From assembly GCA_000341795.1 (NCBI GenBank), contig AODO01000034.1, forward strand, positions 1-64,000: 64,000 nucleotides of DNA, given 5' to 3'. A program made the position numbers and the translations under genes. The notes under the pieces were generated by a model, which saw only the letters and a program-made list of their open reading frames with translations, did no database searches and was not told where the DNA came from. Source of the stretch: Rhodococcus triatomae BKS 15-14. Lineage in GTDB: Bacteria > Actinomycetota > Actinomycetes > Mycobacteriales > Mycobacteriaceae. This document shows positions 1-64,000 of the stretch, one piece after another; positions within the stretch are counted from its first letter, which is position 1, and each line of letters begins with the position of its first letter.

Positions 1-7
1 CGGTGAG

Positions 8-39
8 CCCCGGAACCACGATTGTGGTTCCGGGGTTTT
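8..39 (+). terminator. Intrinsic terminator of a gene left of the window
   Basis: A perfect 12-bp stem (8-19 with 24-35) closes a GATT loop and is followed by TTTT. The T tract lies on the + strand side only, so it ends a rightward transcript entering from outside the window. Confidence 0.85.
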
Positions 40-115
40 CCGCGTTTCCGGGGTTCTTCCGGTTTCCCGCCGGCCGCGATTCGGGTGGAGGGCACCGTCA
101 TGCGGGTGATCCGCA

Positions 116-133
116 TGAAGGCCACCTTCAGCC
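116..133. repeat. Interspersed palindromic repeat, copy 1
   Basis: The 17-bp stretch GAAGGCCACCTTCAGCC (117-133) is found again, reverse-complemented, at 24639-24655 in another intergenic region. The core TGAAGGCCACCTTCA is nearly self-complementary. Repetition outside genes suggests a small dispersed repeat family of this genome. Its function is unknown. Confidence 0.5.
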
Positions 134-253
134 CTCGCTGCGGGCAAAGGGTGGCAACCTGGTGAGCGGACGAGTACCCATCGGCGTGTATCGGTGGCGG
201 TCCAGGATGCGGGCGCGGATACTGACCTCACTGCCCGCGTGAGGGGGTACGAG

Positions 254-1117
254 ATGACGATGGTGTCGCGTTCCGATACTGCCGAGCCTGATACGCCACG
301 ACTTGGGCGTGAGTACCTGATGTGCCCTCCGACGTACTTCGACGTCGTCTACTCCATCAACGAGTGGATGGATCCGGCTGTCGATGTGGATCACGCACTC
401 GCGCAGCGTCAATGGACGACGTTGGTCGACACGTTCCGCAGACTCGGACACCGAGTCCACCTCGTCGATCCCGTGCCCGGGTTGCCGGACATGGTGTTCG
501 TCACGGACAGTGGACTCGTCGTGGACGGGGTGGCGCTCGGTGCCCGTTACCGAACTGCCCAACGAGGCCCCGAGGCCGAGCACGTGCTGCGCTGGTTCCG
601 GGACAACGGGTTCCGTCGGGCCGAGCGACCGCGGTACGTCAACGAGGGCGGAGGCGACCTTCTCGTCGTCGGGCGGACGATTCTCGCGGGCACCGGATTC
701 CGGACGGACGAGCGTGCGCATGCCGAAGCCGGGGCACACCTGGGTCTCCGCGTCCTCACTCTCCGGCTGGTCAACCCGCGGTACTACCATCTCAACACTG
801 CTCTCGGCGTACTCGACGGCAGCACGATCGCCTATCTGCCGGAGGCGTTCGACCCGAGCAGTGTGGCGCTGCTCCGGTCGGTGTTTCCGGACGCGGTCGT
901 CGCCACCGAGGAGGACACCCGCTCGCTCGGATTGAATCTCGTCAGCGACGGCCACAATGTCGTGCTCAGCGCGCAGGCGACGTCACTGGCGGGACGACTG
1001 CGCGATCGCGGATACAACCCGGTGCCGGTGGACATGTCGGAGTTCACCAAGTCGGGGGGCGGGATCCGATGCTGCACAATGGAATTGTCGGGTTGGACTC
1101 CGGGGGTCTCGTCGTGA
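254..1117 (+). CDS. ddaH: Dimethylargininase-type amidinohydrolase (DDAH family)
   Basis: This 287-residue protein belongs to the amidinotransferase/pentein superfamily, which hydrolyses methylated arginine or arginine-like guanidino groups to citrulline-type products. Visible family marks are the N-terminal PDMVFVTDSG segment, the YYHLNTAL segment with catalytic His179, and the C-terminal GGGIRCCTMEL segment with the nucleophilic Cys (273 or 274). The ATG at 254 is preferred over the upstream ATG at 194 because GAGGGGG lies 6-7 bases before it. The stop overlaps the GTG of the downstream ornithine aminotransferase, so the two are translationally coupled. This pairing matches mycobacterial Rv2323c-Rv2322c/2321c and supports a role in arginine-to-ornithine catabolism. 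The precise substrate (dimethylarginine or arginine) cannot be read from the sequence. Confidence 0.85.
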   Translation: MTMVSRSDTAEPDTPRLGREYLMCPPTYFDVVYSINEWMDPAVDVDHALAQRQWTTLVDTFRRLGHRVHLVDPVPGLPDMVFVTDSGLVVDGVALGARYRTAQRGPEAEHVLRWFRDNGFRRAERPRYVNEGGGDLLVVGRTILAGTGFRTDERAHAEAGAHLGLRVLTLRLVNPRYYHLNTALGVLDGSTIAYLPEAFDPSSVALLRSVFPDAVVATEEDTRSLGLNLVSDGHNVVLSAQATSLAGRLRDRGYNPVPVDMSEFTKSGGGIRCCTMELSGWTPGVSS

Positions 1118-2334
1118 CGCGCCCGCCGGGTGCCGAGCTGATCGAGGCGGAGCTGGCCCGCGCCGACGAGCACGGCGCCCACAACTATCACCCGCTTCCC
1201 GTGGTTCTCGAGTCGGCCTCCGGTGTGTGGGCGCGTGGTATCGACGGCGTCGAGTACCTCGACATGCTCGCCGGCTACTCGGCGCTGAACTTCGGACACA
1301 GGCACCCTCGACTCGTCGCGGCCGCGCAACGCCAACTCGAGCGACTCACCCTCACGAGCAGGGCGTTCCAGCACTCGGTGTTCGCGGACTTCTGCGAGGC
1401 AGTCGGCAGGCTGTGTCGCAAGGAGGCGGTCCTACCGATGAACACCGGAGCGGAAGCCGTCGAAACGGCCGTCAAACTGGCCCGCAAATGGGGTTACGAC
1501 GTAAAGGGGGTCCCGCCCGACGGCGCGGAGATCGTCACCTTCGCCGACAACTTCCACGGCCGGACGATCACGATCGTCGGGTTCTCCACCGACGACGAGG
1601 CACGCGGCGGTTTCGGTCCGTTCCCGCCGGGTTTCCGGACAGTGCCGTACGGGGACGCCGCTGCCGTTGCCGCCGCGATCACCCCCAACACGGTCGGGGT
1701 GCTGCTGGAACCGATTCAGGGCGAGGCCGGCGTTCGGGTGCCTCCGGACGGTTTCCTCTCCGCGATCCGGGCTCTCTGCGACGAACACGGGATGCTCATG
1801 ATCGCCGACGAGATCCAGAGCGGACTGGGCCGGACAGGTGACACGTTCGCGTGCGACCACGAGAAGGTCGTCCCGGACGTCTACGTACTGGGTAAGGCTC
1901 TGGGTGGCGGTATCGTCCCGGTGTCCGCTGTCGTCGCCGACTGGCCGGTGATGGGCGTCATCGGTCCTGGGCAGCACGGCAGCACCTTCGGTGGGAATCC
2001 ACTGGCGTGCGCGGTGGCGACCGAGGTGGTGCGCATGGTGGAGACCGGTGAATTCCAGAGCCGCAGCAGGGAATTGGGTGGGCACATGCATTCACTGCTG
2101 GCGGAGCTTCCGGCGGCTGTCGAGGTTCGGGGCCGCGGACTGTGGGCGGGCGTCGACCTTCCTGCAGGAGGGCCGTCGGCCAGGACGGTCTGCGAACGGC
2201 TTCTCGACCGGCGCATCCTTGCGAAGGACGCTCACGAGGGAACGATTCGGCTGGCTCCGCCCCTGGTGATCGACAGAGACGAGATCACCTGGGCGGTGGA
2301 GCAATTGGCAGACTGCCTGCAGCAGTCCGAATGA
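1114..2334 (+). CDS. rocD: Ornithine aminotransferase
   Basis: A 406-residue class III PLP aminotransferase that converts ornithine and 2-oxoglutarate to glutamate semialdehyde and glutamate. Family marks include MNTGAEAVETAVKLARKWG (cofactor phosphate region), LLEPIQGEAG, IADEIQSGLGRTG with the PLP-contacting Asp, and the Schiff-base lysine Lys261 in LGKALGGG. The length is normal for bacterial RocD. The GTG at 1114 overlaps the stop of ddaH (GTGA) and has GGGGG upstream. The gene is followed by a terminator at 2339-2370, so ddaH-rocD forms a two-gene operon. Confidence 0.93.
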   Translation: MTRPPGAELIEAELARADEHGAHNYHPLPVVLESASGVWARGIDGVEYLDMLAGYSALNFGHRHPRLVAAAQRQLERLTLTSRAFQHSVFADFCEAVGRLCRKEAVLPMNTGAEAVETAVKLARKWGYDVKGVPPDGAEIVTFADNFHGRTITIVGFSTDDEARGGFGPFPPGFRTVPYGDAAAVAAAITPNTVGVLLEPIQGEAGVRVPPDGFLSAIRALCDEHGMLMIADEIQSGLGRTGDTFACDHEKVVPDVYVLGKALGGGIVPVSAVVADWPVMGVIGPGQHGSTFGGNPLACAVATEVVRMVETGEFQSRSRELGGHMHSLLAELPAAVEVRGRGLWAGVDLPAGGPSARTVCERLLDRRILAKDAHEGTIRLAPPLVIDRDEITWAVEQLADCLQQSE

Positions 2335-2338
2335 CGGA

Positions 2339-2370
2339 AATCCCCCCGATCCGGTCGGATCGAGGGGATT
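2339..2370. terminator. Hairpin terminator between rocD and acs
   Basis: AATCCCCCCGATCC (2339-2352) pairs with GGATCGAGGGGATT (2357-2370) apart from one mismatch. It lies between two convergent genes, only a few bases after one stop and before the other, so it probably serves both directions. Confidence 0.6.
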
Positions 2371-2385
2371 CCGGTCAACTGGGCG

Positions 2386-4329
<1,944 letters not shown>

Positions 4330-4540
4330 GTCGCCCGTACCCTCGTTTCGGTGTCGTGATGCTGTTCTTCGCGCAGTTGTGAGGGTAGTCACACGAGGTC
4401 GCGGGCGCACCGTTGCATCCCGCTGCAACCCGACTTCGTGTGGCTCCGTGCGACGGCCGGTCGGTTCGGTACGACCGATGGCGACGCCGCGCGACGAATG
4501 GTCAGGCGAAATGACGGCGCGCCTGTGATTGGGTGGACGA

Positions 4541-4981
4541 ATGCGCCAGCATGTGAATGTCGTCACGCTCGGTGTGGCCGAGGTCGAGGTGTCGCACCGC
4601 TTCTATGTCGAGGGCCTGGGCTGGAACCCGACGCTGCACGTGCCCGGTGAGGTCGTCTTCCTCCAGGTCGGCGGAGGAGTGCTCCTCGCGCTGTGGTCGA
4701 TCGAGGCGATGGCGGGCGAAGCCGGTACGACAGCACCGCCCGCCGGTGCACAGGGGAGGGCGGCGGTCACGCTGGGTCACAACGTCGCCGACGAGTCGGA
4801 GGTCGAGGCCGTGCTCGCCGACGCGGTCCGGGCGGGCGGGACGGTCGTGGTGCCCGGTGCGCGGCGATCGTGGGGCGGTTACAGCGGCTACTTCACGGAT
4901 CCCGACGGATACCGCTGGGAGGTTGTGCACAACCCCGGTCTCGTGGTGCGGCCGGACGGAACGGTCGTGTTCGAGGGCTAG
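4541..4981 (+). CDS. VOC/glyoxalase-fold family protein
   Basis: A 146-residue protein of the vicinal oxygen chelate fold, with two beta-alpha-beta-beta-beta modules. Visible marks are the first-module pattern HRFYVEGLGW and the second-module ending SGYFTDPDGYRWEVVHNP, where a Glu ligand usually sits. Members include glyoxalases, dioxygenases and antibiotic-binding proteins, so the substrate cannot be assigned. The ATG at 4541 follows a GGTGGA element at 4532. It is divergent from acs with about 210 bases between. Confidence 0.75.
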   Translation: MRQHVNVVTLGVAEVEVSHRFYVEGLGWNPTLHVPGEVVFLQVGGGVLLALWSIEAMAGEAGTTAPPAGAQGRAAVTLGHNVADESEVEAVLADAVRAGGTVVVPGARRSWGGYSGYFTDPDGYRWEVVHNPGLVVRPDGTVVFEG

Positions 4982-5025
4982 GCCTGCTGAGTGTGGCACG
5001 GGTCGTACCGGTAGCGTCGACCGCT

Positions 5026-5775
5026 GTGAATGATCCGCTCCAGGCCCTGGTGGAGTTTCCCGGCGTGCGTGAGGCAGCCGATCGCGCGCGCGATGCGCTC
5101 GGCGAGGTGCACCGGCACAAGACCAATCGACGTGGCTGGCCGACGACCGCGGCGGAAGCCTCGGTTCGGGCGGCGCGGGCCTCAGCCTCCATCGACGGCG
5201 GCAGCACCGAACTGCCGGCCGCCGGAATGGTTGGGGATCCGGTCCTCACCGGAGCGTTGCGGGTCGCCCAGGCGCTCGACGGTGACGCGTTGGCGATCAC
5301 GGTGTCGACGTGGCAGCGGGCGCCGCTGCAGGCGTTGGCGAAGCTGCACGTGCTGGCGGCGGCGGGACTGGTGGAGGACGAGGCGGATCTCGGCAGGCCC
5401 AGGACCGAGCCCGGCGTGGCGGAGCGGCTCGATCTGCTCGCCCAACTGGTGACGGGCGGGACCAAGGCGCCGGCGCCGGTGCTGGCGGCGGTGGTGCACG
5501 GCGAGTTGATGGCCTTGACGCCGTTCGGATCGGCGGACGGGGTGGTGGCGCGTGCGGCGTCGCGGCTGGTGGCGGTTTCCACGGGACTGGACCCGCACAA
5601 TCTCGGTGTGCCGGAGGTCAGCTGGCTGCGGCGTCGGCAGGCATACCTGGACGCGGCAGCGGGGTTCGCCACGGGCACGGCCCAGGGCGTCGGCAGTTGG
5701 GTCGTGCTGTGCTGCGGAGCGCTCGAAGCCGGTGCCAGGGAAGCGCTTTCCATCGCGGAATCCGCGGCGCCCTGA
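5026..5775 (+). CDS. Fic-like protein with degenerate active-site motif (Rv3662c-type)
   Basis: A 249-residue soluble protein starting with GTG. The N-terminal part carries EASVRAARASASIDG, which resembles the S/T-xxx-E-G inhibitory-helix block of Fic proteins. The segment VVHGELMALTPFGSADGVVARAA sits where Fic proteins have HxFx(D/E)GNGRxxR; here the His, the Asn and the first Arg are replaced (PFGSADGVVAR). This suggests a Fic fold that no longer performs standard AMP transfer, or a distant relative. Position between the HAD phosphatase locus and acs matches Rv3662c of M. tuberculosis. The Fic relationship is my reading of the pattern. The gene is real because its coding bias and synteny agree. 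Confidence 0.7.
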   Translation: MNDPLQALVEFPGVREAADRARDALGEVHRHKTNRRGWPTTAAEASVRAARASASIDGGSTELPAAGMVGDPVLTGALRVAQALDGDALAITVSTWQRAPLQALAKLHVLAAAGLVEDEADLGRPRTEPGVAERLDLLAQLVTGGTKAPAPVLAAVVHGELMALTPFGSADGVVARAASRLVAVSTGLDPHNLGVPEVSWLRRRQAYLDAAAGFATGTAQGVGSWVVLCCGALEAGAREALSIAESAAP

Positions 5776-5854
5776 CATCGAATGGCGTGAAAACGGCGTG
5801 CGATCGCGAATTGCGTAGCACTGCTTGGTGGTTCGTGAACGCGGCGCGCACGTG

Positions 5855-6154
5855 AAACGGGCGGCGCTGTCGACTCCCGTCGATGTCGCCGCCCGCTAGC
5901 ACGGACTACCCGGTTACCATGCGTGCAAATATGGCCTGTGTTACGGCCTCGGCGTAGGCTCGGAAACCGCCGGTTCGCCTCTGCAACTCGTGCAAGGTTC
6001 TCGCCAACGTGTATCCGAGTCACGCAGGCCCACAGCGACTCTGCCCTTATAGTGGCTTGCGCTCCGCGTGGGTGCCTGGTGTCCGTGCTGGGACTTCCCG
6101 ACCGGGAGACCGCCCCTTCTCTTCCGAGTCGATCCTGGCCTGCCGTTCGTCCGT
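5855..6154 (-). ncRNA. Probable Ms1/MTS2823-type RNA polymerase-binding RNA
   Basis: The 450-base gap between the convergent Fic-like and HAD genes has no convincing ORF. On the minus strand a -35 TTGAAG (6189-6184) and -10 TACAAA (6166-6161) are spaced by 17 bases, placing the start near 6154. A strong hairpin, GGGCGGCG (5894-5887) with CGCCGCCC (5866-5859), followed by TTTC ends the transcript near 5855. The predicted length is therefore about 300 nt. In mycobacteria the ~300-nt RNA Ms1 (MTS2823) lies between the Rv3661 and Rv3662c genes in the same relative orientation. The assignment rests on synteny, length and signals, not on a covariance-model hit. Confidence 0.7.
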
Positions 6155-6160
6155 AACTCC

Positions 6161-6189
6161 TTTGTACCCTGTGGCACCGCCCACTTCAA
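6161..6189 (-). promoter_or_regulatory. Sigma-A-type promoter of the Ms1-like RNA
   Basis: TTGAAG (-35, 6189-6184) and TACAAA (-10, 6166-6161) are separated by 17 bases on the minus strand. No start codon with a ribosome site follows, consistent with an untranslated RNA. Confidence 0.55.
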
Positions 6190-6229
6190 GGGCTAAACGC
6201 GCTGGATCGATTCGAGTTTTCGAGGCCGC

Positions 6230-7048
6230 TCAGCGGCGTTTCCGGAGGACCGCGTAGGCGAGAGCGCCGGCCGTCATCGTGGCCAGCACGACCGCCGCGG
6301 TCGCCGCCGTCGACGTCGCGTCGGGGGTCGGAATCCGAGATCTCATGGGAACCGGATTGGAGAAAGTCAGTACCGGCCAACCACTTTCGGACGCGGTACG
6401 GCGCAAGATGCGGTCGGGGTTCACCGCAGCGGGATGCCCGACGGCCCGCAGCATCGGAAGATCGGTCGACGAATCGGAATAGGCGTACGACTGATCCAGG
6501 TCGTAGCCGTACCTGTCGGCGAGTTCGCGGACGACATCCGCCTTGCCCTCGCCGTGGCAGTAGAACTCGAGCTCGCCGGTGAACCTTCCGTCCTCGACCG
6601 CCATCCTGCTCGCCGCCGAGTGATCGGCACCGAGCATCGCCGCGATCGGCGTCACGACCTCGTCGCCGGACGCGGACACCACGATCACGTCGTGCCCGCG
6701 GGCCTTGTGGTCGGCGATGAGGTCGGCGGCCTCCGCGAACACGAGCGGTTCGACGACGTCGTGCAGCGTCTCGGCCACGATCGCTCGCACCTGGCCGACG
6801 TCCCAGCCCGCGCACATGTTGGTCAGATGCACGCGCATCCGTTCCGTCTGGTCGTGGTCCGCGCCGGAGACGAGGAAGAGGAACTGGGCATAACTGCTCT
6901 TGAGTACCGACCGCCTGTTGATCAGGCCCTGGTCGAAGAACGGCTTGCTGAATGCGAGCGTGCTCGATCGGGCGATGACGGTCTTGTCCAGGTCGAAGAA
7001 TGCGGCGACCCGTCGATCGCCGAGGCCGTCGCGCGTGTTCGCCGTCAC
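6230..7048 (-). CDS. HAD-IB family phosphatase (Rv3661-type)
   Basis: A 272-residue haloacid dehalogenase-superfamily hydrolase of the SerB-like IB subfamily. Motif I is FFDLDKT (nucleophile and acid/base Asp), motif II is VVSASG, motif III lysine lies in HGEGKADV, and motif IV is YSDSSTDLP. After about residue 225 a proline-rich stretch leads into a single hydrophobic segment and a basic RKRR end, suggesting C-terminal membrane anchoring. The GTG at 7048 is the first codon consistent with family length. It is divergent from the Tad operon with the 6C RNA between. The substrate is unknown; relatives act on phosphorylated metabolites or lipids. Confidence 0.85.
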   Translation of the reverse strand: MTANTRDGLGDRRVAAFFDLDKTVIARSSTLAFSKPFFDQGLINRRSVLKSSYAQFLFLVSGADHDQTERMRVHLTNMCAGWDVGQVRAIVAETLHDVVEPLVFAEAADLIADHKARGHDVIVVSASGDEVVTPIAAMLGADHSAASRMAVEDGRFTGELEFYCHGEGKADVVRELADRYGYDLDQSYAYSDSSTDLPMLRAVGHPAAVNPDRILRRTASESGWPVLTFSNPVPMRSRIPTPDATSTAATAAVVLATMTAGALAYAVLRKRR

Positions 7049-7156
7049 GGCTCCAGGATAGGCGGCAGAGGCTTTCCGAGCGGGACGGCCGACGCAAATG
7101 GACATGTGACCAATTGAACTTGCGATTTGTCGGGCGACGGGGTGTAGTATCGGTGG

Positions 7157-7250
7157 CACCTGGACTTGATCTAGGTGTGTTCAGTCCGACCCCCCGGGAC
7201 TGAACGCCGAAGACCCCCGCCTCCTCCCCCCCCTGGCGGGGGTCTTCTCT
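7157..7250 (+). ncRNA. 6C small RNA
   Basis: Two strong stem-loops carry runs of C in their loops, the defining mark of the actinobacterial 6C RNA. The first is TCAGTCC (7181-7187) paired with GGACTGA (7197-7203), whose loop holds exactly six C (7190-7195). The second is a 13-bp stem (7209-7221 with 7235-7247) whose loop contains eight C. The second stem also acts as the terminator. A -10 box TAGTAT (7145-7150) places the start near 7157. Location between the HAD phosphatase and the ssd gene matches 6C (B11) in M. tuberculosis, between Rv3661 and Rv3660c. The exact 5' end is estimated. Confidence 0.88.
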
Positions 7251-7377
7251 GTTTCCGCGCCGATGCGCGTCGCCGTGTCCAGTCCCCGGCGTCGGGAGTT
7301 GTACACAGGCCGCGAAGTTATCCACAATCGCCGCACACCCCCTGGTCAGGGGGGCGTCCGGACCGCACGCTCGATAC

Positions 7378-8454
7378 ATGGACACCAAGGCCGGAACTCC
7401 CGTGCTGGCGATCACCTCCGACGAGGAACTCGCCGCAGGAACCCGTCGCGCCTGCGCCGCAGCCGACCGGGATCTCCACGAACACACCCCGCCCGTTCCC
7501 CGGCGCGTCTGGGTCGGAGCGGGGCATGTCGTGCTCGATCCCGACGCTGCTCGCGCCTGCGTCGAGGCCGATCTCCCGCGGCGTGCAGGCGTACACCTGG
7601 TGTCCTCCCGGGCGCCCGGGATCACCGAATGGCAGGCGGCCGCGGCGGTCGGGGCCGAGTCGGTGTTGGTTCTCCCCGGCAGCGAAGCCGACCTCGTCGT
7701 CGCACTCGCCCGCCGTGTCGAGACGGCAGGCGGACGCGGCCCCGTCATCGCCGTGGTCGGTGGACGGGGCGGCGCGGGCGCATCCACACTGGCCGCTGCG
7801 TTGGCCCTGACCTGCGAGAAGCGGTTCCCCGGCCGGCGCGCCCTGCTCGTCGACTGCGACCCGGCCGGCGGCGGTCTGGATCTGTTGCTCGGCATCGAGC
7901 ACAACCCGGGGATGCGATGGCCGTCGTTGATCGTCGAGGGAGGCGCCGTGTCGGCAGCCGCGCTGCACGCCGCTCTCCCCGGCGTCGGAGGCACGGTGTC
8001 CGTGCTCTCCGCCGGCCGTGGGCCCGGCCTGCTCGAGCCCGGCGACGCCGCCCTGACCGCAGTCGTGGACGCCGGTCGCGGCGCCGGCGACGTCGTTATC
8101 TGCGACGTGCCCAGGCAATCCCGCGCCGTCACCGACGTCGCGCTCGGGCTGGCGGACGTGGTCGTCGTGGTGGTTCGCGCACAGGTGCGTGCCGTCGCCG
8201 CCGCCGGAACACTGATCGCCGGACTCGCCTCGGCGAACCCGAATGTCGTCGTGGTGGTGCGTGGCCCCTCGCCGGGTGGATTGCGCGGTGGCGAGGTGGC
8301 AGAACTGCTCGGGATGCCGGTCCTCGCCACCATGCGGCCGGAACCCGGACTCGCGACCGCCCTGGAGCGCGGCGGACTCCGGCTCGCCCGACGATCGCCC
8401 CTCCGCCGCGCGGCGGACGCGGTGCTCGACGTCGTCGCCGGGGACGCGGTATGA
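7378..8454 (+). CDS. ssd: Septum-site/CpaE-like ATPase of the Tad locus (Ssd, Rv3660c-type)
   Basis: A 358-residue protein with an N-terminal receiver-like region and a ParA/MinD-type ATPase domain from about residue 120. The deviant Walker A is GGRGGAGASTLAAA and the following strand LLVDCDPAGGGLDLLLG matches Walker A'. In Tad systems CpaE-like ATPases position the pilus machine. In mycobacteria the homologue Ssd also affects septum formation. The ATG at 7378 lies shortly after the 6C RNA, and the stop overlaps the start of tadA (ATGA). The operon ssd-tadA-tadB-tadC-pilin-tadE-tadG is translationally coupled throughout. Confidence 0.88.
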   Translation: MDTKAGTPVLAITSDEELAAGTRRACAAADRDLHEHTPPVPRRVWVGAGHVVLDPDAARACVEADLPRRAGVHLVSSRAPGITEWQAAAAVGAESVLVLPGSEADLVVALARRVETAGGRGPVIAVVGGRGGAGASTLAAALALTCEKRFPGRRALLVDCDPAGGGLDLLLGIEHNPGMRWPSLIVEGGAVSAAALHAALPGVGGTVSVLSAGRGPGLLEPGDAALTAVVDAGRGAGDVVICDVPRQSRAVTDVALGLADVVVVVVRAQVRAVAAAGTLIAGLASANPNVVVVVRGPSPGGLRGGEVAELLGMPVLATMRPEPGLATALERGGLRLARRSPLRRAADAVLDVVAGDAV

Positions 8455-9620
8455 CCGGCCTGGTGTCGGCCGAGCTGCTCGACCGGGTGCGAACCAGGCT
8501 GGCGCTGACCTCCGACACTCCGACGGCGGCGACGGTCGCGGCGGCCATCCGGGCCGAAGCATCCGGGGTACTCGGCGACACCGACCTGCTCGACGCGCTG
8601 CGCACCCTGCAGACCGAACTGACCGGCGCGGGCGTGCTCGAGTCCCTCCTGGTCCAACCGGACGTGTCCGACGTCCTGGTGACGGCGCCGGATGAGGTGT
8701 GGGTCGATCGCGGCCACGGACTCGAACGCGCCGACGTCGACTTCGCCGACGAGGCCGCGGTCCGCCGACTCGCGCAACGCCTCGCACTCGCCGCCGGGCG
8801 CAGGCTCGACGACGCACAACCGTGGGTGGACGGCCGACTACCCGGCACGGCAGGCGCGAACTTCGGTGTGCGACTGCACGCGGTCCTCGCTCCGGTCGCG
8901 CAGGCGGGAACCTGCCTGTCCCTGCGCGTGCTTCGCCCGGCGACGCAGGGTCTGGACGCGCTGCACCGGTCGGGCACTCTCACCGACGAGTCCCACGACC
9001 TGCTGCGCAGAATCGTCGAGGCACGCCTGGCCTTCCTGGTGGTCGGCGGAACCGGCGCGGGAAAGACGACGCTTCTGGCCGCGTTGCTCGGCACCGTGTC
9101 GCCGCGGGAACGGATCGTGTGTGTCGAGGACGCGGCGGAACTCGCGCCGAGCCATCCGCACGTGGTCCGGCTGGTCGCGAGGCCGGCGAACATCGAAGGA
9201 GTGGGCGAGGTTTCGGTGCGGCACCTCGTGCGCCAGGCGTTGCGCATGCGGCCCGACCGGATCGTCGTCGGCGAGGTGCGCGGCGCCGAGGTCGTGGACC
9301 TGTTGACCGCTCTCAACACCGGGCACGACGGCGGGGCAGGCACCGTGCACGCGAACTCGCCCGAGGAGGTACCCGCCCGGCTCGAAGCGCTCGCGGCACT
9401 CGGCGGCATGGACAGGGCGGCACTGCACAGTCAACTCGCCGCGGCCGTCCAGGTGGTGCTGCACTGCCGCCGGGACGCGCGCGGGCGACGCACGCTGGCC
9501 GAGATCGCTGTGCTCGAGAGACCGACCGGTGCGGACGTCGTCGTGGTGCCCGCTTGGCACGACGGGTGGGGGCCGGGCGCGGACCGCCTCCACTCGCTGC
9601 TGGAACGGGCGAATCGGTGA
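8451..9620 (+). CDS. tadA: TadA/CpaF-type secretion ATPase
   Basis: A 389-residue type II/IV secretion ATPase that powers assembly of Flp-type pili at the cytoplasmic face of the membrane. It shows Walker A GGTGAGKTTLLAALLG, the Asp box region IVCVEDAAEL, Walker B RPDRIVVGEVRGAE and a His box GAGTVHANSPEEV. All catalytic elements are intact. ATG start overlaps the ssd stop, and its own stop overlaps the GTG of tadB. Confidence 0.93.
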   Translation: MTGLVSAELLDRVRTRLALTSDTPTAATVAAAIRAEASGVLGDTDLLDALRTLQTELTGAGVLESLLVQPDVSDVLVTAPDEVWVDRGHGLERADVDFADEAAVRRLAQRLALAAGRRLDDAQPWVDGRLPGTAGANFGVRLHAVLAPVAQAGTCLSLRVLRPATQGLDALHRSGTLTDESHDLLRRIVEARLAFLVVGGTGAGKTTLLAALLGTVSPRERIVCVEDAAELAPSHPHVVRLVARPANIEGVGEVSVRHLVRQALRMRPDRIVVGEVRGAEVVDLLTALNTGHDGGAGTVHANSPEEVPARLEALAALGGMDRAALHSQLAAAVQVVLHCRRDARGRRTLAEIAVLERPTGADVVVVPAWHDGWGPGADRLHSLLERANR

Positions 9621-10423
9621 CGGCCGCCCTGATTCTCGTCGCACTCGCCGTGCTCAGCGCACCGAGCGCGTCCGCGACTCGACGGTTGACCCCGATGTCC
9701 GCGCGAGCAACGTCGACCGACGTCGTCCCGACGGCGGCTGTCGTGGCAGTGCTCGGGGTCCTCGTCGTCGGTGTCGCCGTGACCGCACCGACCGCCGGAC
9801 TCGCCCTGGCACTCGTCGTCGGTACCGTCGTGCACCGCGTCCGCCGAACGCGCCGCGATCGTCGTCGCGACGACGAGATCCGGTCACTGCTCGCCGGTCT
9901 CGACGTCGCGGTCGCAGATCTTCGCGTCGGTGCGCATCCCGAGTCCGCATGTTCCGCGGCCGCGACGGAATCGTCGGGCCTGCCCGCCGAGGCCTTCCGG
10001 TCCGCCGCGGCGACCGCGCGTCTCGGCGGCAGCGCGGCGCACGGACTGCTCACCGGAGCGCGCCGCGACGCCGGACGCGACGGCGTTGCCGTCGACCTCG
10101 ACCGCATCGCGGTGGCCTGGCGCATCGCCGAACGGCACGGCGTCCCGCTCGCCGACCTTCTCGACGCCACCCGAACAGATCTGCTGGGAAGGAAGCGATT
10201 TCGGGCGCGAGTCGACGCGGGCATGGCGGGCGCGCGTGCGACGGCGACCGTGCTCGCCTGCCTGCCCGTCCTGGGAATCGCGCTCGGCCAGATGATGGGT
10301 GCACATCCGATCGGAGTCCTGCTCACCGGTGGGATCGGCGGTGTGCTGCTCGTCGTCGGGACGTCGCTCGCGTGCGCCGGGCTGGCCTGGGCGGACCGCA
10401 TCACCAGACGGGTCGCGGCATGA
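9617..10423 (+). CDS. tadB: TadB-like inner-membrane pilus assembly protein
   Basis: A 268-residue type II secretion F-domain protein. Two hydrophobic segments near the N terminus precede a soluble domain rich in Asp and Arg, and two hydrophobic segments lie at the C terminus (around residues 200-260). Short TadB forms of this kind are typical of the actinobacterial Rv3658c family. GTG start overlaps the tadA stop. Confidence 0.85.
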   Translation: MTAALILVALAVLSAPSASATRRLTPMSARATSTDVVPTAAVVAVLGVLVVGVAVTAPTAGLALALVVGTVVHRVRRTRRDRRRDDEIRSLLAGLDVAVADLRVGAHPESACSAAATESSGLPAEAFRSAAATARLGGSAAHGLLTGARRDAGRDGVAVDLDRIAVAWRIAERHGVPLADLLDATRTDLLGRKRFRARVDAGMAGARATATVLACLPVLGIALGQMMGAHPIGVLLTGGIGGVLLVVGTSLACAGLAWADRITRRVAA

Positions 10424-10992
10424 GCGCCGCGGCCGCGCTGCTGCTGGGTGCCGCCCTCGTCGTCGCGCCCGGCGCCGGGGCCGTGCACGTCCGGCTGCGA
10501 GATGCTCACGGCGATCCGGACGCAGACGCGGGGGTGCCGTCGTCGGATCCGCTGGCGCTCGCAGGCGCGTACGACCTGCTCGCAGCATGTCTGCGGGCGG
10601 GAATGCCGGTCGCATCCGCCGCTGCCGCGGTCGCGGAGCAGGCGCCTCAGCCGCTCGCCGCGGCACTCCAGCGCGCCGCGAACCTGCTCGCACTCGGCGC
10701 CGAACCCGAGATCGCCTGGCAGCAGGCCGGAACCGATCCGTCGACGGAGGCGCTGAGCCGGCTCGCGCGTCGATCCGCCCGGTCGGGCAGCGCCCTCGCC
10801 GACGCCGTCACCGAACTCGCCGCCGAGCAGCGGACGGCCGTCGAAGGCGCCGCCGCGGCGGCGGCGGAACGAGCGGGCGTGCTCATCAGTGGACCTCTCG
10901 GGCTGTGCTTCCTGCCCGCCTTCCTGTGCCTGGGCATTGCTCCGGTCGTCATCGGCCTCGCCACACGTGTGCTCGGGCAGGGCGTGCCGTGA
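10420..10992 (+). CDS. tadC: TadC-like inner-membrane pilus assembly protein
   Basis: A 190-residue F-domain protein, shorter than TadC of Gram-negatives but normal for the Rv3657c type. The soluble alpha-helical middle (residues 40-150, rich in Ala, Arg and Asp) is flanked by hydrophobic N- and C-terminal segments, the last being LCFLPAFLCLGIAPVVIGLA. ATG overlaps the tadB stop. It probably pairs with TadB to form the platform on which TadA works. Confidence 0.82.
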   Translation: MSAAAALLLGAALVVAPGAGAVHVRLRDAHGDPDADAGVPSSDPLALAGAYDLLAACLRAGMPVASAAAAVAEQAPQPLAAALQRAANLLALGAEPEIAWQQAGTDPSTEALSRLARRSARSGSALADAVTELAAEQRTAVEGAAAAAAERAGVLISGPLGLCFLPAFLCLGIAPVVIGLATRVLGQGVP

Positions 10993-11046
10993 TGCCGCAA
11001 CAACGTCGTCACGGGCTGGCCGTGACACGAAACAAGGGGGAAGAAG

Positions 11047-11151
11047 ATGCTGAACAGGGGAATGCGGGCAGCAGGTCGGCATGTCTGGGCGATCCGCACG
11101 CGGCTCCTCACCGCCGCGACCGCGGACGACGGGATGTCCACCGCGGAGTAC
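11047..11151 (+). pseudogene. DUF4244 pilin-like gene, 5' fragment (interrupted by element)
   Basis: Codons 1-35 of a DUF4244 small Flp-type pilin candidate (Rv3656c-type). A ribosome site (AAGGGGG, 11034-11040) precedes the ATG. The fragment runs to DDGMSTAEY, the conserved processing-region motif, and stops exactly at the 8-bp element junction CGGAGTAC. After the junction the frame continues into element DNA for about 77 unrelated codons. The hydrophobic helix that forms the pilus core is on the other side of the element at 21108-21227. Joining the halves restores a 74-codon ORF in frame, so this is a recent and clean interruption. Confidence 0.9.
11144..11151. other. attL of the integrated element
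   Basis: CGGAGTAC occurs here and at 21100-21107, and host pilin sequence lies outward of each copy. The short identical core is typical of large serine integrase sites, where recombination occurs at a central dinucleotide inside a few identical bases. Confidence 0.85.
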
Positions 11152-12152
11152 TCAGAACGAGCTGATTACTTCCGTATGCCAATTGATCCCCGAGGTGCTC
11201 GCAACACCTGGGGGATCTCGCTCACAACGGAAGAGACCCGTCATGAACGAACGCAGCATAGCTGTATCTGTCGCTCCATGCCTGACGCTGACACCGCAGA
11301 GTGTCGCGACCCCATGGATATTCGCAGCCTCCGACGCCATCGACTAACGACACGTTCCGTTCTCCAGGACATCTCTCCCTAGGGCTCGGTGCGGGCCGTT
11401 GGTCTGTCGTCGTTTCAGGGCTGCCCGACGCTAACCAGCAGCTCCCGGTGTACGAAATCCCACCAACCGGGGTGGGCGCTCCTGAGGTGGGTCTGGCCAG
11501 ACGCCGCAGGAGTCAGCGCCAGCCTGTTCGCATCTTGCGGATGGGCTACTGGTGTTGCCGAGACGCGGTATCGGGGCATGGTCCGTGGGAAATTTCCGGG
11601 GTGGGGTTTACGACACCGGCACCCTTGGGTGCTCCTTCTGGTCCGACACCGCCGCCCGTAGGGCGTCCGCTCCGGATCTGGGACGACCTACTCGCCGAGG
11701 GGCTCCCGTGCCATTGTCCGTTCGCGAAGATCGGCGAGGAGAACTACGGCCTGCTCGCCTACCAGGACGCCAAGCACCTAAATTCGACCGTTCCGGCTTG
11801 CAGACGTCGGCCTAACTCGGGGGTTTACGTCCAGAATCTCCCCGAGCTGTGACCGCGAACACGTCGCAAACTACGCGGTCTGGTCGCCGTCGCAAGCAAA
11901 TGACCTGGGAATTTCACGAATGTCGTTCACAACATCTCGCGTGTTGCGGCAATGTCTGCCACAAGGTGTAGTGTCAAAGCCGCTGGAACGCCAAAGCCCC
12001 GACAGTCGGGGCGAGGCCCTCCGGTCGGGTGAAACGTTCTTCGGCTGCATTTGCGGTGCTTGCCAGACGTTACACCGGACAGCTCAAGTTGTCCTAATTC
12101 AGGTCAACTTGAGTGGAGGACCTCACTGAAGCCTTCCAGTGGAGGAAATGTC
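11152..12152. other. Left arm of element without a convincing gene
   Basis: About 1 kb follows attL. It holds an imperfect hairpin at 11188-11214 (CCCCGAGGTG with CACCTGGGGG), and a possible 34-codon ORF at 11243-11347 with GGAAGAG upstream. There are also overlapping + strand ORFs between 11301 and 11852 (183 and 87 codons) with no recognisable domain, a possible -10 TAGTGT near 11969-11974, and a hairpin GCCCCGAC-A-GTCGGGGC just after it. I cannot assign any product. The ORFs may be chance, a decayed gene or an unknown cargo gene. Confidence 0.4.
12083..12113 (+). promoter_or_regulatory. Inverted repeat before the rightward element genes
   Basis: CTCAAGTTG (12083-12091) and CAACTTGAG (12105-12113) are perfect 9-bp arms separated by 13 bases, 39 bases before the start of the 49-aa gene. 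It could be an operator for a dimeric regulator or an mRNA hairpin. Confidence 0.5.
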
Positions 12153-12302
12153 ATGAGTCCTATCCGTCGCACAACCACGACCCATCGGACCAGCACCACG
12201 CGTGTGCCGATCAAGATCAGGCGCAGTGGAGCCACGATTCACCGGACGATCCCGATGAAGATCGAGATTGTCACCCGCACCACGACGGTTCGGGGGCGGT
12301 GA
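12153..12302 (+). CDS. Small basic Thr/Arg-rich protein, unknown
   Basis: A 49-codon ORF with a strong ribosome site (GGAGGAAA at 12141-12148) before the ATG. The product is very basic and rich in Thr, Arg and Ile, with a pattern of alternating small basic and beta-branched residues. No family recognised. Its stop is two bases before the GTG of the next small gene, suggesting an operon. Rightward orientation at the element edge, opposite to the capsid operon, is the usual place for cargo genes. It could also be a leader peptide. Confidence 0.5.
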   Translation: MSPIRRTTTTHRTSTTRVPIKIRRSGATIHRTIPMKIEIVTRTTTVRGR

Positions 12303-12304
12303 CC

Positions 12305-12421
12305 GTGGCTAAGAAGGGCGGAAGCGGCAAGGCCCGCAGCGCGATCACCGGTAAGTACGTGAGCAAGCAGTACGCGGCTTCTCACCCGAAGACGACTGTC
12401 GTCGAGGGAAAGAAGAAGTAG
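12305..12421 (+). CDS. Small conserved-type protein with TGKYV...HPKTTVVE signature
   Basis: A 38-codon ORF starting with GTG. The product begins VAKKGGSGKARSA and contains ITGKYVSKQYAASHPKTT, a signature that I recall from many very short hypothetical proteins in actinobacteria and other bacteria. Function is unknown. The pattern suggests a compact basic nucleic-acid-binding or regulatory peptide. A longer reading from 12113 exists but its first 64 codons look noncoding. It is coupled to the 49-codon gene upstream. Confidence 0.6.
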   Translation: MAKKGGSGKARSAITGKYVSKQYAASHPKTTVVEGKKK

Positions 12422-12500
12422 GAACGTCAGCTGGGGGTCGCCACGTCGACCCCCAGCGGGCCTACCTACGAATCGAACGCCCACCTGAACATGGCACAGC

Positions 12501-12536
12501 CACCACGTAGTCACGTAACAACGTGAGCACGTGGTG
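12501..12536. repeat. Perfect two-tier hairpin between convergent element genes
   Basis: CACCACGT (12501-12508) pairs with ACGTGGTG (12529-12536) and TCACGT (12511-12516) pairs with ACGTGA (12521-12526), with an AG/GC internal mismatch and AACA loop. It lies between the rightward small genes and the end of the leftward capsid operon. There is no T tract, so a terminator role is uncertain. Confidence 0.6.
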
Positions 12537-12546
12537 ACGTGATTGC

Positions 12547-12602
12547 GTGCCTCTGTGCCTCTGTGCCTCTGTGCCTCTGTGCCTCTGTGCCTCTGTGCCT
12601 CT
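12547..12602. repeat. Seven tandem copies of the octamer GTGCCTCT
   Basis: Seven perfect 8-bp units occupy 12547-12602 without interruption, just beyond the two-tier hairpin and before the connector gene end. Perfect identity implies recent slippage expansion. It is noncoding. Confidence 0.95.
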
Positions 12603-12619
12603 ATACGAGTAGTTGGCTA

Positions 12620-13027
12620 CTAGCCGCCTGATTCGAACGCGCTGCCGTGCCGAGTCGGCGGCACGAGGTCGGGGACCAGAACGCCGAACCGTGCGGTCGA
12701 GTTGACGCCGAGGATCTCCCACTCGGCATCGGTGACCGTCAGCGTTCCAGCCGTCAGATCCGACCGGAGTTCATACGTGTACGAGCCGTCCGTCTCGGAC
12801 GAGTACCCCTCGGGGTTGCGGACGAGGCGTAGGACGGCGTCCGCCTCGGTGTCGATGACATCGGCCCGGTAGGTCTCGCTGGCCGCGACCTTGGCGTCCA
12901 GCGTCGGGATCCGTCGCCTGAGCATGCGTTCGACCTGTTCGAGCCTGCGCTCGATCAGCGTGATCACCTCGGGCTCGGGTTCCTTGGCCCAGAGCGTGGT
13001 TACGTCAGCGGCTGCGGCGTACGCCAC
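12620..13027 (-). CDS. Phage head-tail connector (Gp15/Gp19-type adaptor)
   Basis: A 135-residue protein that resembles siphophage head-to-tail adaptor proteins, which sit under the portal ring. The N-terminal YAAAADVTTLWAKEP... pattern followed by long helices (ITLIERRLEQVERMLRRRI) and a C-terminal beta-rich part with LRLVRNPEG is characteristic of this group. It is the last gene of the leftward capsid operon. No portal gene accompanies it, so it may act on a helper-phage portal. It overlaps the preceding 38-codon ORF by 23 bases. Confidence 0.75.
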   Translation of the reverse strand: MAYAAAADVTTLWAKEPEPEVITLIERRLEQVERMLRRRIPTLDAKVAASETYRADVIDTEADAVLRLVRNPEGYSSETDGSYTYELRSDLTAGTLTVTDAEWEILGVNSTARFGVLVPDLVPPTRHGSAFESGG

Positions 13028-13121
13028 GGTCTGCCTCCTTCGTGGGCTTGGGCAGACTGGCCTTCAGCCGGTCGCCGTTCAGCGGGTTGTGCGGTACTCG
13101 ACGACGGTTACGTCGGGGCAT
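13005..13121 (-). CDS. Small basic protein, unknown
   Basis: A 38-codon ORF with GGAG 8-12 bases before its ATG. The product contains RRNRRRVPHNPLNG and a Lys/Arg-rich end, so it is strongly basic. It overlaps the connector gene start, which suggests translational coupling. No family recognised. It may be a true small structural or DNA-binding gene of the element. Confidence 0.5.
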   Translation of the reverse strand: MPRRNRRRVPHNPLNGDRLKASLPKPTKEADRGVRRSR

Positions 13122-13186
13122 GTCGGTGTCTCCTTCGGTAGTGCGTAGGGGCCTGCCTGCTTTTGGCCGGCCCGGAGCACGGTCGG

Positions 13187-13579
13187 TTATAGAACCCAGG
13201 TTTTCCTGGGCGTTTGTGCTTGCGCCATCAGCGCGGCGTGCCGGTCGCGCTGCTCCTGAGTCGGCTGAGGCGGTACGTACTCGTCCACGACCGGAGGAGC
13301 TGGTGGCTCCCACCGGTCGACCGCGGTCGGCGCAGCCAGCGCCTGCCGGTAGAACTCGGCAGCCGACAACCCGGCTGCGTCCATCACCACCGGGGCCAGA
13401 TCCTGGCCCTGGCCTGCCGTCGCCTGGTTCAGCCAGTCGACGACGTGAGAGCGCATCGCCTGGTAGTCGCCGGGGGTACCTACCCCCTGCAGGGACTTGA
13501 GTTCGTCCGGCAGGAGGCCACTGAGGGCCTCGGGAGTCAGGGCCTCCCGCTTGCTGCTGCGGCGTGTTGGTCGGCCCAT
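13187..13579 (-). CDS. Element structural/packaging protein, unknown
   Basis: A 130-residue protein whose ATG overlaps the stop of the small terminase gene (TGATG) and is preceded by GGAGGA inside that gene's end. The N-terminus is basic (GRPTRRSSKREA), followed by helical acidic segments and a proline-rich C-terminal stretch PPAPPVVDEYVPPQP. Position between small terminase and connector suggests a head protein or decoration function, but nothing specific can be recognised. Confidence 0.6.
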   Translation of the reverse strand: MGRPTRRSSKREALTPEALSGLLPDELKSLQGVGTPGDYQAMRSHVVDWLNQATAGQGQDLAPVVMDAAGLSAAEFYRQALAAPTAVDRWEPPAPPVVDEYVPPQPTQEQRDRHAALMAQAQTPRKTWVL

Positions 13580-13944
13580 CAGTTCCTCCATCGGGCTGCA
13601 GCGCCGAGCTTGCCCAGCTCGGACCGGGTCAGGGTGTCCTCGTCGTCGGGACACCCAAGCGCCTTGAGGAGCTGGACCATCAGCGCCCGGTACTGGCGCA
13701 GCTCGAGAAGCTCGGGCATCGCCACCGGCTGGCCCTGGGATCCTCGGACTCGGATCTCGTCGGCTGCGTCCACGATCTCCTGCAGCCGCTTCGCCACATC
13801 AGCGGTACGGCATGCCTCCTCGAGGATCGCCATCTTCTCGGGTGCCTCGGTGAAGTCGTACACCGTGTGCAGCTCCCGCCAGAGCTGCTTTCCGCGTGCG
13901 AGGAGCCCCCTCGGGGCCCTCGGAATCTCGTATTTCTCGGCCAT
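13579..13944 (-). CDS. Small terminase-like protein (TerS)
   Basis: A 121-residue protein with the phage terminase small-subunit pattern: a short N-terminal segment (EIPRAPRGLLARGKQLWRE), a long helical region (EKMAILEEACRTADVAKRLQEIV) and a C-terminal helical oligomerisation part. Such proteins recognise the packaging site and recruit the large terminase. In satellites a private TerS redirects the helper's large terminase to satellite DNA. The ATG at 13944 has AAAGGAGG just upstream. The longer ORF beginning at 14058 has no ribosome site. No large terminase is present in the element. Confidence 0.75.
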   Translation of the reverse strand: MAEKYEIPRAPRGLLARGKQLWRELHTVYDFTEAPEKMAILEEACRTADVAKRLQEIVDAADEIRVRGSQGQPVAMPELLELRQYRALMVQLLKALGCPDDEDTLTRSELGKLGAAARWRN

Positions 13945-14221
13945 CGGGGCCTCCTTTGGGGTCGATGAAGAGGCCCTCAGGGGGCCGTATGTGCAGGTCA
14001 GGGGAAGATCAGCCCCGGAAAAAAGACGGGTCGGCGGCATGGCCGAGGGACAAACCACCTCGATGCCACGGCATCGGATATCCCAGCCGCATTAGGGCCC
14101 GGTCTAGAAGGCCCCCTAGGGGGTACCCCCCCACCCCTCCCAGGGGTGGGTTGACCTGGGGAAACACTGGGTCGAGGCGTGTCGGGCCAGCGCGAGCGCG
14201 ACGAGCTGCCACGATGCACAG

Positions 14222-14386
14222 ATGCAGACGCCAGACACCGACCGCACGGGTCCGGTCCTCGACGGACTCGACGCCGTGTTCTGCGAGTACCTCAGGGTCG
14301 ACCCGGTGGTCGATCCTCTCGAGTGGAGACCTGAGCCTGGTCAGGTACCCGAGGCAGTAGGCCCAGGGCTGTTCTACGAGGGGTAG
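14222..14386 (+). CDS. Possible small acidic protein on the opposite strand
   Basis: A 54-codon ORF whose product has a protein-like composition (LDGLDAVFCEYLRVDPVV, EWRPEPGQVPEAV). There is no strong ribosome site. The opposite strand has an ORF (14009-14431) with a less natural composition rich in Arg and Cys. Between the small terminase and the 102-aa gene about 550 bases otherwise hold only GC-rich palindromes such as CCCCCTAGGGGG near 14114. Low confidence. Confidence 0.3.
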   Translation: MQTPDTDRTGPVLDGLDAVFCEYLRVDPVVDPLEWRPEPGQVPEAVGPGLFYEG

Positions 14387-14497
14387 GTACCGCGTACGTC
14401 TTGAGCAGCCCAGCAGCGTATGGGCAAGCAACCAGGGAACTGGTCGGGCAGCTCCCGGCAGTCGGTGCGTGCAGCTAACGGGTGTGTTCTGAGCAGC

Positions 14498-14806
14498 TCA
14501 TGCCAGCTCGGACAGATCACCTGTCGTGACCGGTGCTCCGTTGCGGAGCCGGTCGAACGCCTCGGTCGCGGTCTCGCCGCTCGTGAACGCTTTGTCGAGC
14601 GCCTTGATCAGCAAGCTGCGGCCACCGTCACCCTCGGGGGTGCCGTCGCTGAGCGGGAACAACACATCCGCATCGTTGGTGTAGAGGGTGACACCCTCGT
14701 ACGGGTACGCCCATCGACCGGGGCCGGTCCTGGGAAGCGCCTCGAAGTCGGGAAGCGCCCGGATCCCCATCGACTGACTGTCCCACCGGTCAGCTGGATT
14801 GCTCAT
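14498..14806 (-). CDS. Element protein of unknown function (102 aa)
   Basis: The product begins MSNPADRWDSQSMGIRALP, contains WAYPYEGVTLYTNDADVLF and ends with helical segments ALDKAFTSGETATEAF. It is acidic, soluble and without a recognised domain. The ATG at 14806 lies just after the stop of the 104-aa gene (14827), whose last codons contain an AGGAG. The two are probably cotranscribed. Confidence 0.6.
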   Translation of the reverse strand: MSNPADRWDSQSMGIRALPDFEALPRTGPGRWAYPYEGVTLYTNDADVLFPLSDGTPEGDGGRSLLIKALDKAFTSGETATEAFDRLRNGAPVTTGDLSELA

Positions 14807-14826
14807 GCGCTGAGCGTATCGGGCTC

Positions 14827-15141
14827 CTAGCTGGTCTTGCCCTTGCGGATCGCGTACCACTGAGTCGAGCTGATGCCGGATTCCAGCGCCAGCGTGCGGA
14901 GCCGGAACGAGTGCTCTAGGTACCGGCTGAGTCCGTCGCTGGCGGCGACGACCTCGGTCCACAACTCGTTGGTCAGCTCGGAGTCCCCGAGGGTCTCGCA
15001 GATCCGTTGTGCAGCCTCCAACTCCTGCCCGATCACCCGGCACGGGAAGCAACAGAACCGGTGTCCGTCGAAACTGAGCCCTGGGCATCCTTCACGCTCG
15101 CACGGCGTGGACGTGCGGCGTCGGGTGCTGGTGCGGGTCAT
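14827..15141 (-). CDS. Putative zinc-binding element protein (104 aa)
   Basis: The first 40 residues carry CEREGCPG and, about 13 residues later, CCFPC, a four-cysteine arrangement consistent with a zinc finger. A helical C-terminal half ends with a helix-turn-helix-like ESGISSTQWYAIRKGK. This combination suggests a small DNA-binding regulator rather than a virion protein. The ATG at 15141 has GAGAGAA upstream. A terminator-like hairpin precedes it (15179-15203). Confidence 0.6.
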   Translation of the reverse strand: MTRTSTRRRTSTPCEREGCPGLSFDGHRFCCFPCRVIGQELEAAQRICETLGDSELTNELWTEVVAASDGLSRYLEHSFRLRTLALESGISSTQWYAIRKGKTS

Positions 15142-15172
15142 CGTGGGTTCTCTCCTCGTGTCGTTACGAACA

Positions 15173-15203
15173 CAAGAAGCCCCGAGGGTGTGAGCCTCGG
15201 GGC
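15173..15203 (-). terminator. Terminator-like hairpin between capsid gene and 104-aa gene
   Basis: GCCCCGAGG (15179-15187) pairs with CCTCGGGGC (15195-15203). On the minus strand the stem is followed by TTCTT. It would end or attenuate transcripts leaving the capsid gene. Confidence 0.6.
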
Positions 15204-15253
15204 CTCCTGCGTGGTGCGGACTACGTCCGCGTAATCGACTGTGCTGCAGTCGA

Positions 15254-16081
15254 TCAGGCTGCGTCGTACAGCCGGACGATGCCCGACGGGTTCGCAAAAC
15301 CGAATCCGACACGGGACACAGCCCGGATCTGGGTTGCGTCCGAACCGAACGCGGCATCCTTCGACGTGGTGACCGTGGTACCGCGACGACGAACCGTCAT
15401 CACCTGGGTCGAGTCGAGCGCCCAGGCGTTGCCCGCAGCAACCGCCGGGGAGATCAGGGCCACGAGGCCCGCGAGCCGGATCCCGTCGTCCACGGTCTCG
15501 AGGAGACCCTGGTTCGAGCCGGTGCCGGTCTTGGCCTTGGCAAGCGCCAGCGCCACGTCCGGGGCCAGGACGATATGGGTCAACTCAGCACCCTCGGCGG
15601 TCGCATCGTGCTTGGCCTGGTGGAAGTGGTCCAGCGTGGTCCACGCAGCACCGGTGTCGACCACCTTGACGCCAGCAACCGAGAGGAGTCCGCTCGGGCC
15701 GTTGGCCACGGTGTTGCCGAAGAACGCGGCGTCCGTCTTACGGGCGATGTCTCGGGCCAGCGCCCGACCGATCATCTCCGCCACCGCAGGATCGGTGTCG
15801 TCGACAGCCTCGTTCGAGACCTGGGTGAGGCCCGCCACCTTGGACGGGACCACGACGATCTCGTTCGTCACGGGGTCGACCAGGGTGATCGGGGAGTTCT
15901 CGGCGTACCAACCGGTGGCCGGATCCTTCTCAAGCACCGGGAACCGGACCTGGTGCTTGTCGGTGTCGACCACGGTCGCGGCCTGGAACGCCACAGACTT
16001 GGCGTTCACCTCGGCGTCGACGAGGACGCCGTAGTCCTCGGGGGTGAATGCGTTCTGCAGGGTCGAATTGAGAGTTGCCAT
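15254..16081 (-). CDS. HK97-fold major capsid protein
   Basis: A 275-residue phage major capsid protein. The sequence shows N-arm LNSTLQNAFTPEDYG, an E-loop region rich in beta residues, a P-domain helix VAEMIGRALARDIARKTDAAFF followed by NGPSGLLS, and A-domain segments THIVLAPDVALALAKAK and a terminal GFGFANPSGIVRL. There is no N-terminal delta domain and no protease gene, so assembly probably relies on the separate scaffold protein. AGGAGG precedes the ATG. It is the clearest virion gene of the element. Confidence 0.92.
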   Translation of the reverse strand: MATLNSTLQNAFTPEDYGVLVDAEVNAKSVAFQAATVVDTDKHQVRFPVLEKDPATGWYAENSPITLVDPVTNEIVVVPSKVAGLTQVSNEAVDDTDPAVAEMIGRALARDIARKTDAAFFGNTVANGPSGLLSVAGVKVVDTGAAWTTLDHFHQAKHDATAEGAELTHIVLAPDVALALAKAKTGTGSNQGLLETVDDGIRLAGLVALISPAVAAGNAWALDSTQVMTVRRRGTTVTTSKDAAFGSDATQIRAVSRVGFGFANPSGIVRLYDAA

Positions 16082-16103
16082 GTGGGTGCCTCCTGTGGGC
16101 ATG

Positions 16104-16134
16104 AAAAAAGGCCCCTGACTTGGCGTCAGAGGCC
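16104..16134 (-). terminator. Intrinsic terminator between scaffold and capsid genes
   Basis: On the minus strand a 10-bp stem (16134-16125 with 16119-16110, one mismatch) is followed by six T. It lies directly before the ribosome site of the capsid gene, so it separates the scaffold and capsid transcription units unless read through. Confidence 0.75.
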
Positions 16135-16235
16135 CTGATGGGGTGGTGACTAGGAGTCGGTCACGGACCGAATCCCATTGGGGCACAGCCCCTTATGTGC
16201 GGACGCCTCGAGTCGCAGACCCGGCGTCCAACGAT

Positions 16236-16706
16236 CTAGACGGCTCGGAAGATCGAGCCCCATTCGGGCGTCGGCTGCTTCGGCCGCGCTCCTCCGGTGC
16301 CTCGGGTCGGGTCGAGAGCCGGGGAGTTCTTCCGCAGCCCCGGACGCTCGGCGAGAACCGCCGCGACATCAGCGGCCACTCGAGCCGGATCGACGTTGCC
16401 GTCGTCGTCGAGGTAGTCGGCTGCCTCGTTCCCGCTCAGCGTGAACACGTCGGATCCCAGCGACAGCCCCGCCTCGGTGGCGAGGCGTTCCACCTCAGCC
16501 CGCTGCATCGTGGCGATGCGGGCCTGAGCTGCAGCCAGCTCGTCGCGGGCTGCGTTACGCTCGGTGCGGTACCGACCCTCACGGTTACCCTTCGGCTGAG
16601 AGCTGTTCTGAGCGTCGTTACCCGCTTCCGTGGTCTCGGTACCGGAATCGGTAGAAACTCCGTCAGCGTTGCTCTCAGCGCTGGGAATCGGTGTCTGTGT
16701 GCTCAT
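16236..16706 (-). CDS. Capsid scaffolding-like protein
   Basis: A 156-residue protein. The first 45 residues are Ser/Thr/Glu rich and disordered. Residues 45-80 form an amphipathic helix (RNAARDELAAAQARIATMQ), and the end is short and hydrophobic (EWGSIFRAV), as in phage scaffolds that bind capsid through the C terminus. It lies directly upstream of the capsid gene, the usual order. Ribosome site AGGAGAGA precedes the ATG. Residues ALSLG... EAADYLDD form the rest of the helical core. Confidence 0.8.
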   Translation of the reverse strand: MSTQTPIPSAESNADGVSTDSGTETTEAGNDAQNSSQPKGNREGRYRTERNAARDELAAAQARIATMQRAEVERLATEAGLSLGSDVFTLSGNEAADYLDDDGNVDPARVAADVAAVLAERPGLRKNSPALDPTRGTGGARPKQPTPEWGSIFRAV

Positions 16707-16714
16707 GTTCTCTC

Positions 16715-16921
16715 CTATCGGTACCGGCGCATAAACAGCGCACGGCGTAGGTCGGTTTCGTCGGTGTCGTCGTCGAGCCCGAGGCGGGCGAGAATCACGT
16801 ACCTGTTTGGGTGTCCCCCCTCGAACCAGGCGAGGTGTCCGGCGTCGTGGACGGCTTCGACGTACGCGTCGGCGATCTCCAGATGCCGCTGGAACGCGGC
16901 CTCACGGTCGCGGGCGTTCAT
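16715..16921 (-). CDS. Small element protein, unknown (68 aa)
   Basis: The product (MNARDREAAFQRHLEIADA... DDDTDETDLRRALFMRRYR) is helical and strongly charged. Its ATG overlaps the stop of the 53-codon gene (ATGA), and its end is 9 bases before the scaffold gene. Such small charged proteins near the early/late border may be recombination directionality factors or regulators, but no specific family is recognised. Confidence 0.55.
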   Translation of the reverse strand: MNARDREAAFQRHLEIADAYVEAVHDAGHLAWFEGGHPNRYVILARLGLDDDTDETDLRRALFMRRYR

Positions 16922-17079
16922 CGGTCCGCCCGCCACTCGGTGATCGTGGCGTTGGTCAACAGGTGGCCGGTGCCCTCGGCGAGCTGGAACACGGCGTTCG
17001 GGCCGATGTCCCAGACGCGTTCGGGTGCTCCTCCGTACTCGGCAGCTCTCGCGACTGCCTCGGTCAGTTGGTCGTGCAT
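16918..17079 (-). CDS. Small element protein, unknown (53 aa)
   Basis: A 53-codon ORF with GAGGAG upstream of ATG 17079 and stop coupled to the next gene. The product contains VWDIGPNAVFQLAEGTGH and LLTNATITEWRADR, a compact alpha/beta-looking peptide. No family recognised. A terminator hairpin and a 39-bp repeated hairpin lie just upstream. Confidence 0.55.
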   Translation of the reverse strand: MHDQLTEAVARAAEYGGAPERVWDIGPNAVFQLAEGTGHLLTNATITEWRADR

Positions 17080-17101
17080 TTCTCTCCTCTGATGGTGGGT
17101 T

Positions 17102-17140
17102 CCGGAGCCTGCCGGTGGTTTGGCCGGCTCCGGTGCCCGG
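17102..17140 (-). repeat. 39-bp hairpin repeat, copy 1
   Basis: These 39 bases are identical to 19351-19389. The unit folds through CCGGAGCC with GGCTCCGG. It lies downstream of the winged-helix gene on the minus strand, as copy 2 lies downstream of the integrase. Exact identity over 2.2 kb implies a recent duplication or conversion. Confidence 0.9.
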
Positions 17141-17146
17141 ATACGC

Positions 17147-17174
17147 AAAAGGCCACGACGTTGCGGTCGTGGCC
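17147..17174 (-). terminator. Intrinsic terminator after the winged-helix gene
   Basis: GGCCACGAC (17151-17159) pairs perfectly with GTCGTGGCC (17166-17174). On the minus strand it is followed by TTTT. It separates the putative replication module from the virion module. Confidence 0.8.
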
Positions 17175-17192
17175 TCGGTTGGGTCGGTGATG

Positions 17193-17948
17193 TCAGTCAG
17201 TCGCGAACGGATCCGGAAACGTGTTCGCGGCTGCAGGCTCGAACCGTGCAGCACGCTCCTCACGAGCGACTGCGTCAGCTCGCCATGCGGGCTCGTCGGC
17301 GAACGGGTCAAGGAACCCGTTCAGCAGCTGCATGCCGACAGGCCGGATCTCCTCCTCGGGTGCCTCGGTGGCACCCTCGTCTGCAGTTGGGTCTGATCCC
17401 CCAACCGCAAGAGACCGGCTCTCATGGCCGGTCTCGTCCTGGTCCTCGAGATGGTTCGGTGTCAGCCGAACCTCTCGCTGATCTGATAAAGGATCTGATC
17501 CGGATCTGATATCCGGATCTGTAGGTGTCCACTCCACTGGACACGGTGTGTCCACTCCAGTGGAACCACTGGTTCGCTCCACTGGACCAACCTCGGGGAG
17601 TTGGTCCACTCCACTGGAACTACCTACCGACTCGGGCAGTTCCACTCCAGTGGAACCACTCGGGGCATCCGGGACCAGCTCGTACACCGAGGTCTTGCCG
17701 GAGGTGCCCGAGCCCTTCCGGGTCCGGACGATCCAACCGCGCTCCTGCAGCGCCTTGAGCGCCAGCGAGACCGCAGCCTTGGAGTACCCGGTCTCTCGCA
17801 TCAGCAGCAGCAGGCCAGGGTGTGAGTTCCGACCGTGTTGGTCGGAGTGGTCGAAGATCGACATCAGGACACGGAACTCTGCCCCGGTGAACTCGTGGCC
17901 GTGGGTGCGCTTGTGCCAAGTGAGCTTGGAGAACTGGTCACTGGGCAT
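17193..17948 (-). CDS. Winged-helix protein, probable replication initiator
   Basis: A 251-residue protein. Residues 1-90 form a winged helix-turn-helix domain: FTGAEFRVLMSIFDHSD, then SKAAVSLALKALQERGWIVRTRKG, typical of phage replisome organisers and plasmid initiators. Residues about 98-141 are encoded by five dyad repeats and read as SGSTGV-type repeats. The rest is acidic and disordered with a C-terminal helical part. A wHTH domain followed by iterons within its own gene is the lambda O layout, so I infer replication initiation. A plain regulator is the alternative. ATG 17948 overlaps the end of the coiled-coil gene. Confidence 0.7.
   Translation of the reverse strand: MPSDQFSKLTWHKRTHGHEFTGAEFRVLMSIFDHSDQHGRNSHPGLLLLMRETGYSKAAVSLALKALQERGWIVRTRKGSGTSGKTSVYELVPDAPSGSTGVELPESVGSSSGVDQLPEVGPVERTSGSTGVDTPCPVEWTPTDPDIRSGSDPLSDQREVRLTPNHLEDQDETGHESRSLAVGGSDPTADEGATEAPEEEIRPVGMQLLNGFLDPFADEPAWRADAVAREERAARFEPAAANTFPDPFATD
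17525..17656. repeat. Five iteron-like dyad repeats inside the winged-helix gene
   Basis: Copies centre on TCCACTCC(A)(C/G)TGGA at 17525-17544 (7-bp arms GTGTCCA/TGGACAC), 17551-17564, 17576-17587 (half), 17603-17620 and 17639-17656 (8-bp arms GTTCCACT/AGTGGAAC). All lie within 132 bp in the linker after the DNA-binding domain. This looks like an origin of replication with initiator sites. Confidence 0.75.
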
Positions 17949-18147
17949 CGCGAGCAGCCTCCAGCTCGGCGATGCGTGCCTCAGCAGCACGGAGGCGGAC
18001 GCGGTAGGTCGCGGCCTCCTTGCGAACGTCGGCGATCTCGCTCTGAGCCTTCCGCAGCCGGACGCGGAAGTCTGCAGCCTCAGCCCGCAGACCTCGGATC
18101 GTCTGCTGGGTTCGCGGCGACAGCCGGTCAAACGTGCTGGTTGTCAT
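17938..18147 (-). CDS. Small coiled-coil protein (69 aa)
   Basis: Nearly the whole product is one charged helix with heptad spacing (IRGLRAEAADFRVRLRKAQ, then VRLRAAEARIAELEAA). ATG 18147 has a weak GGATGA upstream; ATG 18156 is an alternative. It overlaps the winged-helix gene by 11 bases, so the two are coupled. It may oligomerise or act as an initiator partner. No specific family. Confidence 0.55.
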   Translation of the reverse strand: MTTSTFDRLSPRTQQTIRGLRAEAADFRVRLRKAQSEIADVRKEAATYRVRLRAAEARIAELEAARDAQ

Positions 18148-18244
18148 TTGGTTCATCCATTCGGTGGTGTGCCCCGACGACGGTTGTCGTCGGTCGCCTC
18201 CAGGGCGTTTGTGGGCCTGGCATCGAGCCAGGCGGCAGTGAAGA

Positions 18245-18394
18245 TCAAGCAGCAGCTTCGAGAGCTGCCAGTCGGTGTCGTGCCTCGACGCATCGGCGCG
18301 TGTACCGCTTCTGCGCCTCGGCGCGGCAGTATCGGCACCGGCCATCGGGCCGGACGTTGTCCCGAGGGTGTCGGGTACAGGCGTTGTGGTGCAT
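18245..18394 (-). CDS. 49-aa zinc-finger-like peptide
   Basis: The product is basic, with a Cys6 near the N terminus and CRYCRAEAQKRYTRRC, a CxxC motif plus a third Cys, like the knuckle of HNH-type or other small zinc-binding phage proteins. An AAGGAA element lies about 8 bases before ATG 18394. It is the first gene of the leftward operon after the hairpin array. It could be a regulator or the directionality factor for the integrase. Confidence 0.6.
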   Translation of the reverse strand: MHHNACTRHPRDNVRPDGRCRYCRAEAQKRYTRRCVEARHRLAALEAAA

Positions 18395-18520
18395 CTGGGT
18401 GTTCCTTGTCCTGGTCGCCTCAGACGACCGGTGGCGAGCACCTCGCCACGGACGAGGTGGAGCTGATGCGGTGGCACAGCCCGAAGAATGTGGGATCAGG
18501 TGATCCGATACAGGCCCGAG

Positions 18521-18554
18521 AAAAGCCCCGACCTGCCGAAACAGGTCGGGGCTT
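18521..18554 (-). terminator. Intrinsic terminator ahead of the leftward operon
   Basis: A perfect 13-bp stem (18523-18535 with 18542-18554) closes a 6-base loop and on the minus strand is followed by TTTTC. It stands before the first gene of the leftward operon and is the last hairpin of the array at 18523-18899. Confidence 0.8.
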
Positions 18555-18899
18555 CTCGATCAAGTAGCCGCTCGTGATGAGCCGGGACGGTTACCAGCCG
18601 TCCCTTATCCCGGCTGTAAGGACAGCAGCCGGGCCTACCGAGGTTCTCTAGGCCTCGGGAAGTTCAGTCGGTCGGAGGAGGAGAGAGCTACCCCGACCGA
18701 CCACCGACGAGGTACGAGTCTCGTCGGATGCAGGCGAGCCGCCAGGCTCGAGCCAGCAAGATTGAAGGAAGCAGGGTTACCGTCTCCCGTTTTATATGGG
18801 TGTGATTCACACGAGGACCGGCCTCTGAGGGCCGGTCTTATGGAAGAAGGAGCGCTCTTAGGCGCTCTACCAGGAAGGGAGCCGCTTCGAGGCGGCTCC
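18523..18899. repeat. Array of ten consecutive stem-loops
   Basis: Perfect stems occur at 18523-18554, 18584-18604 (GGGACGG), 18609-18633 (CCCGGCTG), 18638-18658 (CCGAGG), 18667-18701 (GTCGGTCGG), 18704-18727 (CCGACGAG), 18735-18750 (CGAGCC), 18816-18837 (GACCGGCC), 18850-18867 (GAGCGC) and 18878-18899 (GGAGCCGC). Stems differ in sequence but are regularly spaced in a 380-bp noncoding stretch. A structured RNA or packaging/regulatory region is likely. Confidence 0.75.
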
Positions 18900-19008
18900 G
18901 AGAGGGAGTGAACCCCTCCGTCTGGTTCCCCTTAACCCTTACATATGTATATGCGTGTCACTTGGCGGATTAGTGACAGTCGTGTGACCAGCTTCACCGC
19001 ATCAGGGG

Positions 19009-19038
19009 TTGACTCTTTGGTCTACCCAATTGTATATG
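19009..19038 (+). promoter_or_regulatory. Candidate promoter in repeat array (upstream copy)
   Basis: TTGACT (19009-19014) and TATATG (19033-19038) are 18 bases apart on the + strand, with TG directly before the -10 box. The -10 is one of the repeated TATATG boxes. Confidence 0.45.
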
Positions 19039-19084
19039 GGTGTAAGTTTGCGGATTCCATACAGTAGTGTGATCAGATTCATAC

Positions 19085-19113
19085 TTGACTGTTCACCGCA
19101 TCAACTGTATATG
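19085..19113 (+). promoter_or_regulatory. Candidate promoter in repeat array (downstream copy)
   Basis: TTGACT (19085-19090) and TATATG (19108-19113) are 17 bases apart with an extended TG. The transcript would run toward the 3' side of the integrase gene, so it could make an antisense or noncoding RNA. Confidence 0.45.
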
Positions 19114-19350
19114 GGTCTAACTTGAAGAGTTTGTTAGGGCAGTGTGACCGGGTTCACCGAACCCTTACATATGTATATGCGTGCGATTCGGCTGGGAACG
19201 TCGCATACGTGTGACTCGATTCACTCCTCGGCATCCTCGGACCTCCAGCGGTCACGGAGTATTTCCAGCTCCCACAACATGAAATGTTCCCGCTCGTCGT
19301 CCGCCATACCCTGGTCAGACGCAACAGGACGGACCTCGGTTCCGAGGGTG

Positions 19351-19389
19351 CCGGAGCCTGCCGGTGGTTTGGCCGGCTCCGGTGCCCGG
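19351..19389 (-). repeat. 39-bp hairpin repeat, copy 2
   Basis: Identical to 17102-17140. It begins at the base after the integrase stop on the minus strand and probably forms the terminator hairpin of the integrase transcript. Confidence 0.9.
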
Positions 19390-21081
19390 TCACTCCTCGG
19401 AAGCTCGCGGGATCTCGAACCGCTCGCCGGTCTTCATCACTACAACCGCCTTGTCGGGGAAGATCTCCATCCCCTGGATCCCTTGCTCTTGCATCTCGGC
19501 GAACCGCTTGGTCACGGTCTCGACCATGCCAGCCGCCTTGACCTCCTCGGCCATCTTCTGCAGCTCGCCAAGCTCCAGGCGAGCCTGCAGTTCCTCCTGC
19601 TTGGTAAACGTCACCCTGACGCCCATCGTGCGGAGGTAGACGTTCTGTTGGGTGAGATCCAGCGACTCCCACCAGTCGCGGAACGTCTCGCCGGTCGACT
19701 CCCAGGTCCACCCTGCGGGCCTGGTAGTCGCTGCAGCCAGCTCCTCCCGGCGCTTATCGAGCGCATCGATGTTCGCGTCGAGTGCGGCGCGCTGCGGCGT
19801 GCCCGCTCGGTACGGACCGCGGCCAAGCTGGCCAGCGAGATCGGCCAGCGTGTTGTCCAGCTCGGCGAGCTCGGCGGCGTTGTCCGAGCCTGCATCCCAA
19901 ACCCGACGCAGGCGTTCGGAATCTCCCATGAGGCCGAGTACGGCGTCCTCGACGAGGTCGTCGAGCTCCTCCGCCACCACGGACAGATTTCCGCATGGGG
20001 CTTTGTACTGGGCAGACGAGCACCTGTACCGGAGCCGTCGACCCTTGGCACCCTTCATCCGGTACGCCGGACGCCCGCAGACTCCGCAGAAAATCACCTG
20101 CAGCAGCAGCGAACTCGACCGTACCGTCGGCTCCTTGCGGTTCTCGCGACTCGCCAGCTCGACCGCGAGCTGGTCGAATACATGCTTGCTCAGGATCGGC
20201 TCGGCTCTCTGGACAGGCGAGCCGTCCGGGCCGCGTAGAACGTCCTCGGGGCCGTAAGTCTTACGTCCGCGTGCATCCAGCTGGGGCTTGCCGTTGGCGT
20301 CTCGTTTAACCTCCCGAGCGGTCGCGTACCCGAGCATCGTTGGTGATGTCATCGACCGCTTGAGCGCGGACGAGTTCCATTGGTGCCCTTTGATTTCTCT
20401 ACCAAGGTGCATGTTCATCCGATCCTTGGCGGTAGGCACCTTGCGCTCGGTCAGATCGTGGGCAATCGCACGCAGAGGCTCACCGGCCAGCACTCGCTCG
20501 GCAACCTCGTTGATGATGGCCACAGCCTCGGTATCAGGGAACAGTCGCCAACCGTCATCGGTCTGGCGAGGTAGGTACCCCCATGGGAGTTGAGCACCGC
20601 CCGTCCATTTCCCGAGCTGGCGGTTGTGGTGATACGCCGAGGCGATGCGAGAGCTGATCGCCTCCAGCTCCAGCTCGGCCACCTTGGCCACCAGGAGCGC
20701 GATGATGTCGCCGAACTGTGTCGTGAGATCCAGGAACTGTTCGGTCGCGGATACGACCGACACCGAGTGCTGTTGGCACCATCGGATCAGATCGGCCAGG
20801 TCCAGCAGCCGCCGGACGATGCGGTCCATCCGGTAGAACACGATCACGTCGAACTCGTGAGCCCGGTTCGTGAGCCAGTCCCCGAGCTGGGGACGCTCGA
20901 ACGGGGTCGTGAGGCCAGCGGATACGTCGAGATCCTCGGCGATGCCGACCACCTCGTATCCGCGCTGTTCGCATAGCTTGCGGCACTCCTCGAGCTGACG
21001 TTCTGGTGAGGTGGTGGCGTCAGTGACCCTCGACAGTCGTACAACGATCAGTGCGCGTGTCGGGTTGTTGGTGACGGCCAT
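19390..21081 (-). CDS. Large serine integrase
   Basis: A 563-residue serine recombinase. The N-terminal resolvase domain (residues about 8-150) has RALIVVRLSRVTDATTSP with nucleophile Ser near residue 17, and FYRMDRIVRR with catalytic Arg residues. The recombinase domain follows (YHHNRQLGKWTGGAQLPWGY), then a zinc ribbon (CGVCGRPAYRMKG ... CSSAQYKAPCG), and a long coiled coil (AELAELDNTLADLAG) with a C-terminal extension. All domains are full length, so it is probably active. Its ATG is 18 bases inside attR. It mediates insertion at the CGGAGTAC core; excision needs a small directionality factor. Confidence 0.95.
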   Translation of the reverse strand: MAVTNNPTRALIVVRLSRVTDATTSPERQLEECRKLCEQRGYEVVGIAEDLDVSAGLTTPFERPQLGDWLTNRAHEFDVIVFYRMDRIVRRLLDLADLIRWCQQHSVSVVSATEQFLDLTTQFGDIIALLVAKVAELELEAISSRIASAYHHNRQLGKWTGGAQLPWGYLPRQTDDGWRLFPDTEAVAIINEVAERVLAGEPLRAIAHDLTERKVPTAKDRMNMHLGREIKGHQWNSSALKRSMTSPTMLGYATAREVKRDANGKPQLDARGRKTYGPEDVLRGPDGSPVQRAEPILSKHVFDQLAVELASRENRKEPTVRSSSLLLQVIFCGVCGRPAYRMKGAKGRRLRYRCSSAQYKAPCGNLSVVAEELDDLVEDAVLGLMGDSERLRRVWDAGSDNAAELAELDNTLADLAGQLGRGPYRAGTPQRAALDANIDALDKRREELAAATTRPAGWTWESTGETFRDWWESLDLTQQNVYLRTMGVRVTFTKQEELQARLELGELQKMAEEVKAAGMVETVTKRFAEMQEQGIQGMEIFPDKAVVVMKTGERFEIPRASEE

Positions 21082-21099
21082 GGGTGTAATCTACGCCCA

Positions 21100-21107
21100 C
21101 GGAGTAC
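21100..21107. other. attR of the integrated element
   Basis: CGGAGTAC, the second copy of the 8-bp core. The next base begins the codon GCG of the pilin gene remainder. In the joined product TAC is codon 35. Confidence 0.85.
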
Positions 21108-21227
21108 GCGATCGGGACCGTGGCCGCCGCTGCGTTCGGCGCGGTGCTGTACTCGGTGGTGACAGGCGATTCGATCGTCTCCGGACTCACCGAGATCATC
21201 GACAAGGCGCTCGACACCGCTGTCTGA
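21108..21227 (+). pseudogene. DUF4244 pilin-like gene, 3' fragment
   Basis: Thirty-nine codons and a stop read AIGTVAAAAFGAVLYSVV and end in EIIDKALDTAV. This is the hydrophobic core and C-terminal helix of the DUF4244 small pilin candidate. It has no own start or ribosome site and continues exactly in frame from 11151 if the element is removed. Length of the restored protein is 74 residues, normal for the family. Confidence 0.9.
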
Positions 21228-21232
21228 GGGCT

Positions 21233-21601
21233 GTGCGCGTCCCGGTCCGCGACGACCGGGGCGCGGTCACCGTCGAGGCGGCGATCGCTCTCGCAGCGAT
21301 CGCCGTCGTGGTGACGCTGTGCGTGGGTGCCGTCGTCGCCGTGACCGCACAGGTGCGGTGCGTCGACGCGGCGCGGGAAGCGGCGCGGCTCGTCGCGCGG
21401 GGTGACGCCGACGAGGCGCAGTCCACAGCGCGTCGGGTCGCGCCGTCCGGCGCCCGGATAGAGATCCGAGTGGCGGGCGGGCACGCGGTGGCTCGGGTCA
21501 CGGCGGATGCCCCGCTGTTCCCCGGCCTCGAGTTGTCCGCCGAGGCGGTGGCTGCAATGGAGGAGTCGACCACCTCCACCGCTGGGATCGTGCCGGGATG
21601 A
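21233..21601 (+). CDS. tadE: TadE-like minor pilin
   Basis: A 122-residue protein starting with GTG. It has the TadE pattern: short charged N terminus DDRGAVTVEAAIAL with the processing-type Glu, a hydrophobic helix (AAIAVVVTLCVGAVVAVT), then a beta-rich domain. Position directly after the pilin and coupled to the following TadG-like gene matches Rv3655c. With the element inserted, transcription from the upstream part of the operon must cross 10 kb, so expression may be reduced. Confidence 0.85.
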   Translation: MRVPVRDDRGAVTVEAAIALAAIAVVVTLCVGAVVAVTAQVRCVDAAREAARLVARGDADEAQSTARRVAPSGARIEIRVAGGHAVARVTADAPLFPGLELSAEAVAAMEESTTSTAGIVPG

Positions 21602-21933
21602 GGGACGACCGAGGCTCCGCGACGGTGACCGCGTGTTTCGTGATCCTGGCGTTGCTCGGGATCACCGTCGCCGTCGGCCATGTGGGGTCGGCGGTCGTGG
21701 CGCGGCATCGTGCCCAGTCGGCTGCCGACCTGGCCGCGCTGGCAGCCGCGACGGCCGCCGTCCGTGGCACCGACGCTGCGTGCGCTGCCGCGGGCGGGGT
21801 CGCCGGGCGGAGCCGCGCCACAGTGCGCGAGTGCCGGCTCGACGGGTGGGATGCCGTGGTGACCGTGGTGGTGTCGGTGGGACTCGGTTCGGGAGAGGCG
21901 GTGGCCGCGGCGCGCGCCGGCCCCGCGGACTGA
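21598..21933 (+). CDS. TadG-like protein (Rv3654c-type)
   Basis: A 111-residue protein whose ATG overlaps the tadE stop. The N-terminal DDRGSATVTACFVILALLGITVAVGH shows the short charged leader and single hydrophobic helix of helper pseudopilins. The QSAADLAALAAATA segment matches the TadG/Flp-type Tad domain. Last gene of the operon. Confidence 0.8.
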   Translation: MRDDRGSATVTACFVILALLGITVAVGHVGSAVVARHRAQSAADLAALAAATAAVRGTDAACAAAGGVAGRSRATVRECRLDGWDAVVTVVVSVGLGSGEAVAAARAGPAD

Positions 21934-22135
21934 CGGGTCGGCCCACCAACGGTGTCCGGCCCGAATCGCAAGCACGTACCAGCAGCCACACGCGCAACAC
22001 ACGCGCAACACCGGCGCGTGTGCTTCACAGCGGATGGCAGGATGCCGGTGTGACCGCTCACCGACCAGCTCCGCGTCCGAACCCCGGTGATGCCGTTGCG
22101 GTCGGGCGCCGCGGGTCGAGGCGAGGCTGCGCCGG

Positions 22136-24592
22136 ATGAGGGTCGACGGTCGGGAGGTCCCGGTCCACGGCAGTCTCCTGCAACCTCTGCGCCGACGCAC
22201 CAGTGACCAGGTGCGGGTCGCCCTGTCGGGACTCGCGGTGCTGGCCGTCGTGCTCGTGTCCTATTTCACCAAGGGCCGCTGGGAGTCGCTCGAGGACTCG
22301 GTCTCCGAGCTGATCGGAAGCGCGTCACCCGAACTCTCCAACCGCGTGTACTCCCTGTACAGCGTCGCGATTTTCGCACTGCCCTTCGCCATCCTGGTCG
22401 GAATCGTGTTCGGGCGCCGGTGGAAGCTTCTCGCCGGCTACGCAGCGGCCGCGTTGCTCGCCGGCATCGCGCTGTCCATCACCGGCGACGGGATCGCCGC
22501 CCCGCAGTGGCATCTCGACCCACGTGACTCCAGTGACGCGTTCCTTTCCCAGTTCCTCGACGACTCGCGGTGGATCGCGATGCTGGCCGCGGTGCTGACG
22601 GTGTGCGGTCCGTGGTTGCCTCGACGCTGGCGGCGCCTGTGGTGGGCGTTGCTGCTCGCCTTCGTGCCCATCCACCTGTTCGTCAGCGCGGTGGTGCCCG
22701 CCCGCGCGATGCTCGGACTCACCGTCGGCTGGTTCGTCGGTGCACTCGTCGTCCTGTTCGTCGGGACGCCGGCACTGGAGGTGCCCGTCGACCTCGCGCT
22801 GCGCGTGCTCGGCAAACGTGGCCGGGGAGTGCAGGAACTGACCGTCCTCAGCCCCGCCGGACCGGGACCGTTGGTCCTGGCCGCCCGGTGCCGGCTCGAA
22901 CCCGGGCTCGGCTCGGGGCACGGACCCTTCCCTCCCGCGGAGCCGCCGGCCGACCGGGCGCCGTCGAGTGACGGCGAGCGCGAGGAGTCGACACTCGTAC
23001 TCGACCTGTTCGGGCAGCATCAGCGCAGCGAGGGCGTGGTGCGGCAGGCAGGCCGCTGGCTGACGTTCCGCAGTTCCGAGACCTTGCCACCGTTCGCGTC
23101 GCTGCGCCGCTCCGTGGAACACCGGGCACTGATGTCGACGACCTTCGGTGCGCTCGGGCTCGCCGCGAACGTCCCGGTCGCCGTCGCGGTCCTCGACCGG
23201 GGCTGGATGATGTACGCCCACACCACGTCACGAGGCGCGCCCCTCGACCGGCACGACCCGGCACACCTCGCCACCGCGTGGGAGGGTGTCCGCCGCCTGC
23301 ATACGCACCAGATGTCCCACGGCGACCTGCGCCCGGAGAACATCCGGATCAGCGACGGCGAGGCACTCTTCGACGGGTACGCGCGGACGGAGGTCGGCGC
23401 GTCCGATTCCCTGATGCTGGCCGACGTCGCGCAACTGTTGCTGGTCACCGCCGACATGTTCGGCGTGGAACCGGCGGTGTCGGCGGCAATCGACACGGTC
23501 GGGGCCGAGCGGGTCGTGTCGGCGTCGGGCAGGCTGACCCGCACCGCGACACCCAGCCGGATCCGTCGGACCGTCCGGGATGCGGGGGCGCTGATGGCCG
23601 CCGTCCGGTCGGAGGTGCGGGCCCGTACCGACACCGACGTCATCCGCGACGAGCAGGTGACGAGGTTCTCGCGCAACCAGCTGATCCAGCTGGGCCTGCT
23701 GATCGGACTCGTCTATGTCGCCTATCCGTTCCTGAGTCAGGTCCCGACCTTCCTCACCGAGATGCGATCCGTGACCTGGTGGTGGGTACTGCTCGGTCTG
23801 GCCGTCTCGGGCCTGACCTACATCGGTGCCGCCGCCGCGCTGTGGGCGTGCGCGACGGAGACAGTGAACTTCCGGCACCTGACGGTCATGCAGTTCGCCA
23901 ACACGTTCGCGGCCACCACCACTCCCGCAGGCGTGGGTGGACTCGCACTGAGCGTCCGGTTCCTGCAGCACAACGGCCTCGGCGGGGTGCGGGCCACCGC
24001 AGCCGTCGCGCTGCAGCAGACGGTCCAGGTGGTCACCCACATCGGTCTCCTGATCGTGTTCAGTTTCGCGGCAGGCCGCAACGCAGACCTGTCCCACTTC
24101 ATCCCCAGTGCCACCGTCATCTACCTCATCGTCGGTGTCCTGCTCGGCGCCGTCGGCGCGTTCATGGTTGTGCCGAAGCTGCGACGGTGGCTGCGTGACG
24201 ACCTGCGTCCCCAGATCGCCGACCTCACCACCGAACTCGTCGATCTCGCGCGCGACCCCGGCCGATTCCTCATCATCGTCGGAGGCTGTGCCACAACCAC
24301 TCTCGGTATGGCGCTGGCGCTGTGGGCATCGGTCGAGGCGTTCGGCGGGGACGTCGCCTTCGTGACCGTCACCATCGTGACGATGATCGGCGGGACCCTC
24401 GCTTCCGCCGCCCCGACGCCCGGTGGTGTCGGCGCAGTCGAGGCCGCGCTGATCGGTGGACTCGCCGCCTTCGGCGTCCCGGCCGCGGTCGCGGTCCCCT
24501 CGGTACTGCTGTACCGCGTGCTGACGTGCTGGTTGCCGGTGTTCATCGGCTGGCCGACCCTCCGCTGGCTGCAGCGCAACGACCTCGTCTGA
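22136..24592 (+). CDS. Membrane protein fusing a kinase-like domain and a UPF0104 flippase domain
   Basis: An 818-residue protein. Residues 1-220 hold six or so hydrophobic segments. Residues about 225-510 form a soluble protein-kinase-like domain with catalytic loop HGDLRPENIRI (His395 region) and SDGEALFDGY in place of DFG. Residues 515-818 contain about eight membrane segments and match the UPF0104/LPG_synthase_TM flippase family (SQVPTFLTEMRSVTWWW, TTTPAGVGGLALSVRFL, TPGGVGAVEAALIGG). The kinase part has a degenerate DFG, so activity is doubtful. The architecture suggests phosphorylation-linked lipid or glycolipid flipping. Substrate unknown. Confidence 0.8.
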   Translation: MRVDGREVPVHGSLLQPLRRRTSDQVRVALSGLAVLAVVLVSYFTKGRWESLEDSVSELIGSASPELSNRVYSLYSVAIFALPFAILVGIVFGRRWKLLAGYAAAALLAGIALSITGDGIAAPQWHLDPRDSSDAFLSQFLDDSRWIAMLAAVLTVCGPWLPRRWRRLWWALLLAFVPIHLFVSAVVPARAMLGLTVGWFVGALVVLFVGTPALEVPVDLALRVLGKRGRGVQELTVLSPAGPGPLVLAARCRLEPGLGSGHGPFPPAEPPADRAPSSDGEREESTLVLDLFGQHQRSEGVVRQAGRWLTFRSSETLPPFASLRRSVEHRALMSTTFGALGLAANVPVAVAVLDRGWMMYAHTTSRGAPLDRHDPAHLATAWEGVRRLHTHQMSHGDLRPENIRISDGEALFDGYARTEVGASDSLMLADVAQLLLVTADMFGVEPAVSAAIDTVGAERVVSASGRLTRTATPSRIRRTVRDAGALMAAVRSEVRARTDTDVIRDEQVTRFSRNQLIQLGLLIGLVYVAYPFLSQVPTFLTEMRSVTWWWVLLGLAVSGLTYIGAAAALWACATETVNFRHLTVMQFANTFAATTTPAGVGGLALSVRFLQHNGLGGVRATAAVALQQTVQVVTHIGLLIVFSFAAGRNADLSHFIPSATVIYLIVGVLLGAVGAFMVVPKLRRWLRDDLRPQIADLTTELVDLARDPGRFLIIVGGCATTTLGMALALWASVEAFGGDVAFVTVTIVTMIGGTLASAAPTPGGVGAVEAALIGGLAAFGVPAAVAVPSVLLYRVLTCWLPVFIGWPTLRWLQRNDLV

Positions 24593-24638
24593 CTCCGCCC
24601 CACCCCGCCCGCTTCGCCACCGACGCCCGAAACGGTTC

Positions 24639-24689
24639 GGCTGAAGGTGGCCTTCGTGCGGTTGAAGGAGATGAAGGCGGCCTTCAGCC
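24639..24689. repeat. Palindromic repeat pair, copies 2 and 3
   Basis: TGAAGGTGGCCTTC (24642-24655) and TGAAGGCGGCCTTCA (24672-24686) form inner palindromes, while GGCTGAAGG (24639-24647) and CCTTCAGCC (24681-24689) pair with each other. The 17 bases 24639-24655 match 117-133 reversed. It lies between two convergent genes and could act as a bidirectional terminator. Confidence 0.65.
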
Positions 24690-24743
24690 GGAACAGGGGC
24701 GGGCGGGGTGGGGCGGGGGAGCGGGCTGGGGAGTCGGGGAGCC

Positions 24744-27056
24744 TCAGGTGCGGAGGGTGCCGAGGACGGCGGTGAGCAGTCGCACCGCGCCGTCCTTGTC
24801 GAGCGGGTTGTTGCCGTTGCCGCACTTCGGGGACTGCACGCAGGAGGGGCAGCCGGCCGCGCACTCACACGCGGCGATGGCGTCGCGGGTCGCCGTCAGC
24901 CACGGTTGCAGTCGCTCGAATCCGCGGTCGGCGAACCCGGCGCCACCCGGATGCCCGTCGTAGACGAACACGGTGGGCAGGCCGGTGTCCGCGTGCAGTG
25001 CCGTCGAGACGCCGCCGATGTCGCCGCGGTCGCACGTCGCCACCAACGGCAGCAGCCCGATCGCCGCGTGCTCCGCGGCGTGCAGCGCACCCGGGAAGCG
25101 GTCGGCGGGGATGCCCGCCGATTCGAGTAGTTCCATTGTCGCCGTGTACATCACGGCGCGGGTCGGCAGAGTCTGCGCGGGCATGTCCAGTTCGATCTGA
25201 TCGAGGACCTCACCACTCGGCAGGCGCCGCAGATACCCGACGACCTGGTGCGTCACCTCCACCTCCACCAGAGCCGTGCTCACCGCTCCGTGGTCGTGAC
25301 GCTCGAGCACCGTGGTGATCGCGATGTCGGTCGTCTCCCGAGCGGAGGTTGTCCATTCGGGGGTTTCGGGGTGCACGAGGGCCAAGCCCTCCTCGAGATC
25401 GAGGGTGTCGACGACGAAGGTGTCGCCCTGGTGCAGATACACGGCCCCAGGATGGGTCGTGGCGGGAGCCCGCCCGCCGTCGACGGTGCCGAGCAGCCGG
25501 CCGGAATCGGCGTCGACGATCGCGACCTGGACGCCGATGCCGCCGCGAATGTCGACGAACGCGTGCGGGTTGGAATCGGCGGTGACGAACCACCCGTGCG
25601 CACGACGCCGGATCAGACCCTGCGCGGCGAGGTCGGTGAGCAGTTCGACGGCGCCGAACTCCGCCACCTCGGCGTCACTGAGTGGCAGCTCCATTGCGGC
25701 GCAGAGCAGTTGCGGCCCGAGGACGTACGGGTTTGTCGGGTCGGTGACGGTGGCCTCGACGGGCTTGTCGAGCAGGGCGGCCGGGTGGTGCACGAGATAG
25801 GTGTCGAGTGGGTCGTCGCGGGCGACGAGCACCACGAGCGACCCCTCGCCGCGGCGGCCGGCGCGGCCGGCCTGCTGCCAGAAGGATGCGACGGTGCCGG
25901 GGAACCCGGCGACCACCACGGCGTCGAGGCCGGCGATGTCGACGCCGAGTTCCAGTGCGTTGGTGGTGGCGGCACCGAGCAGGGTGCCGTCGGCGAGTCC
26001 CGCTTCGAGCTCGCGCCGATCCTCGGCGAGGTACCCGGCCCGGTATGCGGCGATGCGATCGACGAGATCCGAATCGACCTCCGCGAGAATCCGTTTGGCG
26101 CCCATCGCGGTGAGTTCGGCGCCGCGCCGCGACCGGACGAAGGTGAGGGTGCGGGCACCTTCGACGACCAGATCGGCCATGATCCGCGCGGATTCGCTAC
26201 CCGCCGCCCGCCGCACCGGCGCCCCGTTCTCGCCCGTGACGTCGGTCAGGAGCGGAGGTTCCCACAGCGCGACCGTCCGTGGTCCGTGCGGGGAGCCGTC
26301 GTCGAGGACCTCCGCGCAGGGCGCACCGATCAGCCGGGACGCCGCGGCGCCGGGGTCGGACGTGGTGGCGCTGGCGAGGACGAACACGGGGTCGGCGGCG
26401 TAGCGGTGCGCGATGCGTCGGAGGCGCCTCAGGACCAGCGCGACGTTGGATCCGAAAACGCCTCGGTACGAGTGGCATTCGTCGACGACGACGTATCGCA
26501 GGTTTCGGAAGAAGTGTGCCCAGCGCTGATGCGAGCGCAGCATCCCGATGTGGAGCATGTCCGGATTGGTGAACACCCACCGTGAGTTGGCGCGGACCCA
26601 CTGGCGGACCTCGGTCGGCGTGTCGCCGTCGAAGGCGCTCGGGTACGCGTCCACGAGTTCCTCGGTGCCGTCGCAGAGGGCGACGGTGGCCCGGATCTGG
26701 TCCGCGCCGAGGGCTTTCGTCGGGGCCAGGTAGAGCGCCGTGGCGCGCGGGTCGTCGGCGAGGGCCGTCAGTACAGGCAGCTGGTAGGCGAGGGACTTGC
26801 CCGACGCCGTCCCGGTGGCGACGACCACGTTGGTGCCACGCGCCGCGAGCGTGGCGGCCTGTTCCTGATGCGTCCAGGGCATCGGGACGCCGCTCTCCCG
26901 GAGTGCGTCCACGACGCCGGGGTGTGCCCACTCGGGCCACGTGGCGTAGGTCGACTCACGAGCCGGTAGCTCGGCGATGTGGGTGAGGGGGGTTTCGTGA
27001 CCTGGTGTGCCGGTCAGGACACGATTGAGGAGTTGACGCCCGTAGCTCTCGTCCAC
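24744..27056 (-). CDS. DEAD/DEAH helicase with DUF1998 domain (MrfA family)
   Basis: A 770-residue superfamily 2 helicase. It has a Q-motif-like THQEQAATLA, Walker A ATGTASGKSLAYQLP, Walker B VVDECHSYRG, motif III ASATTS and motif VI QQAGRAGRRG. The C-terminal DUF1998 part carries four cysteines CECAAGCPSC... SPKCG, like MrfA of Bacillus (mitomycin-lesion excision repair). MrfA normally works with a 3' exonuclease MrfB; none is adjacent. Position before cspA and topA equals Rv3649. The ATG at 27056 has no strong ribosome site. Confidence 0.88.
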   Translation of the reverse strand: MDESYGRQLLNRVLTGTPGHETPLTHIAELPARESTYATWPEWAHPGVVDALRESGVPMPWTHQEQAATLAARGTNVVVATGTASGKSLAYQLPVLTALADDPRATALYLAPTKALGADQIRATVALCDGTEELVDAYPSAFDGDTPTEVRQWVRANSRWVFTNPDMLHIGMLRSHQRWAHFFRNLRYVVVDECHSYRGVFGSNVALVLRRLRRIAHRYAADPVFVLASATTSDPGAAASRLIGAPCAEVLDDGSPHGPRTVALWEPPLLTDVTGENGAPVRRAAGSESARIMADLVVEGARTLTFVRSRRGAELTAMGAKRILAEVDSDLVDRIAAYRAGYLAEDRRELEAGLADGTLLGAATTNALELGVDIAGLDAVVVAGFPGTVASFWQQAGRAGRRGEGSLVVLVARDDPLDTYLVHHPAALLDKPVEATVTDPTNPYVLGPQLLCAAMELPLSDAEVAEFGAVELLTDLAAQGLIRRRAHGWFVTADSNPHAFVDIRGGIGVQVAIVDADSGRLLGTVDGGRAPATTHPGAVYLHQGDTFVVDTLDLEEGLALVHPETPEWTTSARETTDIAITTVLERHDHGAVSTALVEVEVTHQVVGYLRRLPSGEVLDQIELDMPAQTLPTRAVMYTATMELLESAGIPADRFPGALHAAEHAAIGLLPLVATCDRGDIGGVSTALHADTGLPTVFVYDGHPGGAGFADRGFERLQPWLTATRDAIAACECAAGCPSCVQSPKCGNGNNPLDKDGAVRLLTAVLGTLRT

Positions 27057-27428
27057 TCGCTGTTCTCCGCGTTCTGTGTCTGCCGGGTCATGCGTTCGAC
27101 CTGGGTTTTTGATGGTACTGGTGGGGTGCGACCGGGGGCGTGTCGCCCCGTGGAGGCGCGCAGTTGGTGGTTCTGACCTGCACTTACCGGCGAGTACAAT
27201 GCAACAAGATCATTTCAATGTGGTTTTAGGCTGTTGCACTTGCGCGAAGCGTGGTTGACTAACTCCCGGTCGCAGCTTCTGTGTTCGTGTACGCGCTCGC
27301 AGGACGATGTTGCGAGCGCGGTGCTCGATGCTTTCCTGAGGGGGAATCAGCGGTACAGCGGTCGGAACCGGCCCGGTGGGCTGTGAGCGCCGTCCGCCGC
27401 ATCCGGTGTTAGAAAGAGAAGGAACAGC
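27057..27428 (+). promoter_or_regulatory. Long leader region of cspA
   Basis: The 372 bases between the helicase start and cspA have no gene. A TTGACT box lies at 27255-27260. A perfect 9-bp hairpin (GCGCTCGCA 27293-27301 with TGCGAGCGC 27311-27319) lies in what would be an mRNA leader of more than 100 bases. Long structured leaders are usual for cold-shock genes, where they control translation by temperature. Confidence 0.5.
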
Positions 27429-27632
27429 ATGGCACAGGGCACTGTGAAGTGGTTCAACGCGGAGAAGGGTTTCGGCTTCATCGCCCCCGAAGACGGCTCT
27501 GCTGACGTCTTCGTCCACTACTCCGAGATCCAGGGCAGCGGCTTCCGCACCCTCGAGGAGAACCAGCGCGTGGAGTTCGAGGTCGGTCAGGGCACCAAGG
27601 GTCCCCAGGCGACCGGCGTTCGCGCCATCTGA
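27429..27632 (+). CDS. cspA: Cold-shock protein
   Basis: A 67-residue cold-shock-domain protein with both RNA-binding motifs, KGFGFIAP (RNP1) and VFVHYSEI (RNP2). It binds single-stranded nucleic acid as a cold-shock RNA chaperone. AGAGAAGGA lies just upstream of the ATG. Neighbours match Rv3648c. Confidence 0.96.
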
Positions 27633-27659
27633 TTCGAGTACCGCAACAGGTTCGAATCA

Positions 27660-27695
27660 CTCGTCCCCCGCCGCCGACAGGTAGCGGGGGACGAG
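27660..27695 (+). terminator. Terminator downstream of cspA
   Basis: CTCGTCCCCCGC (27660-27671) pairs perfectly with GCGGGGGACGAG (27684-27695). A second weaker hairpin (GATTCGA with TTCGAATC) lies directly after the cspA stop at 27631-27658. Confidence 0.7.
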
Positions 27696-27783
27696 TCGTG
27701 TCCGGGGTGATTTCGCGGCGCGACGACTCCGGCGCGGCGTCGTCGCGCTGAAGTGCCCCCTCGTCGGGGTTACTGTCCTGAGG

Positions 27784-28368
27784 GTGAACCAGCTGTCCTT
27801 CTTCTCGGCGGACACCGTCCCGCCCGAGATCGCGGACCTCGACGGTCTGCTCGCCGGCCCCGGGCAGATCGCGGCCACCGCCGACCGTGCCCGGGTGTCG
27901 GTGGTCGTGGACGCACAGTGGCGGGCCGATGCGATCGCCTCGATGATCGAGGACGCTGGTCTCGTCGCGGAAATCACCCGATCCGACGAGGGCAGTCCCC
28001 TGGTCCGTACCGCCTCGGTTCCCGAGCTGGCCGTGCTCGCGGCGCGCTGGACCAGGGGCGCGGTGAAATCGGTTCCGGTCGGCTGGATCCCCGGACCCCG
28101 GGCGTTACGTGCCTGGGCGCTCGCCGCCGGGCGGGCGGAGAACGACGGCAGCCGGTTCGTGCTCGACCTCGATCCCCACGCGCCGGACACCCATCCGGTG
28201 CTCGCACAGTCGCTGATGCGGGCCGGGATCGCCCCGACCCTGTTCGGGACGCGCGGCAACCAACCGGGGTTGCGGATCGTCGGGCATCGGCGACTGACGC
28301 GTCTCGTGGAGAACATCGGGGAACCACCCGCAGGGGCGGAGGCGAGGGAGGCGTGGCCCCGGGTGTAG
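27784..28368 (+). CDS. Conserved hypothetical protein (Rv3647c-type)
   Basis: A 194-residue soluble protein starting with GTG at 27784. Its order between cspA and topA equals Rv3647c. It begins NQLSFFSADTVPP and contains DLDGLLAGPGQI, ARWTRGAVKSVPVGWIPGPR and a C-terminal IVGHRRLTRLVENIGEPP. No enzymatic motif is recognisable. Conserved synteny with topA suggests a role in DNA maintenance, but this is only inference. Confidence 0.8.
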   Translation: MNQLSFFSADTVPPEIADLDGLLAGPGQIAATADRARVSVVVDAQWRADAIASMIEDAGLVAEITRSDEGSPLVRTASVPELAVLAARWTRGAVKSVPVGWIPGPRALRAWALAAGRAENDGSRFVLDLDPHAPDTHPVLAQSLMRAGIAPTLFGTRGNQPGLRIVGHRRLTRLVENIGEPPAGAEAREAWPRV

Positions 28369-28469
28369 AACGGTCGACACGGAACTGATCTGCAAGGATT
28401 GGTCCGCGGTGTGTCACTCTGGTAGCCGGGTGATCGCCGATACGAGGCGAGAAAGGTGCAGGCAGAGAA

Positions 28470-31391
28470 GTGGCAGCTCGAGATAAGGACACGGCGGGGG
28501 ACTCCACCACCGCTGCCGGCCGGACACGCCGGCTCGTGATCGTCGAGTCGCCGACCAAGGCCCGCAAAATCGCCCCGTACCTGGGCAGCAACTACGTGGT
28601 CGAGGCGTCCGTCGGACACATCCGGGACCTGCCGCGCGGCGCCGCCGACGTCCCCGTCAAGTACAAGGGTGAGCCGTGGGCGCGCCTCGGGGTGAACGTC
28701 GACCAGGACTTCGAGCCGCTCTACGTCGTCAGCCCCGACAAGAAGTCGAAGGTCACAGAACTCAAGAGCCTGCTCAAGGACGCCGACGAGCTCTTCCTCG
28801 CCACCGACCCCGACCGCGAGGGCGAGGCCATCGCCTGGCACCTGCTCGAAACCCTCAAGCCGAAGATTCCGGTCCGCCGGATGGTCTTCCACGAGATCAC
28901 CAAGCCCGCGATCCTCGCGGCCGCCGAGGACACTCGCGACCTCGACCAGGACCTCGTCGACGCGCAGGAGACGCGGCGCATCCTCGACCGCCTGTACGGC
29001 TACGAGGTCAGCCCGGTCCTGTGGAAGAAGGTCATGCCGAAGCTGTCGGCGGGCCGGGTCCAGTCCGTCGCCACCCGCGTCATCGTGCAGCGCGAGCGTG
29101 AGCGGATGGCGTTCCGCTCCGCCGAGTACTGGGACATCTCCGCAACTCTCGACGCCGGTGCGGAGGCGAGCCCCCGCACGTTCGGTGCGCGGCTCGTTGC
29201 CGTCGACGGCAACCGGGTCGCCACCGGCCGCGACTTCGGCGCGGACGGCGCACTCAAGTCCACGGGCGTGACCGTCCTCGACGAGTCGAGCGCTCGCACC
29301 CTCGCGGAGGCGCTCCACGGGGTGGACCTGACCGTCGCGTCCGCGGAGGACAAGCCGTACACCCGCAAGCCCTACGCGCCGTTCATGACGTCGACGTTGC
29401 AGCAGGAGGCCGCACGCAAGCTGCGCTTCTCGTCGGAGCGGACGATGCGGACCGCGCAGCGGCTGTACGAGAACGGCCACATCACCTACATGCGAACCGA
29501 CTCGACGACGCTGTCGGAGTCGGCGATCAACGCGGCTCGCGCTCAGGCCACCGAGCTGTACGGCGCCGAGTACGTCAGCCCCGGCCCGCGCCAGTACACC
29601 CGGAAGGTGAAGAACGCGCAGGAGGCGCACGAGGCGATCCGCCCCGCCGGCGACGTCTTCGCGACACCCGGGCAGCTGCACAGCCAGCTCGGCACCGACG
29701 AGTTCAAGCTGTACGAACTGATCTGGCAGCGCACCGTCGCGTCGCAGATGCAGGACGCCCGCGGCACCACCCTCACGCTCCGGATCACGGGCACGGCCCG
29801 GACCGGTCAGGAGGCGACCTTCTCGGCGTCCGGTCGGACCATCACGTTCCCCGGCTTCCTCAAGGCGTACGTGGAATCGGTGGACGAGGAGGCCGGTGGC
29901 CAGTCCGACGACGCCGAGTCCCGGCTGCCGGTTCTCGTTGCCGGGCAGGGCGTGACGGCCACCGAGCTCGACCCGGACGGCCACACCACGAACCCGCCCG
30001 CGAGGTTCACCGAGGCGAGTCTCATCAAGACGCTCGAGGAGCTCGGGATCGGCCGCCCCTCGACCTACGCGTCGATCATCAAGACGATCCTGGACCGCGG
30101 CTACGTGTACAAGCGCGGTAGTGCGCTCGTCCCGTCGTGGGTCGCGTTCGCCGTGATCGGGTTGCTCGAGGCGCACTTCGGTCGCCTCGTCGACTTCGAC
30201 TTCACGGCCGCGATGGAGGACGACCTCGACGAGATCGCCGGCGGCCGCGAGCAGCGCGGGAACTGGTTGTCCGGCTTCTACTTCGGTGGCGAGGAAGGGC
30301 CCGAGGGCTCCGTCGCCCGTGCCGGTGGCCTGAAGAAGATGGTCGGCGAGAACCTGGAGGGCATCGACGCCCGCGAGGTGAACTCCATCCGGCTCTTCGA
30401 CGACGCCGAGGGCCGTGAGGTGCACGTGCGCGTCGGCCGGTTCGGGCCCTACCTGGAGCGGATGGTCGTCAATCCCGACGATCCCGAGGGTGATCCGGTC
30501 TCACAGCGGGCGAACCTGCCCGACGACCTGCCGCCGGACGAGCTGACACCGGAATACGCCGAGAAGTTGTTCGCCACCCCACAGGACGGCCGTCGCCTCG
30601 GTGTCGACCCGTTGACCGGACACGAAATCGTCGCCAAGGAAGGACGATTCGGTCCGTACGTCACCGAGATCCTGCCCGAGCCGGAACCCGAGCCGGAACC
30701 GGACATCGTCCCGGTGGCCGGCGACGGCACGGTGGCCACCAAGGCGCCCGCCAAGAAGGCGGTCAAGAAGGCCGCGAAGAAGGTCGCAGGGCCCAAGCCG
30801 CGCACCGGCTCGCTGCTGAAGTCGATGGACGTGGCCACGGTGACGCTGGAGGACGCGCTGCGCCTGCTGTCGCTGCCACGTGTCGTCGGTGTCGATCCGG
30901 AGTCGAAGGAAGAGATCACCGCGCAGAACGGCCGCTACGGGCCGTATCTGAAGAAGGGCACCGACTCCCGGTCGCTGGCGACCGAGGAGCAGATGTTCAC
31001 CGTCACCCTCGACGAGGCGCTGAAGATCTACGCCGAGCCGAAGCGGCGGGGACGCCAGGGGGCGGCGCAGCCCCCACTGCGTGAGCTCGGCAACGACCCC
31101 GTGACCGAGAAGCCGATGGTCATCAAGGACGGCCGCTTCGGTCCGTACGTCACCGACGGTGAGACCAACGCCAGCCTGCGCAAGGACGACGCGGTCGAGA
31201 CCATCACCGACGAACGCGCTGCGGAACTGTTGGCGGACAGGCGCGCTCGCGGACCGGTGAAGAAGAAGGCCACGAAGAAGGCTCCCGCCAAGAAGGCTCC
31301 GGCGAAGAAGGCTGCAGCGAAGAAGGCCCCGGCGAAGAAGGCCGCGGCCAAGAAGGCTCCGGCCAAGAAGGCCACCGGCTCCGACGACTGA
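28470..31391 (+). CDS. topA: DNA topoisomerase I
   Basis: A 973-residue type IA topoisomerase that relaxes negative supercoils. The Toprim domain has VIVESPTKARKIAPYL and the DxD region ATDPDREGEAIAWH. The active-site Tyr lies in YMRTDSTTLS. The C-terminal half holds repeated GRFGPYV units typical of actinobacterial TopA, instead of zinc fingers. The last 45 residues are a Lys/Ala/Pro-rich tail (KKAPAKKAPAKK) that aids processivity on DNA. GTG at 28470 is chosen because a GAGAAAGGTG lies about 15 bases upstream and the Toprim domain starts 20 residues later. Confidence 0.97.
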   Translation: MAARDKDTAGDSTTAAGRTRRLVIVESPTKARKIAPYLGSNYVVEASVGHIRDLPRGAADVPVKYKGEPWARLGVNVDQDFEPLYVVSPDKKSKVTELKSLLKDADELFLATDPDREGEAIAWHLLETLKPKIPVRRMVFHEITKPAILAAAEDTRDLDQDLVDAQETRRILDRLYGYEVSPVLWKKVMPKLSAGRVQSVATRVIVQRERERMAFRSAEYWDISATLDAGAEASPRTFGARLVAVDGNRVATGRDFGADGALKSTGVTVLDESSARTLAEALHGVDLTVASAEDKPYTRKPYAPFMTSTLQQEAARKLRFSSERTMRTAQRLYENGHITYMRTDSTTLSESAINAARAQATELYGAEYVSPGPRQYTRKVKNAQEAHEAIRPAGDVFATPGQLHSQLGTDEFKLYELIWQRTVASQMQDARGTTLTLRITGTARTGQEATFSASGRTITFPGFLKAYVESVDEEAGGQSDDAESRLPVLVAGQGVTATELDPDGHTTNPPARFTEASLIKTLEELGIGRPSTYASIIKTILDRGYVYKRGSALVPSWVAFAVIGLLEAHFGRLVDFDFTAAMEDDLDEIAGGREQRGNWLSGFYFGGEEGPEGSVARAGGLKKMVGENLEGIDAREVNSIRLFDDAEGREVHVRVGRFGPYLERMVVNPDDPEGDPVSQRANLPDDLPPDELTPEYAEKLFATPQDGRRLGVDPLTGHEIVAKEGRFGPYVTEILPEPEPEPEPDIVPVAGDGTVATKAPAKKAVKKAAKKVAGPKPRTGSLLKSMDVATVTLEDALRLLSLPRVVGVDPESKEEITAQNGRYGPYLKKGTDSRSLATEEQMFTVTLDEALKIYAEPKRRGRQGAAQPPLRELGNDPVTEKPMVIKDGRFGPYVTDGETNASLRKDDAVETITDERAAELLADRRARGPVKKKATKKAPAKKAPAKKAAAKKAPAKKAAAKKAPAKKATGSDD

Positions 31392-31401
31392 CCGCGCCGC
31401 C

Positions 31402-32100
31402 GTGTACCGGGAATTGCCGATCGCATTGCCGGGCACGGTTGCCTGGTCGGTGGACCGGGTCGGCGCCGACGGCGCCTTCGTGCTCCCGGACGGGTGCATG
31501 GACCTGATCTGGCACGACGGCGGATTCCTTGTCGCCGGTCCCGACACCCGCGCCCACCGCACCACCGCAGCCGGACCGCGGGCGGTCGGACTGCGATTCG
31601 CGCCCGGGCTGGGACCGCGCGCACTGGGGATACCGGCGGACGAGGTGCGCGACAGCAGGATTCCGCTGCAGGACATCTGGCCGGACGGATCGGTTCGGCG
31701 GCTCGCCGACGCCGCGACCCGTGATCCGCTCGCCGCGCTCGCGGCGGCGGTCCGGGACCGTCTCGACCCGGTGGACCTGCCGGTCGAGTTCTCGATCGGG
31801 GCGCACCTGGCGTCGGGCGCGACTGTCGCAGGGGTCGCCTCGGAGCTCGGTTGGAGCCCCCGCCGCATGCACCGGCGGTCCCTCGCCGCGTTCGGGTACG
31901 GCCCGAAGACGCTCGCCCGGGTGCTGAGATTCGATCGTGCCGTCGCGGCGGCCCGCTCCGGAGTCGGATTCGCGCGGGTCGCCGCGGACGCCGGCTACGC
32001 CGATCAGGCGCATCTCGCCCGTGAGGTGCGGGCGTTGTCCGGGATCACGTTGCGGCAGTTGGCCGGTCAGCCCGGGAGTGCGGCGAAGAGATCGACGTGA
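31402..32100 (+). CDS. AraC-type transcriptional regulator
   Basis: A 232-residue protein starting with GTG, 10 bases after topA. The N-terminal half resembles DUF6597-type ligand domains (LPDGCMDLIWHDGGF). The C-terminal half has two helix-turn-helix motifs of the AraC family (GVASELGWSPRRMHRRSLAAF and ARVAADAGYADQAHLAREVRAL-like). It overlaps the convergent VOC gene by 34 bases. A regulator beside a VOC protein often controls it. Confidence 0.85.
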   Translation: MYRELPIALPGTVAWSVDRVGADGAFVLPDGCMDLIWHDGGFLVAGPDTRAHRTTAAGPRAVGLRFAPGLGPRALGIPADEVRDSRIPLQDIWPDGSVRRLADAATRDPLAALAAAVRDRLDPVDLPVEFSIGAHLASGATVAGVASELGWSPRRMHRRSLAAFGYGPKTLARVLRFDRAVAAARSGVGFARVAADAGYADQAHLAREVRALSGITLRQLAGQPGSAAKRST

Positions 32101-32462
32101 TTGCCGTCCGGGTCGGTGACGGTCGCGTACCGCTGACCCCAGAACGCGTCGAACGGTGCGAGTTCGCCTCCGCCTCCGGCGCTCAGGAGCAGCGTGTAGG
32201 TGGCGTCCACCTCGTCGGGTGATCCGCAGTCGAAGGCCAGGGACGGCCCACCGCCGCCGACCTCGGGGTCGAAGTCCGGCTGGAACGAGCGAATGGTCTC
32301 CACTGTGTCGAACGCGAGACGCATCCCTCCGGGCAGTGCGACCTCGACGTGCGGCTGCGTGACGGCGTCTGCGGGGATGTCGAGACCGAGCAGGCGGTAG
32401 AAGGCGAAGGTGCGTTCGGGATCGTGGGCGACCATGCCGATCACGGCGAATCGTGGTGTCAT
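32067..32462 (-). CDS. VOC/glyoxalase-fold family protein
   Basis: A 131-residue protein with the two-module pattern: RTFAFYRLLGLD in the first and YATVTDPDGNHVDLFAALP in the second. The second carries the usual D-P-D-G-N-x-v-D/E ending. Function not assignable. Its 3' end overlaps the AraC gene. Confidence 0.8.
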   Translation of the reverse strand: MTPRFAVIGMVAHDPERTFAFYRLLGLDIPADAVTQPHVEVALPGGMRLAFDTVETIRSFQPDFDPEVGGGGPSLAFDCGSPDEVDATYTLLLSAGGGGELAPFDAFWGQRYATVTDPDGNHVDLFAALPG

Positions 32463-32518
32463 GCGGCTACCGTAGGCGCGCGGCGGCGGATCGGTCTTGA
32501 ACGTTTCGGACATCCGGG

Positions 32519-33109
32519 TCAGCGGGCGGCGAACATCGCGGCGACCGTGTCGGCCAGGTCGTCCGGGGTGGCGTAGATCGCGCCGTCGAGCCACGCGGTG
32601 ATCAGCTCCGCCATGCCGCCGATGAACAACAGTCCGGCGACCTCGCCGCCGACGTCGGATTGCGGTGGGGCGTGCAGTTCGGTGGCGGCCCGGTGTGCGA
32701 ACCGGCGCAGGAGCGCAGTCCGTTGCCGCCGTGTCTCCGGGAGCGCGGCCGACTCGATGATCGCCGCCCGGCCCTTCCGCGGGTCCCGGTCGATCAGGTC
32801 GACGAAGGCCTTCACCGATGCGCGCATCCGGGCGACGAGATCGCCCTCGGTGGCGTCGGCCGCGGCCTGAGCGGTGGTCTCGATCTCCGCGGCGATCCAC
32901 TCCATCACCGCGGTGAGGGCCTCGTCGACGGTCCGGAAGCTCTCGTAGAAGTAGCGCTCGCTGAGGCCGGCCTCGGCGCAGATCCGCGTCATCGTCACCC
33001 GGTCGTCGCCCGACCAGACCGTCAGGGTCGCCTCGAGGAGCCGGGTGCGGCGCTCGGCGGCCCGGTCGGCGGCGCTGACCCCGCGATACGTTCCCGACTG
33101 GACGGCCAT
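32519..33109 (-). CDS. TetR-family regulator
   Basis: A 196-residue TetR repressor. The N-terminal HTH shows TRICAEAGLSERYFYESF, preceded by RTRLLEATLTVW. The C-terminal ligand domain is helical. GAAGGTGA precedes the ATG at 33109. It is divergent from the P450 gene with about 95 bases between, so it probably represses it. The same arrangement exists in mycobacteria (Rv3058c and CYP136). Confidence 0.88.
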   Translation of the reverse strand: MAVQSGTYRGVSAADRAAERRTRLLEATLTVWSGDDRVTMTRICAEAGLSERYFYESFRTVDEALTAVMEWIAAEIETTAQAAADATEGDLVARMRASVKAFVDLIDRDPRKGRAAIIESAALPETRRQRTALLRRFAHRAATELHAPPQSDVGGEVAGLLFIGGMAELITAWLDGAIYATPDDLADTVAAMFAAR

Positions 33110-33204
33110 GGGTTCACCTTCGCACAGAAGATTGACAGAGCATCCTTCCTGAATGATAGTGATGGCGATCACATCATTGGGTGGTTTCGGTCGAGGGGAG
33201 CGCA

Positions 33205-34578
33205 ATGGTCGACTACGCGGCGGTGCCGCGGGCACGTGAACTGCCGCCGATCCGCCGAGCGGACCGCGGGTTGCCGGTGCTCGGCCGGGCCCTCGACTAC
33301 GCACGCGATCCGATGGTCATGTTCGACCGGCAGTGGGGCAGCTACGGCGAGGTCACGCCCATCCGGATGATCGGCCGCACCTGGGTCGTGGCACTGGGCC
33401 CCGACGCCTGTGAGGAGATCCTGCTCAACCGGCACAAGGCCTTCGCCAACGGTCCCGCGTGGACCTACGTTGTCGGACCGTTCTTCCGGCGGGGGTTGAT
33501 GTTCCTGGACTTCGACGAGCACCTGCTGCACCGGCGGATCATGCAGCAGGCGTTCACCCGCCGCCGGCTCGAGGCGTACACCGCGGCGATGCACCCCGCC
33601 ATCGAGGATGCGCTCGCGAGGTGGGGAGACACGACCGGGTTCGAGGCGTATCCCGCGCTCAAGCAACTGACCCTGTCCATCGCGACCGACACGTTCATGG
33701 GCGGAGCGCCCGACACCACGCCCGCCGAGATGGATCGCATCAATCGGGCGTTCATCGACTGCGTCCAGTCCGCGGCCGGAATCGTCCGGCTGAACCTCCC
33801 GTTCACGCGGTGGGGCCGCGCCACCCGCGGCCGCCGCCGGCTGGAACGGTTCTTCCGCCACTACCTGCCGTCACGTCGAGAGAACCGCACCGACGACCTG
33901 TTCTCCGTGCTCTGCCACATCGAGAGCGAGGACGGCGAGCGTTTCGGCGACAACGACGTCGTCAACCACATGATCTTCCTGTTGATGGCCGCGCACGACA
34001 CCTCGACGAGCACGCTGTCGACGATGCTGCAGTACCTCGGCCAGCACCCCGACTGGCAGCAACGGTGCCGGGAGGAGTCCCTCGCCCTCGGGCCCAGGCC
34101 CGCGCTGGCCGAACTGGAGGCGCTCGAATCGCTCGACCTCGTGATGAAGGAGTGCCTGCGACTGCGGTCGCCGGTGCCGGTGGTGGTGCGCCGCGCCGTC
34201 ACCGACGTGGAGGTGCGCGGCGTACGTATCCCGGCGGGCACCGAGGTCGTCGTCACACCGCAGTTCTCGCACATGATGGACGCGTACTGGACCGAACCGC
34301 AGCGCTTCGACCCGGAGCGGTTCGCACCGGACCGGCGTGAGGACAGGAGCCACCACTACGCGTGGGAGCCGTTCGGCGGCGGCGTCCACAAGTGCCTCGG
34401 CATGCATTTCGCCGGCGGCGAGGTCAAGGCCGTTATGCACCACCTGCTGCGCGGACACGAATGGAGCGTCGCTCCCGACTACGTCGCGCCGATCAACAAT
34501 CACTCGCTGCCGTTCCCGAGCGACGGCCAGCCGATCGACCTGCGGCGTCGCGAGCAGGGTGTCCGTGGGCCTCGATAG
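33205..34578 (+). CDS. Cytochrome P450 (CYP136/CYP51-like)
   Basis: A 457-residue P450 monooxygenase. I-helix AAHDTSTSTLS contains the oxygen-activation Thr. The ExxR motif lies in KECLRLRSP, and the heme loop FGGGVHKCLGMHFAGGE has Cys397 as the thiolate ligand. ATG at 33205 has GAGGGGA upstream and is preferred to the GTG at 33181. Gene order with a divergent TetR gene suggests the mycobacterial CYP136 class. The substrate is unknown; related enzymes act on lipids or sterols. Confidence 0.9.
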   Translation: MVDYAAVPRARELPPIRRADRGLPVLGRALDYARDPMVMFDRQWGSYGEVTPIRMIGRTWVVALGPDACEEILLNRHKAFANGPAWTYVVGPFFRRGLMFLDFDEHLLHRRIMQQAFTRRRLEAYTAAMHPAIEDALARWGDTTGFEAYPALKQLTLSIATDTFMGGAPDTTPAEMDRINRAFIDCVQSAAGIVRLNLPFTRWGRATRGRRRLERFFRHYLPSRRENRTDDLFSVLCHIESEDGERFGDNDVVNHMIFLLMAAHDTSTSTLSTMLQYLGQHPDWQQRCREESLALGPRPALAELEALESLDLVMKECLRLRSPVPVVVRRAVTDVEVRGVRIPAGTEVVVTPQFSHMMDAYWTEPQRFDPERFAPDRREDRSHHYAWEPFGGGVHKCLGMHFAGGEVKAVMHHLLRGHEWSVAPDYVAPINNHSLPFPSDGQPIDLRRREQGVRGPR

Positions 34579-34587
34579 GGTGGGCGC

Positions 34588-35808
34588 ATGGCGGGAGTGT
34601 TCGATCGGCTGGTCGGCCAGCACGAAGTCGAGGTCGGTCTGATCGCTGCCGCGACCGCGGCACGGGGCGCGGCCGAGTCGACCGACGGCGCGACCGCGGC
34701 CGACGGGTCCGGCTCGCGGATGACGCATTCCTGGCTGTTCACCGGGCCGCCCGGCTCCGGTCGTTCGGTCGGGGCGCTGTGCTTCGCGGCTGCGTTGCAG
34801 TGCACGAGCGACGGCGTTCCCGGCTGCGGGCACTGCCACGCCTGCACCACCGTCCTCGCAGGTACCCACGGCGACGTGCGGCGGGTGATCCCCGAGGGCC
34901 TGAGCATCAGTGTCAAGGAGATGCGCGAGATCGTGCAGACGGCGTCGCGCAGACCGAGCACCGGCCGCTGGCAGGTCATGATCATCGAAGACGCCGACCG
35001 GCTCACCGAAGGCGCCGCGAACGCCCTGCTGAAGGTCGTGGAGGAGCCGCCGGAGCGGACGGTGTTCCTGCTGTGCGCGCCGTCGGTCGATCCCGAGGAC
35101 ATCTCCGTCACCCTGCGGTCGCGGTGCAGGCACGTCGGGCTCGTGACACCGTCCGCGGAGGCCATCGCCGGGGTGCTGCGCGAACGCGACGGGCTCGATG
35201 AGCAGACCGCGCTCGAGGCGGCGCGGATCAGTGGCGGCCACGTCGGTCGTGCGCGTCGGCTGGCCACCGACGAGGCCGCCCGGAGGCGACGGGATCAGGG
35301 GCTCGCGCTCGCGTCCGCGGCCACCCGCTGGTCGAGCCGGTACTCGCTCGCCGAGGAACTGGTCCGGGAACTCGAGGTCGAGGCCAAGGAGCTCAATGCC
35401 GAGATCAACGAGCGTGAGACGGAGGAACTGCGTACCGCGCTCGGCGCCGGGGGCACAGGCAAGGGCGCGGCAGCTGCCCTGCGCGGGTCGGCCGGTGTGC
35501 TCAAGGACCTCGAGCGCAGGCAGAAGTCGCGGGAGACCCGGATGAAGCGTGACGCGCTCGACCGCGCGTTGATCGACCTCGCGGGCCTGTATCGGGACGC
35601 CCTCGCCGCGGCGTTCGGCTCGGACGCGACGGCGAACCATCCCGACCGTGCAGAGCAGGCGCGAAAGATGGCGGGTGTGGGCAGCCCCGCCGCCCTGCTG
35701 CGGTGCATCGAGGCGGTGCTCGACTGTCGCGAGGCGCTCGACACCAACGTGAAACCTCAGTTCGCGGTGGCCGCGATGATGGCGAGGCTCGGCGCCGAGC
35801 TGGGCTGA
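34588..35808 (+). CDS. holB: DNA polymerase III subunit delta'
   Basis: A 406-residue clamp-loader subunit. AAA+ domain features are WLFTGPPGSGRSVGA, the zinc-binding cysteines CxxGxPGCGHCHAC, EDADRLTEGAANALLKVVEEPP (sensor and SRC region) and LRSRC. A long C-terminal helical and collar part follows with RELEVEAKELNAEINEREtEEL. Same position as Rv3644c. ATG 34588 starts 10 bases after the P450 stop. Confidence 0.93.
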   Translation: MAGVFDRLVGQHEVEVGLIAAATAARGAAESTDGATAADGSGSRMTHSWLFTGPPGSGRSVGALCFAAALQCTSDGVPGCGHCHACTTVLAGTHGDVRRVIPEGLSISVKEMREIVQTASRRPSTGRWQVMIIEDADRLTEGAANALLKVVEEPPERTVFLLCAPSVDPEDISVTLRSRCRHVGLVTPSAEAIAGVLRERDGLDEQTALEAARISGGHVGRARRLATDEAARRRRDQGLALASAATRWSSRYSLAEELVRELEVEAKELNAEINERETEELRTALGAGGTGKGAAAALRGSAGVLKDLERRQKSRETRMKRDALDRALIDLAGLYRDALAAAFGSDATANHPDRAEQARKMAGVGSPAALLRCIEAVLDCREALDTNVKPQFAVAAMMARLGAELG

Positions 35809-35876
35809 CCGACCCCGTTTTCGTAATCCGAGGCCGAGCCGTTAGACTTCCGTTGCTCGGTCGTCAGGCCGGGCGC

Positions 35877-35949
35877 GCTGCCTTAGCTCAGTCGGTAGAG
35901 CATTTCACTCGTAATGAAAAGGTCGAGAGTTCGATTCTCTCAGGCAGCT
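35877..35949 (+). tRNA. tRNA-Thr (CGU)
   Basis: Acceptor GCTGCCT (35877-35883) pairs with AGGCAGC (35942-35948). The D arm is GCTC-AGTCGGTA-GAGC, the anticodon stem TTTCA/TGAAA with loop CTCGTAA holding anticodon CGT (35910-35912), and the T arm GAGAG-TTCGATT-CTCTC. All arms are perfect. It lies after holB, as in mycobacteria. Confidence 0.97.
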
Positions 35950-35991
35950 CAGCGAAACCCCAGGAGAGAGCTTGATTCACCTGGGGTTTTC

Positions 35992-36249
35992 TCATTGGTT
36001 TCGAGGCGGGGCCGGGCCGCTTCGTTCGGTGGGTGCGGCACCCTCGCGGTTCGTCCATCGGGCGCTCCGCGGCGGCGCCCCGGAGCACGGCGGCCTGTAG
36101 ATGACGGCGCCGCACTCGCGGCAGTAGTGCGTTCGGTGCCCGCGCTGCGGTGTGCAGGCGCACGGCTCCCATCCGACGAGCGACCGCCTGGGGCCCAGTG
36201 GGTGCCCGTTCGGGCAACGGTCCGGCGCGGATTCGGTGTAGCTGGCCAC
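35992..36249 (-). CDS. Small zinc-ribbon protein
   Basis: An 85-residue protein starting with GTG. The motif RCPNGHPLG and 23 residues later CRECGAVIYRPPC suggest a zinc ribbon, with CACTP between. Weak ribosome site. A nucleic-acid or protein-binding role is possible. It is convergent with the tRNA. Coding composition supports a real gene. Confidence 0.65.
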   Translation of the reverse strand: MASYTESAPDRCPNGHPLGPRRSLVGWEPCACTPQRGHRTHYCRECGAVIYRPPCSGAPPRSARWTNREGAAPTERSGPAPPRNQ

Positions 36250-36521
36250 GTGTCGAGCGTAGCCCCGATTCGCACACGTGTTCGATGGTTGCCCGCGTTC
36301 CGGCCGCTGGCCGGTGAGGGTTCCACGCTGACCTCTGTCGATCCCGCGCGTTGCGTCACCGACCGCTGATCACGTCCACGCTGTCGATCGAGAAGCGGAA
36401 GCCGCCGGTTCACACACCGAGCGACCTCGGATCTCGGCACCCGCGAGTCGCCCCTGCCTGCACACAGGGCGGGGGCGGCGTTTCGTCCCGCACCGGCACC
36501 GCCGCTGGTTAGCCTGCCGGA

Positions 36522-37118
36522 ATGAAAAAAGTGATGGTGACCGCGGTCGGTGTCGGAGTGCTGCTCACGGCGGGCTGTGGCAGCGACGACTCTCCGGCGG
36601 CCGAGGGGGATCGGACCACGACGTCTGCGACCACGACGGAGGCGGCCGCCGCTCCGACGCCCGAGGGATCGGCGCAGCCGGAGATCGTCACGGTGGGGCA
36701 GGCGGTCGAGAACGGCGGGCTCACGGTGACCGTCACGTCGGTCGAGACGTCCCCCGCCGTGGCGGTCGCGGACGGCTCCGGCGGCTACGTCGACCGGACG
36801 GCGTCGGACGGCAGCCAGTACGTCCTTCTCGCCGCCGACGTCGTGAACGGAATGGTCGCACCCATCGACCTGAGCTGCGGCGAGACCATCGGGACTCGTC
36901 TGGTCGACGCGCAGAAGCAGCAGTTCAACGTGATCGCCGATCTGGGCTCGGTACAGGGCAACAGGCCGTGTGGCGATCTGCTCGCACCCGGAACGGACGG
37001 TGAGGTTCGGTGGGTGTTCGAGGTCGGCGCCGACTCGGTGCCGAAGGCGTTCGCGTTCCTCAATGCGGATGCTCCCGACCCGACCGCCGTGAAGGTCGTG
37101 AACCTGTCGGTGAGCTGA
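36522..37118 (+). CDS. DUF4352-type lipoprotein
   Basis: A 198-residue protein with a signal sequence and lipobox LLTAGC at about residues 15-20, followed by a Thr/Ala/Glu-rich linker. The C-terminal 120 residues form a beta-rich domain with SDGSQYVLLAADVVNG, matching the telomeric-repeat-binding-factor-2-like DUF4352 of secreted lipoproteins. TAGCCT lies 7-12 bases before the ATG, so the mRNA may be leaderless. Function unknown. Confidence 0.8.
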   Translation: MKKVMVTAVGVGVLLTAGCGSDDSPAAEGDRTTTSATTTEAAAAPTPEGSAQPEIVTVGQAVENGGLTVTVTSVETSPAVAVADGSGGYVDRTASDGSQYVLLAADVVNGMVAPIDLSCGETIGTRLVDAQKQQFNVIADLGSVQGNRPCGDLLAPGTDGEVRWVFEVGADSVPKAFAFLNADAPDPTAVKVVNLSVS

Positions 37119-37142
37119 GTCGGTCCGGCGGCGGGCACCGCT

Positions 37143-37353
37143 TGTGGACAACTCGGTCGGGCGGTGCCGCGACCACGGACAACGGCTCGTCCGGGTTGCC
37201 GGATCGTCGCTGACCCCGAGATTCGCCAACAGGGACGCTCGCCTGGTTTTCGCAGGTGGGAGGCGATTCGATGATGTGAGGCAGTGCAACATCCACAGGT
37301 TGTCCACACCCTGTCCTGGCGGTGTGAATAGGTTTGTCCACAGATGTGGACAA
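37143..37353. promoter_or_regulatory. Cluster of four perfect DnaA boxes
   Basis: TTGTCCACA occurs at 37300-37308 and 37334-37342. Its reverse complement TGTGGACAA occurs at 37143-37151 and 37345-37353. The last two form a head-to-head pair with a 2-base centre. They lie in the 324-base gap between the lipoprotein and RDD genes, and no dnaA or dnaN is nearby. This is a DnaA-binding region, possibly a titration or control site. Partial matches also occur near 37173 and 37290. Confidence 0.8.
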
Positions 37354-37442
37354 CGCGTCCGCGGTGACTGCACGGCGGCACAGGTGGATTCGGGCTACCT
37401 TGCAGGTGCCGGACTCGCACCGGGACGGAAGGAATCCTCGCG

Positions 37443-38090
37443 ATGACCGATCCCCAAGAACCCGGAGCGCCCTCGCCCGACCCGACCGGACACCCGCGGC
37501 AGGGTCAGCCTCCCCCGTACCCGCCGCCGCCTGGTTACCCGCCGCCCGGTTACCCGCCGCCGGGCTATCCGCCACCCGGCTACGCCGTACCTCCCATGCC
37601 CGCGTACCCCTATGCGTCGTGGTGGGCAAGGGTCACCGCTTATTTGCTCGACGGCATCGTCGTCCCCCTCGTCGGATACGTTCTCGCCGGAACAGGCGCG
37701 TTCATCGCCTTCAAGGACGCGAGTTCCACGACGGTCACCAACCGAACCGAGTTCGTCACCGAGACGACGACGGACCTGGACGGTGTCAGTGGAACCGGCA
37801 TCGCGATCATGGTCGGCGGCATCCTGCTCGCTCTGGCTCTGGTCGTCTGGAACAACGTGTTCCGGCAGGGGAGAACCGGTCAGACCATCGCGAAGTCGTG
37901 GCTCGACATCGCGGTCGTGCGGGAAGTCGACGGGCAACCGCTGGGTGCGGGGATGGCGTTCGTCCGGTGGTTGCTGCTCGTCGTGCTGGGCGATCTCTGC
38001 CTGCTCAACTTCCTGTGGCCGCTGTGGGATCCCCGGAGTCGCTGCTGGCACGACATGCTCGTCTCGACGGTGGTGGTCCGCACCGAGTGA
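37443..38090 (+). CDS. RDD-family membrane protein with proline/tyrosine-rich N terminus
   Basis: A 215-residue protein. Residues 1-55 contain repeats of PPPGY (GYPPPGYPPPGYPPPGY), a flexible surface or cytoplasmic tail. The RDD domain follows with WWARVTAYLLDGIVVPLVGYV and three to four membrane segments including MVGGILLALALVVWN, with the typical R-T-GQTIAKSW motif. GGAAGGA precedes the ATG. It is coupled to the DUF2752 gene. A sodium/proton antiport role is suggested for some RDD proteins but is not assignable here. Confidence 0.88.
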   Translation: MTDPQEPGAPSPDPTGHPRQGQPPPYPPPPGYPPPGYPPPGYPPPGYAVPPMPAYPYASWWARVTAYLLDGIVVPLVGYVLAGTGAFIAFKDASSTTVTNRTEFVTETTTDLDGVSGTGIAIMVGGILLALALVVWNNVFRQGRTGQTIAKSWLDIAVVREVDGQPLGAGMAFVRWLLLVVLGDLCLLNFLWPLWDPRSRCWHDMLVSTVVVRTE

Positions 38091-38533
38091 CCGCCCGTCC
38101 CGCGACCGACGAGCCGGCGCCGCCGCGGCGGGCCGGGTTGCGGCGCTGCGCGGGGCCTGCGGCCGTCGCCGCCGTCGCGGCGTCCGGGGCCGCGCTGCTG
38201 TTCGTCCGCGATCCGCACCGCCCGGGAGCGTACGGACTGTGCCCCTTCCACGCGCTGACCGGACTGTGGTGCCCGGGCTGCGGAGGCATGCGAGCCGCAC
38301 ACGACCTTCTGCACGGCGATCTGTCGGCCTCGCTGTCGAGCAATGTCTTCGTAGCGCCCCTTGTGGTGGTTCTCGCCGTCGCCTGGGTGCGCTGGGTGCC
38401 CAGGCGGTGGCGTGGCGGAAACGAGAGGATGATCGTGGTGGGGCCCGTCTCGACGGCGCTCGTGCTCGGTGCGCTCGCCGCCTTCACGGTCCTGCGCAAC
38501 ACGCCGTGGGGGTCGGGCCTGGCGCCCGGCTGA
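38087..38533 (+). CDS. DUF2752 membrane protein
   Basis: A 148-residue protein whose GTG overlaps the RDD stop. The conserved segment CPFHALTGLWCPGCGGMRAAHDLLHGD is the DUF2752 mark, with three cysteines. Three hydrophobic segments surround it. Function unknown. Confidence 0.85.
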   Translation: MTARPATDEPAPPRRAGLRRCAGPAAVAAVAASGAALLFVRDPHRPGAYGLCPFHALTGLWCPGCGGMRAAHDLLHGDLSASLSSNVFVAPLVVVLAVAWVRWVPRRWRGGNERMIVVGPVSTALVLGALAAFTVLRNTPWGSGLAPG

Positions 38534-38562
38534 ACCGGATCGAACGAGGTAAGGGGAATTCG

Positions 38563-38658
38563 ATGGCCATGCAGATCTTCTCGTTGATCGTGCTGCTCGG
38601 CGCGCTCGTCATGCTCATCCCCGTTGCGCGCCGCGTGTTCGGCAAGCGCGACGAGTGA
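38563..38658 (+). CDS. Small single-span membrane protein
   Basis: A 31-codon ORF with a strong AGGGGAA upstream of the ATG. The product (AMQIFSLIVLLGALVMLIP then basic ARRVFGKRDE) is one hydrophobic helix with a basic cytoplasmic end. Its position in the RDD/DUF2752 group suggests a membrane partner. Not seen by usual length cut-offs. Confidence 0.65.
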   Translation: MAMQIFSLIVLLGALVMLIPVARRVFGKRDE

Positions 38659-38705
38659 CGGTCCCGCCCACTCGACACCGACCCGAAACCGGACCATGCT
38701 CAGTC

Positions 38706-38900
38706 ATGGCCGAATCGCTGCGTGACCGGGTCCGTGAGAAGTTGTTGCGCCAGATCGCCGAGGACGGCGGCGGGCCGTCGGAGAGTGCCGAGGACGATCC
38801 GCGCCTCATTTCGCTCGACGACGACCTCGCGATCCTCGACCGAGCTCAGGACGGCGATCCGGTGATCGAGGAACTCGCCGCCAAGTACTGGGTCCCCTGA
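38706..38900 (+). CDS. Small acidic protein, unknown
   Basis: A 64-codon ORF with product ESLRDRVREKLLRQIAED..., acidic and helical, ending in EELAAKYWVP. Composition is natural for a protein. No family recognised and no strong ribosome site. Confidence 0.6.
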   Translation: MAESLRDRVREKLLRQIAEDGGGPSESAEDDPRLISLDDDLAILDRAQDGDPVIEELAAKYWVP

Positions 38901-38940
38901 CCGCCCCCACCCCGGCTCCCGGGAATTCGTTCGCCTAGCG

Positions 38941-38946
38941 TATAAA
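38941..38946 (+). promoter_or_regulatory. -10 box giving a leaderless GntR transcript
   Basis: TATAAA ends nine bases before the GTG start codon at 38955, so the transcript would begin at or just before the start codon. No ribosome site is visible. Confidence 0.55.
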
Positions 38947-38954
38947 TACATCTT

Positions 38955-39617
38955 GTGTCTAAGTTGCGTTCCGCGTCCGAGCAGGTCTATCAGGAAGTCA
39001 AGGAGCGGATCCTGTCCGCGACCCTCCCCGGCGGTGAACTGATCAGCGAAGGCGAGATCGCGTCCGAGATGGGGACCAGCCGCACCCCGGTCCGGGAGGC
39101 CTTCCTGCGCCTCGAAGCCGAAGGCTGGATGCGACTGTTCCCGAAGCGCGGAGCCCTCGTCGTCCCGGTCGCCGACGGCGAGACCGAACACGTGCTCGCC
39201 GCCCGCCTGCTGCTCGAGGCCGACGCCGCACGCATCGTCGCCGGAGGGCCCGACCACGTGCGCGCCGAGCTCGTCCGCGGCCTGCGCGCCAACCTGGATG
39301 CACAGCGCGCCGCGGCGGCCGACGGCGACGTCGCCGAGTTCAGTGGCCTCGACGCCGACTTCCACGGTCTGATCGTGCGGGCCGGCGGAAACCCGCTGCT
39401 GGTGACCTTCTACATCGGCCTGCGTGAACGTCAGCGCCGGATGACGGCCAGGTCGCTGACCCGCGATCCGCGCCAGCTCCGGTCGATCATCGACGACCAC
39501 GCCCGGCTCGCCGATCTCGTCGAGGCCGGGGACACGGACGCATTCGCCGTCGCCGACAACATCCACATGCGGCGCGTGCACGGCCTCCCGATCGAGACCG
39601 AGGGCGGCGTCCGATGA
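38955..39617 (+). CDS. GntR-family regulator (FCD type)
   Basis: A 220-residue regulator. The N-terminal winged HTH carries GEIASEMGTSRTPVREAFLRL and the C-terminal FCD domain has a DADFHGLIVRAGGNP metal/effector segment. GTG 38955 lies directly after the TATAAA box. The stop overlaps the ATG of the MFS transporter (ATGA), suggesting that the regulator controls its own transporter. Confidence 0.92.
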   Translation: MSKLRSASEQVYQEVKERILSATLPGGELISEGEIASEMGTSRTPVREAFLRLEAEGWMRLFPKRGALVVPVADGETEHVLAARLLLEADAARIVAGGPDHVRAELVRGLRANLDAQRAAAADGDVAEFSGLDADFHGLIVRAGGNPLLVTFYIGLRERQRRMTARSLTRDPRQLRSIIDDHARLADLVEAGDTDAFAVADNIHMRRVHGLPIETEGGVR

Positions 39618-40897
39618 GCACCGAACTCGACACCGCCGTCGACCCGCGGACCCCGACTCCGGCCCCGCGGCGCATCGCGCCGTGGGCGCTGGTCTCCGCG
39701 GCCATGTTCGCGGTGGCGTGGGGTGGCAACGAGTTCACCCCGCTGCTCGTCATGTACCGCCTCGACCACGGCTTCTCGCCCGTCGTCGTGGACACCTTCC
39801 TGTTCGCGTACGTGCTGGGCATCGTGCCCGCGCTGCTGCTCGGCGGACCACTCTCGGACCGGCTCGGACGCAGGCCGATCATGCTCCCCGCTCCGTTCGT
39901 CGCCGCCGCGGGCTCGATGGTGCTGGCTCTCGGCGCCGACAGCGCGCTGCTGCTGGTGATCGGGCGCATCCTCAGCGGTGTCGCGCTCGGGCTCGGCATG
40001 GCCGTCGGCGGCAGCTGGCTCAAGGAACTGTCGGTGCCGCCGTGGGACACCGCTCCCGGCGCCGGCGCGCGGCGGGCGGCGATGAGCTTGACCGCCGGAT
40101 TCGCGATCGGAGCGGGAACCGCGGGAGTGCTCGCGCAGTGGGCGCCGTGGCCGAGCGCGCTCGCGTACGTCCTGCACATCGCGATCACCGTCGGAGCCGG
40201 GATCGCGTTGGCCGCTGCGCCCGAATCGCGCCCGGCCACCCCGAAGGGGCAACGGGCGTCGCTGATCGACGATCTGAAGATCCCGGCCGCGTCCCACCGG
40301 CGGTTCTGGCTGGTCATCGCCCCGGTCGCACCGTGGGTGTTCGGAGCCGCCAGCTGCGCGTACGCCGTCATGCCCGCGCTGATGGCCGACCGCAGCGGAG
40401 GCCGCCCCGTCGCCTTCTCCGCGTTGCTGTGTGTCGTCGCACTGGGCTGCGGGTTCGCCATCCAGGCGCTCGGCCGGCGAATCGACACCCCGCGCAGCGC
40501 TCGTGCGGTGATCGTCGCCCTGTGCATTCTCGTGGTGGGTATGGCGCTCGGCGCGCTCGCCGCGGACCGGCTGACCGTGCCGCTCGCGCTGCTCGCCGCC
40601 GCCGTCCTCGGCTGCGGCTACGGGATGGCGCTGGTGTCCGGATTGCAGGAGATCCAGCGCATCGCCCGCCCGGACGATCTCGCCGGGTTGACCGCGGTCT
40701 TCTACTCGCTCACGTACATCGGCTTCGCGGTCCCCGCCGCGCTGGCACTCGTGGTGCAGACCTGGCCCGCGGTCGGGTACCCGGCGATGTTCCTCGCCGG
40801 TGCCCTCGTCGCCGCGGCAAGTCTGATGCTGGTCCTCGGCAACAGCCGGGTGCATCTCCCGGAGCCGGCTCGCGGTGCCGGGCACCCTGAACCCTGA
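39614..40897 (+). CDS. MFS transporter
   Basis: A 427-residue 12-segment transporter of the major facilitator superfamily. The loop 2-3 motif is GGPLSDRLGRRP. Coupled to the GntR gene. Export or uptake substrate is unknown. Confidence 0.88.
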   Translation: MSTELDTAVDPRTPTPAPRRIAPWALVSAAMFAVAWGGNEFTPLLVMYRLDHGFSPVVVDTFLFAYVLGIVPALLLGGPLSDRLGRRPIMLPAPFVAAAGSMVLALGADSALLLVIGRILSGVALGLGMAVGGSWLKELSVPPWDTAPGAGARRAAMSLTAGFAIGAGTAGVLAQWAPWPSALAYVLHIAITVGAGIALAAAPESRPATPKGQRASLIDDLKIPAASHRRFWLVIAPVAPWVFGAASCAYAVMPALMADRSGGRPVAFSALLCVVALGCGFAIQALGRRIDTPRSARAVIVALCILVVGMALGALAADRLTVPLALLAAAVLGCGYGMALVSGLQEIQRIARPDDLAGLTAVFYSLTYIGFAVPAALALVVQTWPAVGYPAMFLAGALVAAASLMLVLGNSRVHLPEPARGAGHPEP

Positions 40898-40985
40898 CTC
40901 GAGCGCGGCGGATCGCGGGTCGAATCGCGACCTTTCGGCGACCACCCGGCTACCTCGCCGGGCGTAGCGTTGAGGTCGGGGGAAT

Positions 40986-43394
40986 GTGGTCGGGGCGAGC
41001 GAAGCGACGGGGTTGGTCACCGTGGCGAACCAGCGAGGGGGGCGTGAGAGCGAGGCTTCCGTGGTTCTGTCGTCCGCGGCGCGAACGAGCGTCGGGAACC
41101 TTCCGCACGAGCTGACCAGCTTCGTCGGTCGCCGCCGTGAGGTCATCGAGACGAGACGCAGCCTGTCGGCGTCGCGACTGGTCACGCTGACCGGAATCGG
41201 TGGCGTCGGCAAGACACGTCTGGCGCTGCGGGTGGCGCACGAGTCGCAGCGTGCCTACTCGGACGGTGTGTGGTTCGTCGAGTTCGGTGGGTTGACAGCG
41301 CCCGAACTCGTGCACGACGCCGTGGCCGCCGCCTTCGGGATCCGCGAGGCGCGGCCGGGGCAGCAGGACGCCCTCGTCGACTTCATCTGCGAGCAGAACG
41401 TCCTGCTCGTCCTCGACAACTGCGAGCACCTGGTCGGCGCCGCCGCCGAACTCGCCGGCAACCTGCTGCGGAGCTGCCGCAATCTGCGCATTCTCGCAAC
41501 CAGCCGGGAACCCCTCGGCGTCAGCGGGGAGGCGGTGCTGCGGGTACCGCCACTCGGCATCCCCGATCCGGATCGACCGGGCCGGGGGAAGTCCACCCTG
41601 TTCGAGGCGGTCACCCTGTTCGAGGAGCGCGCGATCGCCGTCGTCCCCGGGTTCGACCTCAACGACACCAACCGTGCAGCCGTGACACGCATCTGCCAGC
41701 GCCTCGACGGGTTGCCGCTACCGATCGAACTGGCCGCGGCACGGCTCCGGGCGCTCTCACCCGACCAGATCGTCCAACGACTGACCGACACCTTCATGTT
41801 GCTCAACGCGGGCGGCAGGGAAGCGCCAACTCGGCAGCAGACCCTGCGCTTGTGCATCGACTGGAGTCACGACCTCTGTACGCCGCGGGAGCGGGTGGCG
41901 TGGAGCCGGCTGTCGGTGTTCAGCGGGCGGTTCGAACTCGACGCCGCCGAAGCGATCTGCGCGGAGACGCTCGGACCCCACGAACTGCTCGACGTCGTCA
42001 CGTCCCTGGTGGACAAGTCGATTCTGATCCGCGACGAGCAGGACAGCGGCGTCGGCTACCGGATGCTCGAGACGCTACGTGACTACGGCCGCGAGAAGCT
42101 CGAGCTGACCGGCGACGGTCCTCGCCTGCGCCGCCGTCACCGCGACTGGTACGAGACGTTCGTGGCGCCGGTGGAGTCGGAGTGGGTCGGTCCGCGGCAG
42201 GCCAGGTGGCGGGCCCGGCTGCAGTGCGAGCAAGCGAATCTGCGGGCGGCGACGCAGTTCTGCCTCGACGACCCGGCGGAGGCCGAGTCGGGCCTGCGCC
42301 TCGCGGCCGCGACCTGGCCGTACATCCTGTCCCGCGGCCAGCTGCAGGCCGGCCGGTACTGGCTCGAACGGGCGCTGGCCCACCAGGGTGGCGCGCCGAC
42401 CGTCGCGCGAGCGAGGGCCCTGTGCGCCGACGTCCTGCTCGCAAGCAACCAGGGTCGTACGGACGAGGCGGCCGGGTACCTCGACGAGGCGCGGGCCGTC
42501 GTCGCGACGGTGGGGGACCCGGTCGTCGATGCGGAACTGGCCTACGCGGAAGCGAACCACGCGATGTTCGGCGGGGACATGGCCCGCGCCCTGGAGCTCT
42601 TCCCCGCCGGTCTCGAGGTGTTCCGCGGTACCGATCCGCTGCGCGAGGTGTCGACGCTGCTCGGCATGGGGCTCGCGTCCGGAATTCTCGGCGAGGTGGA
42701 TCGGGCCGTTCGGTACGAGGAGGAGGCGCTGGCCATCTCCGAGGCGCGCGGTGACGCCGTCTACCGCGCGTACAGCCTGCTCGTGCTGGCGCTCACGCTC
42801 GTGCGGCCCGACCGCGGCCGGGCTCGGGGCCTCCTGCACCAGGCGCTTCGGCTCGAACACGATCTCGGTGACCCGCTGGGGACGGCGATGTCGGTGGAGG
42901 CGTTGGCCTGGGTCGCGGACGCCGACGGCGAGGCGCAGCGTGCCGCGGTGCTGCTCGGCGGGGCCCAGTCGATGTGGAGCACCTTCGGAAGCGGCGGCGT
43001 GAGCGTTGTGGCGATGCGTGTCTTCCACGACGACTGTGTGGACAGCACCAGGCGTGCGCTCGGCGCCGCCGCCTTCACCAAGGCGTTCCGGCGCGGTCTC
43101 GAGGCGTCCGCCGACGACGCGGTCGCGTGTGCACTGCGCGAGAACAACCTGGCCGCGGGTGGGTCCTCCGGCGAGTCGTCCACCGCGCCGGGCGGCGACC
43201 TGACCCGCCGTGAGCGGCAGATCGCGGATCTCGTCGCCGAAGGACTCACGAATCGCGCCATCGCGGAGCGCCTGGTGATCTCGCCGCGCACCGTCGAGGG
43301 TCATGTGGAACACGCACTGACCAAGCTCGGGTTCCGCTCCCGCAGCCAGATCGCGGCCTGGGTGGCAGAGCAGAAGGCCGGGGAAACGCCCTGA
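40986..43394 (+). CDS. LuxR-type regulator with NB-ARC-like ATPase
   Basis: An 802-residue large regulator. Residues about 40-330 form an ATPase domain with Walker A LTGIGGVGKTRLAL, Walker B LLVLDNCEHLVGAAAEL and DGLPLPIELAAARLR. A TPR-like helical middle follows. The C-terminal LuxR HTH spans LTRRERQIADLVAEGLTNRA to SPRTVEGHVEHALTKLGF. GTG 40986 has a GGGGGA a few bases upstream. These proteins sense unknown signals and bind DNA as ATP-dependent switches. Confidence 0.9.
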   Translation: MVGASEATGLVTVANQRGGRESEASVVLSSAARTSVGNLPHELTSFVGRRREVIETRRSLSASRLVTLTGIGGVGKTRLALRVAHESQRAYSDGVWFVEFGGLTAPELVHDAVAAAFGIREARPGQQDALVDFICEQNVLLVLDNCEHLVGAAAELAGNLLRSCRNLRILATSREPLGVSGEAVLRVPPLGIPDPDRPGRGKSTLFEAVTLFEERAIAVVPGFDLNDTNRAAVTRICQRLDGLPLPIELAAARLRALSPDQIVQRLTDTFMLLNAGGREAPTRQQTLRLCIDWSHDLCTPRERVAWSRLSVFSGRFELDAAEAICAETLGPHELLDVVTSLVDKSILIRDEQDSGVGYRMLETLRDYGREKLELTGDGPRLRRRHRDWYETFVAPVESEWVGPRQARWRARLQCEQANLRAATQFCLDDPAEAESGLRLAAATWPYILSRGQLQAGRYWLERALAHQGGAPTVARARALCADVLLASNQGRTDEAAGYLDEARAVVATVGDPVVDAELAYAEANHAMFGGDMARALELFPAGLEVFRGTDPLREVSTLLGMGLASGILGEVDRAVRYEEEALAISEARGDAVYRAYSLLVLALTLVRPDRGRARGLLHQALRLEHDLGDPLGTAMSVEALAWVADADGEAQRAAVLLGGAQSMWSTFGSGGVSVVAMRVFHDDCVDSTRRALGAAAFTKAFRRGLEASADDAVACALRENNLAAGGSSGESSTAPGGDLTRRERQIADLVAEGLTNRAIAERLVISPRTVEGHVEHALTKLGFRSRSQIAAWVAEQKAGETP

Positions 43395-43559
43395 ACGGGC
43401 GGTATCCGTCCTTCGGCGCCGAGGCGCGGGAGTGACCACGAAGGACCGGTGCGCGAAAAACAGGTATGCGAACGGGTACATCGACCGTCGTCCCCGGTCG
43501 AGGCTGCCCGGCACGATGGAACATGACAGTTCCAGTGCTCCAGGGCGAGGTGCGGTTCG

Positions 43560-43958
43560 ATGATCGAAGTCTCACATGTCGCGGCATTCCCTCACGTCAC
43601 CGCGGACCGCCGGGTCCCCGCGGATCGTCTGATGCTCCGGAGCTGCGACGGCTGCAAATCGCTGTCCGCTCTCGACAGCGGACCCTGCGCCGAGTGCGGA
43701 GGCACCGCACTGTCCCGGGTCCCGTCGTGCGGCGTCGGATCGATCGTGTCCTGCACGGTGGTCGCCGCCCGCTCGCGGTGCGACGCACGGACCCACGCCG
43801 GGCCCTGCACCATCGCGATCGTCGAACTCGACGACGGGCCGTGGATGTACGCCTGGATCGAGGGACGCCCGCCCGCCCGGTCGGGTGAGCCGGTCAGGGT
43901 CCGGTTCGCGCACGAGGAACCGGGGGAGAGGTACCCGTACTTCGTGTGCGCGGCCTGA
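43560..43958 (+). CDS. Zinc-ribbon/OB-fold protein (DUF35-like)
   Basis: A 132-residue protein. Cysteines lie in SCDGCKS and PCAECGG (a zinc ribbon), followed by an OB-like domain with SCTVVAARS and WMYAWIEGRPP. Such DUF35 proteins usually serve as partners of acyl-CoA processing enzymes, but no thiolase is nearby. It is convergent with the M1 peptidase. Confidence 0.8.
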   Translation: MIEVSHVAAFPHVTADRRVPADRLMLRSCDGCKSLSALDSGPCAECGGTALSRVPSCGVGSIVSCTVVAARSRCDARTHAGPCTIAIVELDDGPWMYAWIEGRPPARSGEPVRVRFAHEEPGERYPYFVCAA

Positions 43959-43973
43959 TCGAGCCCGGTCGAC

Positions 43974-45374
43974 TCAGGAGTCGTCCCGGAGCGCGGGCAG
44001 GGTTCTGCCGACGAGCCAACCGTCCCACAACGGTCGCAACGACCGGTCCGAATAGTGCGCGGCGAGGTCCGTGAAGTCCTCGGTCGTGACCGTCCCGTAG
44101 CGATACTTCGCAGTCCACTCGTGGAGCAGCGCGAAGAAGTTGTCGTCACCGAGTTCGGTGCGCAATGCGTGCACGGTGAGCGCGCCCCGCTTGTACACGC
44201 GGTCGTCGAACATCAGGGCCGGGCCGGGATCGCCGAGCACCAGGTCGTACGGCAGCCCGGACTGGGTGCGGTGCACCTGCGTGGCGATCTCCCGGGCGGT
44301 CGGGCCACCGGAGTTCTCGGACCACAGCCATTCCGCGTAACACGCGAATCCCTCGTGCAGCCAGATGTGACGCCACGCGCCGAGAGTGAGGCTGTTGCCG
44401 AACCACTGGTGTGCCAACTCGTGTGCCACCAGCCGCTCAGACCCGCGCCTGCCGTCGCAGTGGTTCGCCCCGAACACCGAAATACCCTGCGCCTCGACGG
44501 GAATCTCCAGATCGTCGTCGGTGACGACAACCGTGTAGTCGGCGAACGGGTACGGCCCGAACAGCCGGATGAACGTCTCCATCATGCTCGGCTGACGCGC
44601 GAAGTCGTGATCGAACCGGGTCCGCAGCCGCTGCGGCAGCACGGCGTACATCGGCACCGCAGTACTGGTCGCCACCCGGCGACGTTCGTACGGCCCGATC
44701 TGGACGGTCGCCAGATACGACGCCATCGGTTCGCTCTGTTCGTACACCCAGGTGGTGTGACTGGCCCGAACCTGCTTGCGGATCAGGGCGCCGTTGGCGA
44801 CGACGTGGTACGGCGAATCGGTGGTCACCGAGATCTGATAGCTCGCCTTCGAACTCGGATGGTCGTCGCACGGGAACCAGGACGCCGCGCCGTTCGGCTG
44901 GCTCGCGACGATGGCGCCCTCGCTCAGTTCCTCCCAGCCGACCTCGCCCCACGGGCCGCGGACCGGCTTCGGGGTCCCCGCGTACTGCACCGTCACCGAC
45001 AGCGCGCCGCCCGACGGGATCTTCTGGGCGGGAGTGACGGTGAGTTTGCCGTTCTGGTGGGTGTACTTCGCGGCGCGGGTGCCGTTGACCGACACCTTCG
45101 ACACGGCGAGCGACTGGGACAGGTCGAAGGCGAACCTGGTGCGTGGCTGCGTCGTCGCCGCCGTCACCGTCGCCTTGCCCGCCAGCCGATTGCTGGCGAC
45201 CTTGTAGGTCAGGTCCAGTTCGTACCGCGACACCCGGTACCCCCGATTGCCCACGTTGGGGAGATAGGGGTCGATCGGCTCCTCGTAGAACTTGCCGGAG
45301 CCGCCGGCTGCGTTGGCCTTGCCCGCGGTGGTGGATTTTCCGGCGGTGCCGCCGGTCAGCTTCCCGGGTTTCAT
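43974..45374 (-). CDS. M1-family zinc metallopeptidase
   Basis: A 466-residue peptidase with zinc site HELAHQW (residues about 316-322) and the second ligand in WLHEGFACYAEWLW. The exopeptidase recognition GAASW... region is WFPCDDHPSSKASYQ. The N-terminal part is basic and Gly/Thr/Lys-rich (GGTAGKSTTAGKANAAGG). The ATG at 45374 lies 2 bases after the stop of the NRPS-like gene, so the two are cotranscribed. Linked M1 peptidases suggest a hydrolase of the polymer product or a self-resistance enzyme. Confidence 0.88.
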   Translation of the reverse strand: MKPGKLTGGTAGKSTTAGKANAAGGSGKFYEEPIDPYLPNVGNRGYRVSRYELDLTYKVASNRLAGKATVTAATTQPRTRFAFDLSQSLAVSKVSVNGTRAAKYTHQNGKLTVTPAQKIPSGGALSVTVQYAGTPKPVRGPWGEVGWEELSEGAIVASQPNGAASWFPCDDHPSSKASYQISVTTDSPYHVVANGALIRKQVRASHTTWVYEQSEPMASYLATVQIGPYERRRVATSTAVPMYAVLPQRLRTRFDHDFARQPSMMETFIRLFGPYPFADYTVVVTDDDLEIPVEAQGISVFGANHCDGRRGSERLVAHELAHQWFGNSLTLGAWRHIWLHEGFACYAEWLWSENSGGPTAREIATQVHRTQSGLPYDLVLGDPGPALMFDDRVYKRGALTVHALRTELGDDNFFALLHEWTAKYRYGTVTTEDFTDLAAHYSDRSLRPLWDGWLVGRTLPALRDDS

Positions 45375-45375
45375 G

Positions 45376-48300
45376 TCAGGCCCCCGTCCACGGGCCGATC
45401 GGGTTGCCCTGCCATCGCGTGCTCGGCGGCACGACGTCGCCGCGCATGACCAGTGAGGCCGGGCCGACCGTTGCGCCGTCGCCGATGCCGGATGCGGGCA
45501 GCGCGACGCAATGCGGCCCGAGGGTTGCGCCTGCGCCGAGGGTGACGGTGTCCATGGCCATGATCCGATCATGGAACAGGTGTGTCTGCACGACGCATCC
45601 GCGTTCGACGGTGGCGCCGTCGCCGAGAGACACCAGGTCGGCCTCGGGCAACCAATATGATTCACACCACACGCCGCGCCCGATCGTCGCGCCCATGCCC
45701 CGGAGCCACACGTTCAGGACGGCCGTCCCGGTGGCGGCGCGGGCGAACCACGGCGCCGCTACCGTTTCGACGAACGCGTCGGACACCTCGTTGCGCCACA
45801 CGAACGAACTCCACAGCGGGTGCTCCGTGCGGCCGATCCGGCCGACCGTCAGCCACTTCGCCGCCACCGAGATCAGCCCGGCGACGGCCCCGGCCACCAG
45901 CAGCACGACACCGCTCAGCAGTGCCGCGGCCCAGTATCCGACCGTTCCGGCGAGCGCCTGCAGCGCGAACAACACGCCCAGCCCGATGCCGAAGGTGATC
46001 ATGACCGGCAGCAGGCGGCACGTCTCGACGGCGCCGCGTGCCACCTTCAGCCGCGTCGGCGGCGCGAAGGTGCGTTCGGCGTCGCCGCCGCTGGCGGCTC
46101 GGCGCAACTTCACCGGCGGACTGCCGAGCCACGACGAGCCGGACTTGGCCTTGGTCGGTGCGGCGGACAGCACCGCGACGAGACCGTTCTTCGGTACCCG
46201 ACGGCCCGGGCCGGCCATGCCGGAGTTGCCGAGGAAGGCGCGCTTGCCGACCTTCGCCTCCTGGATGTGCAGCCACCCACCGCCGAGCTCGTAGGACGCG
46301 ACCATGGTGTCGTCGGCGAGGAAGGCGCCATCGGCGACCGTGGTGAACTTCGGCAGCAACAGCACCGTGGACGCCTCGACGTCCTTGCCGATGTTCGCGC
46401 CGAGCAGCCGCAGCCAGACCGGGGTGAGCAGGCTCGCGTACAGCGGAAAGAGGAAGGTGCGCGCGGAGTCGAGGAGGCGTTCGGTGGCCCACACCTGCCA
46501 GCCGACCCGGCTGCGGACGGGGTGGTATCCCTCGGTCAGGCCGACGCCGAGCGCGCGGACCGCGGCGACGGTCAGGGCCGCGAACACGAACAGGGCCAGC
46601 AGCGTGGCGACCGGCAGCCACAGCAGCGCCGGCGGGATCGCGGCACCGATGTCGGGTGCGTCGGAGACGGCGGCACCGATCACGGCGATGCCCGCGGCCA
46701 GCGCGACGATCGGGAGGGAGGCGATCGCCAGCGACGTCAGCCCGTACACGGGCACCCAGTGGCTGGCCCGCTGCGGCCGCTCCTGCGGCCACGGATGATC
46801 GGCCTTGCCGACCTTGACGGCGGGTGAGCCGGCCCAGCTCTGCCCGGCCTTCACCCGGCCGATGACGGCGGAGCCGGGAGCGACCTCCGCGTTCTTGCCG
46901 ATCCGCGCGCCGGGGAACAGGGTCGAGCGGGAGCCGATGGCGGCGCCCTCCCCGATGCGGATGCTGCCGATGTGGATGACGTCGCCGTCGATCCAGTGCC
47001 CGGACAGGTCGACCTCGGGCTCGACGGAACAGCCCTCGCCCAGTTCGAGCATGCCGGTGACGGGCGGCAGGGTGTGCAGGTCGACGCCGCGCCCGATCTG
47101 CGCTCCGAGTGCGCGGGCGTAGTAGATCATCCACGGTGCGCCCGACAGGTTCGCCGCGCCGCTGGCTTCCGTCAGCCGGTGTGCGACCCACAGTCGCAGG
47201 TGCTCGCGGCCGCCGCGCGGGTAGGTGCCCGGTTGCAGTCCGCGGAGCAGGATCCGGCAGCCGGCGACGGCGATGCCCATCCGCCCGATCGGGGTGATGA
47301 ACAGGAGCACACCGAGCAGCACCCACCACCACGACAGCGCGGGTGCCCAGGGCACGTCCACGAACCAGGCGAGCACGTTGTTCACGACGGCCAGCCACGT
47401 CACCCACTGCAGTCCGGTCAGGGTGGTCAGCGGGACGGTCCAGAGGATCTGCTGCCACTGCGCGGACCGCGGGGTCGGCTCGACGGTGCGAATCTCCACC
47501 GCGTCGGTCGGGGCGAGCGAGTCGAGGTGTTCGGCGAGTGATCCCAGCCGGGGATGGTCGTACAGTTCCGCGACGGTGACCTCGGGGAAGCGTTCGCGGA
47601 GCGCCGTCACCAGCTGTGCGGCCGACAGCGACCCGCCGCCCGCCGCGAAGAAGTCGTCGTCGGCGCCGGTGATCTGCGCCCCCAGGATCGACGACCACAG
47701 TCCGGCGACCCAGGCCGCGGTTCCGTCGAGACCGGAGTCCGCGGCGGCCTCCTCGGCGCCCGGCAGCGGCCACGGCAGGGCTGCCCGGTCCACCTTGCCG
47801 GAGGTGCGGGTCGGCAGTTCGGTCACCAGCGCCAGCCGCGGCACCAGGGCCGCGGGCAACTGCTCCGCCAGGTGTGCCCGGGCCGCCGCGAGGTCGAAGT
47901 CCGGGTCCGTGCTGGCGAGATATCCGACGAGGATCGAGTGGCCGGTCGACGTCTTCCGGACGGCGGCGGCGGCACCGGCGACGCCGGGCAGGTTCTGCAG
48001 CGCGTTGTCGACCTCGCCGAGTTCGATGCGCCTGCCACCGATCTTGACCTGGTCGTCGGCGCGACCCTGGAAGAGGAGCCCGTCGAGTTCGAGGCGAACC
48101 AGGTCGCCGCTGCGGTAGGCGCGCTCCCAGCCGAGGGACGGCATCGGAGCGTACTTCTCGGCGTCCTTCGCCGGGTCGAGGTAGCGGGCCAGCCCGACGC
48201 CACCGATGACGAGCTCTCCGACGTCACCGACCGCGACCGGGTTGCCGTCGCCGTCCACGACGGCGAGGTCCCAGCCGTCGAGGGGAAGCCCGATGCTGAC

Positions 48301-49335
48301 CGGGGACTGCCCGTCCATTTCCGCGGCGCACGCCACGACGGTGGCCTCGGTGGGGCCGTACGTGTTCCACACCTCACGACCCGGGGTGGCGAGCCGTTCC
48401 ACCAGTTCGGGCGGGCACGCCTCGCCGCCGAAGATCAGCAGCCGTACGTCCTCGAGCGCTTCGGCGGGCCACAGCGCCGCCAGGGTGGGAACCGTCGAGA
48501 CGACGGTGACGTCGCGCGACACCAGCCAGGGTCCGAGGTCCATGCCGCTGCGGACCAGTGACCGCGGGGCGGGAACCAGACACGCGCCGTGCCGCCACGC
48601 CAGCCACATCTCCTCGCAGGAGGCGTCGAACGCGACGGACAGTCCCGCCAGGACGCGATCGCCGGGGCCGAGCGGCTCGTCCTGCAGGAACATGCGGGCC
48701 TCCGCGTCGACGAACGCGGCGGCGCTGCGGTGGCTGACCGCGACACCCTTCGGAGTGCCGGTCGAACCCGAGGTGAAGATGATCCAGGCGTCGTCGTCGA
48801 GGCCGGGGAGCCGTGGGGTGTTCTCGCGGGCGGGCGCGGTGCCCGCCTCGACACCCTTGCCGGTGAGGATCGCCGCGACCTGCGCTTCGCCGAACACCAG
48901 CTCGGCGCGTTCGTCGGGATCGTCGGCGTCGACCGGCACGTACGCGGCGCCGGCGGCGAGGACGGACAGGATCGCGGAGTAGAGGGCGTGCGAGCCCGAC
49001 GGCATCCGGACGCCGACGCGGTCGCCTGCGCCGACGCCGAGGTCCCCGAGCCACTGCGCGCCCCGGTGGATCTCCTCGAGCAGCTCGGCGTAGCTGAGGG
49101 TGGTGTCGCCGTCGTCGATGGCGGGGGCGTCGGGATGGGCCTCGGCGGTCGCGGTGAGGATGTCGACGAGCGTCCGGGGCTCGGGCGCCAGCGGAGACCG
49201 CAGATAAACGGCCGGGATCTGCTGCGAGCGATCCGAAGGTGATTGCAGGTGCAACGCCGGTGGTTCCTTCTCTCGTGGCCGTCGAGTCCTCGTGCCGGGT
49301 TCCATCATCGGCGAGGCTCGTGTCGGGGAGGTCAC
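45376..49335 (-). CDS. NRPS-like poly-amino-acid synthetase (Pls-type)
   Basis: A 1319-residue single-module protein. Residues about 50-520 form an adenylation domain (FTSGSTGTPKGVAVSH, FDASCEEMW, YGPTEATV). Residues about 527-600 form a carrier domain with phosphopantetheine Ser in DDDFFAAGGGSLS. The C-terminal 700 residues hold about six membrane helices and three hexapeptide-repeat (left-handed beta-helix) blocks, matching TIGR02353-type terminal domains of epsilon-poly-lysine synthetase. No condensation or thioesterase domain is present. GTG 49335 is tentative; ATG 49308 is an alternative. An M1 peptidase follows. The monomer cannot be read with confidence. Confidence 0.85.
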   Translation of the reverse strand: MTSPTRASPMMEPGTRTRRPREKEPPALHLQSPSDRSQQIPAVYLRSPLAPEPRTLVDILTATAEAHPDAPAIDDGDTTLSYAELLEEIHRGAQWLGDLGVGAGDRVGVRMPSGSHALYSAILSVLAAGAAYVPVDADDPDERAELVFGEAQVAAILTGKGVEAGTAPARENTPRLPGLDDDAWIIFTSGSTGTPKGVAVSHRSAAAFVDAEARMFLQDEPLGPGDRVLAGLSVAFDASCEEMWLAWRHGACLVPAPRSLVRSGMDLGPWLVSRDVTVVSTVPTLAALWPAEALEDVRLLIFGGEACPPELVERLATPGREVWNTYGPTEATVVACAAEMDGQSPVSIGLPLDGWDLAVVDGDGNPVAVGDVGELVIGGVGLARYLDPAKDAEKYAPMPSLGWERAYRSGDLVRLELDGLLFQGRADDQVKIGGRRIELGEVDNALQNLPGVAGAAAAVRKTSTGHSILVGYLASTDPDFDLAAARAHLAEQLPAALVPRLALVTELPTRTSGKVDRAALPWPLPGAEEAAADSGLDGTAAWVAGLWSSILGAQITGADDDFFAAGGGSLSAAQLVTALRERFPEVTVAELYDHPRLGSLAEHLDSLAPTDAVEIRTVEPTPRSAQWQQILWTVPLTTLTGLQWVTWLAVVNNVLAWFVDVPWAPALSWWWVLLGVLLFITPIGRMGIAVAGCRILLRGLQPGTYPRGGREHLRLWVAHRLTEASGAANLSGAPWMIYYARALGAQIGRGVDLHTLPPVTGMLELGEGCSVEPEVDLSGHWIDGDVIHIGSIRIGEGAAIGSRSTLFPGARIGKNAEVAPGSAVIGRVKAGQSWAGSPAVKVGKADHPWPQERPQRASHWVPVYGLTSLAIASLPIVALAAGIAVIGAAVSDAPDIGAAIPPALLWLPVATLLALFVFAALTVAAVRALGVGLTEGYHPVRSRVGWQVWATERLLDSARTFLFPLYASLLTPVWLRLLGANIGKDVEASTVLLLPKFTTVADGAFLADDTMVASYELGGGWLHIQEAKVGKRAFLGNSGMAGPGRRVPKNGLVAVLSAAPTKAKSGSSWLGSPPVKLRRAASGGDAERTFAPPTRLKVARGAVETCRLLPVMITFGIGLGVLFALQALAGTVGYWAAALLSGVVLLVAGAVAGLISVAAKWLTVGRIGRTEHPLWSSFVWRNEVSDAFVETVAAPWFARAATGTAVLNVWLRGMGATIGRGVWCESYWLPEADLVSLGDGATVERGCVVQTHLFHDRIMAMDTVTLGAGATLGPHCVALPASGIGDGATVGPASLVMRGDVVPPSTRWQGNPIGPWTGA

Positions 49336-49479
49336 GACTCCCCGACCGTTCGCGTCGTTCTCTCACGTCAAGTTTGCGAGTTGGTGAACAAACCTGCTGT
49401 TTCGGCGCGTGAGGAGCCTATGCCCGGGTACCGCCCTGGGTTGGCGGGCCGCGGCTCCGCGTGTCGATACACTGCGCCG

Positions 49480-50001
49480 GTGAACGCGACCGCGACGATC
49501 GCCCGGCTGCGCGCGCTGATCGACCACCCGCGGACGGGGGCCGAGGAGCGCGATGCCGCACAGCGGATGCTCGGCCGGCTGCTCGCCAGAACCGCCTCGC
49601 CGGGCCGCGGGTCGGACACGTGGCGCGACGGACTCGGCCGGCACGTCCGGATCGACGGCATCGTGGACGCGATTCGTACCGACATCGCCGTTGCCCGGAC
49701 ACTCCAGCCGCCGTCGGACGGCCCGGAGGTGCTGGTCCACGACGCGGTTCGTGGCGCCCCGGAGGATGTCGTCTTCGACGTCGTCGCGGACGGCGACGCC
49801 GCGATCGTCGTCACCATCGACGCCGTTCCGCCGGCATGGGGATGGGTGGACGACGCAGGCGTGCCGGATGTGAGCCCGGAACTGCAGGGCCTCGCGGACC
49901 GGATCGCCGAACTGGTGAACGGGTACAACCACCACGGTCCTGACGGCACCCCGCGCTTCTTCGGGCGCGTGCGGGTTCCGGGGCGCACGTTGGTCTGGTA
50001 G
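49480..50001 (+). CDS. DUF2786-like small protein
   Basis: A 173-residue protein. The N-terminal helix pattern TIARLRALIDHPRTGAEERDAAQRML resembles the DUF2786 helix-turn-helix-like segment. The rest has no known motif. The GTG at 49480 follows a TACACT box at 49468-49473 by 7 bases, so the mRNA is probably leaderless. Function unknown. Confidence 0.65.
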   Translation: MNATATIARLRALIDHPRTGAEERDAAQRMLGRLLARTASPGRGSDTWRDGLGRHVRIDGIVDAIRTDIAVARTLQPPSDGPEVLVHDAVRGAPEDVVFDVVADGDAAIVVTIDAVPPAWGWVDDAGVPDVSPELQGLADRIAELVNGYNHHGPDGTPRFFGRVRVPGRTLVW

Positions 50002-50010
50002 CCGGCCGCG

Positions 50011-51270
50011 TCAGCCCGGCCCTGCCGGGAGGGTTGCCCGGCGCGCGGCCAGCGCCGCGACGAGCCGGACCACGTCCGGCGCGGACGCGACGTCCAGCCC
50101 CGTCAGCGCGGCCACCTTCCGGAGCCGGTAGACGACGGTGTTCGGGTGCACGTGCAGCTGCGCCGCCACGGCGCCGCGATCGCAGCCCGCGTCGAGGTAG
50201 GACTCCAAGGTCTCCAGGACCCCGGGGTGGGAGTCGAGCGGCGACAGCAGGGATGCGAGGACCGGTGACGCGGAGGTCGGCCGCGTCAGCTGGTACTCGA
50301 GTGCGACATCCCGGAGTCGTACCGGACCCGAACGGTGGCCGTAGCGGCGGGCGACGTCGAGGATCTCCTGCACATGCACATAGGCCTGCGGAACGTCGAG
50401 GGGTGCGGCGACCGTCACCGCCGCGGCGACGGCGGCGCCGATCGACCGCTCCATGTCCTGCAGGTTCCGGCTCAACTGCGCGTACCGGGTGCTGTCCGGC
50501 CAGTCGTCGGGGCCGGGCTCGGCCGCGAGAATCGGGATCAGCACCCCGCCGCCACTGCTCGACAGGACGCTCAGCGCCTCGTCGCGGCCCAGGTTGTCCA
50601 GCTCGCGTTGCAGTCGCCGGACCTTGCGGCGTTCGGCGACCACGACATCGACGTCGGCGGACTGCTCGTCCGGGTGCGGGTCCACGTGGATCGCCATCAC
50701 CCAGTACAACTTCGGCAGGTCGGTCCCGGCGCGCTGCGCCGCAGCGGCCGGATCGGCACCGTTCGTCAACGCCAGGAACAGGGCGCGGCGCGCCGAGTCG
50801 TCCTCGCCGGGCAGCGCACGATCGGATCCGTACCCGGCCAGCACAGCGGTCGTCGCCGCCAGCAGGTGTGCGTGCAGCAGGGTGCCCGCGCGGGCGACGT
50901 CGGCGGTGTCCTCGGGCCGGGCGAGGTCGCTGATCGAGGTCCACCAGTGCTCGACGCCGAGGTGGTAGGCCTTGAGCACTTCGGCCAGCGGCACCAGTTC
51001 CTCCGCGCGCCGCCGTGCCGACTCGCGCACCTCGGTCAACTCGACGGCGGAGGGCGGTCGCAGCGAGCGCAGGCTCGCGACGAACAGCTCGAGGTTGCGC
51101 CGGATGATCGCGGTGACGTCGCCGCGCACCGCCTCCTCGGGGAGGGACCGGTAGAACGCCACCTGCGTCCGGACGGTCTCGACGGTTGCCGCGGTGATTC
51201 CGTGGGTGTGCTGGGCGAGCTGGTCCGCCAGGGGGCGGCCACCGACCACGATCGGTTTGTCCACAGACAC
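50011..51270 (-). CDS. PucR/CdaR-type transcriptional regulator
   Basis: A 419-residue regulator. N-terminal helical region includes LFVASLRSLRPPS; the middle is GAF/GGDEF-like; and the C-terminal HTH is GAVAAQLHVHPNTVVYRLRKV. GTG 51270 has AGGGAG 5 bases upstream. A long upstream ORF reading exists but lacks a ribosome site. The gene is divergent from the SGNH lipase gene and may control it. Confidence 0.85.
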   Translation of the reverse strand: MSVDKPIVVGGRPLADQLAQHTHGITAATVETVRTQVAFYRSLPEEAVRGDVTAIIRRNLELFVASLRSLRPPSAVELTEVRESARRRAEELVPLAEVLKAYHLGVEHWWTSISDLARPEDTADVARAGTLLHAHLLAATTAVLAGYGSDRALPGEDDSARRALFLALTNGADPAAAAQRAGTDLPKLYWVMAIHVDPHPDEQSADVDVVVAERRKVRRLQRELDNLGRDEALSVLSSSGGGVLIPILAAEPGPDDWPDSTRYAQLSRNLQDMERSIGAAVAAAVTVAAPLDVPQAYVHVQEILDVARRYGHRSGPVRLRDVALEYQLTRPTSASPVLASLLSPLDSHPGVLETLESYLDAGCDRGAVAAQLHVHPNTVVYRLRKVAALTGLDVASAPDVVRLVAALAARRATLPAGPG

Positions 51271-51400
51271 AAAATCTCCCTGATTGTCGCACCGGGCAGA
51301 CAAGGACCACCTACTTCTTTCTCGTGAGTATGTAACCCACGCCACTCGGGAACAGACAAATCCGGGACTCCGGCGTCGGACATCCGAAGGAGACGAGCCC

Positions 51401-52264
51401 GTGCACTTTCCGACCCGAACCGCCGCCGTTCTTCTCGCCGCGGGCACTCTTCTCGCCGCGTCGGCAGGCGGCGTGGCCGCGGAGCCCGCCGGGCTGCTCG
51501 ACTACGTCGCGCTCGGCGACTCGGCCGCGGCGGGTCCGCTGCTCCCGGATCAGGACCTGGCGACCGCGGGCTGCCTGCGCTCGCACCAGAACTACCCGGC
51601 GGTGGTCGCGAAGGCGATCGGCGCCCGCCTCACCGACGTGACGTGCTCGTCCGCGCGCAGCAGTCACATCGGTGCCGTGCCGCAGTCCACGTTCGCCGGT
51701 ACGGTCCCGCCGCAGGTCGACGCGCTCGGCGTCGACACCGACCTGGTCACCGTCACCATCGGCGCGAACGACGTCAACCTCTTCACGACGGCGCTGCGGT
51801 GCCTGAACCCGCTACCGGAGCCGACCGGCACGTCCTGCGCGGACTCGTTCACCGCCGGTGGCGTCGACCAGTTTCGCGGCCTCGTCGACCAGGCCGCGCC
51901 GCAGTGGGGAGCGACCCTGGACGCGATTCGGGCGCACGCACCGAACGCCGAGATCGTCGTCGTCGGCTACGGCACCTACACCCGTCCCGGTGGATGCCCC
52001 GACCGGCAGCCGATGTGGCCGCGCGACGCCGATTACCTGCAGCACGTGGTGGACTCCGTCAACGACGCGATGGCGGAGCAGACACGTTCGCGCGCAATGA
52101 CATTCGTCGACATCCGGCCCGTCACGGTCGGCCACGACATCTGCGCGGACCCGGCCTCGGCGCACTACGCCGGTGCGGTCCCGGCGGAATCCGCGGCGCC
52201 GCTGCACCCGACCGCCCTCGGCATGCAGGCGATCGGCGCCCACGTCGCCGACCGGCTCCGCTGA
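51401..52264 (+). CDS. Secreted SGNH/GDSL hydrolase
   Basis: A 287-residue esterase/lipase. A signal peptide lies at residues 1-28 (AAVLLAAGTLLAASAGGVAAE). Block I is YVALGDSAAAG with nucleophile Ser; block III is TIGANDVN; block V is LHPTALGM with catalytic His. Cysteine pairs agree with secretion. AAGGAGAC precedes the GTG. It is followed after 52 bases by an MFS transporter and a hydrolase. Confidence 0.88.
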   Translation: MHFPTRTAAVLLAAGTLLAASAGGVAAEPAGLLDYVALGDSAAAGPLLPDQDLATAGCLRSHQNYPAVVAKAIGARLTDVTCSSARSSHIGAVPQSTFAGTVPPQVDALGVDTDLVTVTIGANDVNLFTTALRCLNPLPEPTGTSCADSFTAGGVDQFRGLVDQAAPQWGATLDAIRAHAPNAEIVVVGYGTYTRPGGCPDRQPMWPRDADYLQHVVDSVNDAMAEQTRSRAMTFVDIRPVTVGHDICADPASAHYAGAVPAESAAPLHPTALGMQAIGAHVADRLR

Positions 52265-52316
52265 CCGGCTCTCTCCTGCTTCCTTCCGCACACCCCCGTC
52301 GACCCCGAGGTCTCCC

Positions 52317-53666
52317 ATGACGCTGCGTCAACCCGTGACGATCACCGCTGCCCCCGGCACCGGCCGCACCACCATTCTGTCCGGGGCGCTGGTCGCCCTG
52401 TTCCTGGCCAACCTGCTCAACTTCTTCGACCGCGCGATCCCCGCTGTCGTCGCCGAACCCATCAAGGCCGAATACTCGCTCAGCGACCTGCAACTGGGCC
52501 TGATCACCTCCGCCTTCACCGTGGTCTACGCGATCGCGGGACTGCCGTTGGGGCGCCTCGCCGACCGAGGGAACCGGCCGGGGATCATCGGGGTCGGGTT
52601 GCTCGTGTGGAGCGGGCTGACCGCGGCGACCGGTGCCGCCGGAAACTACGTGCTGTTCATCCTCGCGCGGCTCGGCGTCGGCGTCGGGGAGGCGGCCTTC
52701 ACTCCGGCCGCGAACTCGATGATCGGGGATCTCTATCCCGCCGATCGACGGTCCCGCGCCCTCGGCGTCTTCATGCTCGGCCTCCCCGTCGGCCTCATGC
52801 TCGCGTACTTCACGGTCGGGCGGATCGCCGAGACCTTCGACTCGTGGCGGGCACCGTTCTTCGTCGCCGCGGTCCCCGGCGTCGTTCTCGCGCTTGTCAT
52901 GCTGCGCATGCGTGACCCCGAACGCGGTGGTGCGGAACAGGTGTCGGTGTCCGACTCCAGCCCGGTCCGGCGCCCGATCCGCCAGTTGCTGTCGATCCCG
53001 ACGCTGCGTTGGCTGATTCTCGCCGGTCTGACGTTCAACTTCGCCTCCTACGCGGTGAACTCGTTCACCGTCCCGCTCCTGATGCGGCAGTACGAACTGA
53101 AGCTGACGTCCGCGGCCGTCGTGACCGGGGTGATCGTCGGTCTCACCGGGCTCCTCGGACTGCTGGTCGGTGCCCGGTACGCGGACCGCGCGTCGGCCAC
53201 CTCCCCGCGGGCCCGACTCACCATCGGTGTCGTCACCAGCGCCGCCGCGGCCCCGCTCACCGCGATCGCGTTGATGCAGGACGGTGGCAGCGTCGTGGCG
53301 TTCACCGCGCTGTTCGCGCTGGGGTGGCTGCTCGCCTACGGCTTCTACATCAGCGTGTACCCGGCGATCCACGACGTCGTCGTGCCGCGGTTGCGGGCGA
53401 CGGCGACCGCCCTGTTCTTCGCCGCGATGTACCTGCTCGGAGGTTTCGCCGGGCCGGTCGTGGTCGGCGGCCTGTCCGACCGGTTCGCCGCACGAGCCGC
53501 GGAAAGTGCAGGAGCGCAGGACGTCACGGCGTTCGCCGGTGAGGGTCTGAACTCCGCGCTGTACCTGGTTCCGGTGATGCTCGCGCTCACCGCCGTGTTC
53601 ATCCACCTCGCCGCCCGGCGTGTCGGTGTGGACTCGGCGCGGATGCACGCGAGTCTGACCTCGTGA
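52317..53666 (+). CDS. MFS transporter (Spinster-like)
   Basis: A 449-residue 12-segment transporter. Loop 2-3 motif is GLPLGRLADRGNRP, and the N-terminal FFDRAIPAVVAEPIKAEYSLSD pattern is typical of Spns-like lipid and acid transporters. Its stop overlaps the GTG of a possible start of the next gene. Operon with a lipase and an alpha/beta hydrolase suggests ester-linked substrate uptake. Confidence 0.88.
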   Translation: MTLRQPVTITAAPGTGRTTILSGALVALFLANLLNFFDRAIPAVVAEPIKAEYSLSDLQLGLITSAFTVVYAIAGLPLGRLADRGNRPGIIGVGLLVWSGLTAATGAAGNYVLFILARLGVGVGEAAFTPAANSMIGDLYPADRRSRALGVFMLGLPVGLMLAYFTVGRIAETFDSWRAPFFVAAVPGVVLALVMLRMRDPERGGAEQVSVSDSSPVRRPIRQLLSIPTLRWLILAGLTFNFASYAVNSFTVPLLMRQYELKLTSAAVVTGVIVGLTGLLGLLVGARYADRASATSPRARLTIGVVTSAAAAPLTAIALMQDGGSVVAFTALFALGWLLAYGFYISVYPAIHDVVVPRLRATATALFFAAMYLLGGFAGPVVVGGLSDRFAARAAESAGAQDVTAFAGEGLNSALYLVPVMLALTAVFIHLAARRVGVDSARMHASLTS

Positions 53667-53692
53667 CACTCGAACCGAAAGGTGAACGGCCG

Positions 53693-54553
53693 ATGCCGAC
53701 AACGCGGGGGATGGTCCGTCGTACCGCCATGGTCGTCGCCGCGTGCGCGGCGCTCGGGATGACGGTCCCGGTGGGCGCCGCCACCGCCCAGTCCGCGGCG
53801 ATCCCGGAGGTCGGGCAGCGCTGGGCCGATGCGGGGCCGTACACCCCGGAGGTCTCGATCGGGCTCGTGCACACCATGTACCACCCCCGCGAGCTCGGCG
53901 CCGACGGCGAGAAACATCCGGTCGTGTTGTGGGGCAACGGGACCGGTGTCCTCCCCGGGGCGTACACGTCCCTGCTGCGCCACTACGCGAGCCACGGCTT
54001 CATCGTGGTGGCGGCGAACACGCCGACGAGCAACTTCGCGATCACCATGCGGTCCGGCATCGACCTGATCGCGGACAAGGCGGCCGACCCGGGGAGCGTG
54101 TTCTTCGGCAAGGTGGACCTGGACCGCATCGGCGCGGCCGGGCACTCCCAGGGCGGGTCGGGCGCGATCAACGCCGCGATCGACGACCGCGTCGACACCG
54201 TCGTCGCGATCCAGCCGGGACCGCTCAACGACGTCGATCTGATCGACGAGCCGGTGCTGTACCTCGCCGGTCAGTTCGACCTCGTGGTGTGGCCTGCGGT
54301 GGTCCGCGCGATGTACCGCGACGCCGATCACGTGCCCGCCGAGTACCTGGAGCTTCGTGGCGCCGGCCACTTCGGCACCGGCGTCACCGGCGGCGCCATG
54401 CGCGGTCCGAGCACTGCCTGGTTGCGGTACTGGCTGATGGACGACGCCAACGCACGGGCGGAGTTCTTCGGCGAGAACTGCGGGTACTGCTCGGACACCC
54501 GGCAGTTCTCGGGGTTCGACCGGAATGCCCTGGCCCGGCAGATCCCCGGCTGA
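53693..54553 (+). CDS. Secreted alpha/beta hydrolase
   Basis: A 286-residue hydrolase with a signal peptide (about residues 1-33, TAMVVAACAALGMTVPVGAA). The nucleophile elbow is GHSQGG, and the His lies in RGAGHFG. Family resembles chlorophyllase/polyesterase-type hydrolases. AAAGGTGA lies 8 bases upstream of the ATG 53693, which is preferred to the GTG 53663. It forms an operon with the transporter and lipase. Confidence 0.8.
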   Translation: MPTTRGMVRRTAMVVAACAALGMTVPVGAATAQSAAIPEVGQRWADAGPYTPEVSIGLVHTMYHPRELGADGEKHPVVLWGNGTGVLPGAYTSLLRHYASHGFIVVAANTPTSNFAITMRSGIDLIADKAADPGSVFFGKVDLDRIGAAGHSQGGSGAINAAIDDRVDTVVAIQPGPLNDVDLIDEPVLYLAGQFDLVVWPAVVRAMYRDADHVPAEYLELRGAGHFGTGVTGGAMRGPSTAWLRYWLMDDANARAEFFGENCGYCSDTRQFSGFDRNALARQIPG

Positions 54554-54668
54554 ATCGCGGGCAGTGTGCGGACTCGGACCCGTCGTCGATCTTGCCTTTT
54601 CGGCAAAGCTCCTTGTCGGATCGTCACAGGGGCGGCACGGTGGTGAGTGGACCGCCACAGGAGGAGAC

Positions 54669-55271
54669 ATGGACATGATGGACGCCGGGTTCTGGGACGA
54701 GCGCTACGCGGGTGCCGAGCAACTCTTCAGCGGCGCACCCAACGGGGTGCTGGTCACGGAGGTCACGGACATGACTCCCGGACGTGCCCTGGACGTCGGG
54801 TGCGGGGAAGGCGGCGACGCGCTGTGGCTGGCCGAGAAGGGCTGGCAGGTGACCGCCGTCGACGTCTCGCAGGTCGCTCTCGACCGTGCGGCGGCGCGGG
54901 ACGTCGCCGGCCGGGTCCGATGGACGCAGGCAGACCTCGGTACGTCCGCGGCTTCCGGCGTGTTCGACCTCGTGTCCGCCCAGTACTTCCCGGCCGTCCG
55001 GCAGCGGGACCACGCGACGATCCGCGGGCTGCTCGCCGCGGTCGCACCCGGCGGAATCCTGTTGATCGTCGGGCACGACTTCGCGGACCTCCCGCCCCGC
55101 GAGGAACTCGACTTCGATCCCGACGACTTCTACCAGCCGGCCGAGATCGCCGACCTGCTCGGTGACGAGTGGGACGTGGAGATCAACGAGACCCGGGCAC
55201 GGACTGCTCCGGCGCCTGCCGGGACCCGGCATGTGAGCGACACCGTGCTCCGGGCCCGCCGCGCTCGGTGA
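54669..55271 (+). CDS. SAM-dependent methyltransferase
   Basis: A 200-residue class I methyltransferase. SAM-binding motif I is ALDVGCGEGGDALWLA, followed by VTAVDVSQVALDRA and the acidic loop. It resembles TehB/thiopurine-type small methyltransferases. GGAGGAGA precedes the ATG. The 3' end overlaps the convergent DUF3703 gene by 89 bases. Confidence 0.88.
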   Translation: MDMMDAGFWDERYAGAEQLFSGAPNGVLVTEVTDMTPGRALDVGCGEGGDALWLAEKGWQVTAVDVSQVALDRAAARDVAGRVRWTQADLGTSAASGVFDLVSAQYFPAVRQRDHATIRGLLAAVAPGGILLIVGHDFADLPPREELDFDPDDFYQPAEIADLLGDEWDVEINETRARTAPAPAGTRHVSDTVLRARRAR

Positions 55272-55500
55272 CGACGGCGACCACGGACCGGAGCTGTTCG
55301 GTGACGGCCCGGCGGTCGCGTCCGCGCACGGCCAGGACGAGCATCGCCACGTGCGTGCGGGCGTGGGGCCAGGGGTAGGACTCGGTCATGAGGTGGGCGA
55401 GTTCGAGGTGGTCCCACTTCTCCGCGTCGGTGCTCGCGATGCGGGCGTCGTACATCTCGGCCTCGTAGGCGGAGTGGACGCGGTCGGGCATGGTCGGCAT
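55183..55500 (-). CDS. DUF3703 family protein
   Basis: A 105-residue protein with the DUF3703 pattern YEAEMYDARI...WDHLELAHLMTESYP..HVAMLVLAVRGRD. GAGGAG precedes the ATG 55500. The last 30 codons overlap the convergent methyltransferase gene, and the final residues are basic. Function unknown. Confidence 0.75.
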   Translation of the reverse strand: MPTMPDRVHSAYEAEMYDARIASTDAEKWDHLELAHLMTESYPWPHARTHVAMLVLAVRGRDRRAVTEQLRSVVAVVTERGGPGARCRSHAGSRQAPEQSVPGSR

Positions 55501-55645
55501 CGGGGCTCCTCGGCTCGGCTTCACTGGGCGGGCGGCACGTCGAAGTCGACGCGCGGCGGACACGGACACCATCGTGGACGGGCGATGCTTAGGGGACGCT
55601 GAGGGCCGCTTCGCCCGACCGGCCCGCGTCGTTAGTGTCGGTCTC

Positions 55646-57046
55646 GTGCGACCCCGACCGCTCGCGTGGACAGCCCGGGCCCGACGGTGGGCCCGGCCGG
55701 TTCGCGTCCGCCTGACCGTGATGGCGACGCTGCTCGTCGCGATCATGCTGACGATCGGCGCGGCCGCTGTGCTCGCCGCGCTGTACCGGTCGGCCGGGTA
55801 CTCCGCCGACGTCGCGACCACGGCGCGAGCCCGGCAGATCGCGGACATCGCCGCATCGGAGGGCCTCGGTGCGCTGGACGAGTCGGTGCTCACGAGCGGC
55901 CGGCACGTGGACCTCATCCAGGTCGTCGACGACGAGGGGCAGGTCGTCGCCAGTGGTCAGCGCTATCCGACGGGACCGGTCGGTGACGGAGTGCCGCCCG
56001 GTGAGGAACACCGCGCCTCCGGGTTGCAGGTGGAGCCGGGCGGAATCCGGTACCGGGTCGCGTTCGTCGGAGTCGTCACGCCGGACGCCGGACCGGTGAC
56101 GGTGGAGGTCGGCGCCGACGAGACCCGGTTGTACTCGAGGGTGGTCTTCCTCGGGGCGCTCAGCGCCGCGGTCGTCCCGGTGATCGTGTTGGGAACCGCC
56201 CTGCTCAGCTACTACTTCATCGGTCGCACGCTCAAGCCGGTCAGCGACATCCGCAGGCAGGTCGACGAGATCTCCGGCGGTGACCTGAACCAGCGGGTGC
56301 CGGTTCCCGACACCGGTGACGAGATCGCCACCCTGGCCAGCACGATGAACGCGATGCTCGACCGGATCGACTCCGCCCGGGCCCAGCAGATGCGATTCGT
56401 GAACGACGCCTCGCACGAACTCAACAGCCCGCTCACGACACTCGTCGGGCTGCTCGACCTGTCACGGTCGACCGGCCGGCCGATCGATCCCGAGACGGTC
56501 GGGACGGTGATGCTGCCGGAGGCGCTGCGACTGCAGCGCATGGTGTCGGACCTGCTGTTCCTGGCGCGGGCCGACGAGAGCGGCGTACCGCTGCGGCTGA
56601 CCGAGGTCGACCTCGACGAGACCGTCGCCGCGGAGGTCACCCGCCTGGAGGCGCTCGGCGGCCGGGCGGTGACGGCGCGGATCGTCGCGGCGCGCGTGCA
56701 CGGTGACGGGGAGAAGCTCGCCCGTGCACTGCGGAACATCACCGACAACGCGGTCAGGCACGCCGACGGCAGCATCGACGTCACGATGACCGTCCGCGAC
56801 GGGCGGGTCCGGGTGATGGTGTCCGACGACGGGCCGGGGATCGCGGAGGCCGAACGGGAACGGGTGCTGGAGCGGTTCGTGCGACTCGACACCGCACGCG
56901 AACGAGCAAGTGGCGGTTCGGGTCTCGGCCTCGCGATCGTCGACGAGATCGTGCGCGGGCACGGTGGGCACGTGATCGTCTCCGCATCGCCCGGTGGGGG
57001 CGCCACCGTCGGGTTCGACCTTCCGGTGCAGAAGTGGGACGAGTAG
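55646..57046 (+). CDS. Sensor histidine kinase
   Basis: A 466-residue membrane kinase. Two membrane helices (about residues 20-45 and 175-195) enclose an extracytoplasmic sensor domain. Next are HAMP (LKPVSDIRRQVDEISGGDL), the His box NDASHELNSPLTTL (His phosphorylation site) and catalytic N, G1 and G2 boxes (NITDNAVRHA, DDGPGIAEAE, SGLGLAIV). The GTG at 55646 follows a TAGTGT -10 box by 7 bases and looks leaderless. It faces the response-regulator gene tail to tail. Confidence 0.9.
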   Translation: MRPRPLAWTARARRWARPVRVRLTVMATLLVAIMLTIGAAAVLAALYRSAGYSADVATTARARQIADIAASEGLGALDESVLTSGRHVDLIQVVDDEGQVVASGQRYPTGPVGDGVPPGEEHRASGLQVEPGGIRYRVAFVGVVTPDAGPVTVEVGADETRLYSRVVFLGALSAAVVPVIVLGTALLSYYFIGRTLKPVSDIRRQVDEISGGDLNQRVPVPDTGDEIATLASTMNAMLDRIDSARAQQMRFVNDASHELNSPLTTLVGLLDLSRSTGRPIDPETVGTVMLPEALRLQRMVSDLLFLARADESGVPLRLTEVDLDETVAAEVTRLEALGGRAVTARIVAARVHGDGEKLARALRNITDNAVRHADGSIDVTMTVRDGRVRVMVSDDGPGIAEAERERVLERFVRLDTARERASGGSGLGLAIVDEIVRGHGGHVIVSASPGGGATVGFDLPVQKWDE

Positions 57047-57084
57047 GGCCACGACCGGCTCGTCGGGTGGATCCGGGGATGGCC

Positions 57085-57771
57085 CTAGCCGCCGTCGGCC
57101 GCGAGGCGGTATCCGACACCTCTAATCGTCTCGATGGCCTTGCAGCCGAACGGCGTGTCGATCCGCCGCCGCAGGTAGCTGATGTAGACCTCGACGACGT
57201 TTTCGTCACCGTGGAAGTTGACGTCCCACACGGCACGGAGGATCTCCGCCTTCGTCGCGACCTCGCCCTTGCGTCGCATCAGGTACTCCAGGACACCGAA
57301 TTCGCGTGGGGTCAAGGCCAATTCGGTCTCACCTCTGCGCGCCAGGTGCGCGGCGGGATCCACGGTCAACGATCCGGCCGTCAGCACGGTCGGCCGCGCC
57401 GGTGCCCCCCGGCGGACCAGCGCTCGCAGTCGCGCGATCAGCACGACGAACGAGAAGGGCTTCGTGAGGTAGTCGTCGGCGCCGAAGTCGAAGGCATCGG
57501 CCTGGTCGTACTCCCCGTCCTTCGCCGTCAGCATCAGCACCGGCGTCCAGTTCCCGGCGCGGCGCAGCTGTCGGACCACCTCGTATCCGTTCAGTCCGGG
57601 CATCATGATGTCGAGGACGACCACGTCGAAACCGTCGGTGCTCGCCTTCTCCAGCCCGGTCCGCCCGTCGTGCGCGACGTCGACCACCCAGCCCTCGGCC
57701 ACGAGCATGCGGCGCACGGTCTCGGCCACACCTGGGTCGTCATCCACCACGAGTACACGCACCGGTCCCAC
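57085..57771 (-). CDS. OmpR-type response regulator
   Basis: A 228-residue regulator. The receiver has VVVDDDPGV, phospho-acceptor Asp in VVVLDIMMPG and Lys in DYLTKPFS. The winged HTH ends in LTPREFGVLEYLM...NVVEVYISYLRRRID. GTG 57771 is the longest start; GTG 57762 is an alternative. It is on the opposite strand to its probable kinase, 38 bases apart at their ends, and divergent from the DtxR gene. Confidence 0.9.
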   Translation of the reverse strand: MGPVRVLVVDDDPGVAETVRRMLVAEGWVVDVAHDGRTGLEKASTDGFDVVVLDIMMPGLNGYEVVRQLRRAGNWTPVLMLTAKDGEYDQADAFDFGADDYLTKPFSFVVLIARLRALVRRGAPARPTVLTAGSLTVDPAAHLARRGETELALTPREFGVLEYLMRRKGEVATKAEILRAVWDVNFHGDENVVEVYISYLRRRIDTPFGCKAIETIRGVGYRLAADGG

Positions 57772-57833
57772 TATTCCGCGTCGCGCCGGGCCCGTGGGGT
57801 GCGCCGCTGCCCGAACTGCGGGGTGACCGGGCG

Positions 57834-58511
57834 GTGAGCGATCTCGTCAACCCGACCGAGATGTACCTGCGCACCCTGCACGATCTGGACGAGGACGGTG
57901 TCGAGGCGCGACAGGCGCGGATCGTGGAACGGCTCGGGGTCACGCACGCGACCGTCGGGCAGGCCGTGAGCCGCCTCGCGAAGTCGGGACTGGTGTCGAC
58001 GACGGGCGACGGCCGCATCGAGCTGACCCCCGAGGGGCACGCACAGGCGGTCGCGATCGCCCGTAAGCACCGGCTCGCCGAACGACTCCTCACGGACGTC
58101 ATCGGGTTGCCGCCGCTCCTCGCGCACGACGAGGCGTGCCGCCTCGAACACGTGATGAGCGAGGCGGTCGAGCGGCGCATCGTCGCGCTGCTCGACCGCC
58201 CGGAGACAGCGCCGTGGGGAAATCCGATTCCCGGCCTCCACGGTCTCGGCGTGGTGGCGGCAGAACTCCCCGCCGCGACGCGACTCGTCGACATCCCGGC
58301 CGTGCGCCTTCCCGCGCAGGGGACCGTCCGGTCGGTGTCGGAACAGGCGCAGGCCGACGGCGAACTCATGGCCGCGCTGATCCGGGCCGGCGTCGTGCCC
58401 GGCGCGCGGGTGAGCGTGCGACGACTCTCCCGGTCGTACCGGGTCACGGGTGTGGACGTCGTCGAGATCCCGACGCGGCTCGCCCACATCCTCCGGATCG
58501 ACTGCGGCTGA
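57834..58511 (+). CDS. DtxR/IdeR-type metal-dependent repressor
   Basis: A 225-residue repressor. The HTH is QARIVERLGVTHATVGQAVSRLAKSG. Metal ligands known for IdeR appear in order: Met in PTEMYLRTL, His and Glu in KHRLAERLL, and H-DEACRLEH. The C-terminal SH3-like part is degenerate. It is very close to IdeR in sequence but shorter and outside the usual sigB neighbourhood, so it is probably a paralogue sensing iron or manganese. GTG start. Confidence 0.88.
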   Translation: MSDLVNPTEMYLRTLHDLDEDGVEARQARIVERLGVTHATVGQAVSRLAKSGLVSTTGDGRIELTPEGHAQAVAIARKHRLAERLLTDVIGLPPLLAHDEACRLEHVMSEAVERRIVALLDRPETAPWGNPIPGLHGLGVVAAELPAATRLVDIPAVRLPAQGTVRSVSEQAQADGELMAALIRAGVVPGARVSVRRLSRSYRVTGVDVVEIPTRLAHILRIDCG

Positions 58512-60407
58512 CTACGGCGTCACGATCGCGAAGTCGGGGTCGGGGGCGTCGAGGTAGCCGACCAGTTCGGCGAGTGCCGTCGCGTTGCCCGTCACGGCGA
58601 TCGTGCCGTCGGCGATCATCGCAGCCAGGTCGCCGCCACCGACCAGCGCGACGTGTAGGTCGCGGTTCGACAGCGTGAACGTCGCGTCCGGCGGCGGAAG
58701 CTCACCCTCGACGTCGAAGTGCACCAGCAGTCCGTTGCGCAGGTGGGTGCGGTGGACGATCCCGTCGTCCGTGAACATCCAGTCGATCGTGATGTCCGCG
58801 GACCACGCCTTCGGGCCGTCGACCCGCAGTGCGACGGCGTCGAAGAGTTGCTCGACGCTGAGCGCGTTCGCGATGTCCGGGGCGGCGGTGGTGGTGGGCG
58901 TCCCGATCGACCCGTGTCGCAACTCGTAGGCGCCCATGAGGAAGAAGTTGCGCCAGGTGCCGTTCTCCGAGCCGAAGCCGAGCTGTTCGAGGGTGTCGGC
59001 CTGCAGGGCCTTGGCCTCCGCGTTGTCCGGATCGGCGAAGATCACGTAGTTCACCACCTGCGCCACCCAGCGGAAGTCGCCCTCCTCGTACGACTTCCGG
59101 GCCTTCTGCAGGACGGCGTCGACACCGCCCATGAACTCCACGTGCCGCCTCGCGGACTCGGTCGGCGGGTGCTCCCAGAGGTGCGCGGGGTTGCCGTCGA
59201 ACCAGCCCATGTAGCGCTGGTAGATGGCTTTGACGTTGTGGCTGACCGAGCCGTAGTAGCCGTGTGTGTGCCACACGTTCTCGACGGCCGGCGGGAGCTG
59301 GATGCTCTCGGCGATCTCGATTCCCGTGGCGCCCTTGTTGAGTGCCCGGAGCGTCTGGTCGTGCAGGTAGCCGTAGAGGTCGCGCTGCACCGACAGGAAC
59401 TCCGTCAGCCGGTCGGTTCCCCAGGTCGGCCAGTGGTGCGAGGCGAACAGGACGTCGGAGCGGCCCGCGTACCGGTTGATCGACTCGGTCAGGTACTTCG
59501 CCCACACGTGCGGGTCGCGGACCAGGGCGCCGCGCAGCGTCAGCAGGTTGTGCAGTGTGTGGGTGGCGTTCTCGGCCATGCACAGTGCGCGGCGGTCGGG
59601 GAAGAAGAAGTTCATCTCCGACGGTGCCTCGGTGCCCGGCGTCATCTGGAACTCGATGGTGATGCCGTCGACGATCTCGGTCTGGCCGGTGTGGTCGACG
59701 TTCACGGTCGGGTTGATCAGGGTCGGGGTGCCGGTCGACGTCGTCGGGCCGAGGCCAGCGCCGACCGCGCCGCGCGGACCTCGGGGCAGAGCGGCGCCGT
59801 ACATGTACCCCGCTCGCCGGGCCATCGCCGTTCCGGCGTACACGTTCTCGGCGACGGCGTGCTCGACGAACCCGACCGGAGCGAGAACGGGAACGCGGCC
59901 GGAATCGACGTCCTCCTGCGTGGTGACGCCCTTGACGCCGCCGAAGTGGTCGATGTGGCAGTGGGAGTAGATCACCCCGGTCACCGGGCGGTCCCCGCGG
60001 TGCTCGCGGTACAGGGCGAGCCCGGCAGCGGCGGTTTCCTCGGAGATCAGCGGGTCGATCACCACGACGCCCGTGTCGCCCTCGACGAGGGTCATGTTGG
60101 ACAGGTCCAGTCCACGGACCTGGTAGATGCCGTCGGTGACCTCGTACAGGCCCTGCATGGCGCACAGTTTCGACTGCCGCCAGAGGCTCGGGTGGACGGT
60201 GTCGGGGCAGTCGTCGTCGAGGAACGCGTAGCCGTCGCTGTCCCAGACGGTGTCGCCCGCGTCGTTCCGGACGACGCCCGGCTCGAGCGAGGCGACGAGA
60301 CCGCGCGTCGCGTCGGCGAAGTCCTGGGTGTCGGTGAACGGCAACACCCGCGTCGCGCTCTCGTGCTGTGCACCGATGCTCGCGGCGACGGGATTCTGGT
60401 CAGACAT
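58512..60407 (-). CDS. Alkyl sulfatase with metallo-beta-lactamase fold (SdsA1-like)
   Basis: A 631-residue enzyme. The N-terminal MBL domain has SHCHIDHFGGVKG (zinc ligands) and HH in LFASHHWPTWG, and the dimerisation helical region and C-terminal SCP2-like domain follow (LLVHFDVEGELPPPDATFTL). This order is that of SdsA1, which cleaves SDS-type alkyl sulfates to alcohols. Its stop abuts the DtxR stop. A membrane protein gene precedes it on the same strand, 13 bases away. Confidence 0.9.
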   Translation of the reverse strand: MSDQNPVAASIGAQHESATRVLPFTDTQDFADATRGLVASLEPGVVRNDAGDTVWDSDGYAFLDDDCPDTVHPSLWRQSKLCAMQGLYEVTDGIYQVRGLDLSNMTLVEGDTGVVVIDPLISEETAAAGLALYREHRGDRPVTGVIYSHCHIDHFGGVKGVTTQEDVDSGRVPVLAPVGFVEHAVAENVYAGTAMARRAGYMYGAALPRGPRGAVGAGLGPTTSTGTPTLINPTVNVDHTGQTEIVDGITIEFQMTPGTEAPSEMNFFFPDRRALCMAENATHTLHNLLTLRGALVRDPHVWAKYLTESINRYAGRSDVLFASHHWPTWGTDRLTEFLSVQRDLYGYLHDQTLRALNKGATGIEIAESIQLPPAVENVWHTHGYYGSVSHNVKAIYQRYMGWFDGNPAHLWEHPPTESARRHVEFMGGVDAVLQKARKSYEEGDFRWVAQVVNYVIFADPDNAEAKALQADTLEQLGFGSENGTWRNFFLMGAYELRHGSIGTPTTTAAPDIANALSVEQLFDAVALRVDGPKAWSADITIDWMFTDDGIVHRTHLRNGLLVHFDVEGELPPPDATFTLSNRDLHVALVGGGDLAAMIADGTIAVTGNATALAELVGYLDAPDPDFAIVTP

Positions 60408-60419
60408 CGTTCTCCTTCT

Positions 60420-60860
60420 TCAGCTGGTTCGGGCGGACCCGGCGACACCGGTCAGCAGTGTCACGATGGCGATTCCGACGACGAAGTAGATGGCCGCGCT
60501 GCAGATTCGGGACGCGCTCGTGGCGTCCGCGGCGAACGGCAGCAGCGTTGCGGCGAGGGTGGCGAGCACGCCGATCCAGCCGAAGAAGCTGGTCGCGCGC
60601 GGTGTGGTGAGCATCAGCACGTGCAGCAGCGCGGTGGCGATCAGCGCCGCGACGACGGCGTGCCCGGCGAGGTTCGCCGCCTGCGAGGTCCCGATTCCGG
60701 TCGCGGGGGTGATGACGGGGACGTCGAACACGTCACGGACGAGGAGCAGTCCCACGACCGCCGCCAACGCCGCGACCACGGCGGTCGCGGCTCCCCCCGC
60801 CCACAGACGCTTCGCGTCGACCGTCGAGGTGGCGGGTGGGTCGGGTTGGTACGCGTTCAC
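60420..60860 (-). CDS. Four-segment membrane protein (DUF6069-like)
   Basis: A 146-residue protein with four hydrophobic helices (VVAALAAVVGLLLV, AVVAALIATALLHVLML, WIGVLATLAATLLPF, IYFVVGIAIVTLL). AAGGAG precedes GTG 60860. Operon with the alkyl sulfatase. Role unknown. Confidence 0.75.
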   Translation of the reverse strand: MNAYQPDPPATSTVDAKRLWAGGAATAVVAALAAVVGLLLVRDVFDVPVITPATGIGTSQAANLAGHAVVAALIATALLHVLMLTTPRATSFFGWIGVLATLAATLLPFAADATSASRICSAAIYFVVGIAIVTLLTGVAGSARTS

Positions 60861-60959
60861 CGGGGCTCCTTCCACGACTGTGCTGGTACCTGTCCGACGC
60901 TATGTGGGGCGGGCGGGTCGCCGCCTCATCCCGCGGGGGTGAGGTGCGGTCGCGCGGCG

Positions 60960-61913
60960 TCACCCGGCATGCGTGACGGCGTGGGGAGGGGGACCGACTG
61001 CGGGTGGGTGGGAAGGAGCGCTGCGATCGGATGCACCGCCGGCGGCGTTCGGCCGGTTCGACGCGGTGATCCCGATGCTCGCGGCCACGACGAGGGCGAT
61101 CGCGGCCAGGCGGGTGACGCCGACGGGCTGGCCGAGCAGCAGCCCCCCGGCGATCAGCGCCATGACCGGTTCGAAGGCGAGCAGCACACCGAACACGTGA
61201 CGTGGCAGACGGCGCAGTGCCGACAGTTCCAGGGTGTACGGAATCACCGATGCCAGAACTGCCGTGAGGACCGCGATCGCGAGCAGATGCGGATCGGACA
61301 GCGCGACAGCGGCGCCGGACGCGCCCGCGGGAAGAACGCAGACCGCCGCGACGGCGAGCGCGACCGCGAGTCCGCCGCTGCCCTGCACGCTGTCCCCGAC
61401 CTTCGCCGTCGCGAGAATGTACAGCGCCCAGAACCCGGCGGCGACGAGGGCGAAGGCGACACCGGACGGATTCAGCGACGTCGCGGTGAACGCGTTCTCA
61501 AGACCGAGCAGCACCATGCCCCCCAGAGCCGTCGCGACGCACAGGAGGTCCCGGCGGCGCCGGGACAGGCAGGCGGCGAGCAGGAGCGGTCCGAGAAATT
61601 CGATCGCGACCGCGACCCCGAGGGGAATGCGGGCGATGGAGGCGTAGAAGAACCCGTTCATCCCGGCGAGCGCGACGCCGAGGACGAGGACGGACCGCCA
61701 CTGGTGCCGGGTCCATCGGTCTGCGCGAGGACGCACCGCGACGAGCAGGATCGCGGCCGCGATCGACAGTCGCAGGGCGGTGACGCCCCACGACCCCAGC
61801 ACGGGGAACAGCTCGGCGGCGGTCGCGGCGCCGAACTGCAGGGAGATGCACGACCCGACGACCAGCGAGACGGACGACGCGGTGCCCGCCGTCGTCGGGG
61901 TGGGTGAAGTCAT
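60960..61913 (-). CDS. EamA/RhtA-type exporter
   Basis: A 317-residue protein with ten hydrophobic segments in two EamA repeats. Marks include LGVALAGMNGFFYASIARIPLG and LLAFEPVMALIAGGLLLGQPVG. Its relatives export threonine, homoserine and other metabolites. It is divergent from a LysR gene with about 110 bases between, the classic exporter-regulator pair. Confidence 0.88.
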   Translation of the reverse strand: MTSPTPTTAGTASSVSLVVGSCISLQFGAATAAELFPVLGSWGVTALRLSIAAAILLVAVRPRADRWTRHQWRSVLVLGVALAGMNGFFYASIARIPLGVAVAIEFLGPLLLAACLSRRRRDLLCVATALGGMVLLGLENAFTATSLNPSGVAFALVAAGFWALYILATAKVGDSVQGSGGLAVALAVAAVCVLPAGASGAAVALSDPHLLAIAVLTAVLASVIPYTLELSALRRLPRHVFGVLLAFEPVMALIAGGLLLGQPVGVTRLAAIALVVAASIGITASNRPNAAGGASDRSAPSHPPAVGPPPHAVTHAG

Positions 61914-62026
61914 GACGTGAGGTGGGGGAGAGCGGTCACCTCTTCAGCATTCGCGTCCACGTATCATCAGTCCAGCGAATGTTTCTTCCTGATTCAGGTA
62001 ATTAGAACTAATCAATGGAGGCCTGC

Positions 62027-62965
62027 GTGCTGAACGTCATGCGGTTGCGCATGCTGTGTGAGCTCCACCGTCGCGGGACGCTGGCCGAGGTCGCGCACGC
62101 CCTCTCCTACACGCCGTCCGCGGTGTCGCAGCAGTTGTCGCTGCTCGAACGCGAGACCGGAGTGTCGCTGTTCGAGCGGGTGGGACGTGGCGTCCGCCTC
62201 ACCGACGACGCCGTCGGTCTGGTCGCGCACGCCGAGGCGGTCCTGGCTCGGCTCGAACAGGCCGAGTCGGAACTCGCCGCCGCGCAACCGGACGTGCGGG
62301 GCACGCTCCGCGTCGCGTCGTTCCAAACCGTCGTCGTCGAGCTGGTTCCGCCTGCACTCACCCTGCTCGCGGAGCGCCACCCTCGGTTGCAGGTGGAGAT
62401 CGGGCACCGCGAGGTCGGCCCCGCGTACGAGGGACTGTTGTCACACCGGTTCGACGTCATCCTCGGCGAGGAGTATCCGGGCCTCCCCGGCGAGATCAGG
62501 ACGGGAGTCGATCGGCAGGACCTGGTGCGCGACCGTCTGTGCCTCGCTGTTCCCGCAACGGGGCCGTGGTCGGCGTCGCCCGGCGTGCTGGCGGACCTGA
62601 CGGCCGCGCCGTGGGCGATGGATCCGCCGGCGACTCCGACGGGGGACTGGTCGCGGGCGGTGTGCCGCGCGGCGGGCTTCGAGCCGCGGGTCGCGTTCGA
62701 GAACGCCGACCCGCTCCTGCAGGCACACCTCGTCCGCTCCGGACACGCCGTCGCGTTCATTCCCGCGCTCATCGCCGGACGGCACGGCGAGGGGGTTCGG
62801 CTGATCGGCCTGCCCGGCGACCCGCATCGCACGCTGCACACTGCGGTCCGCGCGGGGCGAGCAGGTCACCCGGCGGTCCGTGCCTTCCGTGCGGCGCTGG
62901 CGGAGGTCGCGGGGGAACGGGTGGCGACGCCCCTCGCCGGGTGGTTGGCGGGACGTGACGCATGA
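62027..62965 (+). CDS. LysR-type regulator
   Basis: A 312-residue LTTR. The HTH is AEVAHALSYTPSAVSQQLSLLE, then the linker helix and a periplasmic-binding-like effector domain. GTG 62027 is preferred to ATG 62015 because GGAGG lies 5 bases before it. It probably activates the divergent EamA exporter in response to the exported metabolite. Confidence 0.88.
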   Translation: MLNVMRLRMLCELHRRGTLAEVAHALSYTPSAVSQQLSLLERETGVSLFERVGRGVRLTDDAVGLVAHAEAVLARLEQAESELAAAQPDVRGTLRVASFQTVVVELVPPALTLLAERHPRLQVEIGHREVGPAYEGLLSHRFDVILGEEYPGLPGEIRTGVDRQDLVRDRLCLAVPATGPWSASPGVLADLTAAPWAMDPPATPTGDWSRAVCRAAGFEPRVAFENADPLLQAHLVRSGHAVAFIPALIAGRHGEGVRLIGLPGDPHRTLHTAVRAGRAGHPAVRAFRAALAEVAGERVATPLAGWLAGRDA

Positions 62966-63155
62966 CGATCGGAGTGTCGGCAGGGAGACGGTCGTGTGAC
63001 GGTCCGGTTACGGATCCGAGGTCATGATTCGGCCGGGTTTCCCAGTGCCGCAGCCTGATTCGCGTTAACTCAGAGTTCACGTAGACCGGTTGCGTGCTGT
63101 GAGGCGACAGTCCACTCTCGGGTGACGACGATTCCCGACGTAAGACGGGCGTCAT

Positions 63156-63175
63156 TCCACCGCGATCGCGGTGGA
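63156..63175. promoter_or_regulatory. 20-bp perfect palindrome before amt
   Basis: TCCACCGCGATCGCGGTGGA is perfectly palindromic, 25 bases before the ammonium transporter start. It may be an operator or a 5' leader hairpin. It does not match a GlnR box that I can recognise. Confidence 0.6.
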
Positions 63176-63200
63176 CCCTCCTCACGAAAAGGTGGACCGC

Positions 63201-64000
63201 ATGGATCAGGCTCTTGCCGCGGCCAACACCGCCTGGATTCTTGCCGCGACCGGGCTGGTGGCACTGATGGTGCCGGGTCTGGCGCTCTTCTACGGCGGCA
63301 TGGTGAGCGTCCGGAACACGCTCAACATGATGATGATGACCTTCGGCGCCTTCGCGGTCGTCGGTGTCCTGTGGGTGCTGTTCGGCTACTCCACGGTCTT
63401 CGGCAACTCGCTCGGCGACGCCGGACTCCTCGGTGATCCGCTCGAGTACCTCGGCCTCGGTCAGCTCCTCGAGGCCCCGGCCGAACCCGGACTTCCGCCG
63501 GCCCTGTTCGCGGCATTCCAGATGCTGTTCGCCGGCATCACGGTCGCCCTCATCTCCGGCGCCGTCGCCGACCGCCTCAAGTTCGGTGCGTGGATGGTCT
63601 TCACCGCGATCTGGCTGACCCTCGTCTACTTCCCGGTTGCCCACTGGGTCTTCGCGTTCGACAGCTCCGACGGGTCCGTCATCGGCGGCTGGATCGCGAA
63701 CACCCTCGGCGCCGTCGACTTCGCAGGTGGAACCGCCGTCCACATCAACGCAGGCATCGCCGCCCTCGCTCTGATCCTGGTGCTCGGCAAGAGGCACAAC
63801 TTCACGAATCCACCTCGCCCGCACAGTCTTCCGTTGACCATGCTCGGCGCCGGCATCCTGCTCTTCGGCTGGCTCGGCTTCAACGGCGGCTCCGCTCTCG
63901 CCGCGAGCAACAGCGCGTCGGTCGTCGTCCTGAACACCCTTGCCGCGTCCTGCGCCGGCATCTGCGCCTGGCTCCTCGTCGAGCGGATCCGCACCGGTCA
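63201..64000 (+). CDS. amt: Ammonium transporter (partial, runs off the window)
   Basis: The first 267 codons of an Amt/Mep/Rh transporter. ATG 63201 has AAAGGTGG upstream. Visible are VPGLALFYGGMV (first helices), FLNTLMMMM-like helix, and the pore His in GGTAVHINAGIAAL. The protein transports ammonium across the cytoplasmic membrane. Only the 3' end is missing. Confidence 0.95.
   Translation, partial: MDQALAAANTAWILAATGLVALMVPGLALFYGGMVSVRNTLNMMMMTFGAFAVVGVLWVLFGYSTVFGNSLGDAGLLGDPLEYLGLGQLLEAPAEPGLPPALFAAFQMLFAGITVALISGAVADRLKFGAWMVFTAIWLTLVYFPVAHWVFAFDSSDGSVIGGWIANTLGAVDFAGGTAVHINAGIAALALILVLGKRHNFTNPPRPHSLPLTMLGAGILLFGWLGFNGGSALAASNSASVVVLNTLAASCAGICAWLLVERIRTG

Follow-up and report, generated by a model that had tools for sequence, protein, structure and literature searches.

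The element and its genes

The window, a 64,000-nucleotide stretch of Rhodococcus triatomae BKS 15-14 DNA, carries at 11144-21107 an integrated element of about 10 kb (unit length 9,956 bp). Two copies of the 8-bp core CGGAGTAC bound it, and, as a preliminary description had proposed, it sits within a pilin gene: when the left and right flanks were searched separately in congeneric genomes, the pilin gene proved to be uninterrupted in five of five (empty sites), where the flanks overlap by 7-8 bp at the core and lie within a single open reading frame (...STAEYAIGT...). One of these intact frames, L079 (numbers of this form denote loci in related genomes), is a DUF4244 protein (Pfam PF14029, E 2.5e-23). 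The features of the occupied site are as follows, with percentages referring to identity in the named relative.

11047-11151, + strand: 5' portion of the DUF4244 pilin gene that the element interrupts (frame, intact in 5/5 congeners; PF14029 on homologue L079)
11144-11151, no strand: attachment core, copy 1 (repeat found, confirmed against empty sites)
12305-12421, + strand: conserved basic protein, 38 aa, on the opposite strand (82-87% in L001 and L003)
12547-12602, no strand: tandem repeat of GTGCCTCT (8 bp), seven copies (repeat scan)
12620-13027, - strand: head-to-tail adaptor, 135 aa (PF09355, E 1.1e-26; phrog_137, E 8e-40)
13005-13121, - strand: basic ORF, 38 aa, overlapping the adaptor gene (47% match in L059)
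13187-13579, - strand: conserved protein, 130 aa, between TerS and adaptor (37-73% in relatives; no match in PHROG, Pfam or NCBIfam)
13579-13944, - strand: small terminase subunit TerS, 121 aa (phrog_1496, E 6e-15)
14018-14085, - strand: sequence 3' of the predicted cut, cosB candidate (co-varies with TerS across 14 satellites)
14086-14104, - strand: cos-like core GACCGGGCCCTAATGCGGC (matches phage joined ends; 0/100 shuffles)
14105-14155, - strand: GC-rich repeat block 5' of the predicted cut (similar block in phages, judged by eye)
14498-14806, - strand: homologue of Nedarya gp3, 102 aa (46% identity; phrog_4491, E 6.5e-27)
14827-15141, - strand: conserved protein, 104 aa (56% in L003; 33% in WillG)
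15254-16081, - strand: major capsid protein, HK97 type, 275 aa (PF05065, E 2.7e-25; TIGR01554)
16236-16706, - strand: scaffolding protein, 156 aa (62-68% in L051-L054; 24-27% to the Nedarya and Herbertwm scaffolds)
16715-16921, - strand: conserved protein, 68 aa (77% in L003)
16918-17079, - strand: conserved protein, 53 aa (kept in relatives)
17193-17948, - strand: winged-helix replication-initiator-like protein, 251 aa (PF13730; phrog_270, E 4e-9)
17938-18147, - strand: conserved protein, 69 aa (kept in relatives)
18790-19192, no strand: TATATGGGTGT-type dispersed direct repeats in a stretch without an assigned gene (repeat scan)
19390-21081, - strand: large serine integrase, 563 aa (PF00239, PF07508, PF13408; phrog_95)
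21099-21227, + strand: 3' portion of the pilin frame (intact frame in 5/5 congeners)
21100-21107, no strand: attachment core, copy 2 (repeat found, confirmed against empty sites)

The Pfam and PHROG profiles bear out the full-length serine integrase of the preliminary description, and the integrases of L051 and L060, both inserted in the same pilin homologue, are 83% and 80% identical to it. Profiles likewise confirm the capsid, small terminase and connector that had been named, with the scaffold recognized by its homology to phage scaffolds, its own profile match being weak (phrog_2303, E 0.002). The initiator-like protein has no match in the phage collection (tblastn), and the TATATGGGTGT-type repeats may be operators or iterons. 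Judged from dN/dS values of 0.12-0.35 for capsid, scaffold, TerS and adaptor (nine pairwise comparisons), the conserved gene set is under purifying selection.

The claimed absence of portal, large terminase, tail and lysis genes also holds for the ORFs and probes scanned, to which a protease may be added, and no portal, large terminase or tail gene came to light in what was scanned of the unassigned stretches. Ten further ORFs (seven long ones on the + strand and three on the - strand, part of all the ORFs) gave no structural PHROG match, and when 51 phage and satellite proteins were compared with the element, clear matches were limited to adaptors, scaffolds and Nedarya gp3. Neither a capsid protease nor an HNH endonuclease was matched by the reference proteins used. 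Large terminase was sought with the Nedarya TerL protein instead of phrog_2, whose matches, mostly weak and in long frames, were uninformative; the Nedarya probe matched in five genomes out of 13, always away from the satellites, and it matched nothing in the element. A 29-residue match to the Nedarya portal (E 0.07) was taken as noise.

Relatives deposited as phages and integrated in genomes

The capsid matched 12 of 50,697 phage records (tblastn), all of them Mycolicibacterium aichiense entries of 10.9-11.1 kb deposited as phages (OR387110-OR387121). The four that we opened, WillG and Alyssa1 being among those compared, are titled complete genome and share the order TerS, adaptor, stopper, integrase, HTH protein, scaffold and capsid, with small genes between; a circular gene order is common to these four and to the element when opened at cos. 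They share with it a homologous capsid (43%), scaffold (52%; annotated in two records, and recognized in the other two through its homology), TerS, adaptor, serine integrase and HTH protein. They differ in adding a head-tail stopper and a tape measure, to neither of which the element has a match, and in an integrase only ~30% identical to the element's (WillG, Alyssa1) that runs in the opposite direction to most other genes. Among the papers listed, titles and abstract openings contained no description of these satellites, though one may exist elsewhere; the one listed paper linking this species with phages is, to judge by its title, taxonomic.

The element belongs to a widespread lineage. When the best 20 of 113 listed capsid entries outside the window were opened as wider regions, the same layout was seen at 12, with integrases 24-83% identical to the element's and no match to the TerL or portal of Nedarya or Alpacados. 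Because a stopper was matched at only six of these 12 loci and a tape measure at none, these two genes are not lineage-wide. In a tree the satellite capsids form their own clade, distant from four phage capsids; at L062 and L094 capsids of this clade stand alongside portal matches. Seven weaker capsid loci (L064-L070), assigned to neither satellites nor prophages, are not counted as members. The concern that the homologues might all be decayed prophage fragments is thus not borne out for the 12 loci with the same gene set, but L004, where the capsid match is broken into pieces, does look decayed. As a separate observation, 8-bp units of the TCGAGTAG type are the only candidates for repeats shared by satellite and helper type (L060, Nedarya).

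A cos-like site, the small terminase and the adaptor

The cos-like core lies ~140 bp 5' of TerS and matches the joined ends of five of the six phages checked (Fromanvirus/Soupsvirus). We take these two genera to be of the cluster A type. The corresponding core of the M. aichiense records, GACCGG....TWATGCG, adjoins TerS in three of the four, where it lies no more than 12 nt from the left end and is identical to that of the M. aichiense phage Herbertwm; it is absent from WillG, and the record ends do not fall exactly at the predicted cut. A search of ~80 Mb in 13 genomes, of which 12 had been selected because they hold satellites, gave ten exact matches to the pattern, all inside satellites, and a reversed control pattern also gave ten genome matches. 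Because the control is equally frequent and the motif was written after the sequences had been looked at, the argument rests on the location of the matches and not on their number. No phage that was checked has the four variable bases of the element's core, whose exact 18-nt sequence is carried by no IMG/VR contig (0 stretches). The core of L052 and L054 matched one stretch, whose context (L088) is by eye unlike a cos site, and that candidate was rejected.

TerS itself matched 59 phage records, at about 40% identity for the best, which are of the Bernal13 type; it gave no BLAST match to the TerS of Nedarya or of Herbertwm. With capsid similarity controlled for, TerS similarity correlates with similarity of the cosB candidate (partial rank correlation 0.38, a value reached by 1 of 2000 permutations). 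There is a correlation between capsid and cosB similarity too (partial 0.28), and because TerS and cosB adjoin, linkage could give part of the co-variation. This pattern suggests that the cosB candidate may be the part bound by TerS.

The adaptor is 77% identical to gp19 of Gordonia phage Nedarya and clusters with the Soupsvirus adaptors of Nedarya and Rosalind (support 97/90), whereas the capsid is no more than a distant relative of Soupsvirus capsids. Its homologues were matched in 1021 phage records, 12 of which are the M. aichiense satellites themselves.

Interpretation and alternatives

Most probably the element is a satellite with a capsid and a TerS of its own that relies on a helper of the cluster A type for terminase, portal and tail. 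The preliminary description had likewise read it as an own-capsid satellite that borrows the rest, and this remains the best reading of the M. aichiense phage records, the cos core, the adaptor grouping and the purifying selection. In such a cycle the serine integrase would insert the element into the DUF4244 pilin gene and presumably also excise it. Upon infection by the helper, predicted to be a siphophage of the Fromanvirus/Soupsvirus type, the excised circle would replicate via its own initiator-like protein, and the satellite scaffold and capsid protein would assemble a satellite capsid around a helper-supplied portal. The satellite TerS would then recognize the bases immediately 3' of the cut and recruit the helper large terminase, which would cut the helper-like cos core and package the 9.96-kb genome. 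Finally, the packed capsid would be joined to a helper tail through the satellite's own adaptor, a type that such phages also have, so that this copy may form particles. Several observations weigh against this reading: no resident helper was found, the variable bases of the core are unmatched in the phages checked, WillG has no core, TerS is closest to Bernal13-type proteins, L062 and L094 pair capsids of the satellite clade with portal matches, and the stopper and tape measure of the M. aichiense relatives are lacking. We mildly favor a broader, family-wide version, in which the satellites copy the cluster-A-type cut site, swap the adjoining recognition sequence for that of their own TerS, build their own capsid round a stolen portal and use helper-derived connectors, with one branch carrying a shortened tape measure that would give it a shorter tail of its own.

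That the helper is of another type, such as a resident prophage, appears very unlikely. The preliminary description had suggested looking for helper prophages in the host, and none was found: the sole TerL detected there by the Nedarya probe (36%) lies in region C72, which also has a portal match, at 24% and with one stop in the alignment. C72 was rejected as resident helper, the cos motif being absent from it, as it is from L062. At L062 and L094 a portal match accompanies a capsid of the satellite clade, which does speak for a helper of that sort, but the cos core fits Fromanvirus/Soupsvirus ends, and the adaptor has its near relative in a Soupsvirus.

It is very unlikely that the element is instead what remains, decayed and immobile, of an ordinary prophage after the loss of portal, terminase and tail genes. 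Most late genes are indeed absent, 11152-12546 (bar a 38-aa ORF) and 18150-19390 are without an assigned gene, and the relative L004 has a fragmented capsid match. A single decayed prophage is, however, hard to reconcile with one gene set recurring at 12 of 20 loci beside such varied integrases and without Nedarya or Alpacados TerL or portal matches, with purifying selection, with the existence of relatives filed as small, complete phage genomes, or with cos and TerS retained together. Least credible of all is domestication, in which the element would be kept for a benefit to the host, phage interference by rogue capsids and connectors, and not for its own transfer. The structural proteins (capsid, scaffold, adaptor) could interfere with the assembly of a helper, but integrase, attachment core, TerS and cos are all kept and the integrases vary among relatives, which argues for selection for transfer; interference could still be a by-product of an element so selected. 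The satellite reading can be taken up directly: because phages with a related adaptor have been abundantly collected, named helpers are testable at once.

Comparison with known satellite systems

Like the cf-PICIs, the element is integrated and has its own capsid gene, TerS and connector, with the tail borrowed in their case and presumably here. In excerpts of PMC10690885, cf-PICIs are said to have genes for a portal, a protease, a large terminase and HNH proteins as well, none of which was found in the element; its lack of portal and TerL places it outside the cf-PICIs. The Streptomyces satellites MulchRoom and MiniFlayer, compared here by description, have their own capsid, scaffold, TerS and adaptor, as the element does, and differ in carrying TerL and portal, in their terminal repeats and in their helpers (PMC10690885, in part). 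All three, on the same partial account (PMC10690885), have a portal and a large terminase alongside their capsid, and the element would thus draw its boundary of theft elsewhere. If the satellite reading is true, the satellite shell must accept a foreign portal at one vertex as well as a foreign terminase.

Some SaPI-type PICIs are described, in the same excerpts, as redirecting helper packaging with their own TerS (PMC10690885). The element has a TerS of its own, which co-varies with cosB and may redirect packaging likewise; SaPI-type PICIs remodel helper capsids and have no capsid gene of their own, whereas the element has one. Finally, phiRv1 and phiRv2 of Mycobacterium tuberculosis are called PICI-like in part of PMC10654092, within a set defined by integrase and capsid, and under that loose mycobacterial definition, a phage-like region with integration and capsid genes, the element would be counted as well. 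The preliminary description had likened it to these two in size and content, a possible kinship; the closest phage records are those of M. aichiense. With its cos core, TerS and helper-like adaptor, it offers a testable model for capsid-plus-integrase elements such as phiRv1.

Insertion Site and Gene Content

The element had been placed at 11144-21107, and these coordinates are correct: each end carries the 8-bp core CGGAGTAC, and the flanks, searched one by one, overlap by 7-8 bp at the core in five of five congeneric genomes, where the joint lies within an unbroken small reading frame (...STAEYAIGT...) that is DUF4244 by Pfam in locus L079, the sole frame tested. Two related elements, L051 and L060, with integrases 83% and 80% identical to that of the window, occupy the same pilin homologue. 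Given the core, the empty sites in congeners and this shared target, insertion is site-specific. The minus strand encodes the main genes.

Minus strand, integrase side: serine integrase, 69-aa protein, winged-helix replication-initiator-like protein, 53- and 68-aa proteins
Minus strand, remainder: scaffold, HK97-type capsid, 104- and 102-aa proteins, small terminase (TerS), 130-aa protein, 38-aa ORF, head-to-tail adaptor
14086-14104, minus strand: cos-like core GACCGGGCCCTAATGCGGC, ~140 bp 5' of TerS
12305-12421, opposite strand, close to the attachment site: 38-aa basic protein that shares 82-87% identity with its counterparts in L001 and L003 and has no Pfam match
12547-12602: 8-bp tandem array
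18790-19192, between integrase and 69-aa gene: dispersed TATATGGGTGT-type repeats

The preliminary description reported capsid, scaffold, TerS, connector and serine integrase in the absence of portal, large terminase (TerL), tail and lysis genes, and we find the same set. No portal, TerL, protease, stopper, tail or lysis gene is present at the sensitivity of a PHROG scan of 10 further ORFs, a subset of the element's (seven of them long plus-strand frames), which gave no structural match, and of a comparison with 51 proteins from the phages Herbertwm (19), Nedarya (21) and Alpacados (9) and the satellite WillG (2). Clear matches among the 51 were limited to the adaptors and scaffolds of Herbertwm and Nedarya and to Nedarya gp3, 46% identical to the 102-aa protein; those to Nedarya gp18, portal and TerS (E 0.002-0.08, 19-39 residues) were dismissed as noise. 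Judging by dN/dS against relatives, which runs from 0.12-0.16 for TerS (two pairs) through 0.19-0.22 for capsid (four) and 0.22-0.28 for scaffold (two) to 0.35 for adaptor (one), these four genes are maintained.

Tandem arrays of 8-bp units, the unit differing between elements, also follow the adaptor or stopper gene on its 3' side in L051 (13006-13073), L053 (13445-13544) and L060 (8052-8087), as in the window; the L060 unit, TCGAGTAG, is present in Nedarya too, at the parB end. The motif TATATGSGTG occurs four times in window 18790-19192 and at most once in each of 18 other satellites scanned.

The Putative cos Site

The joined deposited ends of Nedarya, Rosalind, Jsquared, Bachome and Herbertwm read GACCGG....TTA|TGCGG, preceded by a GC-rich block; those of Alpacados differ. 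The window core was matched as well in none of 100 shuffles, with a pattern composed after sight of the sequences, and its four variable bases are found in none of these phages. Nine of 12 relative loci hold the exact motif; in L055 one base mismatches and the distance to TerS is ~700 bp, and in L056 and L058 two bases mismatch. Across 13 genomes, 12 of them picked for holding satellites, all 10 occurrences fall inside satellites; since a reversed control pattern likewise occurs 10 times, the argument rests on location rather than number. Among four Mycolicibacterium aichiense satellite records, three carry a motif identical to Herbertwm's no more than 12 nt from the left end, and the fourth, WillG, has none. 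Herbertwm itself, with a genome of 51.5 kb, has M. aichiense ATCC 27280 as host and shares its town of origin with these records.

TerL cuts cosN and TerS reads cosB, names that we presume apply to the parts of the window cos region. On the 3' side of the cut the phages have sequence in common, with TGTACGGGTTTCCAAG in all five Fromanvirus/Soupsvirus; the satellites carry other sequence there, and across them this stretch tracks TerS similarity with capsid similarity held fixed (partial rank correlation 0.38 over 91 pairs of 14 satellites, reached in 1 of 2000 permutations); the converse figure, for capsid with TerS fixed, is 0.28, the permutation test having been run on the TerS figure only. 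L060, for instance, shares 91-94% identity in TerS and 80-84% in cosB with L052, L054 and L056, while in capsid the figure is 57-63%. Because TerS and cosB adjoin, physical linkage may lie behind part of this co-variation.

Relatives and Capsid Ancestry

A capsid tblastn search of 50,697 phage records returned 12 matches, all from M. aichiense and 10.9-11.1 kb long. In the four opened, the order is TerS, adaptor, stopper, integrase, HTH, scaffold, capsid, with small genes interspersed, which is the order obtained when the window element is opened immediately 5' of TerS; they differ from it in integrase strand and in an extra stopper and tape measure. Among 401 genomes of the host family, 89 matched the capsid profile at E 1e-10 or better, many weakly. 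Outside the window, 113 rows were listed; the 20 that scored best, representing 19 genomes, were fetched, and 12 (L051-L061, L063) combine integrase, scaffold, capsid and TerS, with an adaptor in 10, a stopper in six, and no match to Nedarya or Alpacados TerL and portal probes. Three of these (L051, L052, L054) coincide in position with L002, L001 and L003, respectively. Of the other fetched loci, L062 has a portal match split into two pieces, and seven (L064-L070) fall outside the count of satellite-like members. IMG/VR yielded eight loci: the L002 element, six further satellite-like loci, of which four match a tape measure, and L094, where both TerL and portal were matched.

In a capsid tree of 33 rows, all 20 satellites form one clade, within which L062, L094 and L066 are nested and which is only distantly related to the Nedarya, Jsquared, Alpacados and Herbertwm capsids. 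L062 and L094, so placed, may have donated the satellite capsid or acquired it.

Genome G182 holds two satellites of the lineage, L053 and L060, with different TerS/cosB types and integrases. In Rhodococcus opacus ATCC 51881 (L004) the lineage is represented by an incomplete capsid gene that appears decayed, with an inverted cos motif.

Probable Helper Phage and Proposed Mechanism

The window adaptor and Nedarya gp19 share 77% identity. Adaptor matches extend to 1021 phage records, 12 of them satellites; in a tree of 13 hand-picked phages and 19 satellites, it groups with Nedarya and Rosalind (support 97/90), apart from other satellites, many other branches being open and the program giving a long-branch warning. 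TerS and integrase point to no single helper, since their best matches stand at ~40% (Bernal13-type Mycobacterium phages) and 47% (of 878 records). The element thus pairs a capsid lineage of its own with a connector and cut site of Soupsvirus/Fromanvirus type (genera as given in the records; cluster A type).

No resident helper emerged from the host genome, scanned with the Nedarya TerL probe and the cos motif: the probe found only a region of contig C72, with a 36% TerL and no cos motif. That region (170000-206000; L049, L050) is a separate resident prophage region. It matches HNH, TerL and portal proteins and holds a reading frame of 1626 aa that weakly matches a tape measure. Elsewhere, the 51,222-bp IMG/VR contig L097, with HNH and TerS 100% identical to Herbertwm, may represent a helper-type phage resident in a sequenced isolate.

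We propose that the integrase would excise the element, which would then replicate from its initiator-like protein; the satellite capsid would assemble on the helper portal, TerS would load helper TerL onto the cos core, and the satellite adaptor would join helper tails to the heads. Tail length may be set by the satellite itself in the M. aichiense branch and in L090-L092 and L096, because a tape measure gene or match is present there (L005, L006, L086, L087 in M. aichiense) and spans 651 aa in WillG and Alyssa1 versus 807 aa in Herbertwm, the WillG protein being 63% identical to Herbertwm's across the first 350 residues.

Comparison With Known Systems

A literature search on M. aichiense phages or satellites found no paper on the ~11-kb records, and the lineage seems undescribed in the literature searched, although the sequence deposits are public. 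Known satellite families are listed in PMC11389934, and actinobacterial prophage elements below 15 kb are said to be possible satellites, for which experimental validation lags (PMC10023795). phiRv1, phiRv2 and other mycobacterial integrase-plus-capsid regions are treated as candidate PICIs (PMC10654092), and under that loose definition the window element qualifies. As described in PMC10690885, cf-PICIs encode a portal and both terminase subunits. The window element would work like a capsid-forming satellite, yet it lacks portal and large terminase and so is not a cf-PICI.
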